NCBI GenBank assembly: GCA_015832175.1
Contig: WJXW01000002.1
Coordinates: forward strand, 1,984,001-2,048,000
Direction: 5' to 3'
DNA: 64,000 bases
DNA from: Paraphaeosphaeria minitans
Taxonomy: Eukaryota > Ascomycota > Dothideomycetes > Pleosporales > Didymosphaeriaceae
Shown: in pieces, positions 1 through 64,000 of the stretch
Position numbering within the stretch: position 1 is the first letter of the stretch
Layout of the letters: the number at the start of each line of letters is the position of its first letter
Translations under genes and position numbers: made by a program
The notes under the pieces: generated by a model
What the model saw: the letters and a program-made list of their open reading frames with translations, nothing else
Database searches by the model: none
What the model was told of the DNA's origin: nothing

Positions 1-156
1 TTCGTGGTTACGGCTGCCCTGTTCTGCCTGTGCGCATCTTCATCAGCGTTAGTCCCCCGCTGCAGCAACGACAGGAACACGGAGGGCGCATACCGCAGTC
101 AGCACGCGCCAGTCCTCGGGCATGACATAGCGGATGTTCTTGACGTTCAGTTTCAT
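1..156 (-). CDS. RIO2: RIO2 atypical serine kinase, N-terminal fragment
   Basis: Start of the RIO2 kinase, which acts in cytoplasmic maturation of the 40S ribosomal subunit; the gene runs off the left edge. Exon 1 is 94-156 (21 codons), the intron 28-93 has donor GTATGC, branch CTAAC and acceptor CAG, and exon 2 begins at 27. The joined peptide has KNIRYVMPEDWRVLTA followed by AEQGSRNHE. This matches the RIO2-type winged-helix start, where a D/E-W/F-RVLTA-E-x-G-x-(K/R)-N-H-E pattern is conserved. The kinase domain lies outside the window. It diverges from RPN1 with 353 bp between the two start codons. Only 30 residues are visible, but the splice fit and motif are specific. Confidence 0.82.
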
Positions 157-509
157 CGCGGCGAAAGTGGTGCTTATTGCGCTGCAGAGTGAATGGGCTC
201 GTTTGCAAGGGTCGTGCGGGGGTTGCAAATAATTTTGGACGTTTCTCGAAGTCGGAGCTCGCTCGCCGCCGCTTTGATCACCGCGCCCGTGCTTGGCGTC
301 GGCGAATGCGACTGCGACTGCGACTGAGAGCTCGACGACGCATCGACATTCTCCCCCGCCACGCCCCGACGCCTCGAGCGACCTCTTCGTCCCCGAGCCA
401 CCTCCCGCACCACCGCACATTACTCATCTAACGGCCGAGATCCGCATCCCCGCATCCGTTCGGTGCACGAGACACTTCGCCGCCCGCCTAGCTTCCACCC
501 GCAAGCAAC
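157..509. promoter_or_regulatory. Divergent promoter region RIO2 / RPN1
   Basis: A 353-bp region between two outward-facing start codons, so it must hold both promoters and 5' leaders. It is C- and CG-rich toward RPN1 with CCCCGCC/CCGCATCC-type pyrimidine-rich leader sequence at 345-505. I see no clear TATA box or known operator. Confidence 0.55.
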
Positions 510-3440
510 ATGGCCGCAGACGACGAGAAGAAGCCCACAGCCGCCGACAAGGGCAAGGCAAAGGCGACAGATGGTGACGCAGAGCAGAAGCAAGTCCAGA
601 AAGACAAGGATGGCAAGCCCGTAGACGACAAGAAAGGCGCGCCCGCCGCTGGTACGTCCCCACGCCAGACCGCGAGAGCACCGGCTTCATAGGGAAACCT
701 GCCACTGACCGACTACAGAGGAGCTCAGTGAGGAGGATCAGCAGCTGAAGAACGACCTGGACATGTTGGTCGAGCGGATACTGGTACGTGTCCCGCCATG
801 CACGCTCATCAGAGCATCTGCTGACTGAAGCTATGTAGGGACCGGATGCAGATCTCTACAACCACGCGCTCGAGAAAATCAATGAGTTCATCAAGACAGC
901 CACGAGCTCGATGACGGCGGTGCCTAAGCCGCTCAAGTTCCTGCGACCGCACTATGAGAGCTTGGAGAAGGCCTACGACTCGTGGCCGGAGAGCGACAAC
1001 AAGGTACGCCACTACGAGTGCTTCCGGTGTGTGCGGGCACTGACACAACACAGAAATCGTTCGCCGATATGCTATCCGTCCTCGGAATGACGTATTCCGA
1101 CGAGGACCGCCTCGACTGCTTGAAGTACCGTCTGCAAGCGCCTTCTTCAGATCTCGGCTCCTGGGGCCACGAATACATGCGCCATCTTGCCCTCGAGATT
1201 GGCAGAGAATACCAGAAACGACTGAACGATGACAAGTCGACCGACGACATCACCGACCTTGTCCTCTCGCTTGTTCCCTTCTTCCTGAAGCACAATGCCG
1301 AAGCCGATGCAGTCGATATTCTCTCCGAGCTGGAGATGATTGACCAGATCGAGCAGTATCTGGATGCGGATACGTACAGCAGGGTGTGCTTGTACATGGT
1401 CAGCACGGTCCCCCTCCTCACATATCCCGACAACGACAAGTTCCTCCGCACAGCCTACCAGGTCTACCGGAAATACAAGCAGTACACCCAGGCCGTGGTC
1501 CTCGCGATACGGCTGAACGACCGGGAGTTGATCGAAGAGACGTTCAATTCGACCGACGACAAAGCAACAAGGCGGCAGATGGCTTTCCTCATCGCCCGAC
1601 AGCGGATCTGGTTCGATGTGTCTGAAGATGAGGACTTTGAGCTGCAAGAGTGCCTGAGCAACACTCGTCTGTCGGACTACTTCAAGGCGCTGGGCAAGGA
1701 GCTGAACATCTTGGACCCCAAGACTCCTGATGACATCTATAAGACCCACCTCGAGAGCAGCAGAACGGCTGGTCTCACCAACACCGACTCAGCGCGCCAT
1801 AACCTGGCTTCGGCTTTCGTCAACGCCTTTGTCAATGCTGGTTACGGTAACGATAAGCTGATGCTCAATTCAGATAGCAAGAACAGCTGGGTTTGGAAGA
1901 CCAAGGATGAGGGCATGCTTTCCACGGCTGCATCGCTGGGTATGCTCATGTTGTGGGATGTTGAGATGGGTCTTGACAAGATCGACCCCTACACCAACGT
2001 CGACGAGGATCTCGTCAAGGTACGTAACGGCTGATCTCTCACTTTTGCTGTCCTCATACTAATGTTTCTGGATAGGCCGGTGCTATGCTTGCGACGGGTA
2101 TCTTCAACTCCGGTGTACGAAACGACTCCGACCCCGCCATGGCTTTGCTGGGTGACGAAGAAAATCTCTCTCACAAGAACGTCAACGTCCGCGTAGCGTC
2201 TATTATGGGTCTGGGTCTCGCATACGCTGGATCGAACAAGGAAGAGCTTCTCGAAGTCCTGCTACCCATTGTCACCGACACAAGCCTCGACATGCAACTA
2301 TCAGCCATGGCGGCCTTGGCTTTGGGTCTCATATTTGTTGGCTCGGCTCACGGCGAGGTGACCGATGCGTTGATGAACACGCTCTTGGATGAGGACCGGT
2401 CAAAGCAGCTCAAGGACAAGTGGACGCGTTTCATGGCGCTCGGACTCGCCTTGCTGTTCTTTGGGCAGCAGGAAGAAGTCGATGTCATTCTGGAGACCCT
2501 CAAAGCTCTCGACCACCCCATGTCCAAGCCTACATCTGTGCTTGCTGAGGTTTGCGCATGGGCGGGTACCGGTAACGTACTCAAGGTTCAGCAGTTGCTC
2601 CATATCTGCAACGAGCATATCGAAGAAGAGGACGAGGAGAAGAAGGGTGACGAGCTGCTCCAGTCATACGCTGTAATCGGCTTGTCATTGGTGGCAATGG
2701 GCGAGGACGTCGGGCAGGACATGATCATAAGAACCTTCGGCCACCTAATGCATTATGGCGAAGCCAACATCCGAAAGGCGGTTCCTTTGGCAATGGCCTT
2801 GATCAGCCCTAGCAACCCCCAGATGAAGGTATACGACACGCTTTCGCGGTACTCCCACGACAATGACAACGACGTCGCCATCAACGCTATCTTTGCCATG
2901 GGCCTGGTAGGCGCCGGTACCAACAACGCTCGTCTCGCGCAATTACTCCGCCAACTTGCGAGCTACTACCACCGCGACACCAACGCCCTCTTCATGGTTC
3001 GCATAGCTCAAGGTCTGCTCCACGCAGGCAAGGGCACCCTTTCCATGAGCCCCTTCCACACCGACCGATCAGTCCTCTCGCGCGTCGCCGCTGCAGGTCT
3101 TCTCACCGTCCTTGTCTCCATGATCGACGCGAAGCAGTTCATTGTTGGCGACGCGCATTACCTACTCTACTTCCTGGCAACAGCCATCTCTCCCCGATTC
3201 CTCATCACCCTTGACGAGGAGCTGAAGCCACTCACAGTCAACGTGCGAGTCGGTCAAGCCGTCGATATCGTTGGCCAGGCGGGTCGTCCCAAGGCAATCA
3301 CAGGATGGCAAACACAGAGCACGCCAGTGCTGCTGAGCCATGGTGAGAGGGCGGAATTGGAAGATGAGAAGTACTTGAGCTTGAGTAATGTATTGGAAGG
3401 CGTGGTCATCCTACGAAAAAACCCAGAGTGGGAAGATTGA
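510..3440 (+). CDS. RPN1: 26S proteasome regulatory subunit RPN1 (PSMD2 type)
   Basis: Non-ATPase subunit of the 19S base, a scaffold that docks ubiquitin receptors, shuttle factors and Ubp6. Five exons: 510-651, 719-783, 839-1003, 1054-2019, 2076-3440. All junctions are in phase and give 900 aa, the usual size. The N-terminus is highly charged (MAADDEKKPTAADKGKAKA). The LSVLGMTYSDEDRLDCLKYRL block and then SWGHEYMRHLALEIG are family hallmarks. The C-terminal half has proteasome/cyclosome (PC) repeats of the form RVASIMGLGLAYAGS and LSAMAALALGLIFVGS, ending in a conserved beta-rich tail. Four of the five exons lie in the first 2 kb. An essential housekeeping gene with nothing broken. Confidence 0.96.
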
Positions 3441-5080
3441 GGTTGCCGGATGGATGAGGCATGATAGCTTCTAAGAGAAATAGCTGTGAGGCTCGTGTAG
3501 CTTGGTGGAATGCGGAGGATACAACATATCGTGTCCAGGCTCTTGACGAGGGACTGTGTAACAGTAAATAGATGCGTAGAGACGACGAATCAAGTATTGG
3601 TATGCATATCATGGATGGCTTGGAGTTGTTGCCCTAGGATTTCATCTTCCTGTGGCAAGTATGTGTATGTATGCCAAATTGACTACGCTGGCTTCTAACG
3701 CATCTCAACAATCTTCACGAATCAAGTCTTCCCTTTTATTGGATCACCGGCACCGACAAGCGTTTGTCTGGACGAATCGAATCACTCGACTCGAGCCGGC
3801 GACGTCGCTCAGTGGAAAGCCGACTCTGATTGACAAAGATAGTGCTTGCCTTGGTGTGTATGCAATGTGAATCGTTTTCGAACGTGCTGTACGCAGCTGT
3901 AGGGTATGCGCCCTACTAATAGTATGAGTTTTTAATGTGGTTCATATGCCACAGCCCTTACATGACCGAATGGCCACTTGGAGTGAAGTGAGGGCATCGG
4001 GGCAGCCGACGCTCAAAGCATACCAAGGTGCAATTCTGCCGCAAATGGTCTCAATCGCATTAACATAGGTGTCCTGGTGTTTATCTGGCGGTTGCGTGCT
4101 TTCAACGAGCCCTCGTCAAATCTGGCAGTCACGGTCACTCACTCGCACAGTCAACCGCTGCCTTCACCTCTCACCCCGCCTCGCCTCGCGCCGCCGCACT
4201 CAACCTCACGAAGAATCTATACTACCACAAACCTCAAAAAACACCTAATTACATGCGTATATGTGTTTAAATATTCAAGTAATTGTCATAAAGCCAGCGG
4301 ACGTAGAGATTAGTTGGCGTGTAGCTATCCCTTTGATGGAAAAGCCTCCGATGAACTCTCCTGGGAAAAGATGGTCATACAGTTCGCCTGTTCGAACCTG
4401 TTAGTGGTGAACCCAATATAATATTGGGCGAAGCAGGTCAACGTCAGTTGCCAACGCCAGCTTTTTGTCCGTCACTGGACAACGGAGGGACAGGCGTGTT
4501 TGTCTATTTTTTTTTCTGCTTGTTCCAAGACATGGAAAGAAGCTATAACTGTTGGCGCGGCTGCCTTTTGCAAAAGTTGGCGGGCAGCAGCAGGCTGGGA
4601 AGCGATAAATCACGTTGTCTGTTTTGTTGTTTCGCGAGACAAATAACGACGATGTGTGTCCAAGTAAGATATGATACAAAGACTTGACGATATGTGCGCA
4701 ACCCAGCGACGCCAACAATGTGATGGAATGAGCCTTGGTGTTTTGGTGCCATAGCCTATTAATTTTCTGTATTGCGTTCTACGGTGGCTTGTCAGCCTTG
4801 CAATCAATAGAATCAAAACCAGTAAAATGACGATTCAATGCTTATGAGACGTGCAGAGCAGGATCCTGACTTGCAATATACCTAAGTTGTACCAACTCGT
4901 GGTAGGTGATCCACTTGCCATGCACCTATCCGAGACATGCACACCGACAACATCTGAAAACAACCTGACCGGCAGCCGCTGAGTATATGATAAAACTCTC
5001 ACCATTCACTAGCTTCTCAACCCCATATCAGAGAACAGCCACCTGCCAATGATCCGAGCCGCTTGGTGGGCCGCCGCGAG
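3441..5080. other. Gene-poor region
   Basis: No ORF here resembles a gene; the longest is a 105-aa minus-strand frame without family features. The first 200 bases will be the RPN1 3' UTR. A/T runs occur around 4507-4520. Confidence 0.5.
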
Positions 5081-5991
5081 ATGACAAAAGCTAACCATCA
5101 CGATATAGCCTTGGGTGAACGAAGCGCGGCAAATGCCCACTCTCCGTTTGTGAAGCTTCCTGGAGGTACGTCACGCATGCTCTTCGGTCGCCATTGCCTA
5201 GACTGACTAGAGTCGCAGAGATCCGCAACATGATTTATGGCACAATGCTCGCCGACGATCGTGTCAACGTCCCAGCGGTTGTGGCCCATCGATCTTGCCT
5301 GCACACAATTTCGGCAATTTTTTTGACACATCAGTTTGCGTTCTGTCTTCTCACCAATTCAATCCCATTGTTTGGGTCTTGGCCCTTCTCCCGTGTCCTC
5401 TTTTTTTTGTATTTGGTACTTTTTTACCTCAATTTCACAGCTGCTCGCAACTACTGTCCCGTAGGCAATCGTGGTCCCGTAGATTCGAAGAAGTCGGCGG
5501 ATTACACCATCTGGAGGAACAACCTGGGCCTTGGTCTGACGCAAGCATGTCGACAACTTCGCGAGGAATTCCGACCTCTTTAGAAGCCAACGGTACCGTT
5601 TCACGAACTTGCGGCGTACTTTGAGACTCGTGATCCGGGTAACGCCACTTCTGCTCACCTACGCTCTCTCAAAGGGCTCGATCTCTTGTCGCTTCCCACA
5701 TCCGACTGGACAAAGCTCGACTTCAACATAGACTACTCAGCCATAGAAAAGGAGCTTGCAGCCATCATCTTAGAAATGAAATCACTGAAAGTACTTGTTG
5801 AAATCGGTATAGTGGTGGTGGCGGGGGTCCAGTTTGAGCCAAAGAAAGATATTCCCAAAGTCAGGATCGGGCTGCGCTCTACCCCAGACGATGAAGACGG
5901 TGAGGGCACGACTATCATATTCGCAGCTCACTTGGATGAGCTCTTAGAATCTACTCGTGGACGGCGACGCTGGGACCCGGCATTACATTAA
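5081..5991 (+). pseudogene. 2EXR-domain (F-box-like) protein, interrupted by in-frame stop
   Basis: Exon 1 (5081-5165, ATG at 5081) joins after a 53-nt intron (donor GTACGT, branch-like GACTGAC, acceptor CAG at 5216-5218) to a frame starting at 5219. The junction gives KLPGEIRNMIYGTMLADDRV, the LPxEIRNxIY signature of the fungal 2EXR family. The same frame later has QACRQLREEFRPL, the family's second hallmark, directly followed by TAG at 5581-5583. It then continues in frame with KPTVPFHELAAYFETRDPGN and on to a TAA at 5989-5991. Sequence on both sides of the stop fits the family, so the stop is premature. A hydrophobic stretch at about 5290-5445 looks foreign to the family and may be an unrecognised or retained intron. 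Function of these proteins is unknown. Confidence 0.7.
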
Positions 5992-7153
5992 CCACATGGA
6001 AGGCAGATATGGTATCTGCTCGACTGCTAGAATGGCCAAGTACGCACGGCACCGACGTTGGCACGCAATCGAGATCAAGAATCCAAAGTGTTGCTATGGG
6101 AGATAAGGGTGTCGCTAGGTGCAGTTGTGCTATTATATGCATCTCGCGAGGCAGCGTCAATAGCATAAGGACTATTGGGATGCATGATGTCTCACACTTG
6201 TGAGCAATTATTATCCGAAGACATCGTTTATCAGACAGGATCTGACCAAAGCCGTTCTTTTACAACCATCTCTTTTCTTCCGAGCAGAATATTACTAGGT
6301 CAATATGCATGCAACCCGGAGGAGGAACTCAAACCATGTTCCCTGGCTCTAAGTGGAAGTTGCCTAGCCTCGTTTCGTCCTCAATGCGAAATCTTGATCA
6401 ACAAAATGCCCACCCTGAACTGTATAGTCTCATCAATCATGAACGCCGACGCTTTATACCCAAGCTGTTTTTCGAATCTGTCAGCAGCAGCACTACAATA
6501 GGGTAACTGCCTCCCTTGTCCCGCTGCTTCAACCCAACCCGCACCTCAATGGAATTATCTCGGTGTCTAATATGCGCTTTGCGAAGGCAGAGTCGTTTTT
6601 AAGAAGGCTGAGATCCCAAGAAACTGTCTGGCCGAATTGCCTTGAGGCTAGTTGGTGTTCGTGGAACGAAGTCATTTGTATTCCCTTAAACTCGAGACGA
6701 CTCGGTATGACACTACCTAAAGACCCGTCGCGACATGAATAACGTTTCGAAAGGTGGAGACATTCACGTTGCTCCGTCTTTGGGTCGTCAGCGAATGTTG
6801 ATCGTATTTATGGAAATGTTGCAGCGGTCAAGTGCGTGGGAGATCTAAATGCCCGTGACTGTTCAGCTAATCCCTGCGAAGATCCTTCACCGCTTGTTGT
6901 ACGCGTAGAGCAGTCACAAGGCAGACTGCGATAGTGAAGACTCAGACGCTGGTGTCCTTCTTCGGAAAATTCATCGTACCTTTTAATAACAGCCATGCGC
7001 CTCTGTATTCACCTGTCCTAAAATAACCTCTTGGTGCATCGTACCTGGAGACCCTGCATATCGATCTGCACATACGGTAGGGCACACATACGGTACCTAC
7101 GCTAGACTCCCAACAAGTACCTATCCCCGCAAAACATTGTAGAGAACCAAAAA
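5992..7153. other. Gene-poor region
   Basis: Only short unconvincing frames on both strands (up to 108 aa). Holds the promoter of the small Cys/His-rich gene starting at 7154. Confidence 0.45.
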
Positions 7154-7924
7154 ATGCGCTGGGTAAGTCCGCACGCCAGGAATACATATGATCTTATCCT
7201 CTCTTGTTCCACTGCGGGTGCATATTGTTATGATAGCTTCTGCACTGATTGCAGTCGCTGTTGCCATCCATGATTTAACACTAATCTAATATAGCACAAT
7301 TATACCCAACACTCCGGCTGTGGTCACTACGGCGAAGTTTACAACGAGCGCTACACCCTCTGCCAACCAACTTACCAAACCCTCATGTCCAAGCGCGGAC
7401 CCAGCTCCCCACCCATCGCACCCCCTCAAGACTTTACATTCTTTCCGCAGCCCGCGAAGCGCTCAAACACCACCAAATCGGGCCGCTTCTTCGGACTACG
7501 CAGGTCAAGCACCGCGGCAAGTACGTCTTCGCGGCGCGCAGCGTCCGGGCCTGGATCTGTAGGTTTGAACCGCGCGTCAACGACTTCTGGCGCTAGCAAT
7601 CAATTTCCTGACTACGAAATGCTGCCACAAGTACAGGCGTGTCCGGAGTTGAAGACTCGGACTATCGTGACTCAAAGCGTGGATAAGAGTCAGGTGTGTA
7701 GTGAGTGCAGCAAGTGGATTGAGCATATGCGCAACATGATTGCGGGGTACGACAAGCGGCGGGGACTACGTGGGAGTGCGGCGTTCAAGGAGTTTCTTGA
7801 GGATAGGCGCGAATGCAGGGCTGTTGCAGAGGAGCTTGGGTTTGGTGAATCCAGAAGGACGTTGGGAGGCGGAATGCGGAGAGACAGTGGTGACGAGCTG
7901 TATGGTATGCAACCGCTTAGCTAG
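7154..7924 (+). CDS. Small Cys/His-containing fungal protein, unknown function
   Basis: I do not recognise a named family. The obvious ATG is at 7385, but the frame stays open upstream with conserved-looking HSGCGHYGEVYNERYTLC. A 9-nt first exon (7154-7162, ATG CGC TGG) joined over a 132-nt intron (donor GTAAGT, branch CTAAT, acceptor TAG) to 7295-7924 gives 212 aa beginning MRWHNYTQHSGCGHYGE. The CxH...C cluster near the start is followed by a Ser/Pro/Arg-rich middle and a second cluster, VCSECSKWIEHM, around residue 133. Spaced CxH and CxxC pairs suggest metal binding. The next gene at 8430 has the same style of motifs, so the two may be distant relatives. The start choice is inference. Confidence 0.6.
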
Positions 7925-8429
7925 ACAATGCCGATAGCATGCAACTAGGGCGAGGGCTACTGGCGCAGTTTGAACAAGTGAGGTGGGATCGGATGGCCGC
8001 GGAGATCAGCGTGAGAGTGTCTACGTGGACGTTCGCGTGCTAACGAGATCGAGCAGACAACGACTAGATCGCCGCGAATTTCGGGGTTTCTAATGTAGCG
8101 ATTTCTATTTGATGCTAGGTCTTTCTCTCCACAGTGAATGTAAGCAAGAGCTGCGTGGACACCTGCCACGCGCTGGCATGACTTATGAACACTCAGCAGT
8201 CAACTCTCGCACGAACAACCACGCAAAACACTTCACGCTGTTCATCGGGAACAACGGCTCGGTCCACCGCCTCCAACGCCTCCTCCACATATCGACGCAC
8301 AGTCCCACATCATCTCAACGTATCAGCCAGCTTCGCCCACTGTATAGTCAAATATCCCTTGACAAACACGGCGACTGTACGAAACAAACTTAATAACCTA
8401 ACCGAATACGTTATCAACGCCCTCCTCCG
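7925..8429. other. Intergenic region
   Basis: No supported gene. An overlapping 121-aa frame at 8185-8550 runs into the next gene in another frame and is low-complexity Thr/Ser/Ala, so I treat it as chance. Confidence 0.4.
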
Positions 8430-8711
8430 ATGTGCGTTGAGATACACACTCGCTTTCGACGCTGCCGCCACACGCGGTTCTTACGCTACGAATACTGTGA
8501 AGACGTACACAACGACTCCCATGCCCGACAGTGCCCGAACTACCAGCTGAGATTCCGAGATAACCAAGAGAACTACAATTGCTTCGAGTGCCTTCACGAA
8601 AGGGCGCCACCTCGGCAAAGTGCAACTACACCACTTCGCCAAGGTAGCTCAAGATCTGGCGGTAGCAGTCGTGTTGGGTGCTTCCTCCGCTGGATATTGA
8701 GCTGTGCTTGA
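8430..8711 (+). CDS. Small Cys/His-rich fungal protein, unknown function
   Basis: A single-exon 93-aa frame. It starts MCVEIHTRFRRCRHTRFLRY, then EYCEDVHNDS, RQCPNYQLRF and NCFECLHERAPP. The ordered C, C-x-H, C, C and C-x-x-C positions look like a small metal-binding fold, comparable with the N- and C-terminal clusters of the protein at 7154-7924. The tail is Ser/Arg-rich and ends in a Cys-containing hydrophobic stretch (VGCFLRWILSCA). No catalytic motif is visible. It is convergent with RIX7, whose stop is 58 bp away. Function cannot be assigned. Confidence 0.55.
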   Translation: MCVEIHTRFRRCRHTRFLRYEYCEDVHNDSHARQCPNYQLRFRDNQENYNCFECLHERAPPRQSATTPLRQGSSRSGGSSRVGCFLRWILSCA

Positions 8712-8768
8712 CCGGTCCATGAGATGCCCTTGATGTGTCATAGGGCGACTCGCGAAATCGCGGGTATC

Positions 8769-11052
8769 TCACCACAACTTAGTTTCGAAGCGTTCCCGGA
8801 GCTCCTCGTATCGCTCCAGGCTGCCAACACTGGGCTTAATATTTTGGGCGGCAGCCACAACGTCTTGTTCCTCGACTGCATTCGCGCCTCTCCTCAGCGC
8901 GGCTTGTCCAGCCTTTCTAAGCAGACTCTCGAGATCGGCCCCGCTGAAGTTGTTACATTCTTCCCTTCTTGCAAGTCCGGCTAAGTCGGGATTGATGACA
9001 CCGCCGCGCTGGGCGATTAATGCCTTAAGGATGTCCACCCGCTCCTCGGGCTTGGGTAGCTCAACATAGAGCAGGGTTTCCAGACGGCCAGGACGCAGCA
9101 TGGCTTCGTCAATCATCTCGGGGCGGTTGGTGGCGGCAATTAGATAAATGCCCTCACGAGTGCTCAGACCGTCAAGCTCAGTCAAGAGGGTGTTTACGAC
9201 ACGTGCAGAAGCTTCATGGAGTTCGGATGAGCGCTTAGGGACAAGAGCATCGAGCTCATCAAAGAAAATGACACAAGGTACCGATGAACGGGCACGCGTG
9301 AAGACTTGACGGAGTGATCGCTCCGACTCTCCGACGTACTGAACGATATGTTAGCTTAGCCGCAATGAAAGTTTTGGACCATCTCATAAGAGAGTGGGAA
9401 ATTGTACATACCTTGTTCAGCAACTCTGGTCCCTTCACGCTGATGAAATTTGCTTTAGATTCCGCGGCCACAGCCTTAGCGAGGAGCGTTTTACCGCAAC
9501 CTGGCGGGCCCCAGAGAAGCACGCCGGTCGGTGCAGAGATACCCACATCCTTGTATCGCTGTGGATTTTGGATAGGTTCCACAATAGCCATTTGCAACTC
9601 ATCTCGAACGCCTGCAAGGGCACCCACGTCCCGCCAGGTAGTATCTGGAACCGTGGCAAAGCCTTCTCGCTTAGAAGAAGGTACGATGGATGGCAACACG
9701 GCGTCGAAATCTTTCATCCAAATCGTTGTATCCTCAAATCCTGGCGGTTCCGGCATGTTCTTGTTCCGTAAGCGATTGATAAGACGTATGATGGACATAT
9801 CTGCAGGCGATAGCTCGTTTGTACTGGGCTCGCCGTCCACATCCATCTCAGCCTCTGCCTCCATAGCCTGCTTCTCAAGTGCTTCTCGGTATTGGTTCAT
9901 GGACCAGGTTCCGGCTTTGCTGACAAGATCCTTCAGGTCAGCACCGACAAAGCCTGCTGTCCTCTTCGCAAGAGAAGAGAAATCGACATCGCTGGAAAGT
10001 GCTGTCTGGCGTGTTAATGCGCGCAAGATAAGCTCCCTGGTAGGCTCGTTCGGTACGCCCATGTTGATTTCAGTGTCGAACCGGCCACCTCGTCGCAGAG
10101 CTGGGTCAAGGCTGTCAGGTCGGTTTGATGCAGCCAGTACGATGACAGGCTTGCCGTCCTTAGAATCCATGGCAAGGCTGTCCATGGATATCAGAAGCTG
10201 GGCCACGATGCGTTTTTCCATCTGACTCTGCGCACTGTCACGCTTCGGTGCGATAACATCAATCTCGTCGATAAAGATGATACATGGAGCTACTTCTTTG
10301 GCGCGTTCAAAGTGCTCTCGTATCTGCTTCTCCGACTCTCCTGACATCCCCGAGACGACAGATGGACCAAGGATCTCGATGAACGGCAACTGAAGCCGGG
10401 TGGCGAAAGCTCTGCTGATGACCGTCTTCCCGCATCCAGGCGGTCCGTGGAGAAGAATTCCGCGAGGGATAGGAATGTTTCGGCTGTTATAGGCTTCCGG
10501 GTTGAGGAGTGGCAGGACGAGATGCTCTTTGAGCTGAGCTTTGACATTGTCAACTCCTCCGATGTCGTCCAGGGTGATTCCTTTCGGGGGCGCTGTATCA
10601 ATCTTCTTCTCTTCGGCAGCTGCTGCCCTTTTCAAACGCTTACTTTCCCTGTCCCCGCCCTTTTGCCCCTCTCTCTTTTTCGTCTTCTCTCCATTCTCCT
10701 TGGGTGTGGCAGTTCCAGAATTGGCCCACCCGTTGACGATTTGCTTGTTCATGAAATCTATGCTCTTGCTCTCTTCTTTCGGTTCCACGTCGCCAGCTCC
10801 AAAATCACCCTCAATCTCATCCATTTCGTCGTCACCACTCTCGTCTTCTTGAATGGCTAAGAGAGCACGGTCGATTGAATCTTCCAGTTGCTTCTTGGGA
10901 CGTCTCCTAAGGGATGAGTTGGAGTTTTTGATGTGTTCATAGATAGCGTTGGGTTTCATCTTGAGAGAGGACTCGTTGCTGGAATCAACATAGCGGCGCA
11001 CCACTTGGTAGACATCCCGATCCAGGCCAGTTTGAAGCCTGTTGCGCGACAT
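8769..11052 (-). CDS. RIX7: RIX7 / NVL-type double AAA+ ATPase, 60S ribosome biogenesis
   Basis: Nucleolar type II AAA+ unfoldase that remodels pre-60S particles. Exon 1 is 9412-11052 and exon 2 is 8769-9338; the 73-nt intron has donor GTATGT, branch CTAAC and acceptor CAG. The product is 736 aa. The N-terminal domain (residues 1-70) has a [13 protein letters not shown] block typical of the family. A Lys/Arg-rich nuclear-localisation stretch lies at about 123-150. D1 has Walker A GPPGCGKT at 203-210 and Walker B IIFIDEID near 259. D2 has a second GPPGCGKT at 515-522 and IFFDELD at 571-577. The frame is open 31 codons further upstream, but the ATG at 11052 ([13 protein letters not shown]) fits the family start. 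The intron falls in D2 between the Walker motifs. Confidence 0.94.
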
Positions 11053-11497
11053 GGCAGGCGCGGGCCTTATCGGGAGAGTGTGCAGAATTTCTGCCCAACC
11101 AAAGGTCTTGAACGACTCGGCGAATAGATTGGCAGGCAAAGTCACAAAGCCGTGCGCAGATCTCCGTGGATTGGGAAATATGAGGTTGAGTATAAGGGCG
11201 ATGGAGTTTTAGCCGAGCAGGGCCACTGTTTAGAGGAGGCTGTGCGATGGCGCCTGCCAGTTAACCCACAACTATAGAGTGCCTCAACAGTAGGCAACCT
11301 TGACCCACTCGACGTCGCCGTGAAAATAATGTTGATGCGCGGCTTATTCCACGCGAAGAAGCTCCAAATTTTGGCGCGAGGTCATTATCGATAGCACGGG
11401 CCACAACCGGCGGCGAGTCATGCATGCATCATGCGGGCATGTCTCGAACCTAGGCAACTCCGATTACGCCCGCTTTCTTGATGGCGACGTCAACACC
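11053..11497. promoter_or_regulatory. Divergent promoter region RIX7 / VPS20
   Basis: A 445-bp region separating two outward-facing genes. It must contain both promoters. I see no convincing TATA or known operator. Confidence 0.45.
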
Positions 11498-12263
11498 ATG
11501 GGCAATTCGAACAGCTCGCGGAAGATCTCTGCCCAGGATAAGTATGTTAACCCATCTTTCATATGTCGTACTACAAACATGGCTGACCTACTTCAGAGCG
11601 ATCCTGGACATGAAGAACCAGCGCGATAAGCTGCACCAATACCAGAAACGCATCACCGTTCTCACAGACCGCGAAAAGGAAATCGCAAAGGAGTGCTTGA
11701 GTAAAGGCGACACTACCCGGGCGAAACTCGCATTACGACGCAAGAAGTACCAGGAATCGCTGCTTGCGAAGACGGATGCGCAATTGGCGCAGCTAGAGCA
11801 GCTGACGAGCGATGTCGAGTTTGCGCTGATACAAAAAGATGTGCTGTACGGGCTACAGCAAGGAACCGCGGTGCTTAAGGAGATTCATAAGGAAATGGGT
11901 GGCATCGAGAACGTGGAGAAGCTGCTGGGAGAGAGTGAAGAGGCACGCGCATACCAAGAGGTTCGCATCCACCCTTATGAGCGCTTAGTGAAAGACCGTC
12001 TACTAATATTTAAACTACAGGAGATCAGCGAGCTCCTCGCGAACAAGATGACCAACCAGGACGAAGACGAAGTCGAGGACGAGCTAGAAGCGCTGGAGCG
12101 CGAGGTCAACGGCATTCATACCGATGTTCCAGTGTTGCCCGATGCGCCTGTCGCACAGCCCGAGCTTGCCCCCGAACAGAAAGAGGAAGCACAGAGAGAG
12201 AGAAGGGCACGAGAAAGGGAACAGCAAGTAGCTGCGGAGAATCGGCAAGCCGTTGCGGCATAG
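11498..12263 (+). CDS. VPS20: VPS20 / CHMP6-type ESCRT-III subunit
   Basis: ESCRT-III nucleator that links ESCRT-II to Snf7 at endosomes. Exon 1 is 11498-11541, starting MGNSNSSRK, with Gly2 suited to N-myristoylation as known for Vps20. Exon 2 starts at 11597 (DKAILDMKNQRDKLHQYQKR). The Snf7 core follows: ILTDRE-like helix, CLSKGDTTRAKLALRRKKYQ and a long amphipathic coiled coil. A second intron, 11961-12020, has branch TACTAAT and acceptor CTACAG. It is 60 nt and free of stops, so it can be read through. Spliced, the junction AYQE-EISELLANKM fits the family. The spliced product is about 214 aa. The tail is acidic, then Glu/Arg-rich. It diverges from RIX7. Confidence 0.9.
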
Positions 12264-12675
12264 AGCATAGCGTTTCCTGTTTTGAGCATCATAGAGCAAG
12301 GCGTTCGGAGTTCGCGACACATTATATCACCCTGTTTGAGCGCATTGCGTTATCCGGAGATGTGCAATACATAGAGCGATAGTGAGGAAAGACCGATCCA
12401 TACCATGTAGTCCATCCTAATCACATCCAAGATCTGAGCATGCGTTGGCCACGTGCCCATGTTTTGAATGGTGATGGGCCTCGCAAGTTTGGCAAGCAGT
12501 CTCAGTGGTGCGTCACTGCACATCATGTTTCTTTCACCACAGTGAGACATCGACCTGGATAAATTGATCACGGTCCCATCGCCCGCTCTACACTTCGTAC
12601 TTCTACGCCTTCCATAAGCGCAGGCGCGAAGCTACCCCGCTATCGTGCCCCGCCATCACCAAACACGTCACCAGC
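12264..12675. other. Intergenic region between VPS20 and the PITH gene
   Basis: VPS20 3' end and PITH-gene promoter. No ORF with family features on either strand. Confidence 0.4.
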
Positions 12676-13392
12676 ATGTCGCATCACCACGACCACCACC
12701 ATGGCCACGATGAAGAGCACGCCGAGGCCCACGACCACGTCCATGATCACGACGACGACATCGTACCCGCACTCCAGAATCTGCTCTACCAACAGATCGA
12801 TTTCAGCCGCCTGCGCACGTTGAACGAAGATGAATCGGATCAGGGCCGCAGCATCTGCCAAAAGACGTGGGCGCAGCGGCTGGATCCGCAGCCGGAGCTG
12901 AAAAGCTTTGCTGACGAGCAGATTCTCATGATAGTGCCGTGCGTCCCTTGACTTCCGGTACATCTACAACATTAACAAGATGGCAGGTTCACGGGCCAAG
13001 TCCGCCTCCACAGCATCCTAATCCGCACCTCCTCGACGCCTGCGTCCCCCAAAACCCTCAAAGTCTTCATCAATGACGATTCCCTCGACTTCAGCACCGC
13101 CTCGGACAAGCCACCAACGCAGACGCTCGAAATCTCACAGACCTCAGAGATCCAAGAGATTCCAGTGAAGCGCGCACTTTTCAACACGACACGGGCACTC
13201 GCGCTGTTTTTCGAAGATAACTGGAGCGACGGCGTGGAAGATGAGACAAGGATCAGCTACCTGGGATTCAAGGGAGACTTCATGAAGCTGAACAAGGAGC
13301 CTGTCAACTTCATGGTGGAGCTGGCGGCGAACCCAAGTGATCACAGGACTATCGCCGGGGTGAAGGAGGGCTTGGGCAGGACAATCCAGTAG
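12676..13392 (+). CDS. PITH domain protein
   Basis: Two exons, 12676-12938 and 12987-13392; the 48-nt intron has donor GTGCGT and acceptor CAG, and the product is 222 aa. It opens with a His/Asp-rich leader (MSHHHDHHHGHDEEH) likely to bind metal or act as a linker. The PITH domain follows: LLYQQIDFSRLRTLNED, then ILMIVPFTGQVRLHSILI across the splice junction, then RISYLGFKGDFM near the end. PITH domains occur in thioredoxin-like TXNL1 and in stand-alone PITHD1-type proteins. In TXNL1 the domain contacts the 26S proteasome. No thioredoxin domain is present here, so this is the stand-alone form. The cellular role is inferred only from the family. Confidence 0.9.
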
Positions 13393-13916
13393 ACACTGAA
13401 GTTGGATGCACAGCCAAGAGACCAAGCCACGGACGGTGGAACTCGAAGCAGTACAGCGAGGCTTTGTGAAGAGCACCCTAGGTGGTCACATTCTGCTCAA
13501 GTTTATGACCCGTGCTGCAAGGACATGGGAGGGAGCGGGGAGGAGACGATCGAGAAGGACCATGTCACGACATAAATTTATGTGTATCGTCCACTCATCG
13601 CTAAGAGGGCGCGCTGGAATTGACCGGCATAGTCTTCTGTAGAAACAAGCAGATCATCCGATTTCTACTGTGTCAGCCAAACATCGAGGCATCTGTGCAG
13701 AGGGGACATACTCTGGGTATCATTCTTCAATCCAAATTAGCAAGTCGTCTTCTGCAAGGCAGCTGTATGCCCATGTCACCGCGAGGTCGCGCGATTTGTT
13801 CCAGCGCGCCTGCATCCCACAGCCGTGGCAACTTTCCTCCACTTCCAAGCATCCTTCACATCTTCTCCACAAATACCGTTCTCCCAAATTCAGATTCCAT
13901 TTTCCAGCGCAAGTCC
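13393..13916. other. Convergent 3' region, PITH gene / LSM8
   Basis: Shared 3' flank of two converging genes. Long frames on the plus strand here (13620-14057, 13825-14256) run antisense into LSM8 and are not supported as genes. Confidence 0.45.
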
Positions 13917-14270
13917 TCACACGTGCTTCGTCGTCCCCAGCACCTCCCCTCTGACCTGCGTCCAATCAATACTCGCGTCCAACTCCTCCTCCACGCGCCC
14001 AATAATCGCCACGCTATCTCCTCTTATGATGTACAGGCCCAACGGCACTTCTTCTGAGGGTACGTCTTCCTCGCGCGGCCGAATGATGCGCTCTACGGCT
14101 TCGGAGAGGACGAGATTCATGCTGCCATCGCAAGATTCGAGAATGCCGACCATAGTGCGGCCGTCGAGCGTGAGGACGGATACCTTCTCTGCAGAGATCG
14201 GTCAGGAAAAAGCAGTTTCGCAAAGTTCGGAGAGGGCAGGCGTACTGTGTAGGTAGTGGTTGAGCGCCAT
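13917..14270 (-). CDS. LSM8: U6 snRNA-associated Sm-like protein LSM8
   Basis: Subunit of the nuclear Lsm2-8 ring that binds the U6 snRNA 3' end. Exon 1 is 14246-14270 (ATG at 14270) and exon 2 is 13917-14188; the 57-nt intron has donor GTACGC, branch CTGAC and acceptor CAG. The product is 98 aa, the usual size. Joined sequence MALNHYLHKKVSVLTLDGR leads into the Sm1 motif (DGRTMVGILESCDGSMNLVL, about residues 16-35). Sm2 is PLGLYIIRGDSVAIIGRV. The short Sm fold with GLYxIRGDxV and an extended acidic tail is the LSM8 pattern rather than LSM1 or LSM3. The short first exon hides the start from simple ORF calling. Confidence 0.9.
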
Positions 14271-14635
14271 TGTGGTGGGGTAGAACGTATCGAGAGTTCG
14301 ACAGGCGGTGATTGAGCGCTCCGACGGGTTCGTATCGTTGTCGTGGAGCAGAGCGGTGGTTCGAAGGAGTAATTCGGGTTCTTCGACGGGAAGCGCTGGC
14401 AAAGCGTCCACAAAGCGAGTGTAGGCGCGAAGCTTTGCGAAGAGGTCAAGATGCTCGGAACATGCTGGTCTGTGCGCTGCCCAATGTTCGCAGCCTTTCA
14501 GTAAGTCTGCCTTCAAGGATTCTACATGCTCTGCGTATTGGATGCGATTAGTAACTACTTTGATTCATTGGTTGGCTCCGCAGCTATCATAGCAAGAGCT
14601 CCGTTCGCTTGGTCTAAGCCTCTATGCAGTCGGCC
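14271..14635. other. Intergenic region between two minus-strand genes
   Basis: LSM8 promoter and the 3' end of the AhpD-like gene. Frames here of about 100 aa are shadows of neither gene and show no family features. Confidence 0.4.
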
Positions 14636-15370
14636 TCACACCTCCTTCTCGATGTCATCCGCACTCGGAATTCGATCCAGTTTCGTGCCCATAAATTCAC
14701 CAAGCTTCCTTACACAATCCATCATGGTCTTCACATCCTCCAGACTGATTCCAATTCGTCTCGACCCGCGAATGTGCCATGCCGTCTCGAGCGGCAGATT
14801 CTGAATCATGATCCCGACCAACACGACCACCTCGGTATCGATATCGTCGACGACTTGTCGGTCGCTGAGGTACAGCCCATATGTGATCTCAGTGCTAATC
14901 CAGCGAAAGTCCTTGTGTGCGTCGAACAGGGCGAGCGTCTTATCCGTGTTGTGCGTGTAGATTTTCCTCAACCAGTCCATACCCCGGGCGTGGTTCTCGC
15001 TATTGTTAGCCCAATCTTTGCGTGAGAAGCTATAGTCGCGGTCCTCGGGCCGTTCCACTTTGGCTATGGCGAGGATGGCTTCGAGGGGTTTGCATACGCC
15101 AATGATGGACACGAGCTTAACAAGGGCTTCACGCAGGGTGCGGACAACCTTCTGTCGCTGGTCGCTTTGCTGGCAGTCCGGTTTGTTGATGATGTGGAGG
15201 TAAAGTTGGTCTGCGAGGAGTGGCTCTGTTCCGCCGACCAGCGCCGCCAGCGTGAGGAGGTACCAATGATTGTCGCCGAGGCTGGTGGTGGTGAAGGCTC
15301 GTTCGATGGATTGGAAGAGCGCAGACACGTCCGGGCGAATGGCCGGGGTGGCAAGAGTTGCGGAAGCCAT
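14636..15370 (-). CDS. AhpD-like / carboxymuconolactone decarboxylase-like protein
   Basis: A single-exon 244-aa protein. It resembles a fungal AhpD-like family with a helical N-terminal part (RPDVSALFQSIERAF, HWYLLTLAALVGGTEP) and a C-terminal helix pair, EVVVLVGIMIQNLPLETAWHIRG followed by GISLEDVKTMM. The latter matches the carboxymuconolactone decarboxylase core, where a His-x-Arg-Gly stretch precedes a helix-capping acidic motif. I do not see the CxxC redox pair of bacterial AhpD, so peroxidase activity is not supported. No signal peptide. The family level is fairly safe; the reaction is unknown. Confidence 0.65.
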   Translation of the reverse strand: MASATLATPAIRPDVSALFQSIERAFTTTSLGDNHWYLLTLAALVGGTEPLLADQLYLHIINKPDCQQSDQRQKVVRTLREALVKLVSIIGVCKPLEAILAIAKVERPEDRDYSFSRKDWANNSENHARGMDWLRKIYTHNTDKTLALFDAHKDFRWISTEITYGLYLSDRQVVDDIDTEVVVLVGIMIQNLPLETAWHIRGSRRIGISLEDVKTMMDCVRKLGEFMGTKLDRIPSADDIEKEV

Positions 15371-17391
15371 TCTCGACTCTTCGCAGTCGTTGATCGGCGA
15401 TATGATGATGTGCTGCTTCCAATAATGTTTTGTATCTGGACGAAGGACCGGTTCTTTCCGTTTGTCGTTCGCCTTTAGCAGACCGCAACAGGCGTACGTA
15501 GGTCTTCCGGCTATGTCTTATCAGACTCGAAGAGGAGTTTTGTTCAGCTGCCTGTTATCCAACCTTGGGATTCTTGATACAATGCTGCAAATGCTCCGTT
15601 CCGTCTGATCTTCTTGTTTGGTGACTCAATGACACAGTCTGTATTTACGTTTCTTTTCGTTGACAAGTTTACGGAACTAGACAAGATCAAACAGCAGGGA
15701 GAACGACCATCTTACATGAGCGCTTGTGCAGTGCGAAAAGTCATGGTTGCTCTCACCGTGTAGACCCCCACAGTGGGGTACAAACTTCCCAGTGCATCCC
15801 TAACCTCGGGGACGCTTGAGCGATTCCGAAGAGTCGGCCCAACTGTGTCACAGAACCACGGTTCTGGACATCTCTAGGTCATCTTGGAGCACCCATTACA
15901 GCCGAGAAAACCAATGCGGCTGCGTGCTGCCATGCGTCCTCCTCTAGGTTTCTAATTGTCGGCCCATCATCAGATCATCGAATACAGCCATTCCGTCTCG
16001 CGAACTTCTGAGCAGTAGGTACCATAGGATCCTTGATCTCTGACCGCACATTTTTCTACCTCCGAGAAGGCCTCACCCAAAAGGGTGCGATTACATATCT
16101 AGCTTTGAAAGAATTACAGGTTGCAGTCCAATAGACCTTCAGGGACTGCTTTGGCCTTCCTCTTTATTCTAGCTACAAGCTGCATTTCGCCTGTCACAAG
16201 GTGAACGGAGCCATTACTCGCCTCCTTTTCTTGCTGTACCACCAGCAATGATGTTTCGGTTACCGCCTCTTTGGAAAGGCGATATGGGCCTCATGCCCGG
16301 ACCGAACGCCCTAGCCTCGTCATCTTTGTCACCACGCTCGTACAGTCACTTCAGTCTTTGCTTATGCTTCCCCATCTTTCCTCATACACCCGAATATCCA
16401 ACAGCAATCACTGCCCGGGGTGATTTCGAATTCGACCCGCATCTTCACGTCCTTTTATATCGTGACTTCTACTATTGGCCTCTACGTGGGCTCAATAACC
16501 GGGTAAGCCAGAGGCTAACGACTGCCGGAGTCGCCAGAGTTTGATGCGGGCTGCACGTTAAGCCATACTGTGCAACGTTTGCCCGACTTCGACATACGGA
16601 AGATTGTCAAGAGCTTTTGCCATATCTCCGTGAGACTCCTCGCAAGCACTTTTAGTTCTGTCACGCGTCTAAGAGCAAATATTTGCACATATCCATACCT
16701 TGAAAAAAGCATTTTTGTCGATGGTTGTTGTTTGTCGGCGTCCAGCTGGCAACTAGGCCGCCTCGCCTATATCGTACCGCTCAGTGTAGCTTTTTGATCA
16801 TCTACTACCTCCCTATGAGATCCACCACGCCTCTTTGGCTATCAGTTTGCGACTCGGTATCGAGCAGGCCTCGATAATGTTCCTGTATCAGTGCTGGCAA
16901 GACAACACTCGCGTCACGTCAGGGGTCTGTTGCGAATTTTCAACCTCCGAGCTATCAGGGAGCCGCACTGGCACGCGGTCCTTATCGGTACTATATATTC
17001 ACTTCTGTCTCACGCTTGCCGGAAAAACCTTGCCCGTTTCCCGCGTGCGCTTGCCAATTTCTATACAGTGACGAGCTTCAATTTGCGGTCACAACACAAC
17101 TCAAATTGATTTATCTATTGGGACTTTCAATTGAGAGTTCATTACCTTTCCTGCTCCCCACTGTGCCTTTGTACCCGGGTGCCCAGTTTACACCTGCGAT
17201 CCCGCTCGAATTCGAAACCACCAGCAGGTCTCCACAATCGCCTCATACGTTACAACACATTGCACCCGAAACATCACGAACACCGGGGTACCTCGTAGCT
17301 ACGATTGACATCGCTTTCTCGAGCAAGTTGCAAAGTGGAAGTCGACGTCGAGACAATCACGACAGGTGCTGCATAATCGACGGCCAACAGT
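15371..17391. other. Gene-poor 2-kb region
   Basis: Divergent space between the AhpD-like gene and the DUF6604-like gene. Frames up to 127 aa occur but have no conserved pattern. I see no tRNA, repeat or transposon ends. Confidence 0.5.
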
Positions 17392-19939
17392 ATGGGTAAG
17401 ACACTTCAAAATCATCTCGAATAACTGGCTAACAAGAGGGATCTTCGAATAGTGCCTTACAAGACGTACAAGAACTCTACGGTTCGAGTCATCTCTTGGA
17501 TTTGCGAAACGGCAGATAACCATGGCAGCCCGACAACATTTTCGATACCAACTGTGTCGAGAGCCTTTATTCCTACTGAGGAGATCCGCAGACAAGCGCA
17601 GCACCTCGCCACGCTTCAGCAAGACACACTTGTTATGTCACATGTTATATGGAAACACTACAAGATCATGCTCGCCGGTCGCACGCAATACCTCGCACGG
17701 TACGCCGACGACATGAATGCAGCAGAGGCTAATGCAGGCCACGCTCATTTCCTCCGAATCATGATCGAAATACAGAACTTGTTAAGAGATCGTGTAAGCG
17801 TACAAGTAGTAGCCAAAGCCACGACAGCAAAGAACCCGGTCATTTTAGGCACGCTTGGGAGTCTATACAATGCTCTTGAAGTGGAGGATACCAACGAAGA
17901 AATCGCATTCCCAGATGATGTCTCCGAGGATTCTATAGCGAGCTCGACAGGTTTATCGTATATGCCTGATACGTTTGATCTTGAGCATGACCTGATGGCT
18001 AAGTGGGGTCATTTCATCAGCAGCTACGAGCCGCTCTTAAAATACCTAGACAAACGATTGTCGGACACGGAGTATCTTGACCAGCCACTCTTCGAACACT
18101 TGGAAGAACAAACATCGAACACTGAGTATCTTGACTACTGGTGGTACCCAGTCCAAGATGATACGTTCCAAAACTACAACTACTCCTCACTCGATCCGGC
18201 CGTGGCTGCTTTCCTAGCAGAAGTGGCTGTCACCATACTTAGTGACCAAGAGGAAGATATATACAAGACTCGGGACGCACTCAGCGAGCGTACAGGAATC
18301 TACTACTTTCTTCCTTTCACAAAAAACCCAAGCGATACAGGTTACTTTTTGTCTTTAACGCTGGGAGACCTAACAGCGCTGAGGAAAATCCATGGGCAGA
18401 GCTACCTGCTTCCGTTCAAGCCATTAGATACGCGCCATCCTAGTATCCAGTACCCAACTGGGATCGAACGTTTGACCAGGCGCGATCGCGATGCAGCACT
18501 AGCCTGTTTCGTAATGGACCTAAACCTTGAATGCGTAAGTTCACATGTTCCAGCGCCATTAGAACAGCTCCATTAATGTTGATCAGCAATCGCACGAAGA
18601 ATTCTGTAAAACAAAACCGTTACCCCCAACCAGCCAGGATGTCATATCTCAGGTCCTCCAAAAAGTCAATGAGGTGACTGACCAAGCTGCTGCTGATAGA
18701 GTTCTGGTGCAAACAACCTTCTGTGCGTCCTTACTCCAATTCCCAATCAGGACGAACCCACTACAATCCTATTGCGAGCTTCTGGAGGCCTGCAATCATT
18801 GGGAAGACCTTGCAGCTGGGGTTCGGAGGCGAGTCGAGATGAATTCACTATGTGAAGACCTTCTTGGGAAATTGGAAGCCACCGTCTCATGGGTAAGGGA
18901 ATGGCCAGTTCCATTCCTTCAAGAAAAAGAGCTGGTGAAGATTACTCAGGATCCGGAAAAGCAGCGACAACTAGAGGGGATGATCTCTTTCCGCAATCAT
19001 GCCTTGATGCTTAGAAGGGCAAATCTTACGCTCTGTGGCAAGCTACGTCTCCTTCTTCTTGTGCTAGGGGAAGAATTCGGTCTTGAGCTGCTCAATTCGG
19101 CACGATATGTACAGCCCATGTGCTATCTGTACAAGACCATCATGGCTCACAATCTTTTTGCGAGGAATGGATTTGGCTATTCCCACGTGCAGCTCAAAGT
19201 GACCCCAGCATTGGACATGAGGGCCATGGAATTGATCTGCCGGCAACACAAGAAGGATCTGTTCGCTGGAGAGTTCCCTTCGAAGCCTGATCGCATCGTC
19301 AAGCTTATGAAGCTCAAAACGGGTCGGCCACTTACGCAGATGGCACATCCAGCGCCGGGTAGAACCCCTCAATCGCAACTTACAAGCGTGACCTGGAATC
19401 TACAGCCCCACCCGACGGTCTCCATTTTCCGCGATTATTTCCACGAGCGCAGGACCATGCTTGAGACGATTGGCACCTTCGACAAGGCAATACAGGAGGA
19501 CGAGCCGAAGAAATATAAGCGAAAGTCGCTCTTGAACGAGCAAGGAATAATTCCCTTCTTGAAGAAGCTAGAACCAAAGCTCAAAGAGGCAATCGAGTGG
19601 ATGCAGCCAGATTATGTCACTGCCCATTGCGCGTTTATAGCTCTGTTCAAAAAGATACATATCACGATGCGTATCAAGGGCATCTCCTTGCACGAAACAT
19701 TCCTCGGTATCACGGAACCGGCGCTCGGAGATTGGAAGAAAGGCACGCCATCGGCCTACGGTTACGCTTACTGCATCGCAAACTCGGTGGTTCAGGAACT
19801 TGAGCTGGCGCTACATCTTGAGGCCTTGATGGGCAAAGACAAAATGAAAAAAGACAATATTCTCACCCCTTTGCTTGATGTAGCAGTTGCAGTCATCAAG
19901 GAGTATTGCGAAGCTGGCGGAGACGGCTTTGCAGACTAG
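17392..19939 (+). CDS. DUF6604-like fungal protein
   Basis: Three exons: a 4-nt first exon 17392-17395 (ATG G), then 17453-18534 and 18587-19939. Introns of 57 and 52 nt carry GTAAGA/GTAAGT donors and TAG/CAG acceptors. Phases agree and give 812 aa. Without the 4-nt exon the frame has no ATG at the conserved start. Joined, it begins MVPYKTYKNSTVRVISWICE, the Tyr-Lys-x-x-T...WL/I...T pattern at the start of DUF6604 proteins. The middle (about residues 150-260) is acidic with two similar SDTEYLD/SNTEYLD segments. The second half is helical with no enzyme motif. Function is unknown; many such proteins occur in large, variable fungal families. Confidence 0.72.
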
Positions 19940-20243
19940 CTTCTGCAAGCCATGGCAACAGATTCGTATTCCCGGGCTGGGGAGGCGGGGCGGACACACA
20001 AGCAGGCTTTGGAGCATTAGGATCGGGGCTTTTCACGTATGGGAATGACAAACTCTATTCCAAATTTTGATAGTGAGAGAATAAAGCAATGGGTGCGCTT
20101 TTTAGACGCTGCGTGTTTTCTTTGTACATCTTTATTGAAATACATATATGAAGAGAAACTATAAGACTATAGTCGTCCACTTTGACTAAATAACACCGTG
20201 ATAAGAAGTATAGTTCGTAATGCTCATGTGTAGTGTGCAGGAA
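19940..20243. other. Convergent 3' region
   Basis: A 304-bp A/T-rich spacer between two converging genes; it should hold both polyadenylation sites (for example AATAAAGC at 20081 on the plus strand). Confidence 0.4.
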
Positions 20244-22031
20244 TCACCTCGATTTTACAGCGTTACCTTCTCCGCATGCCTCGATGATTTCCTGCCAACT
20301 CTTCTTATCCATGCCCAGTGCTTCTCTTGCCATCTCCATCTCCTCCTGTGTCGGCAAGTTCACTATGGTCAGGTACATGACATCCGGCTTGAGGGCTTTC
20401 TTCACGCCTCTCACAGCATATCCTATCGGTCCTCTAGGCTGGAGTGCTGGTTGCTTCGTTTTGGGCAATAGCTTGCCGTCTTCGCCAACCTCCCGGAATT
20501 GAGAATCACGGGCTTGTCTGCGCTGGTCACGACGGCTGGCGCCTCTTCTGCCATTTGTATAGTCGTCATCGTAGTCGTAGCCTCGCGAACTTCCACGTTG
20601 GCGGCTGGTAAGTAAGCTTTCACGCGCGCTCAGAAGGCCACCGCTTCCGTCATCGCTTCTGCTTCTACCACCAACAACACTACTCTCTTGACGACCTCCC
20701 GCTGCTGCAAGCGCACTTCCTAGAAGTCCGCCACGTTGACGACCACCTCCACGGTCACCTGCACCGCGCATGCCAAGCAGTCCACGGCCTTGCACCACAA
20801 TCTTTCCACCTGTTACGAGGGACACCAGGTGACCGTTGTTGCAGGCGTTATTCGGATCTGCAAAGCGATTCTTGAATTCTGGCGCCTCGCCGTGGGCCTT
20901 TGTGAGGGCTGCATCCGGATTGTTCCCCGAGAAATTTGCCTGCGCCCGCCGATCGAAATAGTCCGCAACAAACTCCTTGTTGCGCATCATTCTCTCCTTG
21001 AAACTTTCGTCGCGTTTGAGCTCCGGTCGCTTCACCATGTCGTCGAGACCAGGATAGATGAGTGGTGCGATCTCCAGCGGCATCTCATCAACGTTGGCTT
21101 TGCCGGATGCTAAGCGAATGGGACGAGTGAAATTTGCTGATTTCGACGCGGGGTCATCACCAGGAAGTCCCCATTTTGAGACAATCTTAGCGTTTTCGAA
21201 ATTCACGGTCTCCATGCTTAGCTGGATGCCGCCGGTGACGCTGGCATCTTGTTTGCAGATTACAACCATCGCATAGAGTCCCGCGGGCATAAAGACATCC
21301 TTGTTCATTTTGTCCAGGAAGGTGTTTGATTTAGCCCTGCCTTGTAGTTCGCAACCAGCTCTGCAATTTCGTCAGTGAAGGTGTTCGTGTGGCCTAGGCA
21401 GCATCCATGGTACATACTCAGCAGCAATCGACACAGCAGTGGTGACACCCATTACTATCGGTCCTGGGATTGCCATGCCGACAATTCCCGCTGTCAAAGA
21501 GACTGCCTTGAACCAAGGCGACCCTTGCGCAGATTTGTCCCAACTTTCCAGAAACTTCATGAAAGAATCCTGGTCGATGCCCAGTGGCTCCAAGTCCGGA
21601 GCATATGCACGCGTCCATCCCCTCGCTCTCGAGCCCGGTCGCCTCTGTGGTATGATGACGGGATTGGGGAGTCGCGACACTTCTCCGTTGTGTATATGTG
21701 TTTGATAGTTCTTCGTTTCTGCAACGGTATATGCGAGCTCCGCGATGGCTTGATCGGAATTCGAGGTGATGGACTCGTATGATGGAGGAGGACTAGCGGC
21801 TTCGTCTAGCGCCCACATCCGTTCATCGTCAGCCATTTCCGCGTCTTCAAGCGACTTCTCGTCGACTTCCGGGCGTTCCTTGTTTTCGTAATCATCCGGA
21901 CTACGACTTGATTCCCCTCGCTCTTGTTCTGCCAATGCGTCTTTGCGCTCCTTGCGATCGTGGTATTTCTCGCCGGCGAGGCCGATTCCGACTGAGACGC
22001 CCTGGGCAAGCTTTCCGATCAGACCAGCCAT
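20244..22031 (-). CDS. Uncharacterised fungal protein, 576 aa
   Basis: Two exons, 21418-22031 and 20244-21360. The 57-nt intron has donor GTATGT, branch CTGAC and acceptor CAG, and joins SIAAE to AGCELQGRAKSNTFLDKMN. The N-terminal part is charged, with a PPPSYE motif near residue 80. A glycine/alanine-rich hydrophobic helix (AGIVGMAIPGPIVMGVTTAV) ends just before the junction and could be a membrane segment. The middle (DVFMPAGLYAMVV, KWGLPGDDPAS, PLIYPGLDDM) is compact and looks conserved. It is followed by a long Arg/Gly/Ser-rich tract with RGG- and GRS-type repeats and a short helical C-terminus. I recognise it as a widespread fungal type but know no function; the RG tract would suit RNA or protein scaffolding. 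Confidence 0.72.
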
Positions 22032-23393
22032 GACGCTGTTGCGGTGGGTTCTAACGACACAAAAATAACGAATCCAAAAGGTCTTAGATGAATTATCAAC
22101 ACTGATTTTCCAGGAGATGTATGCGATAAGGTATGCTGAAACATCGCCGACAGCGGGCAGAGTAATACCTAGTTATACCCGCCTCCTGGTGCGTTCCCAA
22201 AGCGCTTCATGCGCCTATCTAGGGAGCCAGTGCGCAACAAGCACTGCCATGTTGGGACTTAAGAGCTTCGGTGGCTTCGTATGAACACTATGAACAACAC
22301 CTTAACGTACCCGGCAAGTTTTGATAGGCAAAGCTGGGAGGCGGTCCCATGGTAGGGCCGAAGAAAGTGCTGACAGGGGCCGTAACCAAGGGGGACCGGT
22401 GCCAGTGGCTATGCGGAAGCTGAGATGCGATTGGCCAGCGCACTCGTGTCCCAAACAAGTCAAGCCCACGAAACCTCACAGCTCTCCGTAGGAGGTTTCG
22501 GCTTGTAAACAAACGAAGACTCGCGTTGATAAGTAAACACGCTATATTGTTGTCTCTTTTGATCTGGATGAGTGACCTATTTTCAATTGTTGGATACCTT
22601 GCTCTGCGAAAGAACTTATCCGCAATGTTAGCGTCCAAGTCGCCGTTCGAAACCTAAAGCACGGCAGCTGTTATTGTGACCTAAGAGGAGTAATTGCTGG
22701 TTTCCATAGATCGAGCTCTCCATAACATGCTGATTGTATTTTGACAATAGACGTGGTATTTGCAGCGCGAGGCCTCGTTCGTAATCGATGCAAGAGATTC
22801 GGACCATTGAGATGCTTTTATGTCATTTATTGTGCCGCTTTGCATAAAACAACGAGGTAGGCACTGTCGTAGTCGATTGTAGAGTATCGCAGTTGAGGGC
22901 GAAGTGTAGACTTCTAGGTCACTGTCAACGAGCAACCCCGGTGCTGCTGAGGCCGTACGGCCGTAAGGCTGGCGAAGTGCTTACGTCCGATGTAGAAGCG
23001 GCGCTGTACCAGATCGGGAGGCGAATTGCGCTAGCGCTCAGAGTCACTCCGACTCGGAAGCATCTTCGGCCGGCGGAGAGTTTATGGCACGCCCTGAGGC
23101 ATGCACAGTCGCGCCTATTCGTCAACAGCGCCGTCTGGAGATCGATTGTTGCTAACTCGCAACAGCATGAATGCTGAGGGAGACGATGTCGCAATGCTCA
23201 AAGCTGGAGAGGGGCCGTGGAGGTCTAAGCGTGAATGTCAGTGTAGGTACGGTAGAGTTGTGTATAAGAAGAAGAGATTCGCACATCTCTTGTTCAGCAT
23301 CAACGACAAACATACTCACACCAAACCACTTCTCCAAGCTTCGCATTCTTCTTTCAGTGAATCCCGCCCTTAAGCCATATTCAGCAAAACATT
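22032..23393. other. Gene-poor region with promoter of the MDR gene
   Basis: Small opposing frames at 22893-23194 read on both strands and are likely chance in GC-rich sequence. A TATAAG at 23260-23265 lies about 130 bp upstream of the next start codon and precedes a CT-rich leader, so it is a candidate TATA element. Confidence 0.4.
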
Positions 23394-24470
23394 ATGGCAA
23401 CCACGATCCGCAAAGCGCTCATCCCGTCTTTCGGTGATGCATCACATATCGAGATCGTCGAAGCTCAAATCGAGCCCCCGGCAGCCAACCATGTCCAGGT
23501 CAAGACCATCTACGCTGGGATGGGTGGCGCCGACTTTCTGATGCGCGAAGGCACCTACCCTCAACAAAGGAGCGCTCCACTAACACCCGGATATACAATC
23601 ATCGGCAGAGTTCACAAGAATGGCCCCGGAAGCTCCAAGTTTCAGATTGGCGATATGGTCGCCTGTCTCACCAAGTACGACGCCGACGCCGAGCTCTGCA
23701 ACTGCCCCGAGAAGTACCTTGTCCCGGTTCCCAAAGGCGTCGATCTTAAGCAGGCAGTTTCCTTGGTCCTTGACTGGGTCACGGCCTACGGCATGGTGTA
23801 CCGCACCGCGCAAGTAAGCAAGGGCCAGAAAGTGTTCATACACGGTTTGAGCGGCTCGGTCGGCTACGCACTGCTCACGCTCTGCAAACTAGAGGGCGCC
23901 GAGGTCTACGGTACGGCACATCCATCGAAACACGAGGATCTCCGCAAGGATGGCGTCACACCATTCAGCTACAAGGACAAGAACTGGATTTCGACCATGA
24001 TAGGCATGGGAGGGGTTGAAGCAGCTTTCGATGCGCTCGGGTGTGTAATACTGATCCCACCTAAGTGTGTTTTTCGTTGCTAACGCAATCACAGATACGA
24101 GTCCTGGGACGAAAGTTGGCAGATCATCAACCCCAAGGGTGGACGACTCGTTGGCTACGGCGGAAATCAAAACACTCTCAACGGGGAGTCGGGCAATAGG
24201 GGCCAGGTCCCTTCCATTGCGAAACTTTTAGCAAGGGGTGCCGTTCCCTTCTGCCCCAAGCACACGAATTTCTACTACATCGACCGAGCCCAGAAAACGT
24301 ACGGGCCAGAGCTGCAGAATTGCTTCGACTTGTTGGTCTCGGGCAAGATCCAGGTCCCAATCAAGAAGGTGTGGACTCTGGAACAGATTCCGGAAGCGCA
24401 CAGGGAGAGAAACAACTTGCCCGGCATTGGCTCGATGGTGGTGAAGATCAACGACGATCCGGAAGCGTAA
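23394..24470 (+). CDS. Zinc-type alcohol dehydrogenase-like / quinone oxidoreductase (MDR)
   Basis: Medium-chain dehydrogenase/reductase using NAD(P)H. Exons are 23394-24040 and 24095-24470; the 54-nt intron has donor GTGTGT, branch CTAAC and acceptor CAG, and the product is 340 aa. The GroES-like half holds VKTIYAGMGGADFLMREGTYP and PLTPGYTIIGRV. The nucleotide-binding half has VFIHGLSGSVGYALL, the AxGGVG-type turn in variant form. LSLVLDWVTAYGM is in the usual domain-linking position. The catalytic-zinc ligand set (GHE) is replaced by GYT, so this is a zinc-free quinone oxidoreductase-like enzyme. The natural substrate is unknown. A permease gene follows 0.6 kb downstream on the same strand. 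Confidence 0.88.
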
Positions 24471-25094
24471 ATGTTCATCTCTATAATTGCGTTTTATACC
24501 CTATCTGGTCACTTAACCGACTGTCTATCAAGCAAAAACCTTCTATTAAGCCTCTATTGACGTTGCATGCTGATTTCCTAAAACAACTATCCGTTCTGCT
24601 TGTGCTCTCACCTCAACCGCTCACTGGCTGGCTCCTGGTCCCAGACACGAGTCCAGCTTCTGCACCACCGCTCTGTATGCTCAACGATCTTCCCAAAGGC
24701 CAATGGGCATTAACACTTTCCCGCTGGTGATGCTCCGGTATCGTGCATTGGCACCACGTCTCCGGCATCGACTTTAGTAGGGCTACACTGCAGTCCTAAG
24801 GTAGCTGCGGGGATCTTCGGGCTACGAGAATCGCAAGCAGACGGGCTGCACGCCAATCAGCCACAGCATGAAGCCCGCGTGTCACAGATGCCGTATGTGT
24901 ACCGCTCCACTGTCCTGTGCAACGGTACCGTAAAAGGTCACATCATTTAAAAGGGTGTCTTTGGGGCTAAACATATCGATATCCAAAGATCGGAACCTGC
25001 ATTGTTTTGCTGGTCCTCTGCATCTACGTAGGACTTGCAAGGCGACCTTTGGTCTATTATTATCTCACGTCCAACCCGCTAAAGGAAGATCACG
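24471..25094. other. Intergenic region
   Basis: 3' flank of the MDR gene and promoter of the permease. A short frame at 24883 reads MKPACHRCR before a GTATGT donor-like site, which recalls the start of a Zn2Cys6 regulator, but no continuing exon is found. Confidence 0.4.
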
Positions 25095-27044
25095 ATGGCC
25101 AACGAGAAAGCAGACGTCTCCCGCACGGAGGAAAGTTCGACTCCAGCCTCCCACGGCGATGCGTATGCCGCGCAGAAAGACTGGACAGTCGAAGAAGAGC
25201 ACGCAGTCAGGTACTTTCGTGCCAGCACCTACCAGATCGACCTTTGCTAAACCCGTCAAAAGGAATAAAGTAGACCGTCGCATCTTCCCTATGCTCTGCA
25301 TCGTCTTCGGGCTCTCCCTCGTTGACAGGACAAACATCTCGGCCGCATATGTCGCTGGTCTGGGACGTGATCTACACTTGGACGTCGGCTCGCGATACAA
25401 TCTGGCGTTGCTCATTTTTTGCGTCTGTGTGTTGACCCAGGTCTCGCTGAGAATGAAAATGCTGATAGTCGGAAAGCTTACGCCTTATTCGACCTGCCAT
25501 CGAACATAATTATTCGTCGCGTGGGTGCGAGACGCTGGCTCAGCTTCCTCATCTGTGCGTGGGGGCTTATCGTATTGGGAATAGGTTTCGTCGACGACTG
25601 GCGGATCCTCATCGTGCTGAGAACTTTTCTGGGAGTATTTGAGGCTGGTAGTGAGTTGCAGTTTTCTCTGTCCAGGGACTTCAAAGTCAGCTATGCTGAT
25701 TGACACAAGTATTGCCCGGTGCTGTGTACATCATCTCATCCTGGTATCGGCAGTTCGAATCCGCGAGGCGCATGTCGATATGTATCGGCGCGGCTCAGCT
25801 TTTCCTGGCGTTTGGTCCTGTGGTAACTCAAGTGCCTTCGTGGTAGACTTTTCAGCTCACAACGATAGATCGCGTACGTTCTGAGCCTGATCCGCGTAGG
25901 CAACGGAAAGTTCAGCCACTCGTGGCGTTGGATCTTCATCGTAGAGGGGATGATCACCATAGTCGCTGGATTTGTATCGCCGATCTTCCTGGTCGATTGT
26001 AAGTTTCCATAGTACTGAGGCACAAAGTCTGAGTATAATTGAACTGCGCATCGCCTACCATGAGGTAGCACATTGTGCCCAGACTTCTGTCCTGGTCCTG
26101 TAACCATCTAGCAAACGGCCCAGAAAGACTGACACTCCCTCAGTTCCGGAAAAGGCAAGCTTCTTGACCGACCGGCAGAAGTACATCGCCGTATCGCGCG
26201 TCAGCCTGGAGAAAGTAGGCGCACATGCCGAGCACGTCACATTAGTAGAGTCGCTGAAACTACTGTGGGATTGGAAAATTGGCGTGTACTGCATCCAACA
26301 TTTCGTAGTAGCTTCCAGCATATACTCACTCAATTTCTTCCTCCCCATCATCCTTCGTGATAACTTAGGTTCGACCTCATCCACTCATCAAATGCTGCAG
26401 CACTGATTCTATACTCAGGTTTCTCGTATGCACTCAGCCAGCTTCTGTGCACGCCTCCTTACATATTTGGCAACATTCTACCTTTTGTTATCGCATACTG
26501 GTCTGACAAGCACAAACTCAGATGGCCAATGCTTGTGTTACAGTCTGTCTCAGTTATAGTAAGGGAGACCCAAGTGCAAGATCAACATGTCTTACTCACA
26601 GATATCTTGTACCCACTGCCATGATTGGGGCTCCCGCTGACTTCGTGCCTGCGCATCCAGATCGGTCTACTCATCGCGATGTACACAAAGCCGCCTGGTG
26701 TTCGCTACTTCGGTATCTTTCTTGCGGCGTTCGGTACACAAGCCAACGTCCCGGCCACACTGGTCTATGGACAGAATCAGACGGCCAAAATTCAGAAACG
26801 AGCCATTGTTGCCGCGGCTATGGTCAGCGCCGGTGGCCTTGGAGGTATCTGTGGAAGTCTCATATTCAGGAGTCAGGACGCGCCGTGGTATTTTCCTGGA
26901 ATGTGGGCCACAATTGCATTGCAGATGCTGTATTCAGTCGTCACGATCTGCATGTCGATGCATTTTAAACGTATGAACCGACTGGCAGACGAAGGCAAGA
27001 GGACATCGCTAGAAGGTGTGAAAGGGTTTCGATACGCGCCATAG
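25095..27044 (+). CDS. MFS permease, anion:cation symporter (allantoate permease/DAL5) type
   Basis: Plasma-membrane transporter of the ACS family. I can rebuild eight phase-consistent exons: 25095-25210, 25263-25426, 25477-25650, 25710-25822, 25869-25998, 26144-26368, 26419-26558 and 26661-27044, giving 481 aa. Family landmarks are in order: KVDRRIFPMLCIVFGLSLVDRTNISAA (helix 1), LPSNIIIRRVGARRWLSFL, FEAGILPGAVYIISSWY across a junction, SWRWIFIVEGMITIV, and GVRYFGIFLAAFGTQANVPA in helix 10. Both termini are hydrophilic and cytosolic. Substrates of the family are allantoate, nicotinate, small peptides or organic acids; which applies cannot be said. It sits beside a decayed deacetylase and SDR. 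Intron density is unusually high for the window. Confidence 0.87.
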
Positions 27045-27295
27045 TCTATACCGGGACCCTATATAGGAGGTATGCTGGATGGTTATTGGGATGATAATAC
27101 GGACGGGTTCGGTGGCGAATTGGGGCGAAGGGTACTCGCTCGGGTTCCCAAACTCCTTGGTGAAATATGGCGCGTCACGAGCAGATCCAGTAGATACTGG
27201 GAGTTCCGGCAGTAGGTAGAAGAAATGTGTCTTCGAAGGGAAGGTCTTACGCGTGTAGCCGGCCCATCATAGATATTTACTATGACGCCGACGAT

Positions 27296-28064
27296 CTCGC
27301 TTCCTTGCTGCCTTGTTCCTGTTTGACTCGTCAAACCTCCACCTACCACCAAGCTTTGCCCCGTTACGTATTTGATAGCATCGCTCGGCATCCACAGAGC
27401 AGCGTTCGCGGCATCTTCGGGTTCACCCATTCGTCCGATCGGAACGTTATGTCGTGTGGTTTTGCTACACACCTCTCTATCTTTCTCTTTCTCATTCCTT
27501 CCATAGTTTTCGATCATGGGCGTATATATCATGGGGCGTGTAAATCATGCCGCGTACGACGCAGTCCATCCGACCGTTCTTTGGCGCGTAGATGACGGCC
27601 GTTACACGCGTAAAGTGCAAGAGCGCGGCCTTGGCGGTCGAATTGTTAGCTCTGCTTAGGTAATCACGTTCCTGCACACTACTTGCGGCTTTCCCAATTA
27701 AGATATTCCGGCAACACCCGAATTTGACACGACAACGCCAGAACCTTGCTTTTCCATGATGGGTAGATCGTGATGGCATGCAAGGTAGACGCTTGTCAAA
27801 TTCAAGGCCAATTGCGATTCCAACAGCTCGCTCTTCCGAGATAGATGCTGGAGCGCCGGGCCGGGTCATGCCCGCCTTCATCACGGAGACGTGAGGCGGT
27901 GGATTGGCAGCTTCGAGGCTGAGATGGCAGCCGAAGAGCTTCACGCCGTGCTGGGAGAGAACACGCGCCATAACAGCTCCATTGTCCCAGGTAGAGGAGC
28001 CTTCGACGCGAGTCTGGCCGATCGCCATGACAAGACCCACTTTGACAAGAAGGTCCGGAAACGT
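27296..28064 (-). pseudogene. Short-chain dehydrogenase/reductase (SDR), frameshifted
   Basis: Read on the minus strand, pieces of one SDR appear in shifting frames. The N-terminal Rossmann part is near 28064-27930 (MARVLSQHGVKLFGCHLSLE). A middle piece (LALNLTSVYLACHHDLPIME, then KQGSGVVVSNSGVAGIS and a stop) lies in another frame. NSTAKAALLHFTRVTAVIYA and GRMDCVVRGMIYTP follow in the first frame. The C-terminal part NVPIGRMGEPEDAANAALWM plus VTGQSLVVGGGLT is in yet another frame. The glycine-rich TGxxxGIG motif is already eroded, and the YxxxK active site is NSTAK, with Tyr replaced. It therefore cannot make a normal enzyme. The intact relatives I know of are fungal SDRs of unknown substrate. 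Borders are approximate. Confidence 0.75.
27515..27545 (-). repeat. Imperfect 15/16-bp tandem duplication inside the SDR pseudogene
   Basis: On the minus strand ATGATTTACACGCCCC is followed at once by ATGATATATACGCCC. Both copies code MIYTP, and the extra 16 bp shifts the frame before ATGATCGAAAAC. It is the last visible lesion of the SDR pseudogene. Confidence 0.65.
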
Positions 28065-28597
28065 TGGGAGCGTGGCCAAGCTGAGCGTTTCTGTGGGCCT
28101 TTGGCAGAGGATGAAAGGAAGACAATAGAGTTTTCGAGGGTCAAGACGCCAATCTTGTCTTGTGGAAACCATGATCCCAGGTGGTGTGAGAGGGCGCTCG
28201 GGGAGGTGAAGGCTGTTTCCGACCCATAGCACCGAAGTCGTGGCGTTCGCGGGGTAGGTAGGTAGTCTAGGTAGGTAGGTAGGTAGTCTACGTGTGGAGA
28301 AAGATTGTTTTGGGGTGATGCAGTGGGCCACCGACGCCTGCTCTCCCCGCACTTCTATCCGAAGTAGCGCGGGCACGTCAACCGAAAGGGAAACGGCGTC
28401 CATGCTGGGAAGCGACGCATGACTCAAGGTGGGTTACACAGTGCTTCAGCAGGAAGGAAGGACGAAGCTCCGTCGCTCATTGCCTCAACTTGTTCTTCAG
28501 ACCACGCAACACCGAATAATATCCTCCAAATCTCACGTCTTCTCCGACCAGATCACCCAAAACCCATCTGCTCAGAATTTCAGGCACGTAGCCAACC
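28065..28597. other. Intergenic region between SDR pseudogene and monooxygenase
   Basis: Holds the monooxygenase promoter and the TAGG microsatellite at 28252-28290. Long minus-strand frame here is an extension of the SDR frame without family features. Confidence 0.4.
28252..28290. repeat. TAGG-type microsatellite, two sub-blocks
   Basis: Three to four GGTA units ending in GTCTA occur twice in a row, so the tetranucleotide run itself was duplicated. Short GGTA runs recur at 46112-46126, and the complementary strand type at 55278-55311. Confidence 0.8.
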
Positions 28598-30562
28598 ATG
28601 GGTGCTCACGATGGGAACGGTCCGTCAGCCCAGCGCGTCGAGCCAGGCTCCGTCAATGTCGCATTGGGCTCTTACCCCGCAACGTCAACAGATTCGAACG
28701 TCGATGCAGCAAAGGTGGCACATAAGACCATCTCAAGTCTAGGGCATGCCCTTTCCAGCAACGACTCTGCTGCAATCGCGAAGCTATTTCTGGACGACAA
28801 GAGCTACTGGCGGGACCACCTCGCTCTCACGTGGGAGCTCAGGACCCTAAAGGGAAGCGAGAATATCTCCAAGTTTGTCGCGTCGAGCAGCACACCACTT
28901 ACAAAGATCGACGTTGACACCAGCGAACCTCACACGCGGCCGAAGTTCGGACCGATTGACGGAATCGGCCAAGTAAATGGCATTGCGACCTACTTCAACT
29001 TCGAAACGCAGATTGGACGCGGTCGGGGCGTATTAAACTTGGCTGAAGAGAATGGAACATGGAAAATATTCACCATTTGCACTGTCCTGGCGGAGCTCAA
29101 GGGCTACGAAGAACCTACAGGGAAGAGGAGGACCAAGGGAGTTCAACATGGAGGTGATCCCAGCCGTAAGAATTGGCGCGAGAGGCGTGAGGCTGAGAGC
29201 AATCTGGAAGGGATCGATCCCAAGGTTCTGATCATTGGCGCTGGTCAAGGAGGTCTTGCCGCGTCAGCCAGACTGAAGATGCTCAATATCCCTTCCTTGA
29301 TGGTGGATATGAATGAACGTGTGGGTGACAATTGGCGCAAGCGCTATCATCAGCTCGTACTTCACGATCCCGTTTGGTACGACCACTTGCCTTACATCCC
29401 CTTCCCACCGCATTGGCCTATCTTTACCCCCAAAGATAAACTCGCCGATTGGTTCGAGTCTTATGTGAAGCACTTGGAGCTCAACGTGTGGACATCCACT
29501 AAGCTCACATCGTCTTCTTGGGATGAGGGCAAGAAGCAGTGGACTGTCACAGTTGAGCGCAAGCTACCCAATGGCTCCGTGGAAACGCGTACCTTCCATC
29601 CTAACCACATTATTCAAGCGACGGGACACTCAGGAAAGAAGAACTTTCCCAAGTTGCCGGGCATGGAAACCTTTCAGGGTTCGCGTCTATGCCACTCTTC
29701 CGAATTCTCCGGTGCCCGACCGAACTCGAAGGGTACCAAGGCTGTGGTAGTTGGCTGCTGTAACTCTGGTCACGACATTGCACAGGACTTTTACGAAAAA
29801 GGCTATGATGTCACCATCGTCCAGCGCAGCACTACTTGCGTGATATCGTCCGAATCTATCACTGACATTGGTCTGAAGGGACTTTACGATGAAGATGGCC
29901 CACCAACCGAAGATGCAGATCTCGCTTTGTGGTCGATGCCGAGCGAAATCATGAAGACTCTACAGGTCAAGGTCACAAAACTTCAGAACGAGAATGACAA
30001 GGAACTTCTTGATGGACTGCGTGCCGCAGGCTTCGGCATTGACATGGGAGACATGGACTCTGGGCTTCTTATCAAATACTACCAGCGTGGAGGTGGATAC
30101 TACATCGACGTTGGAGCTTCACAACTCATCATTGACGGCAAGATCAAGGTCAAACAAGGTCAAGAACTTGCAAAGATCTTACCGGATGGCATCGAATTCG
30201 CAGACGGCTCAAAGTTGGAAGCCGATGAGATTGTATTCGCGACTGGCTATCAGAACATGCGAACCGAAGCGAGAAGTATCTTTGGCGAAGCAGTGGCTGA
30301 TCGTGTTGGGGATGTTTGGGGCTTGAACGCCGAAGGCGAGTTCAGAACCATGTGGCAACAGTCGGGGCATCCCGGCTTTTGGTGAGTCCTGAATCGCACT
30401 AGGGTAAAAGTGGACACAGCAAATTCTGACATACAACACAGGTTCATGGGAGGAAATTTGGCCATCACGAGATACTACTCCAGATTGCTTGCGCTGCAGA
30501 TCAAGGCTATCGAGGAAGGAATATTGAAAAATGATGGTCAGAGCAAGCGTGCCCGGCTATAG
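28598..30562 (+). CDS. Flavin-dependent monooxygenase with N-terminal NTF2/SnoaL-like domain
   Basis: Oxidoreductase of the flavin-containing monooxygenase class. Exons are 28598-30381 and 30442-30562; the 60-nt intron has donor GTGAGT and acceptor CAG, and the product is 634 aa. Residues about 35-170 look like an NTF2/SnoaL-type cone domain (WRDHLALTWELRTLKG, GTWKIFTICTVLAEL). The FAD Rossmann motif VLIIGAGQGGLAAS is at 210-224. RVGDNWRKRYHQLVLHDPVW is the FMO-type G-x-x-W-x-x-R-Y segment. The second Rossmann turn, VVVGCCNSGHDIA, binds NADPH and has Cys-Cys in place of the more usual Gly-x-Gly. EIVFATGYQNMR is the C-terminal ATG motif. Gene is intact although both neighbours are pseudogenes. 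Substrate unknown; N- or S-hydroxylation or Baeyer-Villiger chemistry are possible. Confidence 0.92.
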
Positions 30563-30830
30563 TGAGCAAACCATGAAGAACATGTAACAAGTTGAGTACA
30601 TTAGCGGAATTAAAGATACAGTAGTCCTACATATTGTCCATCTATAATAAAGTTGTTATCGTGCGCAGTTCGCGGTTTTGCAAGGGGTCCGCAGTCCCAC
30701 CACAGCTACCTCACGCCTGGATACCCCTTCCTGATACGGCCTATTCGAGCCGCAATTCTTCAATCTGCATTTCAGTGATTATCATCTGATTTCGATCGCG
30801 TCTTGAACACCTCTTTCAGTAATCCATACA

Positions 30831-31140
30831 ATGGGAGATAAAAGAGTGCTTGCAGACTACGGCATCGACGTTGATGCGGTGGCTGACCACATCAATACCA
30901 CAAAAGGAGGACTTCTAAACCTCACAGATGTATCACAAGGAATTATCCTTGTTACCCGTGCAATGTCTGTCTGCCTAATCGTTATGTACGCGTCTTTGGG
31001 ACCACTCGAGGTGTAGAGCGGCTCCTAGAGCTGTACGAAACGTACAACATCAAAGCGACATGGTGCACACACCCGTCCATACCGTTGAAACTTCTCTAGA
31101 TGGTATAGCCAGAATTAGAGATTCTAGGCACGAATTGTGA
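30831..31140 (+). pseudogene. PuuE-type polysaccharide deacetylase, N-terminal fragment
   Basis: Starts MGDKRVLADYGIDVDAVADH, the start seen in fungal PuuE/chitin-deacetylase-like proteins (R-V-L-x-x-YGIDVDAV). After NLTDVSQG the family continues with VFGTTRGVERLLELYETYNI and KATW, which is found about 50 bp later in a different frame. The 50 bp between (30942-30991) has a CTAAT branch point but GA instead of GT at the donor and no AG at the acceptor, so the old intron can no longer be removed. TVETSLDGIARIRDSRHEL follows in a third frame and ends in TGA at 31138-31140. The catalytic His-x-x-x-His part and everything after are missing. Confidence 0.7.
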
Positions 31141-31576
31141 TTGCGATTCCTCGAACCGGAATCCCAGCCCTGGCATAGCAACCAAGACTACGGAAGCGCG
31201 CTTCCTCGCTACACCCACGAATTCGGCTCCGATCTCACAGGCGAACAATGGGAAGCCATGTTCGTGGATACGACCGGGATAGCAACGGGACTACTGCGGG
31301 AAACTGCTTCTTGGTTTTCACCTCGCCTGCTTGGAAGAATCATCCTGATCAAATCGGATTGATGGGCAAGCTGAGCCTCAGATACAAGGGATTATGGCCG
31401 AACATGAGTTTGAGAAGTTCACGGTCTGGAACGAAATTGGGGACGAGATGGTGGAGCCGCCGGAATGGTGCGGGGAAGCTGTTGGGAAGCTGGCACTAGG
31501 ACTGTATGCCGGAGGAAGGAGTGGGGAGTCACTGGACTACGATGTACATGTTCCTGTTGGGCTGCGCAGACGATGA
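31141..31576 (+). pseudogene. Remnant of a second, unidentified gene
   Basis: Three pieces in three frames read as one protein: RYTHEFGSDLTGEQWEAMF and VDTTGIATGLLRETASWFSP (31141-31362); GKLSLRYKGLWPNM (about 31362-31407); then EFEKFTVWNEIGDEMVEPPE and WCGEAVGKLALGLYAGGRSG (31400-31576). I do not recognise the family well enough to name it. Two frameshifts separate the pieces and no start codon is present. It directly abuts the deacetylase fragment. Confidence 0.5.
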
Positions 31577-33532
31577 TGTAGATGTATAGGACGAAGTGAT
31601 TTCAAGTGAATGCGTTCTGGAAGTGGCAGTCACTGTCTAACTTAGATGGAAATGGGTAGGTAGCGGAGGAGTAGACGTAATGCTTTCCGTCTGAGCGAGC
31701 ATGGCGCCTTTCATACTTACACCATGCCCAGCATGTCATGGGTTTTCAATTTATAACAAATGAAATAGTAACCACACATAGACTTCTCATTCGCTCTCAT
31801 GTCATGCACGTGAAGACACGTTGGAGCATCTGTAGAAAGCTTGCAAATTGACCCGGCGTAGACTCGCAGGTCCTGAAGCAATCACAGATAAATCAATAGC
31901 AGTATCACGATTCTTGCCATAGGTCAACTCGAAGATGGGAATGTAGATATTGGATTACTGCATTTCGATGAACTCTACCACATGGTACGCTTGCGGGGTG
32001 GCCTAACAAAGCTCTTGAAACACAATCGTAGATTGGCTCCAGAATTGTGGAGGTAAGACCCTACAGCCTCAGGAAGATATTTTCCCTAAGATGTGTCCAT
32101 GGTCGATTTAGAGTTCGAACTGCAAAGTGGTCTCTGCATGCGGTTTGGTGGTGCTGGAGCGCCTATTTCTGCGACTAAGGCGATGAATCCAAGGGTTATC
32201 AACCCGATACGTACAAAGCTTTGTGGGTATGGTACGGAAATATAACTTGTCTGTTTATTGTCCGATACTACGGCCTTCACCAAATCCCCGGATACGATTG
32301 ACGAGCTGAGCATACTGGATCCACTGTACTTCTCTGGGCAAGTTTTTCAGCCCATTCGTCGATAAATTGGCCTTGTATTTTACAGGGAGAGAGGCCTAGT
32401 CGCCCACTAGATGATCTACTCCAGTTAACCCTTCTCGTCATGATGACAACAGCTCTGTCAACCTATACAAGCGACGAACCACGCTACGATCTTTTGGCGA
32501 AACAGCTTAAATGAGATATCCTGCATTATATGACCGCAACCACTATGGACCGTGGGCTTCTGCTATGGGCATCTTTCGTTGGCCGAGTTTGGATCCTGCA
32601 GCGTCATTGAGTTATATCAACTTCCAATTCTTTTCAAATTTGAGGCACTATCTAACGCCTGCGTAGGTATGCTCTTATCGGACTCGTCCAGCACTACCTG
32701 CGCTGTCCGTGAACTCGCCAATCTATGTCCTGTGGAACGTACCTGTGTCACTATCAACGTAATCAAACTGGGTTATGTTCGAATAGTCTTTGTCATGATG
32801 CATTCACGAAGACGCGAGCGATGGTCAACGTGCTGCCGGCTGCGTTTGCTCAAACGGCGGAGCAGGCAATCGCACTATTATGCATGGCGTCGTCGCAGAG
32901 GGACAGCTATAGGAAGATTTTATCTAGGTGTAAGATCAAGGAGTAAGGTACGAACAATGTGCGCATTCTTTTCATAAATGGTAATGGCTCCGCGAGTATT
33001 GGGGTATTGTATTCCGAAGTGGATGTCCAGATGCAAAAGCAAATATGGATTGAGGCGAAGATCATGAAGACCCAGCAGCCTGGGTGTGTTTCAAGGATCT
33101 CCTGAGCGCGTAATACGCGCGTTACGTCGTATCTCAACATGGGTACATTCCTTTCCTCGGTTAACGGGGCCATCTGATTGAGTGTATGCTCCAGTGCGCG
33201 CTTAGCCATCCTCCAGCCTTCGGGACCCGTCCAACTCCTCACGAGCTATTTATTTGTTTGTCTCGCATATTCTGCAACCCACTGCGATGTGCGATCACAT
33301 CCACCATTGAACGATGGTCTTTGCTGCTGCCTCGCATGTTGCCGCACGGCAAAGTTGCACGGTGACATGGGCGCATGCATTTCGTGTTTCATGTGCCTGA
33401 GGTGGGATGGCTGTGTAAAGGAGCACAGCCGGTTCGCCGTGTATATTGCTGTTCTCTGTAGCCTGTTCACATCTAGTGATTTATTATTTTACTTTCGCGA
33501 GACAGCTCCTGACGTTTTGTCTATCCTCTTCA
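31577..33532. other. Gene-poor region with possible gene debris
   Basis: No intact gene. Plus-strand sequence at about 32600-32946 contains pieces (LYQLPILFKFEALSNAC; AFAQTAEQAIALLCMA) that might come from an old BTB-type gene, but the match is weak. The last 300 bp will contain the HET gene promoter. Confidence 0.4.
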
Positions 33533-35459
33533 ATGGCTACAGAATTTTTGGGTCAGCCAGTGTACGCTCCTCTGAACTCATCGCTCGATGAGATACGACT
33601 TCTCCGTCTATTACCAGGGAGCGATGAAGATAGGCTCCGTTGTACCTTAAGTATCGTCTCGTTAGACGACAGACCTCATTATGAGGCTTTATCCTATGTG
33701 TGGGGTGATGACCTCGAAGATACGTTCCCTATATCGCTCGGAGGGCACACGGTACAAATCAGGCGCAACCTCCACTCAGCTCTTAGAGGTATAAGATACC
33801 TTGATTGTGAACGCATCCTCTGGATAGATGCTCTGTGTATCGACCAAGAAAATGTTGAAGAAAGACATAGTAAGCTTACGAGTAAATTGAAGTGATGTCA
33901 TTTGCTCAGGTGCACAGCTCAAGTCGCCATCATGGGCGATATTTATTCCAAAGCTGATTGCGTTCTTGCGTACATCGGGGAGGATTTCGATGGCTGTGAC
34001 CGCGTAATGGACACCATGCGCTACATTTCCGAGAACGGCAGGATGCACTTCGACGGATCAGAAGATATGCTTCTACGGATCCACGGAGTTTCCGTTCTAA
34101 ACGGCGGCATACCCTGGGATCTAGTCTACAAATTCTTCGAGACCCCTTGGTTAGTCTTGAAAGTTTTATTCTGTATTATGCTGACTGTTGATGCAGGATA
34201 ACCCGCGTCTGGACTGCACAAGAATACGTCCTTGCCGAGTCTATGCTGGTTTACCGATCCCGCCTCTCGATCCCTCGCCAGACTCTCAACAACTTCGTGG
34301 ACTACGCGCCACGTCACGTAATGATTGGTTGCTGCGAGCTTCGTAAGGAACACGATATAGTTTTCCGCGACGAAGTTTTTCAGCAATGGCGTATACTTCA
34401 TGGGCCACCCGCACCAAATACGAGCATACTGCTTCCGCTAGAATACTACCGCATAAGAAAGTCAACGAAGCCACACGACAAGGTGTATGGTATGCTAGGA
34501 CTAGCAGGCGATGTCTATAAAAAGAGAATTAAAGCAGATGACACGATCAGTATTGAGGTATGTCAATCCTTTTTCAAAGTCGAAGGACAACAAATCGACA
34601 AGTACCTATTGAGAAGTAACCATCACAGGATCTTTTCACAAACGTGGTCCGTATAGAAAGCGAAGTGAGCGGACGACTAGACTTCCTGAGCTACTGCAGG
34701 GATCAGAATCTCGTCCTACCTTCTTGGGTTCCAGATTGGACATTCTACGACCAAACAAGGGAGAGTCAGCGTTATGATGAGCTCTACCTCGCTCGATACA
34801 AAGCAGATGGGAATCGCCCTTCTGGTGCATTCGTCCCGGGCGGTCGAAAGTTGCTGGTCACTATTGGTGTGCAACTAAGCACCGTGTACCGCCGGTATGG
34901 GCCGAGAGCAGAGTCACAACTACATGCTGGAAGCATTGCACACATGTGGAAGTGGACAACCGCACATCCAGTGTCAGCGTCCTATTACGGTGGCATGCAG
35001 GCCTTGGAACAGGCATTTTGGCTGACCATGTGCGGCGGCTTAGATGCGCTCTCTCGCCCAGACGAGGACGGATTTGCTTCGATGCCGTGGAAGTATAGGC
35101 GGCTGAAGCCTGTGGAATATGCCGAAGCAATGGAGCTGTGGAAAAAAGCTGTATATGGAGAATCAGAGTATGGGGATGCAAACATGTTGTTTGGGAGACT
35201 CACCTATGATAGGTGCTACGTGGTGATGGAGAGCGGTGCTATCGGGTTTGCACCTAGGGATGCTCGTCTGGGTGATATGATGGTCGCACTGCGTGGGGGA
35301 TCACTAGTTTACGTTCTCAGACCCGAGAGCTACTGCGGCTGGGGGCCACGCAAATACATGTTTGTGGGTGACGGGTACATGGATGGGTTCATGGACGGCG
35401 AGGCTTTTGTCAGCGTGGATGAAGGACTAGATGACTTGAGAGCGTTCACTCTAGTATAA
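33533..35459 (+). CDS. Heterokaryon incompatibility (HET) domain protein
   Basis: HET domain proteins trigger cell death when genetically different fungal cells fuse, or act in related immune-like signalling. Exons are 33533-33869, 33918-34149, 34197-34557 and 34629-35459; introns are 47-71 nt and the product is 586 aa. Ordered hallmarks: IRLLRLLPG, HYEALSYVWGD (about residue 55), LWIDALCIDQENVEERHTQV with the first junction inside, MGDIYSKADCVLAYIGE, and the FETPWITRVWTAQEYVLA block spanning the second junction. DKVYGMLGLAG follows, then a C-terminal half without known domain. No NACHT, ankyrin or WD repeats are attached. The first acceptor was chosen to keep phase; a TTTGCTCAG 8 nt upstream is out of frame. 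Confidence 0.9.
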
Positions 35460-35687
35460 GGGAGGCTGCATCACCATGGCTCCAAGACTAGGCAAGACGC
35501 ACGTGCTGGAGGGTGGCCACCATGCCAATCTTGGCGAAGCGTCGTCATGAGGCGCATGAACCGACCGACCCACAGCTTCATGCGTAACACTACCGTCTCG
35601 ACTGCGACCGCAATTATAGCAATCTGCCTGTACACTTCTTAGGCACTCGATATTTACAGCTGCGTCGCATCCTCCTTTCCACTGAAC

Positions 35688-37238
35688 ATGTCTGAGAAAC
35701 TAGTGGACGAGAAGGTAAGCAGCGACCAGTTGCCCCGCTACACTGTTCTCAACACTCGAGCTCTCGCCATGTGCTAACTAACATGATGCTCCCTAGCCCC
35801 CCAAGCTGGGCTCAGGCTCCGGCCACGAATCGCCCACCACCGCCCGCGAGCTGGATTTCGACGACGACGACGAGACTCCCGCAGCTCCTGGCGAGCAGGC
35901 CGCAGCCCCGCCTCCGCCGTCCAAATCACCTAAGCCAGGCGTCCGCTTCTCCGACGATGCCACCGAGATCCCCCCTGCGAAGCCACCGCGTCCAGTGAGC
36001 CCGCGGCAGACTGCTACAACCGCGTTGATCGAAGCGTTCCCTAACACAGACCCCACGGCTGTGAGGGGCATCCTCATGGCTAGTGATTGGAATGCCGACA
36101 AGGCCTTCGATGTGTTACTCAGTATGCGCACATTATCCGTCTGTGCATCAGCGCAAGGCAGCTGATCAGAACAGAATTGTCGGATCCCAATTACAAGGAC
36201 GAGCAAGCCCCTCCGCCTAAACCTCCGCGCCCGACAAAGAAGCCAATGACTCAACTCGAAGCAGACGAACAGTACGCCCGGCGACTGGCTGAGCAGTACA
36301 ATAGCGAGGGACACGGTTCGCGTTCCAGGGGCGATCCTCGACAGCCTCGCCAGCAACAACGCAGGGATTCACGTGAAGAAGAAGATCAGGGCCTGTTCAA
36401 TAAAGGTAATATCTTCCATCGCCTGTTCTTGCGGATGTTGTGGCTTATGAATAAACAGATGACCTTGACGAGATCAAGCAAACCCTCGAACAGGGTTTCA
36501 GGGGCGCGCAGACTACATTCACCAATTGGCTCCAGAACGTTAAGAAGAAGTTGGATGGCGCAGAGGACTTCGACCGTTATGGCAACGAGACCTACCGTCA
36601 GGATCAACGCCAGGACTTTGGTCCGTCGCAGTCAGATCAACTCCGTGGTATTCGTAGGTCTGCTGAGGCGCGCCGGTCTGCCGATCACAACCGTTACGAC
36701 AAAGACAATCATATGCTAGGTGACGACTTCGAAGCTCTCGAGCTGAGAGATGACGAGGGTACGTACAGCGCTACCATCGCATGAATTGTATTTGTGCTAA
36801 ATTCAACGGACAGTTCATCCCAATCAGCGATCAAATCGCCCACTTGCCAACCCCGACCTGTTCAAGCCTACCACTGTCTCACCACCGCAGACCGGACCCG
36901 TCGATGAAGTCGATGCCCTATACCGCAATCCGTCACCCAACGGCCAACAGACCGGCGTCACAGGCAACAAGTCAGGAGGCAAGAAATGGCAGCCTTTGAC
37001 CTCGGTGGCGCCGCACCCCGAATCCGACGAGCACGACCCATTCAGCCTTGGCGATAGCGACGACGAAGAGGCGAAGACGAAGGACATGAAGTCCGAGGAT
37101 ACAGAGCGACTAAAGAAGGCAGCTGAGGCCAAGAACGGGGATGAACCCGCGCCGGTTGGGCTGACACCTGCTGGACGGAGTGGCAGTGTCGGTCAGAAAG
37201 ATGCAGCAGCTGAGGCACTTCTGAAGGACGCCAAGTAG
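35688..37238 (+). CDS. CUE5: CUE5-type ubiquitin-binding selective-autophagy receptor
   Basis: Adaptor that links ubiquitinated aggregates and inactive proteasomes to Atg8. Exons are 35688-35714, 35797-36121, 36175-36405, 36459-36758 and 36814-37238, all in phase, giving 435 aa. The CUE domain lies at about 84-118 (TALIEAFPNTDPTAVRGILM, then DWNADKAFDVLL); a Met-Phe-Pro-type surface is replaced by Ala-Phe-Pro. Proline-rich linkers flank it. The C-terminal part contains KKWQPLTSV with WQPL at 353-356, the same tetrapeptide known as the Atg8-interacting motif of yeast Cue5. An acidic DPFSLGDSDDEE follows. The first exon has only nine codons. Confidence 0.9.
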
Positions 37239-38948
37239 GCGTTAGGTGTAATTGGGCTTCTTGCAGAGATTTCCCGTGGCTATGATGGAATTCGCCGCTC
37301 TTAACTATGGATGAATCAGGAGATATTTTTCAGCTCCCATGATATGATTTGTTTAGACTGAAATATCTTCGACAAAGCATTGCGGGGTTTCTTATGTGAC
37401 GTGAGCGCTGCTGCTACATTGTTTGGGCAAGGGCCATGTCGGGTTGTGCACATACCCTCCTTCACCCCTAATTCTGCTGTCGGGTACTAATTGCACCTGC
37501 CATGAGCAAACAGTACACGCATACAGCAAAAGCAGTCAGCAGTCCAGCTTCGAGCAGGGAAGAGTAAAGTTCACAATGAAGTGCCTGAAAAGAAACTGTT
37601 GAACTGCACTGCGATTAGTAGCCTGAGAAATCCAGTTGTAGTGATATCAGTCAACATGATATGTACTTGGACACTTCTTGCATTTGTCAATGATCTACAT
37701 ATCTACGAGGTGGACCGAACTTCCAGTCATGACATTGCAAAAACCGTCTTCTCTCCTGAAATATGACCTGCCACTTTTCCAACCGTCGACATGTCAAGCT
37801 ATTGCTGCCCGTGTCAAAGCCCTAGCCATGTGGATTTGTAACGTGAACAATTGTGAGATTTAAGTTGAAGTCGGCGAATCCAATTGATTCCCTGGAACGC
37901 GGTCAGAGAGCCCGCGTATCTCTCGAAGTTCGAAGCGTGATCGGTGAAGTATATTTGACCCGCGCCGTAGTCGCTCGTTCATAATTTGCGCACGGTGGTC
38001 ATCTAGAGCGAATCGTAAGGTTACAGCCATAATGCGAACATCGTCTTGCAAGCCGAGACAGAGGAAAATAGCATCGAAGTATATGCCAGCTGCAGGTGAG
38101 GCACAAGATTGATTGTTGGGAAAGAGAATTCGAAAACCGAGACTCCTGGCGGTTCGTATGTCAGTTGGAGTAGATGGACATGGTCTAGTTTTTGCCGAGC
38201 TGTTTGTGAGGGTGTGAATGTTGAGTGCCCGTATATGCACATCTGCGAGCTTAACACCAACTCCGAAGATGTTATGGTCGAGCAGGATCGTGACATAGTG
38301 TGGATCGGGCATGCTCACTTCGAGGTCTTGATAAGTCATATGGAACTCACCACGCAGGAAGGTGCGAAGAGGTCATTCATGGAGCGAACGCCCTTCAACT
38401 CGCGGGTCTCAGACGCGCCAGTTAAGAAGACCAAGCTAGGAACACCGATGACCTTTGTCGAGTGCACTGTGTCCCCGTCGAAAAATGGGAATAGATCACT
38501 TCACGAAGCTATCGAGGGAGCTTCGCGTGGGAGGCGGGGAGAAAGCTTTGGAGCCTGGGATTGTTCTAGCAGATGCTTGTGAGTATGGGTGCAATCAAGG
38601 GCTGCGTGTGATTTTATGGGTGAGCGTAGACGTAAAATTCATTGTGTAGTGAAACCGCTGAACTTCGCGACAAATTGGGGCTAAATCGCGGTAGAAGCGG
38701 TCGAGGTAGAAGGGTAGTAGCAGTGAAGTACGAGAGTATTCGAACCATCATGAGATTTGCACACAAACATGAACCTAATGCACGACCAAGCCCAGCCAAG
38801 GTACAAGTATTTAAAAAGATGAAAAGCAGATAATGCTATGTTCTCAAGCGCAACCCAATGCAACCAGGTGCGGATCGAAAGTGCGTGGGAATCGATTGCA
38901 AAACTGCAACCGATTGGTCAACATGCTATTGAAGACGACGCCTCGCAG
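37239..38948. other. Gene-poor 1.7-kb region
   Basis: Convergent space between CUE5 and the minus-strand gene ending at 38949. A 159-aa minus-strand frame (37860-38339) and a 157-aa plus-strand frame overlap each other; neither shows a family pattern, so I call neither. Confidence 0.4.
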
Positions 38949-40289
38949 TCACACGCACTGTCGCTTTGCACTAACTTCTCCAGTCTCTTCGTGCGGGCGT
39001 TTACCTGTAGTACTACCAAACTCCTCAAGCCTAAGGCTGCGATCAGGGTTGTGGAGAAGCCAGTCGTGTGGAGTTGTCTTCTCCCACGAAAAGCCATTAT
39101 TGTTGTACTGTGCGTCACTCGTGCTGTCCCCGAGAATTTGGAGGTGAGTTTCCCGGTAAGCCCTGAGCTCCTCTTCCGTTTTCTCCATCTTTTCCTGTGC
39201 AGCGAGTTGCCTCCTCCTTCTTTGATCATTTGACCCTTTCTGCGAATCTTTCTCCTTGTCATAAGATAGCGGATGATTCACGAGTAGCTTGATCTTCCAG
39301 TCCTCATATAGCACATCTTTGCAGGCGCGTTTGTTCCACGATAATACTTTGACCACATTCCGTATGCGCCCCTCACACGTTGCTGTCCGATCGGGCTCAA
39401 GCTGATGGCTTGCTTTCAGCGCCTTGTTGAAAGCTGGAGGTCCGCGAAAGCCATTCTTGCAACGGTCCATAAGCGCAGTGAAGATCTCGCGGCTGCATGA
39501 TTCGATGAGGAGCGGATCGATGCTTTCAGATGAGAAGAGACGACGGTGGTGCGAGGTTGCAGTGTCTTTTGTATCTTTGGTGTTATTCATGGAGATTATG
39601 AGCTGTTCGACCCATAATTCGGCGTTGATTTCGACATAGGCGATACTGTCATCTGTGTGAGGATCGAGATAGGGTGGTTCGTACACTTTGCGCCGATAAT
39701 CACGAGCGTGTTGCCACTGACTGAGAGGTTGAGCAGAAGTTGCCTCCCAGATTTTCGGATGCGCAGATTGGCCTTCTTGAGGAGTACATGTCGGTACTTG
39801 CCCGTATGTCATTGAAGTGGCAAAACCGACCCCGTGACTAGGTTTTTGATCGTCGAAACCCAGATGTAAATTTGATGCCGATGGCGTTAGCGTTTCGGGA
39901 TTCGAAGATTGGTGGCTAGCGAATTTTTGCAGTGACAAATTAGAGCAAGGGGAGGAACCAAAGCCTCCAGAAATGTATGGATTCGGTCTGAGATAGTGAT
40001 CAGGAGGTGTCCAGTGTTGTTCGGTGGTGATCACCTTTCCCTGTTTTGGTGAAGCTTTATGTGCCAATGCACGTGTAGGCACGGGCGAAACCTTCGCAGT
40101 ACGCTCAAAGATAGGCATCTGCGAGTTGTAACTAGAAGGTGTGCAAGACCGTAATGATATTCCTGCCGTCATTGAACCCAGGTGAGAATGTTCATCTACT
40201 GCGTCTTGTTCGATCCCTGTTCGAGATGTAGGTTCGCGATTCATGCCGTTATAGCCGTGTTGAGCGTAAATGCTCTGTCCTTCGATCAT
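38949..40289 (-). CDS. Uncharacterised fungal protein, 446 aa
   Basis: A single long frame starting at an ATG at 40289. The first 200 residues are Ser/Thr/Pro/Gln-rich and probably disordered. From about 210 on there is an ordered helical part: DDSIAYVEINAELWVEQLII, SIDPLLIESCSREIFTALMD, then RIRNVVKVLSWNKRACKDVL. A strongly charged Lys/Arg/Glu coiled-coil-like stretch (about 360-400) and a basic tail (GKRPHEETGEVSAKRQCV) follow, which could act as a nuclear signal. No domain I can name; a nuclear or chromatin role is a guess from composition. Codon use and open length support a real gene. Confidence 0.62.
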   Translation of the reverse strand: MIEGQSIYAQHGYNGMNREPTSRTGIEQDAVDEHSHLGSMTAGISLRSCTPSSYNSQMPIFERTAKVSPVPTRALAHKASPKQGKVITTEQHWTPPDHYLRPNPYISGGFGSSPCSNLSLQKFASHQSSNPETLTPSASNLHLGFDDQKPSHGVGFATSMTYGQVPTCTPQEGQSAHPKIWEATSAQPLSQWQHARDYRRKVYEPPYLDPHTDDSIAYVEINAELWVEQLIISMNNTKDTKDTATSHHRRLFSSESIDPLLIESCSREIFTALMDRCKNGFRGPPAFNKALKASHQLEPDRTATCEGRIRNVVKVLSWNKRACKDVLYEDWKIKLLVNHPLSYDKEKDSQKGSNDQRRRRQLAAQEKMEKTEEELRAYRETHLQILGDSTSDAQYNNNGFSWEKTTPHDWLLHNPDRSLRLEEFGSTTGKRPHEETGEVSAKRQCV

Positions 40290-41778
40290 GTGCGTAGTGG
40301 TTGTTGAATGTGAGGAAATAACGCAGCGGCGAAAATTTTTTAGTCAAGCAAGTGTATGATTGTGAGAGTGAGGGACCCAGCGACTTGTTTGATTGCAACA
40401 GAAGATGAAGATGAAGAGTCAGAAGCTGAAGGAGATGTAGGAGACTGTATATATGTTTCCCTGGTCAGGATGCAGAATGTGTGAAGCTCTATGTGACTTC
40501 TTTTTGGCTATAAGCCACAATCTTGAATTATACTGCAGGTACCATTCAAGGCGGTCTTGGTCACTTCCGCTAAGCTCGGCCCTGATCCAGTATCTTCTTC
40601 CAATGTACTGTATAATGTTATTGAAGCGCAAGAGTCCAAAGCCGCCTTTGAGTTAGATATAACAGGCGAAGGATCTCTTAATCACTGGATCCAAATGGAG
40701 CGTGCAATCTTCAGCTAGACCTTGATTACCCTTCACACATTCTCCTTGAGTGAATAGTGTAACGTGGACAGCCGGAGATGTGTCTGTGAGTTACACAGGT
40801 GTGAAATTCACACTTCTGCTTCTCGTCTGCTCGAAAATCCAAATCGAGCCATACCTAGGCTGTCTTGGTAAATCTCAGCGACGAAGATGTCCTAGCGTCT
40901 TCGCGAATGACGATGAGACTTTCCGGTTGTGGGCAACTCGCAGGCAGAAGCGCTGGGTTATTGAAGGTATTCAAGAGTGCACCATGTAATGATAATAGAA
41001 ATGGGTTCGGTGGTTGAACTGTGAAGGGAAGAACGTTAAGTAGATATATACCGTAGTTGGTTGAGCAGCTTCAAACGGGAAAGCGCATGAACCACCCCGG
41101 CGTGGGGCACGTAGGTACCTAGGTTTGCGCTGCGCGTGACCCTCGGCGCACTACTTCGTGATGCTTGTTGAATCATGATCCCAATAATGCTGCAGCCCAG
41201 CCTCCAATTTGCATTCCTCGCAGTGCTATTGTCCACACGTCAAGATCGTCATATCCCGGTTCGCTAATTCGAGGCTGAAACCCAGGGGCGGGACACTGCA
41301 CCTCCGCATTCACGATCCGCATCACCTTCGACTTTCAATCACCAGCTTCATGACTATCCCACTCTTGAAGGCTATCACTTTTATTTACAAACTTCCAAGC
41401 TACCATATACACGCCTTACGCTCTTCACTGATGGCTTCAAAGTCCGACATTGCACTAATATGGCGCGAGCGCTTACCTGCCCACTGAAGAGGCTTGAGAC
41501 GTTCCACGTTCGGAACCTAAGCATCCGCCAACACAGTGTCTCAGGCCTGTCAGAAGGCTCAAGCCTTCGGCAAGTACGCATTTCCATATATTCTGTGCTC
41601 CTGGCGCGTGGCCTGATCTTACTCTACCCACTCATTCGCTGTTGCCTCAGTCAATTCCTTAGGTGGCAATCGGTTGTCATCCTAACACTTTCTTTTCGTC
41701 TTGGTGCTGGCACTTTTCTTTGTTGATATATTTTCTTCCTGTCAAGCTTGAAGCTTACTACCAACGCCAATCGCCATC
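40290..41778. other. Gene-poor region, divergent promoters
   Basis: Between the 446-aa protein gene (minus) and the small secreted protein gene (plus). Only short frames. A pyrimidine-rich leader at 41690-41760 precedes the latter's start. Confidence 0.4.
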
Positions 41779-42261
41779 ATGCAGCTCTTCGCCAGCCTTC
41801 TCGTCGCTGTCTCCGTTTTCCGTGCGGCCATGGGTGCGCGGGACAAGTTCCCAGCTGCCGTACTTGTTCAACGACAGACGAACCCGCTTCCCACCACTCA
41901 AGTCGGCGATGCATGCCTAGACTACTCTATCACCGCCAATATGTCGACCATCAGCGCAAACTCCTCCTACCGCACTGCATTCATACAGAAAGCGCCTGTC
42001 GGAACTATCTTTACCTCGCGAATGCTCAATGCCGCCCAAGCCAAACTCCCGGCACTCACAGCGAACGTAGCTCTCAACCAACAATGTGGAAACCTGACTG
42101 AGCTCGCACTTAGTGAGGCTGCCAACAACTTCACAAAGGGAATCATCGGCCAATACAGTACTGAGGGTCTACCCATTGGTATCAGGGCCGGTCCCGAAGT
42201 CTTGGTTATCGTCGGCTGTATATCTGCATTCTTTTCTATGATCTGGGTCTTCGCCGGATAA
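41779..42261 (+). CDS. Small secreted protein with C-terminal hydrophobic tail
   Basis: A single-exon 160-aa protein. The signal peptide is MQLFASLLVAVSVFRAAMGA (cleavage near 20). The mature part has two Cys (ACLDYS and NQQCGNL), three N-glycosylation sequons (NMS, NSS, NLT) and a small Ala/Thr-rich body. RAGPEVLVIVGCISAFFSMI at the C-terminus forms a 20-residue hydrophobic segment ending at the chain end, so it is either tail-anchored in the membrane or a GPI-attachment signal. The family appears to be a conserved fungal surface protein of unknown role. Confidence 0.72.
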   Translation: MQLFASLLVAVSVFRAAMGARDKFPAAVLVQRQTNPLPTTQVGDACLDYSITANMSTISANSSYRTAFIQKAPVGTIFTSRMLNAAQAKLPALTANVALNQQCGNLTELALSEAANNFTKGIIGQYSTEGLPIGIRAGPEVLVIVGCISAFFSMIWVFAG

Positions 42262-43453
42262 AGGATTGAGCATCAAGAGACGGAGGAGAAGTTCATCTCA
42301 TGCAGCAGTATAGTCACCTATGGTATGTTCTTCTAAGTCGGCGAGGGTCCGAAAGGGACTCGCGGGGTGCCAGTTTGGAAGGGACTGCTCAACCACAATT
42401 GTTCTAAGATATCCAAGATGAACGAATAAGAAGGATTGGCACAAATTTGGTGACATTGTGCTCCATACATGATGAAAGAACTCACTTGCAAGGTGCACAA
42501 GAATGGTGATTGATGTGACAACTTTTGAGGGCAGTGGGACTGTTGTTCCTACATATTAGCGATGCTTTACAGGAACGAAGGTCAACGTATGTACAGCCTT
42601 CTTGTGCATTTGATGGACGGGAAATAAAAGCACCAGCGATCCAGGAGGATTGCTCCTGCGGACAAGGCGCTCCCACAAGTTCGAGACCCTGCACACAAAT
42701 GGCGCTAGCGTACCAAATTGCGAAAGTCCAGCTCGCCACAACCAACATCACGGTACAACAACTTTTGTCGGTGCCCTACCGTGATCTCTATGAACATCAC
42801 ATCTGCATGCTTTCCTCACATGCTCAGTTGCACCCGTCGACGCTCTCATAACTTATCCGAAGCGACGCATCATGACGTTTCTGAGGACGCGATTCGAGCT
42901 CAACAGCTCCAAGCCTAGCTCACATTGCATTGCGCAGATCCTACAATGTGTTCATCAAAGTGCTTTGCAGTCTTGGACAGATTCATCGAAGCCGAAAGAT
43001 CTTCAGCCGCCAGTACGAACACCCTCGAAGGGGAACCCTTCCTTGCGGCAGCCCTGAATGTGAAGATTGCGTCTCTAATTGGGTTTGAGGTCTAACCAAC
43101 CGTCGATTCAAAACGGCACCACGGCACCGCCGTGGGCCTAGTGAGGCATCCTTGACGATAGCTCATGGAGAAGGTCCTCGATTGCGTAAGCGTAAGCTGT
43201 CAGGTGCTTATCCGCTAACGCTTAATAGCTCGAATCCCGCTGTCCGAGTGTCTCGTACAAAGCCACAAGGTTACGCCGAATCGCGTTTCCATGCGATCGC
43301 CACGAGGGAGCGTGATTCTCGAAAGTTTGTTCGTAGTTCCTTAATAGAGGCATCGTCCCCAAATTACGCCAGCGTTGGCTCTGTGGTGCTGTCCAAACTG
43401 AAGGCTCGTCTCTGATGCGAGGCTGCTGCTGCTAAGCTGGTTTGCGCCTCACG
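42262..43453. other. Gene-poor region
   Basis: Small frames on both strands without conserved features; promoter of the seven-TM receptor gene at the right end. Confidence 0.4.
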
Positions 43454-44927
43454 ATGGAATCCGCTTTTGCCGCGATCTACGACCACCCTCCAGATCCGAA
43501 CGATCCAAAACCGATATACAATGAACCGGAGACCATCTATGGCGCAACGCTGCCCTTCCACGTCAGTGATAGCGATCGTGCCTTTGGTCGTGTGGGCAAC
43601 ATGCTGAAATCAATCAGATTCTTACATGGGTTGCTATTGCCTTGCGTGTCTACATGCGATATCGGGTCGTTCGAGCGCCAGGTTGGGATGATTTGTTGAT
43701 TACGATCAGTGGTGTGTTCAACTTGGCGGCGCTGATTGCTTTCTATGGCGGTATGTCTCCCTCTCTACCATTGAAATGTATGGTGCGTTCCAGGTTGCTG
43801 ACGAGAATTTCCAGGTTTCCATTTTGGTCTCGGTAAACACCTGTACTACGTTGCCCCAAACGATTTCGTTACGCTGTTCAAGTTCCTCTATATACAACAC
43901 GCGGCCTACTACACGTGTGCTGGCATTATCAAGCTCTCGTTGCTCTGCCAATATTTGCGACTCTTCCAGAAGGGCATTGTTCGCCAAATATGCGTTATAC
44001 TCCTGGGACTGACTAGCCTGTGGGCATTCTTCTGGTTCTTCCAAGGCTGGTTTCCATGCTTCCCTATCTCGGGCTTCTGGGACCGAACACGAATTCCACC
44101 AGCCAAATGTTGGGGCACAGGTTTCGGCAACGTAGAAGACTCCCTCGCTGCTTTTGTGGCTTTCGCTGCATCAAACATGACGCTGGACACGATAATATTC
44201 TTCATCCCGATGACGCTATATTTTAAGCCTTCAACTACAGGTTCAAAACAAGTTCTTGCACTTCTCATGCTCTTCCTGCTGGGTTCAGTGTAAGTCGCTA
44301 TTGAACAGATATCTGTTGCTGCTGACCATCCTTGTGTAGTGTTCTTCTCATGTCTGTCCTTCGGCTCTGGACAGTAGTACGTCACAATAAATCCGCGGTG
44401 ACCTTGCTAGATTTCACATGGTGTACGAAACCCCGGGGTACAAAGTGGTTGTTTTCTGCTGCCATTAATGTCTGGAATTCTCAGACTTTGGTAACAAGCT
44501 GGAACTAAAACACACTCTCAACCCAGTTTCCTCATATTTCGACCATTTCGCTGACTTCGTCCCCCACACTATAGGGTACCCTCTCACCATGATTCTAGCC
44601 TCTCTGGAAATCGACTTCGCCATCATCTGCGCCTCCATTCCGATCTTCTGGCCTCTCATCGCCAACTCTCTTCCACAGATCTTCGTCACACAAGAAGTGA
44701 GGGTGACGCATCACCAACGCCTACCAGATAGCACGAACACGGATTACGAGCTGGACAGGACGTCCTCTATCAAGAGTAGCGGCGGGGACAGTCAAGAGAA
44801 TCTGAGAAAAATGCACGATCAGCCGAAAACAGACTACAATGATCCGTTCATCATCGAACATGTGACAGGCAAGCTCGAAAACAATGCGCAGGTAGTCAGC
44901 GAAAATCAGAAAAAACGTCGGAAATAG
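43454..44927 (+). CDS. Fungal rhodopsin-domain (PTH11-like) seven-TM receptor
   Basis: Integral membrane protein of the large Pezizomycotina-specific family related to PTH11-type receptors. Exons are 43454-43561, 43618-43750, 43815-44289, 44340-44422 and 44575-44927, all in phase, giving 383 aa. Landmarks: ILTWVAIALRVYMRYR (TM1), APGWDDLLITISG (the conserved W-D-D after TM1), GFHFGLGKHLYYV, FKFLYIQHAAYYTCAGIIKL with the Lys-Leu-Ser helix 3 end, LCQYLRLF, then GKCW-like PPAKCWGTGFGNVED and NMTLDTIIFFIPM. The last helix pair is ASLEIDFAIICASIPIFWPL. There is a 100-residue hydrophilic cytosolic tail. There is no CFEM domain. The donor of intron 1 (GTCAGT) is the weakest, so the first exon is the least certain part. 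Confidence 0.83.
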
Positions 44928-45881
44928 AGCTGTCTAAACAGCGAAAAGGCCTTTTTTTCTTCTCCAGTGCTTCATGAGATTTTGCGCAAGTGATATCATA
45001 GCCGGTCTACACGTGCGAGAACACCGGCTTGTGAGTTACACAACGTAGCCTGGAAGAACACAGCCGGAGAAATGATCTTTCGGATCTCTTCATACGAGCT
45101 CGCGAAGAGACCATGGCTGCGACAATGTTTAGGTGTTATTTCTTCGCAGCGAAAGGGCACTTTCAGTATGCACCCCCTGCCACAGACATCAGATCTGCAC
45201 ATCGCCTCAGCACGAAAATATCTCGAGGCGATTGAAGCCAAATCGACCGCACCCGCTCATATCCGTGTGCTGCGAAATCTGCGCTAAAAAGCAATCCTCC
45301 TCGCATGTCTAGGGCGTCAAAGCATTGACGCATTGGGCGTTTGTTCAGGTTGGGATGTCGCTCTCAGCACGTTCCCACCTCCAAACCCTCTTCACCGCGC
45401 TCGCAATCCAAGCGTTTCTTTCCCGCCGTCGGTGTCGACGTCGCATCCTCCAACAAGCAATGTTTACCTGGATCTCCATCAGCAGCCATTAGAGTCGGGT
45501 TCACACCCTGCATTACGCCCACGCGGCCCTTCACCTCGGAACACCAGGGCGACGCAAATCACCAGCAATACACATGCTGAAGCAGCGATGATGAACGGTC
45601 TCCTCTTGAATCGCCGTATCCCGTCATTTTCTGAACATCCGGGAGGTTTTCGCCATCTGCTTCGATGTTCCGTCAAGGGGCCATTCCATCGCCGCCTACT
45701 GGATTTCTTGGACATCACATTCGGTAGGTAGGGTGGCCTTGTAGGGCTGTAGACCTTAGCTCACGATCACCTCTCTAACGTGCTCGATATGTTTGCTTCG
45801 AGCGACGCGTTGACACCGCGCGGGAATCTCGTCGTGGCTGGTTCTAACTCGGGTAGATACCTAGAAGCTTCCTTTTCGCTG

Positions 45882-45907
45882 CTCGCTGCTGTTGCTGCTG
45901 CTGCTGC
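45882..45907. repeat. Short GCT trinucleotide repeat
   Basis: Imperfect run of GCT units (GCTGCTGTTGCTGCTGCTGC at its core) in non-coding sequence. Confidence 0.7.
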
Positions 45908-46111
45908 GGAGGAGGATGGCAGGGTTGACCCAAGCCCCACTCAGCCCTACGGGCTTCCGCGACTCTAATAATAAGAACCTCGGAGTACGATAGGTACCTA
46001 GAACTGTGGCTTGGCTTGTTGACCAAGGCGCAGCAGGCACGAAGAATGCACGAGAAAAAAAGGGCCAATCAGCGGTCGACGGGAATCCGTGGCGCACGTG
46101 GCAGTTTGAGC

Positions 46112-46126
46112 TAGGTAGGTAGGTAT
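46112..46126. repeat. Short GGTA microsatellite
   Basis: Three to four AGGT units in non-coding DNA; same unit as the array at 28252-28290. Confidence 0.6.
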
Positions 46127-47405
46127 CTTCCTCGTCGAACGTACGAATGTATATAATAAGCTATCTATCGCTTCAGTTGGCATGCGGTTACGGTTAGTTT
46201 GGTGCAAAGTGTGCACAGTGCAAGCTCGTAGGTAGATGGTTGCAATCTTGAAAAAACACATGGCCGACGACGAATATTTATTGCTCGCAAGTGCTCGTTC
46301 GGCATGTCACAGATTCGAGGGTAGGACATGTATTGGATTGACCGGTAGATAGCAGACTACTTAAGTACAAGGGGTTTGGGTACCGTAGTTACATGTGCTA
46401 CCGATGCCACCTCGCTTATGAATTTCGTCAATCGTCCTACCCAACACCTCATCAGCCTCATGCGCCACCATCCCCCACCGTCACGAACACGCGCCAGCCA
46501 ACGTCGAAAGCAGATTTTCTCCACCCAACCCTGCAGCACATCCCCATCGTCCGGTGTAAAAAACGGCGTAGCCGCTTCTGCGGGAGTGCCACGGCATATA
46601 CAAGAAACGCATCGCAATCGCAAACACCGCAGGAATCAAGCACATGGGAACTTGCTTGACTCGTACCAACCAAAAGCCAACCTTTCCGATGCAGCCCCGA
46701 GCCAATCACAACTCGTGCACGGACCCCGTCGCGCGTCGTCTCGGGCAAAGCTTTCAGCTTGAAGGAGGGCACTTGCAAAAGATGGGCACCGGCACACCTC
46801 CGGCAGACGCCGGCAACCTCAAGCCGTCTTGACCTGACCCAATGCAGTTCCGCCAGCCCCCACGGTCACTGTGACCAGACCAGACGGCACACAAGTCGCT
46901 AATCGCGATAGATATCGTCAACTCCAAACCAAGGCATATCGAAAAGCTATCACAGATGTTCGGAAACGTGCCTCTCCATAGGCGGGTTGCCAAGGCACAG
47001 GGATGGGGCCGACACAAGGTACTGCGTGGGAGCGGTGCGTCTGTGGGCCAGCCGCAGATGTATTTACTGTGTTTGGATTTGAAGCGTATTTAGGTGGTGA
47101 ATTACAAGAGTATGTGGGCAACATCGAGTATCAATATTGTCGCAGTGCGACCATCGCCATGTAAAGTCTGGGCTTCTCTTCGCTCTAGTTGAGCAGCCCA
47201 GCTTATTTTCTTCTAAAGGTATCGTCAAGCCGTTACAAAAGTGACTATGCAACTCCGAGAAATGCAAATGCATGCGGAGACAGCCCAAAAAAATCGACAT
47301 ATCGGGGAAACGCCGATGTGGTTTTTTTCTCACTCATAAAGACCAAAACGTGCAAACCCCGGGTATCGTGCGTTGGCGTGGAAACAAGTATCTGTACAGA
47401 GAAGC

Positions 47406-47427
47406 GGGTGGGGGTGGGGGTGGGTGG
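47406..47427 (+). repeat. G-rich quadruplex-type motif
   Basis: Runs of 3, 5, 5 and 3 G separated by single T, then GG. It lies just past the stop codon of the minus-strand gene at 47452, so the transcript of that gene would carry the C-rich complement. Confidence 0.6.
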
Positions 47428-47451
47428 ATCGTGTCGGGGAAGGAGAGAGTG

Positions 47452-48369
47452 TCATGGGAAGCGTTTGGTGCCGCCGTTGATGCTCATCGATCGCTTCTTT
47501 TCGTGGTCGTCTTTCGGACCCGGGATGTACTGGTCCGGGGAGGTTGGTGTGGTAACGACTAGGGTGAGGAGGGTCGCGAATTCGGCGGCGGCGGCGCCGA
47601 TGGCGATGTAGAATGCGACTCCCTGTGCCATGTCAGTCGGTTCCCCTCGGTTGCGGACGAGTTGGCTCACTTGTTCTTCGCAGACGGCGCGATATTGGTA
47701 GCGTCCATTGCTCAGGATGTGGCTGTTGCCGCAGGAATACCTGCCCAAGCTGGCTTTGCTGGCTCTGTCGAGTGATGAGAACTCTGCTATGGCCACGATC
47801 CAGAGGAGCACGCCGCAGCATCCGCCGACGACGCGGTATACAGCTGCAGATCGGGTCGGTCTGCGGAAGGATCGCTTGAAGGACAAGGCGACGATGGTGA
47901 CGGATGCGATGAAGGTGCCGAGGGCGACGGTGAAGAGGATCAGGGTCGGCCAGAGGTTGGTGCGTGCAGGCCAGGTCATGGGCAGCTCATTTTTGCGGAG
48001 GTCGATGTAGCGGTTGCCGCGGAAGATCTCGAGGGTGTGGCCGAGGAAGACGAGGACGGCGCCGCTGAGCACGATGACCAGCAGGCGGAGGGCGGAGCGC
48101 AGTCGACCAAGCCATTGCGCATGCCAGCTGGACAGCTGGAAAGGCATTGGCATGCGCACGGCGGCGAGGCGGGCGGCGAGCGTAGGGTACTTGTTAGGCG
48201 ATTTGCAGCGAGCAATGTCCTCAGGCACCGAATGCAGCGAGTGCAATTGCGGCCCTATCGGGCTTGATGCAATGTGGCCGGAGTAGGTGGGCACGGCGGA
48301 GGGCGGAGGGCGGTCGTCGGAAGAGGTGAGGGTTCTCCGTCTCGCGGTCGCAACGTGAGGATGGCCCAT
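47452..48369 (-). CDS. Four-TM fungal membrane protein, unknown function
   Basis: An intronless frame. It stays open to 48624, but the first 85 codons are Arg/Ala-rich and unlike protein, so I prefer the ATG at 48369 (MGHPHVATARRRTLTSSDDR), giving 305 aa; a later ATG before PMPFQLSSW is also possible. The N-terminal 100 residues are cytosolic and polar. Four hydrophobic helices follow: LRLLVIVLSGAVLVFLGHTL, LWPTLILFTVALGTFIASVT, VVGGCCGVLLWIVAIAEF, and MAQGVAFYIAIGAAAAEFAT. Two Cys pairs lie in the third loop (YSCGNSHI, AVCEEQ), which could form a disulphide outside the cell. The four-helix layout recalls MARVEL-type proteins but I see no diagnostic motif. Confidence 0.68.
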   Translation of the reverse strand: MGHPHVATARRRTLTSSDDRPPPSAVPTYSGHIASSPIGPQLHSLHSVPEDIARCKSPNKYPTLAARLAAVRMPMPFQLSSWHAQWLGRLRSALRLLVIVLSGAVLVFLGHTLEIFRGNRYIDLRKNELPMTWPARTNLWPTLILFTVALGTFIASVTIVALSFKRSFRRPTRSAAVYRVVGGCCGVLLWIVAIAEFSSLDRASKASLGRYSCGNSHILSNGRYQYRAVCEEQVSQLVRNRGEPTDMAQGVAFYIAIGAAAAEFATLLTLVVTTPTSPDQYIPGPKDDHEKKRSMSINGGTKRFP

Positions 48370-49800
48370 CGGACGCTCATCCCCTACCAGCACTAGGGCT
48401 CCGCTAGCTCGACGGGCGACACGTTCGTCGTACCGTCGCTGCTGTCCCCGCGCCGTGATGAAGAGGCCGCACGGATGGGCGGCGTGCGCGGCGTCGCTGG
48501 GGCGATGTGTTGTTTCAGCGAGGCGTGGTGTCGAAGGCGCGGCGAAGAGGAGACGAAGGGCCATCGCAACGCGCAAGGGGTGGGCGGTCTTAGGCCAAAG
48601 AGGTTGGGGTTGGTTGGCGACCATGGCTGTGCCCGTGCGCCTGTCCAGAATACAGATGGGCGCGGCTTGCGCTGGGCGATGGCGACGGCGATGGCGACGG
48701 GCCCGGTGCTAGCAGGCGCCTTGCTCACCTAGATTCTGCACAGGATTAACGTGCGGTGCCGGGTGCTGTGGATGATGAGCGCCGGAGACGCGTTGTTGGA
48801 TGCGCGATGCTTGCAATCTGGAGTCTGCAGTCTGCCTCCCATCGCGGCTGCCTTGCCTTGCTCCGTCGAGGATGTGCTGCCGGAAGAGGCAGGCACCACC
48901 CGTGCGGACGTCTTGACTGACTGTTCACTGTTCGACTGGTCCCATCGCGGCTGCCCTGCCCGGAAGAGGGCAGGCACCACCCGCCGCCCACGTGCATTTG
49001 TAGCTTGTCAATCCAACTCCGCTTCGCACCCTCGGCCAGCATGCATTTCCACCGCCCATCTATCAGACCGCACAACGCACACCCAGCTCACTTCCCCAGT
49101 GACATCTCTCCCCCTCGAGTCCCGCATTGCGGGAGTGTCGCACGTCTGCACGCCTGCACGCCTGCATGGCTGACTTAAGCATCCCGCCCTCGTGCATGTC
49201 TTAAACAAGACTGCACCGCCCGCCCACCCACTAGGCAACTCCTACCTGCACTGTCCGGCACTCTCATGACTATCTTCGACCCCACCTAAAACGCTTCCTG
49301 CCAACTAGCATGGCCGTATCCTGGACCCAGCCTCAAAATTTGGTATCGGTAGCCTCACGTCATTCCCTCCATGTGCTGCCACTTCTTGGGCTCTTCAGGT
49401 CGCCCACGCCGATCGCCGCACCACCCCACCTGCGAGGCCCCGCCGACAACGGACCCCACTGAACGAGGGAATCGCGCGTCATCAAGTGCGATAGATCCCA
49501 TCTGCATGTATGGGACAACTTTGCTTCAGAGGTCATGCTAATGGAGGGATATTGCTGGACTTGTTGCATTGTACACTACTACTTGACAGCCACCAGGTCG
49601 CTGCTACCATGACAGCAAGTCAGGCTATCTTAGATCGCTGACCATGAAGGACTTCTACCTCCATCGTCTGTTTCAGCAACCGTTGCACGACTTTACTACA
49701 GCGTTGGTCCTCGTTTTCCGTACAATCTGTTGTCGCGAGACACCTCGCCAGATCAGGTCGTGGAGGTGTCAAATAGCTTCCAGCTGTTCCGAGCCTCGCT
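48370..49800. other. Gene-poor GC-rich region
   Basis: Promoter of the four-TM gene and 3' flank of the secreted protein gene. An imperfect direct duplication lies at about 48838-48902 and 48941-48983. No supported gene. Confidence 0.4.
48838..48983. repeat. Imperfect direct duplication
   Basis: CCCATCGCGGCTGCC occurs at 48838 and 48941, and GGAAGAG-GCAGGCACCACC at 48882 and 48962. The second copy is about 23 bp shorter between the two blocks, so it is a duplication followed by a deletion. Confidence 0.6.
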
Positions 49801-50433
49801 CTACGACAGTTGTGTCGCCAAGGCGTTCACTTGAGACAGCAGTCCCTTGTCCGCGCTTCCAGCGTTCTTTTGCACCTTTCCAAGCAAGTGTTCGACCGTC
49901 TGACCGGGTTCGGCAATGGCAACACCCTGCGCAGTCTTGATCCTCGCTACTTGGAAGGCCAGGAAGAATTTGGGTTCCTTGATCGCCAAGGTTCCCCCTT
50001 CGCTGCGGATGCCAGCTTCTGTCGCCGTGTACAGGTCCAAATTGGTCTGAAAGGCACCAAGGTCGGTGGATGCGAGTGCGTCTGCGGTCGCGAACTTGTC
50101 AAGCGCGAATTGTAGAGGGGAAGAGGAGGATTTGGAAAAGTCGATGTCGGAGAAAGAGACGCCGTTGGTCGTTACGTCGGGCACGTTGCCGATGGTAGTA
50201 CCCGTACCGCAGGTCACGGTGCTGGCGAGGGCATTGGCCGAGTTTGCAGTTTCCGCTGGCAGCGTGGTGGATCCGACAACGAAGCAGGGGTTCTGACGAC
50301 GGTTCAAGGTGGTGGGAGCTGTCATATGTCATCAGCTAACGATGGCAGAGGGAAAGGACTCCAACGACTTACCAGCTGTTGCTCCAAGGGCCAAAGCGGC
50401 AACAATGGCAACGAGGCTCTTCGAGGTATACAT
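49801..50433 (-). CDS. Small secreted protein, unknown function
   Basis: Exons are 50373-50433 and 49801-50318; the 54-nt intron has donor GTAAGT, a GCTGATGA-type branch and acceptor CAG, giving 192 aa. The intron falls exactly at the end of the signal peptide MYTSKSLVAIVAALALGATA. APTTLNRRQNPC follows, with RR as a possible Kex2 site. The mature part has only two Cys (NPCFVV and VTCGTG), is Ser/Thr/Ala-rich and has an amphipathic helical C-terminal half (FQVARIKTAQGVAIAEPGQT). No enzyme motif and no GPI signal. Secreted surface or effector-like protein; the role is unknown. Confidence 0.78.
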
Positions 50434-51287
50434 TCCAGTATTGACAAGAGATTAGACTGAATAGACCTAAACAATACAGCGACCAGGAAAAAAAATATGT
50501 AGAAGGTAATAAGGTACGCTACCAAATGAGCGAATATCGGAAGAAACAGAGGAAAGAACGATGGACTTGTTTATGCGTTTATCGCAGAGACAGACGCTAC
50601 ATCTTATATGCATAGCATTAGGCGCTCGTCCTATGGCACCGAGTGACAGGCGTGAACCATTTCGACGATGCAGCCGAAGGGAGCGTTTCCAATGCGCGCT
50701 AAAAGGCCTGAGGGTGTCGCAGCGAAGCCTTGAAGCCTTGGCCAGCACCCATCACCACTCCCAAAAGTCAAGACCATCTGCCCCTGGCAAGACGCTGGAG
50801 TAGCTCCCGCCTGGCTCGAAGCGTGTGTGAGAGAGATGACCACTCGTTCCGAGTTCCTGCTTCAGAAATAGGAACCTAGACCCTCGCATCTGCTTCCAAG
50901 TTGGCGTTTGTAATGATCAGTGATAATCGGCTGTGGCGGCGATCTAGAGCGTCTCGGGTTGGGGTTCGACACAGTGCGAAGCTGTCACAGACGTCGATCA
51001 TACACATGTAAGGGGCTGAGGCACCCGCAAAGCGCTATACTGCATTCGGATGTACATGGAGCTTGACGGATGGCCAAAGCAACGATCTACCTGCCCATCA
51101 AAGCTATTGATCCTCATCATTCGACCTCTCGCTTCCTGAATCAATTTTATCGTCTGTCCGCCGCGAGATGCAGGAGGGTGCTGTGCCCGCCCGTGCCGGT
51201 TCGCAGAAACTGGCTCCAGTTTCGCACGTCTTGCATGCCGTTTGACACAGCAAGCAAGGTAAGCTGATACTCTCCAAGAGATGCTGA
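50434..51287. other. Intergenic region
   Basis: Promoter of the secreted protein gene and 3' flank of ERG2. A few short frames only. Confidence 0.4.
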
Positions 51288-52012
51288 CTACAACTTCATC
51301 TTCGCCAAATTGGTCAGCATCTCGCGGCCCGTGATAACGGTCGTTCTCCACAAAGTGTAGAAGTCCAGTGTACTCGTGAACGCTATGCAGAGTCAGCGCC
51401 ACTCTAACGTGCACACCATCCAAGACGTGTTCTCGTCCTTGTCAGTTTCAAGTGAGACTTACTGTCTGCATATCCAAAGAACAACATGGGCGGAATCCAG
51501 CCTCTAGCATACTCCAAGGCAAAGCAGGCCTCCTTCATCGCATACTGCTTCACCTCTCCCCTCTTCATCAAGTGCTGGGCCCCCTGCGGGTATATTTCGG
51601 GCTCGAATGTACCCGCCTTCCACGCCAGTTGCTCGCCCTTCAAGATGGTAAAGTAGTCGTCCGCCGTGTGCCGTCCCGAGTGCCCCTCGGTTCCGATGGC
51701 CGTGCCGAACACGATGAGATACTCGGTTATGGACGCATGGATGATGGTCATGGCTCCCATACAGCCGCCTGCGTTGTTGAAGACCCATTCTTCCTGGACG
51801 TTGACGTGGCTTGGGTGGGTTTTGGCGAGGTGCTCGACAATGTAATCGACCACGGCGCGGGTGTCGTTGCCGTGGGCCGCGATGGCGGATTTGGAAAGGA
51901 TGTGGAGCTCGGTCGGGTCGAAGACGTAGAAGTTCTCGAGATGCGAGTCGAGCATGTACATTAGGGAGGAGATAGCAGCGACAAGTGCGCCAAGGAATGT
52001 GAGTGTGCGCAT
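51288..52012 (-). CDS. ERG2: C-8 sterol isomerase ERG2
   Basis: Endoplasmic-reticulum enzyme moving the sterol double bond from C8 to C7 in ergosterol synthesis (fecosterol to episterol); homologous to the sigma-1 receptor. Exons are 51463-52012 and 51288-51382; the 80-nt intron has donor GTAAGT and acceptor TAG, giving 214 aa, the usual size. An N-terminal hydrophobic anchor (LTFLGALVAAISSLMYML) is followed by the cupin-like core: EEWVFNNAGGCMGAMTIIHA, YLIVFGTAIGTEGHSGRHTA with the substrate-binding region, and CFALEYARGWIPPMLFFGYA, ending DTFTSTLDFYTLWRTTVITG across the junction. Target of morpholine fungicides in the family. All key residues seem present. Confidence 0.96.
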
Positions 52013-53641
52013 AGTTGCAACCGTGGATTGAAGATGACCAAAAAAAAAGTGCGAAAGTGAAAAGAATGCACAAAGAGTGACGTGAGATGCTGTGACGGTC
52101 GTCTTATAATACCTAAGAATGATAGCAATGTAAGATGGTCGTCCTGGTGGGTCGAAGAGGTTGATGTTGATTGGCTGGAACTGCTCCTTTCCGGCGCCGA
52201 CAAGATCAGCTCACGGCGTGCGCGGGTCGCGTGGACGAGGGGATATATACACACTGAGTTTCTTTCTGGTCATAATCTTGTGCCGCCTCCTTTTCAATGT
52301 TTCCAAATGTCTTTTCGAGCCATCTCAAATCCTCAACGGAGCCTACAGGTGGTAGTCTACTGCTCGTAGGAGAGGACGAATACCATACGAAGGCGGTAGC
52401 TGCGGGTACGACCATTTCCGGCTCTGCATTGGTATGGCTACGGCCATAGCTCCTCTTTCCTGTATTTTCAAGACACTACTTCTTAGGGTAGGTAGACTAT
52501 CAGTGCGTACAGTGGCAGCAACGATGTTATCGTGTTGCCGCATTGTGTGAGCAAAGGGATGCGGGGACGACAACGGCAGCAGGTGCCAACTATTCCGCGT
52601 GAAGCATGTCAGCGGTTGGAACTGATCAGACATACGAGTAGGCATCAAGAGAAGAGGCTAGCTCAAAGGTTGTTTCCTGGAGTGCGCCGTGTGCATTGCC
52701 TACACGGTCTGGCCTTCTGAGAAGATGGAGTGCTTCAAAAGCAAGTGGAGTGACGTCGAGCTGGGCGTTTGCATCATTTCCTCCGGGTTCGGGAAAACTT
52801 CCTGCTGCAGACTTGTCCTCGCAAACAGGCGGCGGATGGATGGTGTTGAGTAGTGGTTGGTGTTTGGCGGGGTCATCCGAATACGGCAGCCGTGATTGGG
52901 CGCAAGCTCAACACGAGAGCTTTCCACCTGGTCCTCCTTCTGACCAGGCACGAGACACGGCGTGTTTATTTACACCTGCGAGTGAGCTTGCTTTCCGCTG
53001 CAAGGCGCCCCCGCTGCTGTGCTCAACCTACATTCACATTCGCATTCTTGATCGCGGCCTTTCCTCTGTGTACCAGCGACTGCTCTCCGTGCCTTGTCGA
53101 ATTCCGCACGCTGCACGCTGCACTGTGCATCCCCGTCTCGGCGCTTTCACGGCAGAGCGAGCCGTAAACTGGTCTGTGACGTATCGCTTCTCCGAGGTAC
53201 GCTCGCGCCCGCACAAATTTTTCCTGATATCTAGTCTAGCATATTTACCATCGACCGCCTGGCTGTAGCTTGTTTGCAGCTCTTGCTCCCACGGCTTGTG
53301 TGCTATTTGCTGAAACTGCCAGCTGTCTCCCGCCCTGCGCTGAAAGACTCTGTGCTTTGCCTTCTCCTGTGCCGGGCCCTTGGCACGCGCTATACCGCTT
53401 CCGGGTGTCCTGCTTTGAAGAGCTCCAGCTCGCGTCACTCAAAAGTACGATTATTGTGCTTCACTCACCGCGAGGAGCACTCTTCACCCTCTTCACCTGA
53501 GGCGGCTCCTCACTCTTATTGTCTCTGCCGCCCTTGCACTCTTGAACTCCTCATGACCCGCACGCTTACCAGTTGTTCTTTCCCCCTTGTTCATCACCGA
53601 CATACCAAGTCTCGCGACCTCGCCTGAACACAACTGTCATC
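52013..53641. promoter_or_regulatory. Divergent region ERG2 / OTU protease
   Basis: A 1.6-kb region carrying both promoters. A 190-aa plus-strand frame (52696-53268) lacks homology features. Pyrimidine-rich leaders precede the OTU start (53560-53640). I see no clear sterol-response element. Confidence 0.4.
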
Positions 53642-54764
53642 ATGGCGCCCCGCAGATCACGAGCCAACTCCCCCGAGTTCCCCATTCTGGAGGCCAATGC
53701 CTTGTATGCGGGGGAAATCAAGGGCGACGGTGAGTGCAGCGTGCTAATTTTGACGCGCTTCCAAGCTGACGGCCCAAGGCAACTGCCTGTTCAATGCCCT
53801 TTCCGATCAGCTCTACGGCTCCCAAGACATGCACGAGGTACTTCGCACACAAACCATCGAGCACATGAAGCACCACTCGGGCTTCTACCGCCAGTACATG
53901 GCTGTGAACAACGTTCGCCGAAACCCCAAACGCAAGACGACCGCCACCTTGTTTACGACCGTCGAGCCTACTGCTTATACCGAAGAGGAGCTGCAGAGGC
54001 AGTTCGAGCTCCATGTCGAGAAGATGGGCCAGCCCGGCGAGTGGGCTGACAACATGGAAGTCTCGGCTTTTGCATCCGCCTTTCATGTTCATGTTCGCCT
54101 CTGGCAGGCTGACTTTACCATACTCATCTCTCCGAGTTTCGACTACCAATATGAGGAGCTTGGAGCTATCGATGACCGACAGACCCTCCACATTGCTTAT
54201 CACGTAAGTGCCTGTTTGTAATACAATCCCTTGCAATGCCCGGCTTACCACTTGCAGACCTGGGAGCACTACTCATCCGTCCGCAACAACGCTGGACCTC
54301 ACACTGGCGTACCGAATGTCATGGTAGTCCCACTGCAGACATCCTTGCGGAAGCGTCCCAGCCCCAGTGTCTCGGGAAGTGACGAGGACGACATCCCGCG
54401 CGCTCGGAAGCGTCGATCTCCCCTTCCACTCTTCGACTCAGATTCAACACCTGAGGGTACAGAGAGCTCTTCCGACGAGTCCAACGGGCCGGTGCTATCG
54501 CAGACGCATCTTGATCTCCCTGACTCGGTGCAAGTAGCGAAGCCACAAAAGCTTACCATCAAGCTGCGATGTCTGCGGACCACTGACTCCGTCGAACCTA
54601 GCGAGCCTGTCGAGCCTCTTACAGCTATTCCACCGCCCACGATCACCCATCCCTCACCCCTACCGCCCTCAAAAACACCACCGCCTGCTCCCTCAGAGGC
54701 ACCCTCGAGATCTGCGCTTACCACGCCTTCCGCAACCACCACAACGACCGCGACGGCCGTATGA
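53642..54764 (+). CDS. OTU-domain cysteine protease (deubiquitinase)
   Basis: Likely ubiquitin-removing enzyme of the OTU family (OTUD3/OTUD6-like). Exons are 53642-53729, 53779-54203 and 54258-54764; the product is 339 aa. The catalytic block spans the first junction: KGDGNCLFNALSDQLYG with Asp29 and Cys32. The middle has YMAVNNVRR and WADNMEVSAFASAFHVHVRL, the usual W-G/A-D-x-x-E-x-x-A helix. The catalytic His is in TWEHYSSVR just after the second junction (His175). The C-terminal 150 residues are disordered, rich in Ser/Pro/Thr, with RARKRR as a basic nuclear-type signal and PPPTITHPSPLPPS. Substrate linkage specificity is not predictable. Ends 0.7 kb before the convergent TRS85. Confidence 0.9.
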
Positions 54765-55435
54765 GACGATGACCTAGACTCATATGCGTGACAGAAAAAC
54801 GCACCCTTACTCACGACGATACCCCATCAACCTACTTGCATAACTTAGGCGCATTTTGTTTTCACTTGACCCTACGCTTTCGCGAGGGCTGTTCCTTCCA
54901 GTTGCATAGCATACGAGCATGGGACACGGTATTTGCATGGCCTGGAATCTCAGCTTTGACGATGGATTACACTGCATGACCAGTCAGGACGAGCAGGGCA
55001 CCAAAGTGCTTGGGTCTTGCGTCCTTGACTCTGGCTTGGCGTTGGTGGTTTATTGATTGATACTTCTCTTCGCGATGATGAACACGGTGAAGAGATAGGT
55101 AGCAAATCTACTCTTCTGCTCTTGCCGATCTATTGAAAATGACATGTCATGCCCGATGTTCCGTGCGACTGTTCGAACAACTTGTAGAGCATCATCCAGC
55201 TTGAACACGAGGCCATCCTTCCATACAGTAGGTCTTCTTTGAACTTGCACATGGACATGCATTCGTAACTAGCAACGCCTACCTGCCTGCCTACCTGCCT
55301 GCCTACCTACCACCCACCTGCTATCACTCCATGTATATATCAACCCAGTCTTGACCTAAACGCCACTGCAATGCCGTGATAAATACAAGCTCGAAAGGAT
55401 GCATGTGCGGGCTCTGATCTCGCACGTAATTACGA
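54765..55435. other. Convergent 3' region OTU / TRS85
   Basis: A/T-rich 3' flanks with a CCTG/CCTA microsatellite at 55278-55311; no gene seen. Confidence 0.4.
55278..55311. repeat. CCTA/CCTG tetranucleotide microsatellite
   Basis: Alternating CCTA and CCTG units in ordered blocks (1 CCTA, 2 CCTG, 1 CCTA, 2 CCTG, then CCTA twice), so a 12-bp unit was duplicated. Confidence 0.8.
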
Positions 55436-57785
55436 TTACACCGCGCCTTCAAAAAGATCGTCCGTCTCCGGCATCCTCTCCAGTGTCGGACTCAAGGGAC
55501 CTGTGTCGATGTTCGGCGCTACAGCACCTACGAGGCTTCTGCGATGGGCGCGTGGACTCGCATCCAGCGTCTCCGTCGCCTCCTCGACCAGCAAACTCTG
55601 CTGCATTTCCTCGACCTCGTCGTCCTCCCCAAGCCCGCGATTTGCGAGGCGCAGACCAAGGATCTGCTGCCGCAGCTCGTCGACAAAGTGCTGCATCTCG
55701 TCAAAGGGCAGGCGCACGGGGCCACCTTGGAGGCTCTCCGTACGCGCACCATAGAGTTGCAGCGCGGCTTCGAGGCATTTCTCCGCTTGTAGCGCTTTGT
55801 TTTGGCAGCGCCACTCTTCGGCGGCGAGGACAGCCCAGAAGGCTGCTTTCCGGCGTCTCGAGCCTAGTTTCAGGACCCCAAGACCAGGTCGGATGGAAAA
55901 GCACGCAGAAATGCGCTCCGTGATCAAGGCGGCGCCGATGGGTCCTACAAGATTCATCTCGAGGATGCGGGAGCCCCAGCGGGCGGCGTCATCAGTGGCG
56001 GGGGTGCCACGTAGGCGTAATAACTCCAAGGACAAGGCGAGGGTTCTCAGAGCATAGAAGGGTGTTGCGGAACGTTGGCGGTCAGTGTAGCTGTAGGTCG
56101 CTGATCGAATCCATTCGTCGATCTTCTCAGTGCGCATCTTAGTTGTGAGTGCGGTTGGGGAGAGCAGTGCGGAAAGAGCGGCCATTTCCATGGCACCTGC
56201 ATAGTGTTGCCATGCTTTGTCATTGTTGTAATCGGTGCATAGTATCTCGTATGTACTAAGTGCCAGCTTGGTATCCCGCAGCATGAAGCAGTAGTCAGCG
56301 AGCCGTCGCATCAGTGCTTCGGGAGCGTCTGGACGATAGAAGCCTCCAGTCGAGTCATAGTTGGAGTTTGATGAGGTGATCGTGTAAGTGGAGCTTGAGC
56401 GTGAGGAGCCGAAGGTGGTCCAGCGTTTTGAAAGCGACATGAAGCGGCCAGACAGACCACGACGACGAGCGAGTATTTGCTCATTCCATTGGTGGATGTT
56501 ACGCTCCATGTGCGGTACCATGGACTGGGCGACAAGCTCGCGAACGAAGGTTTTGATTGCAGTGACGTCCGAGTCAGGAATATATGGTGTAGGGTCGGTG
56601 AACTCGTCGGCGCTTTCTATAGTATGTTGTAAGCATCTTGTAAACACCATGAGTCAATCGGGAAGGCATACCTTGCCTTTGAATTTCCGCCAGCTCCTCC
56701 GAGGCGGACAACCATTCGCATTTCGGTAACGGTACGGCATCGTCGTCGGACGATATGCACTGTTGGCCTTTCAGGCGCAGTAGATGGCAGTTGAGCCCAA
56801 AATGTCTCTTCATAGCATCAAATGTTGTGTTCGATTTCGCAATGTCGCCTGTCTCCTCTTCATGGATGAAAACGTAATATCGCAAGAATAAGCCATCCAC
56901 CCATTGTGGAACCTGGAGGTCGCCTTGGTGCTGTCTATTGTACAAATCTCGGAGTTCTTCCACGGGCGTTGCGCTTCGCGAACTCGTCGCAATGACGCCT
57001 ACGACGGGATGCGCGAAGGTCTCGTGAGGTACCATAGGGAGGCCCGACAGTAGCCGTCGCAGGTACAAGGTGTAGAAGGGGGAATTGCCACTTTCTTGGG
57101 CAGCTGGGTCGTCTTGGTTCTGGTTGTCTGGCACCGAACCTGGGGCGCTGAATTCGGAGTACTGTAGATGACGTTCCACCAGCTCCTCGACCTGTGCAAC
57201 ATCGCCGCCCACGGGTCGTGGTCGCAATGGAGCGGATTCGGACGTGGGAGGACGACCCAAGACCTGGTCCATGCCTACGAAGCGCACACCAAAGTCCTCA
57301 TAGCTCTTGCTCGCCCCGACGCTGTCCCGTATTGTGACCTTGCCAGATAGCGCCTCTCCAAACGGTCGCAGGAGTTGTAGCAGGCCACCGTCCAGTCCTT
57401 TGCCACGTATCAATTCCTCCGTGTCCTTGTCGGCTACAACCACGACGTGCGGCGCATGTGCCTGTTGTATGAGGGTCCGGTGCTCGTCCGACACGCCGGG
57501 TGGCAAGCTACCCGGCGTGCCTGTGCCATTCTGCCGCGAGCCTGGAGAAAGAACGGAGCCAGGGCGTCCGGAAGAGGTTGGTGTCGCGGTGCCCGAGCTG
57601 GGCCGCGATGTGGATGTCGAGACGGTGGACTCGAACAGCTTGTACAGCGACGGGTTCGACGTCCGGAACGGCAGCGACGCGAGGGAGGAGGCGGGCGATG
57701 CTCGCTGCCCGGGGAGCACTATCGACGTATCCAGGTCGGCTGGATACTTGAGGGGCTTCGGCGTGGCATCTTGGATGGGCGTCAT
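55436..57785 (-). CDS. TRS85: TRAPPIII subunit TRS85 (TRAPPC8 type)
   Basis: Specific subunit of TRAPPIII, the Ypt1/Rab1 exchange factor for autophagy and early Golgi traffic. Exons are 56672-57785 and 55436-56616; the 55-nt intron has donor GTATGC and acceptor TAG, giving 764 aa. The first in-frame ATG after an upstream stop is at 57785 (MTPIQDATPKPLKYP). The first 110 residues are Ser/Pro/Gly-rich. Conserved TRAPPC8-like blocks follow: GKVTIRDSVGASKSYEDFGV, AHPVVGVIATSSRSATPVEE, RYYVFIHEE, then VRELVAQSMVPHMERNIHQW after the junction, SGRFMSLSKRW and RRLADYCFMLRDTKLALSTY with TPR-like helices. GTG at 57809 also lies in frame and is not used here. Confidence 0.88.
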
Positions 57786-58138
57786 GGGTGGCTCGGGCGG
57801 GGCGCCCACGAGGTTGAGGTTGCGCGCACACGTTCTGGGGGCGCCGGCATGTATGCTGGCACTGCGCGATCGTGTCCGGCGGGCAGCAACGGGCTACAAG
57901 GCGCGGGGCTGCGTTTGAGGCTCGGTTTGTGCTGGCGAGAGGTGGCCATGACCGCTGCGGCCGCTACGCATCCTGAGTGGACAGGACGGGCACACCTCCA
58001 TCACAGACCCCAAGCCCACCCACCGCACCACACTCACTCCTTTGGCCTGCACTGCCCTCCTGGACCACTGATCCGACTAACTACTTTAACGCCTGGGCCG
58101 TGCTTTGTCATTTAGATCACTTTTGTTGACTCATCCGC
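57786..58138. promoter_or_regulatory. Divergent promoter region TRS85 / CCA1
   Basis: 353 bp between start codons; GC-rich in the TRS85-proximal half, CT-rich near CCA1. No clear TATA. Confidence 0.4.
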
Positions 58139-60139
58139 ATGTCATTGATGAGTCGTGCCTTCCGCGTTTGCTCGTCACGAGGAATTTCTTTCTCTACCAC
58201 GCCGCATCGACTTTCACCTAAATCACAACAACTGTTCCTGCGCCCGATTGCTCAGAGTAGTCTCTACAACTCACGTCCACTTCGTTCATTCTCTCGCATG
58301 CCTGTGGGAAGGCTACCTTCACCTCTTCCGCAAGAACAGCCTGTTCCAAAACGGCGAAAGACTGGACCTTCTGAGCCTCGTTTCATAAGATCGTACAGCA
58401 GCATGGCGTCTCGGCCGGAGGCGAATCCAACCACGCTGGAGCTGACCGACGAGGAGACGAAGCTCCGCAATTTACTCCTTGCGGTTGCAGCTTACATTGA
58501 CCAGACTCCTGCCGCCGGGAGTGCTGGAGCATCTGTACCCGAAAACGTCGCGCAGGAGAAGATTGTGTTGCGATGGACGGGCGGCTGGGTCCGTGACAAG
58601 CTACTAGGGGTGGGTAGCCACGATGTCGATGTCGCCATCAACAAGATGACCGGTGAGCACTTTGGCTTGAAGATGCTCGAATATCTCAAAGTCCCGGGCA
58701 ACCTCGAAAAGCACGACTTCGGTGCAGATGAGAGCAGCAAGATCATTTCTGGGCTACACACCATCAAAGCCAATCCAGAGGCCTCCAAGAATCTGGAAAC
58801 AGCCACCATCAAGGTCATGGGCATTGACCTCGACCTTGTAAATCTTCGAAAAGAGACGTACGACGAAGTTAGCAGAAATCCGCAGATGGAATTTGGAACC
58901 GCCGAAGAGGACGCAATGCGACGAGACGCTACTGTGAACGCCATGTTCTACAACTTGAACACACAACAGATTGAAGACTTTACGGGTCGCGGTTTCGACG
59001 ACATGGCAGCAAAAACCATACGCACTCCTTTGGAACCCTACCAAACCTTCAAAGATGATCCGCTCCGAGTGCTCAGGCTGATTCGCTTCGCGAGTCGACT
59101 TGACTACATTATCCAACCGGAGACCGCAAAAGCTATGGCAAATAAAGATATCCAAGAAGCCCTCAAGATAAAGATCAAACGTGAGAGAGTAGGAATAGAG
59201 ATGGAGAAGATGCTCAGGGGGCCGGACCCCGGCATGGCCCTACGACTCATCGATGAGGCCGGTCTTTACGACACCATCTTTACCGATCCAACCCGAAAGT
59301 TAGAATTCCAACCTGATACCGAACACTACCGAAAGGGCTATCAGTTCATGACCGAGTGGATCAACGGAAAAGAAGGCTCAAAGTATCCGGCGATTCCTCA
59401 GACGCTGCTAAGCACCCGCGATGCAGATTCTGACGAAGAGTATCTAGCGTGGGTCTGCACCGCAGTGTTACCGTGGGCCGATGCTCCCACGGTTCCGCCT
59501 CCGAAGAAAAATAGACAACCTCTTCACGCGGCTTCCCTCGTGGCCCAGGAAGGCATGAAAGCCCCTAATCGAGTATGCGATGTTCTAACAGCATCCCTGA
59601 ACAACTATGAGGCTATAAGCCAATTAATAGGAGAGTGCCAAAAGCGACTTCCCAAAGAGGATCCTTCATCACCAGCTCAGAGGGAAAAGATAGGAATGGG
59701 GCTACGGAATTGGGGCCGCACTTGGAAGTCCCAAGTTTTCTTTGCGCTACTGCATGAAATTGTGTATGGCGAGCGTTCGACGGAGGGTACGTTTCCGCTA
59801 CGCACACTGCATTCTACTACTCTGACTAACTGATTCAGATGTTCTTCGCCAATATGACAACTTCCTTACCCTCGTCACCGACCTGGATCTTCTGGACGTC
59901 ATTAACCTAAAACCCCTCGTCAAGGGCACCGATCTGGCCAAGGCTCTCGACGTCAAACCTGGTCCGTGGATGAAGGACGCTCTCGATGTCGTCTTAGCCT
60001 GGCAGTTGCGTAACCCCTCCGTCACGGACCCAGCCGATGCAATAAAGGAAGTGAAAAAGACTAGCAAAAGTGAGCTACCCTCTCGACTGATTACCCACTT
60101 CCTAACGCTTACAATACGCCCTCTTTTTTCGCAGACTAA
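58139..60139 (+). CDS. CCA1: tRNA nucleotidyltransferase (CCA-adding enzyme), spliced form
   Basis: Adds and repairs the 3' CCA of tRNAs in nucleus, cytosol and mitochondria. Exons are 58139-59786, 59839-60069 and 60135-60139; removing 60070-60134 gives EVKKTSKN and TAA at 60137-60139, 627 aa. The N-terminus is basic, Ser/Arg-rich and mitochondrial-type (MSLMSRAFRVCSSRG). Further in-frame ATGs at 58298 (residue 54) and 58403 (residue 89, MASRPEANP) would give non-imported forms, as known for yeast CCA1. Catalytic parts: GGWVRDKLLG with DVDVAINK (metal-binding carboxylates), RRDATVNAMFYN, DPLRVLRLIRFASRL, and RERVGIEMEKML. The C-terminus PGPWMKDALDVVLAWQLRNP is the usual CCA1 end region. The frame also continues into TTI2 if the last intron is kept. 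Confidence 0.9.
60070..60134 (+). other. Optional 65-nt intron at the CCA1/TTI2 junction
   Basis: Donor GTGAGC, branch CTAAC (60102-60106), a T-rich tract and acceptor CGCAG. The length is not a multiple of three. It contains no stop in the shared frame, so retention keeps one open frame of 976 codons (SELPSRLITHFLTLTIRPLFS). Its retained reading includes IRPLFSQTK, which fits the start of the Tti2 domain. Splicing instead yields a stop two codons downstream. Confidence 0.75.
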
Positions 60140-61181
60140 GACAGATGCCATGGGAGACGACCCAGCGCCTTGGAAAATGCGCGAGAACAAGTCCTTCCTG
60201 GATTTGCTGCATTGGTGCTTAAGAGCGATGGATGAGAAGGATTTGCGAGAGTGGTTCAGGTTACTAAGGCCGCCAATTTTCCGGATGCTGGAGGATAGCA
60301 ATCTCGAATGGAAAGCCAAAGCGTGCCAGGTGATCACCCAGCTGGTGGGAAAAGCACCAGAAAATATCAAGGAAGAGTGTCGGAATCTATTTTCGGAAGA
60401 TCTGTTTGGGTGCTTCAACTACCTCCCTACTTTGACTCCAGTGTCAGATGCTGCGAGCTTGCTGGAACATGTGTATCCTGCTTTGATCTCGTTCGTGCCT
60501 GTAGCGGAGGAAAGACTTGCAGCTCAGAGAAGGCAGGCCGCGTCCCCAAAGGGTGAGGCACGTACTGACAGTTCGCAACTGAGCGAAAAGGACATCAGAT
60601 TCCTCGATAAAGTCATTCGACAAGGATTCATAACTGTCCTGCATCACTCTCCGACTCCAATAACTTATCCTGAACTCACCACTCTCGTTTTAAACAATCT
60701 GATTAGTCTGATCATTGCACAAGAGATAGAATGGGTAAAGCATGCCGACGAAATCCTACCATTACTCCACGACATACTCCGCGACAAATTCAGTCCTGCG
60801 CATCCCGAGCTGCCGCGAGCGGCAACCAAATGTTTCAGAACTTGCATCGCGAAGGGATGGCCTCGCATGGGTAAGTGTTCCCCCTGACCTCATTACACGT
60901 TGTTTACAGCTGACCACAACCCTACCTTAGATTCCAAGCGCTTGCAGGACGTGTATCTGTCCACTGCCACAGCTTGGGTCAACTGCTCAGAATACCACAC
61001 AAACCTAGAAAGCTTGGAGGGGCTGAGACGCGATTTGAAGGACACCACGTTGTATTTGGAGAGTGCTTTCAACAGGGATGGTATCGACATGGACACTGCG
61101 ACTTGGTGGACTGGAGAGAAAAAGAGGACTATGAAGGAGAACTCGCCTTGGAAAGACATGCTGGAGTCTTGCAGCAGATGA
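60070..61181 (+). CDS. TTI2: TTI2 (TELO2-interacting protein 2) part of a CCA1-TTI2 fusion frame
   Basis: TTI2 is a HEAT-repeat member of the Tel2-Tti1-Tti2 complex that matures PIKK kinases (Tor, ATM, ATR). Read without splicing the 65-nt segment, the frame runs straight on from CCA1 and exon 60070-60870 joins 60931-61181 over a 60-nt intron. The whole fusion from 58139 is 976 aa. Tti2-type features in order: IRPLFSQTK, PWKMRENKSFLDLLHWCLRA, LEDSNLEWKAKACQVI, FNYLPTLTPVSDAASLLEHV, FLDKVIRQGFITVLHHS, ITYPELTTLVLNNLISLI, HADEILPLLHDILRD and CIAKGWPRM. No N-terminal TTI2 start codon lies before the domain except in CCA1. ATG 60150 has a strong context (GCCATGG) but would lose the first conserved block. 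Confidence 0.8.
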
Positions 61182-61576
61182 GACCAGATTGAAAGCAAGA
61201 TTGCAGGCGTGACATGCACCACCAAAAACAGTATCTCTGCTTGCCACTCGTCATGCTTTACAATGCGACTTACCCCCTCGAATTGTCATTTTGTGATTTT
61301 GACGTTCCCCATAGACAGTTGTCGGGGAATCCTACTGCCTAGCTAGCGCGTCATTGCGCCCCGTTGCGGCAATTACGGCACATATAAGCTTACCTGCCCA
61401 TTATAGGTACTTAGTTGCTACCTATGACGGGAGCCAAGAGAGGCTCAGTCGTGTCGATACGAGGGAATCCACCGCAACAAGAGGCCCGAAGATGCTTGAT
61501 CCTTAAGAAGCTTACTGTTCAAGATGATGGAGAGGCTGCAGTGTCTCCCAAGGCCTAGCGGTGTAGACCCTCGAAA
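61182..61576. other. Intergenic region
   Basis: TTI2 3' flank and promoter of the secreted glycoprotein gene; no ORF of note. Confidence 0.4.
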
Positions 61577-62623
61577 ATGCGGACATCTACTTCCTCCACA
61601 ACATTACTCCTCGCAGCGTCAACACTACTTTCAGCACATGCACAAAACACCACCAACACAACTTCAACACCAAAGACCTGTGGCGGAGATATAGACTGGC
61701 TCAACACTGGAAACAGTTCCGCGAATTCGACCGGCCAGGTCGAATTCAGATGGACCAACAGCAGCGACTCCGAGCACCCTGCCTCGGACCCGTGGTACAT
61801 CTCCGTCACGGTCAACGACACATTGCGTAGAGGCGATTCCAGAACCTCCGCGTCCAACGGTGGAATCGAGCTACGCGGCTACGTCAGCGTGCCCGACGAC
61901 GTAATGAATGCGAGCCTGTGCCTGTACCAGTTCAGTAGCGCAAACGTGACGCTGGACGACAGCATCGAAGATGGCCTCGATTCCTGCGGCGGCGTAGTAA
62001 GCGACGAGTGCAAGGATCTAATCAAGGACAACTTCCTGCATGAGACCCAGCCGTCCGGATGTCCGCTGTACCAGAAGGCTAGCACAGACGGGGTTGATAC
62101 TTTCAAGAAAGCGTGTCCGAATTTGGTTGATTCCGCTTCCGGTAAGTTGACGCTATTCGCATCTAAACTTCTATTGCTTGGTTTCGTCGTTAAATTTGTT
62201 CTTATGAACATGATATGCTGACATCGCTGCGAAGTCCACTACAAGGACGTGTCGAATACGACGTGCGCCGCAACCGACATTCCCAGCGTCAATATCCCGG
62301 ACGGCTATCACTCTGTTCGTAGTGCTTCTATATCCAGCCCTTTTTCCGACTACAGTTATCAGCCGAACATGACCGAGACATACGATCTGCTCGTTCGTCA
62401 GACAGTGCCTTACATTCTGTATGGCAGGTTCGAAGATCCAGATTCGAATTCAGGGGAAGTTATGACCAGATTTATATGCGTAGCACCAAACCGAACGGTG
62501 GAGGGAAGTCGTGCTGTGCCGGAGGGCAAGGCGCCTTGGGAGGAGAGCAAGGGGGTGGGTTTGGTTGCAGGGAGGATGGCGGTGGTGATGGCAAGTATTA
62601 TGGGAGTCGTTCTCATCATATAG
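61577..62623 (+). CDS. Secreted, probably GPI-anchored glycoprotein
   Basis: Exons are 61577-62141 and 62235-62623; the 93-nt intron has donor GTAAGT and acceptor AAG, giving 317 aa. The signal peptide is MRTSTSSTTLLLAASTLLSA, with Gln-Asn after it. More than eight N-glycosylation sequons (NTT, NSS, NST, NDT, NAS, NVT, NMT, NRT) lie in the body. At least eight Cys are spread across it (TCGGD, SLCLY, SCGG, DECKD, SGCPL, KACPN, TTCAA, FICVA). The C-terminus is hydrophobic to the last residue (AGRMAVVMASIMGVVLII) after a short polar spacer, as in GPI signals. No catalytic motif. A cell-surface protein of unknown role. Confidence 0.8.
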
Positions 62624-62769
62624 AGCAGAACTGAATCGATTGAGGCTGTCGCTTGGTCTAACCCGTGTTTCCTCAGCATGCAATGATGCCCCACCTTTGC
62701 GTGAATGCAGTGTCCGGTCTTTCCTTACTAGGTACTGTAAGTAATGGGATTATAATATGTATAGCCTAT

Positions 62770-63250
62770 CCTAGGGCAACTCAACACTCTCAGACCGTTG
62801 CAGCCCGTCATAAACGTTTAGAGGACTGAGTGCGAGTAAAACTCACCCTAGGGTAACTTGACATTCTCGAACCACGTATAATGCTTAATGAATCTTGGGA
62901 GATATACTATCTGCACAGTACCTCTTGGGGTAGCTTAACGCGTTATAACGAAATGCTGTGCGTTGATGACGTTCGGGACAATTTATCTCCACACAGCTTA
63001 TCCTAGGGTAACTCTGTACTTCTAGATCACGCACTGTTCGACCATAGCTTTAAAGACTACAATCTCAGGAAAACCTCATCCTAGGGCAACTCAACGCTCT
63101 CAAGCTATTGCCGTCTATCAATGATCGTCAAGATACCGCATCTCTGCAAAGCTTACCCTAGGGTAACTTAGTTCTGTGAAATCGCATACTGTCAAATCAC
63201 AACATTGGGAGCTGTGATATGAGCAAACCTCATCGTAGAGTAACTCAAAA
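62770..63250 (+). repeat. Degenerate tandem array of a roughly 77-bp unit, seven copies
   Basis: The core CCTAGGGTAACTT/CCTAGGGCAACTC recurs with starts (CTAGGG or variant) at 62771, 62848, 62924, 63003, 63081, 63158 and 63235. Spacings are 77, 76, 79, 78, 77 and 77 bp. The third and seventh cores are mutated (CTTGGGGTAGC, GTAGAGTAAC). The 60 bp between cores is diverged but shares a tail of the type GCAAA-CTTATC before each core. Copy six has TTACCCTAGGGTAA, a 14-bp perfect palindrome (63153-63166). The array is non-coding and lies between the GPI-type protein gene and the partial gene at the right edge. Sequence outside (62624-62769, 63251-63446) is unremarkable. Confidence 0.85.
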
Positions 63251-63446
63251 GACTTCACAGCTAAACATGCTAGAAGTATATGCAGAAATTTTTCCATGGA
63301 GCTTAAAATAATCTCATATAAGCCCAGCCACTGCCATTCAGCCATGAACAGCTCAAACAAACGCCAGATTCATCGCCCTCGTCCACCAATACTAGTCTTC
63401 CCCACAAAAACTCAGACCGCCAGAATGCTGCCGTCGTGCGGCAACC

Positions 63447-64000
63447 TCACCAGGCAGCCCTCTTGCCCTTGCCCTTCCTGCTCTTCTTCTTGCCCTTGCC
63501 GCCGCCTGCCAAGTCAGCTCAAGTCCATCCTAGATGAGTTACCACCTACCTGAGAACCCATTGTTGACGTCGACACCGTGCGCCAGGTGCTGCGGTGTGG
63601 CCGCGAAGAAAGGCTGGGCCCAGCCGTACGGGTGCCTGGACATGATGTGAACGCGCAACTTTACAATATAGCCTTGGTAAACTTACGGGAGATTCCGAGG
63701 ACCACCTCCCATCGGATAGCGGCCAGCCTGGGCCAGCAGAGCAGGGGCGGCGGGGCCTGGGTGTGCGAAGATGCCGGCGCTGTAGGAGCCCGTGACTGGC
63801 ACACGGGATGCGAATGGGCGCCAATCCGGGAGGAGCGCGGCGGGAACGACGGTCGAGGCTGAACTCTGGTCGGACTGGGTGGGCGAGATCGCGGTAGGCG
63901 GGTGGGAGACGGAGCCAGGGATGAAGGGTGGCGCGCGGGGATTGAGCGGGACCTTCCTGCCGGGGAGATGGGGGAACGCGCTGGAGTGGAGCTCTGGAGA
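63447..64000 (-). CDS. Proline- and glycine-rich protein, C-terminal part, unknown
   Basis: The gene enters from the right edge. Minus-strand exons are 63687-64000 and beyond, 63550-63635, and 63447-63505 with TGA at 63447-63449. Introns of 51 and 44 nt have GTAAGT and GTAGGT donors and CAG acceptors. The 152 visible residues include LPGRKVPLNPRAPPFIPGS, Pro/Ala/Ser-rich linker, GSYSAGIFAHPGPAAPALLA, YGWAQPFFAATPQHLAHGVD, and a strongly basic end GGGKGKKKSRKGKGKRAAW. The Lys/Gly-rich tail resembles nucleic-acid-binding tails. No domain that I can name; the N-terminal part lies outside. Phases agree across both junctions, so the structure is fairly secure even though the function is not. Confidence 0.7.

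Follow-up and report, generated by a model that had tools for sequence, protein, structure and literature searches.

The locus consists of a CCA1 gene running into a TTI2 gene, with two readings arising from one intron, as our analysis confirms. CCA1 is the CCA-adding enzyme (tRNA nucleotidyltransferase), which finishes the ends of tRNAs, and Tti2 is a subunit of the TEL2-TTI1-TTI2 (TTT) complex, a chaperone for the TOR, ATM and ATR kinases; both proteins are essential in yeast. The locus was picked post hoc from the window, i.e. the whole 64-kb stretch of DNA that was analysed. CCA1 starts at 58139 on the + strand, and its frame is open through a 65-nt segment (60070-60134) into TTI2, ending at 61181. 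The original prediction of an open CCA1 frame across this segment into the Tti2 domain was correct in its coordinates and reading, as checked by translation. Its further course to 61181 is not uninterrupted, since another intron (60871-60930) is needed there. The features are as follows.

58139..59786, + strand: CCA1 exon 1, with the N-terminal extension, the PolyA_pol head domain and the RNA-binding domain (translation, Pfam, S. pombe chains)
59787..59838, + strand: intron 1, an ordinary intron of 52 nt, GTACGT...CTAAC...CAG (sequence, splice score)
59839..60069, + strand: CCA1 exon 2, encoding the C-terminal domain, in a frame common to the fusion (translation, S. pombe alignment)
59970..59972, + strand: ATG in the Tti2 frame inside CCA1 exon 2 (sequence)
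60070..60134, + strand: candidate optional intron of 65 nt, GTGAGC...CTAAC...pyrimidine-rich tract...CGCAG (splice score, recoding, residue shuffles)
60070..60134, + strand: the same segment when retained, reading SELPSRLITHFLTLTIRPLFSQ with its first codon from 60069, Tti2-like (translation)
60135..60870, + strand: TTI2 exon, encoding the bulk of the Tti2 domain (Pfam Tti2, 126.4 bits for the reading cut at 60135)
60137..60139, + strand: CCA1 stop TAA, in frame in the spliced mRNA only (sequence)
60142..60144, + strand: second acceptor CAG, 10 nt downstream of the first (sequence; its strength is unscored)
60150..60152, + strand: ATG in the Tti2 frame, in the context GCCATGG (sequence)
60871..60930, + strand: intron 3, an ordinary intron of 60 nt, GTAAGT...TTAG (sequence, splice score)
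60931..61181, + strand: last TTI2 exon, including the stop (translation)

With the segment kept and intron 3 removed, translation gives a CCA1-Tti2 reading of 976 residues. With the segment removed, CCA1 has 627 residues and ends in ...KKTSKN*, and the translation confirms the predicted junction of AAC followed by TAA. Only one of the three introns placed at the locus, namely the one at 60070-60134, can be read through; retention of intron 1 leads to a stop 44 nt after the intron start, and retention of intron 3 to a stop 14 nt after its start. By arithmetic, a frame open over 22 codons in the correct phase is a ~1-in-8 event, and the open frame taken alone is weak evidence. The stretch 60134-60152 is crowded: the first acceptor is followed within 18 nt by the stop of CCA1, another acceptor that keeps the frame, and two ATGs, one out of frame and one in frame.

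The CCA1 part is predicted to add CCA to tRNA. In the 976-aa reading, Pfam finds PolyA_pol at residues 145-295 (77.9 bits) and PolyA_pol_RNAbd at residues 325-381 (27.3 bits), and a tRNA_NucTran2_2 match falls below the cut-off (25.5 vs 27). Compared with solved structures, the CCA1 part matches the S. pombe Cca2 chain 9ns4 over residues 105-610 (E 8.5e-75) and the Cca1 chain 9ns2 over residues 142-613 (E 1.8e-71), so that, as expected for a CCA-adding enzyme, the head domain is present and the protein resembles solved fungal enzymes along its length. Past the last aligned residue the spliced CCA1 has 14 further residues in the Cca1 alignment and 17 in the Cca2 alignment, and the S. pombe chains, which may include tags, have 18 (Cca1) and 15 (Cca2). 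Since the alignments stop at 610 and 613 and are followed by similarly short tails, the spliced stop lies at the expected end of the enzyme, judging from these two proteins. The spliced CCA1 was originally said to end exactly where fungal CCA1 proteins end; measured against the two S. pombe proteins this holds to within a few residues, and the word exactly does not stand. The titles of the S. pombe structures name two proteins, cca1 and cca2; here the PolyA_pol family was matched at one place in the assembly, which is the CCA1-TTI2 locus, in an exon-by-exon search that scored the best candidates only. At the N-terminus (58139-58405, + strand), about 88 residues precede M89; they are rich in R and S and look like a presequence by eye. 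There are further in-frame ATGs in this region, e.g. that of M89, and alternative mitochondrial and cytosolic starts look possible. In yeast CCA1, alternative starts give the mitochondrial and cytosolic forms.

The Tti2 domain covers residues 616-868 of the 976-aa reading with 130.4 bits, against a Pfam cut-off of 25.2. We searched the assembly (47,450,912 bases in 30 contigs) with the profile exon by exon, scoring the best candidates only, and the Tti2 family was matched at one place in the whole assembly, i.e. the CCA1-TTI2 locus. A separate full TTI2 gene elsewhere, which the original prediction had named as speaking against the switch, was not found in this Pfam Tti2 search, and a second TTI2 copy was rejected on the basis of the single match. 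The partner Tel2 is encoded on a different contig from TTI2 (PF10193, 137.9 bits, contig C5), and the binding of this Tti2 to Tti1 and Tel2 is putative. Comparing Tti2 with solved structures by sequence found only MKK4, a weak match (E 0.97) that seems unrelated. A single-sequence AlphaFold model was poor, with a mean pLDDT of 58.3, and a Foldseek search with it found no match at E <= 0.001, the best 50 being mostly general helical-repeat proteins. There were 7 pattern matches in viral contigs and 63 in prokaryote contigs, none of them a relative, as expected.

The segment has the GTGAGC donor, the CTAAC branch site and the CAG acceptor that had been claimed for it, along with a pyrimidine-rich tract. 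For comparison we gathered introns by joining long open frames in the window and in 200 kb of this genome, requiring GTRNGN, CTRAY and YAG. Of the 52 joins, 45 had one solution and gave 44 distinct introns, a noisy set, and the 39 of up to 95 nt were used for scoring. The splice score of the segment is 20.5, higher than that of 15 of these 39 introns; intron 1 scores 23.8 and intron 3, itself among the 44, scores 26.3. The GTGAGC donor occurs in 3 of the 44. We then recoded the 270 nt of 59970-60239 synonymously 40,000 times. A site as good as the native one arose anywhere in 929 recodings (2.3%), and a site of the same quality with a stop within 3 codons of the junction arose in 144 (0.36%). 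When the codon order of the same region was shuffled, 425 of 40,000 trials reached the native splice score, and 51 of 40,000 did so with a nearby stop. Across 37 long open reading frames totalling 54,543 bases, the sites scoring at least as high as the segment numbered 8 in sense and 2 in antisense orientation. The rate of false sites is at most that seen in sense orientation, because two of the eight belong to the training set, a third shares its donor with a member of it, and others of the eight may be real read-through introns.

In its codon usage the segment resembles an intron, with a log score of -7.97. No window among 19 in CCA1 exon 2 and only 2 among 75 in TTI2 have a lower score, and 39 of the 44 collected introns have a score equal to or above it. 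The codon usage thus fits a plain intron better than a plain coding sequence. The distance between branch site and acceptor is 30 nt, as against 5-27 nt in the 44 collected introns, a collection that is blind beyond 29 nt. Such a long distance may mean that the segment is spliced weakly or not at all; for efficient splicing, neither this spacing of ~30 nt nor the GTGAGC donor looks ideal. The RNA around the intron folds no better than its shuffles (z 0.29 and 1.11), and therefore we claim no structural switch. Rfam gave no match at gathering scores over 57900-61600.

The retained reading of the segment could be assessed independently using the Tti2 profile, which we scored on the reading cut progressively from the left. 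The score is 135.4 bits with the left end at 59970, 135.0 at 60018, 133.6 at 60048, 132.0 at 60069, 129.5 at 60090, 127.5 at 60105, 127.3 at 60114, 126.4 at 60135 and 125.9 at 60150. Only ~3 of these bits come from the part of the CCA1 tail upstream of the intron, and we do not count them as evidence. When the 22 residues read from the intron were shuffled with their flanks intact, the score fell to 125.9-127.0 bits in 10 of 10 trials, vs 135.0 for the real order, and therefore the retained residues carry a signal of the Tti2 family. Shuffling all 44 residues before M60150 gave 125.9-129.3 bits, again in 10 of 10 trials. The loss of bits supports the proposal that IRPLFSQTK, encoded by the retained segment, is part of the start of the Tti2 domain. 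The retained, i.e. unspliced, reading contains the peptide sequence SELPSRLITHFLTLTIRPLFSQTK, and the stretch of the retained product across 60060-60150 includes the region of LITHFLTLTIRPLF. The splice evidence and the profile evidence thus independently support both readings of the segment, as a working-looking intron and as a retained part of Tti2.

Our analysis suggests that the segment may be an optional intron, spliced transcripts giving CCA1 and retained ones a fusion that contains full-length Tti2. This is a tentative reading, to which we give a probability of roughly 0.4. The locus would be one transcription unit with a coding, exitron-like intron at 60070-60134. Splicing would yield a CCA1 of normal length with its stop right at the junction; retention would keep the frame and supply an N-terminal part of the Tti2 domain. 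The segment would be removed in part of the transcripts, and the split between the products would be set by splicing efficiency. The spliced mRNA would then encode the tRNA CCA-adding enzyme and perhaps, through reinitiation at 60150, a little of the short Tti2, and the retained mRNA would encode the CCA1-Tti2 fusion, from which the TEL2-TTI1-TTI2 complex would draw its full-length Tti2. A splice switch between CCA1 alone and the fusion is plausible on these grounds. We infer that both transcripts exist, that the fusion may work in the TTT complex and that the ratio may be regulated. The stronger version is doubtful, namely that splicing of the intron is regulated and fixes how much CCA1 is free and how much is fused, that the fusion is the only source of full-length Tti2, and that the supply of the TOR/ATM/ATR chaperone would thereby be tied to the synthesis of tRNA ends.

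Exitrons are stretches within coding exons that have splice signals and whose retention keeps the frame, and the segment resembles them in both respects. It differs in being 65 nt long, which is not a multiple of three, and in that its removal terminates the protein at the edge of a domain, with no internal deletion. Among ten papers listed for exitrons, five use the term, four of these concerning plants judging by title or start of abstract. In this single genome, the splice score and the Tti2 signal are in line with an exitron, and the codon usage is intron-like.

An unlikely alternative is a constitutively spliced, bicistronic mRNA, in which CCA1 ends at 60137-60139 and reinitiation at the ATG at 60150 yields Tti2 as a 324-aa protein; that the intron can be read through would then be incidental or a relic. 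The ATG at 60150, absent from the original prediction, lies in the Tti2 frame 10 nt behind the spliced CCA1 stop, in the context GCCATGG, and the possible N-truncated product without the N-terminal segment keeps 125.9 of the 135.0 Tti2 bits. The intron-like codon usage of the segment also agrees with this alternative. In fungi, a 9-bp spacer derived from Glarea lozoyensis (IGG1/IGG6) supports bicistronic expression in yeasts, for which its authors proposed reinitiation, and gives a GFP signal in Aspergillus nidulans as well (excerpts of PMC10352335); in budding yeast, two reading frames with a short spacer occur on one mRNA (excerpts of PMC8573964). These cases share with the locus two frames and a short spacer on one mRNA, but the excerpts of both papers contain no intron that switches between separate and fused products. 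The bicistronic alternative, however, does not explain why translation across the intron gives Tti2-like residues, and the ATG at 60145, which is nearer but out of frame, would be a competitor of the one at 60150.

We consider it similarly improbable that TTI2 has a separate, overlapping transcript that starts inside CCA1 and uses the ATG at 59970, with the segment coding there, spliced out of the CCA1 transcripts, and no fusion made. The ATG at 59970 is the sole one in the Tti2 frame from the start of exon 2 (59839) to the segment, and would open a possible Tti2 of 383 residues. Residue 22 of this product falls on position 21 of the Tti2 profile, which makes it co-linear with the profile almost from its start. 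Against it, the start context is poor, with T at -3, and the residues following M59970 (MKDALDVVLAWQLRNP) are CCA1 sequence according to the S. pombe alignment. Since no other in-frame ATG in exon 2 lies upstream of the segment, the Tti2-like segment would be translated only by ribosomes in the CCA1 frame, starting at 59970 or further upstream, barring a non-ATG start. A TTI2 promoter between the two genes was rejected, as the spacer from the stop to the ATG at 60150 is 10 nt; a separate TTI2 promoter would therefore lie inside CCA1.

A constitutive fusion gene appears quite unlikely; the segment would then be plain coding sequence with cryptic splice signals, and a bifunctional CCA1-Tti2 would be the only product. 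Such a gene would account for the continuous frame, for the Tti2-like residues in the segment and for the fact that both domains were matched only once in the assembly, and sites of equal splice score do occur in long open frames (8 sense and 2 antisense per 54.5 kb). However, an equal site with a stop at the junction is rare under recoding (144/40,000), and the codon score of the segment is below those of 19/19 upstream and 73/75 downstream windows. Very unlikely is a tandem-acceptor switch, always spliced, either to 60134 (CCA1 stop) or through the CAG at 60142-60144 (a 75-nt in-frame intron and a 951-aa fusion without the 25-residue segment, also absent from the original prediction); the branch site, already distant, would be another 10 nt away from the second acceptor, and use of that acceptor would delete the Tti2-like segment. 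The ATG at 60150 would open a bicistronic route, and the second acceptor a further type of fusion. Even if the gene is bicistronic or a constitutive fusion, CCA1 and TTI2 are arranged in an unusual way.

The optional intron has a precedent in nit-7 of Neurospora crassa, a gene for the molybdenum cofactor, where one intron is retained or spliced to give either a protein of the first domain only or one in which both domains are fused (excerpts of PMC7232280). As predicted here, the choice is made by an intron in a filamentous fungus, between a single protein and a fusion, and a start codon for the second domain was also considered there, according to the same excerpts; the principle of a fungal intron choosing between them is therefore already known. 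In nit-7, as the excerpts describe it, retention gives the single protein through a stop in the intron and splicing gives the fusion, whereas the predicted logic at CCA1-TTI2 is reversed; both nit-7 domains belong to one pathway, but CCA1 and Tti2 belong to different ones. What is new relative to nit-7, as far as those excerpts go, is thus the predicted reversed logic, in which the stop comes into frame through splicing, and the fact that the partners come from different pathways. In human MOCS1, splicing likewise chooses between separate reading frames and a fused product (in part from excerpts of PMC7232280), although this is an animal gene with several splice routes and serves one pathway. 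As in nit-7 and MOCS1, a single protein and a fusion are both predicted from one intron.

In the open-licence literature we found no paper dealing with Tti2 and tRNA nucleotidyltransferase together, nor one with Tti2, Tel2 and CCA1 together, and among the matches listed there no title or start of an abstract has a CCA1-TTI2 gene as its subject; two of those matches, PMC12941056 and PMC2614481, mention Tti2. PMC3577648 was rejected as a report of such a gene, as the CCA1 in its excerpts is the Arabidopsis clock gene. PMC2911113, searched for fusions, held nothing relevant.

If the optional intron is true, two essential proteins of unrelated pathways would share one gene and an intron would pick the product, making a compact case of a splicing decision that couples tRNA maturation to kinase assembly. 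Automatic gene models may then show one or two genes at such a locus depending on a single intron call.

Next to the locus, a 411-aa open frame from a GTG (56574-57809, - strand) is divergent from CCA1 and presumably resembles TRAPPC8/Trs85. Behind TTI2 lie two neighbouring open frames on the + strand (61577-62221 and 62249-62623), possibly exons of one gene. By eye, 61577-62623 begins like a signal peptide and is rich in N, T and S, and perhaps encodes a secreted or surface protein.
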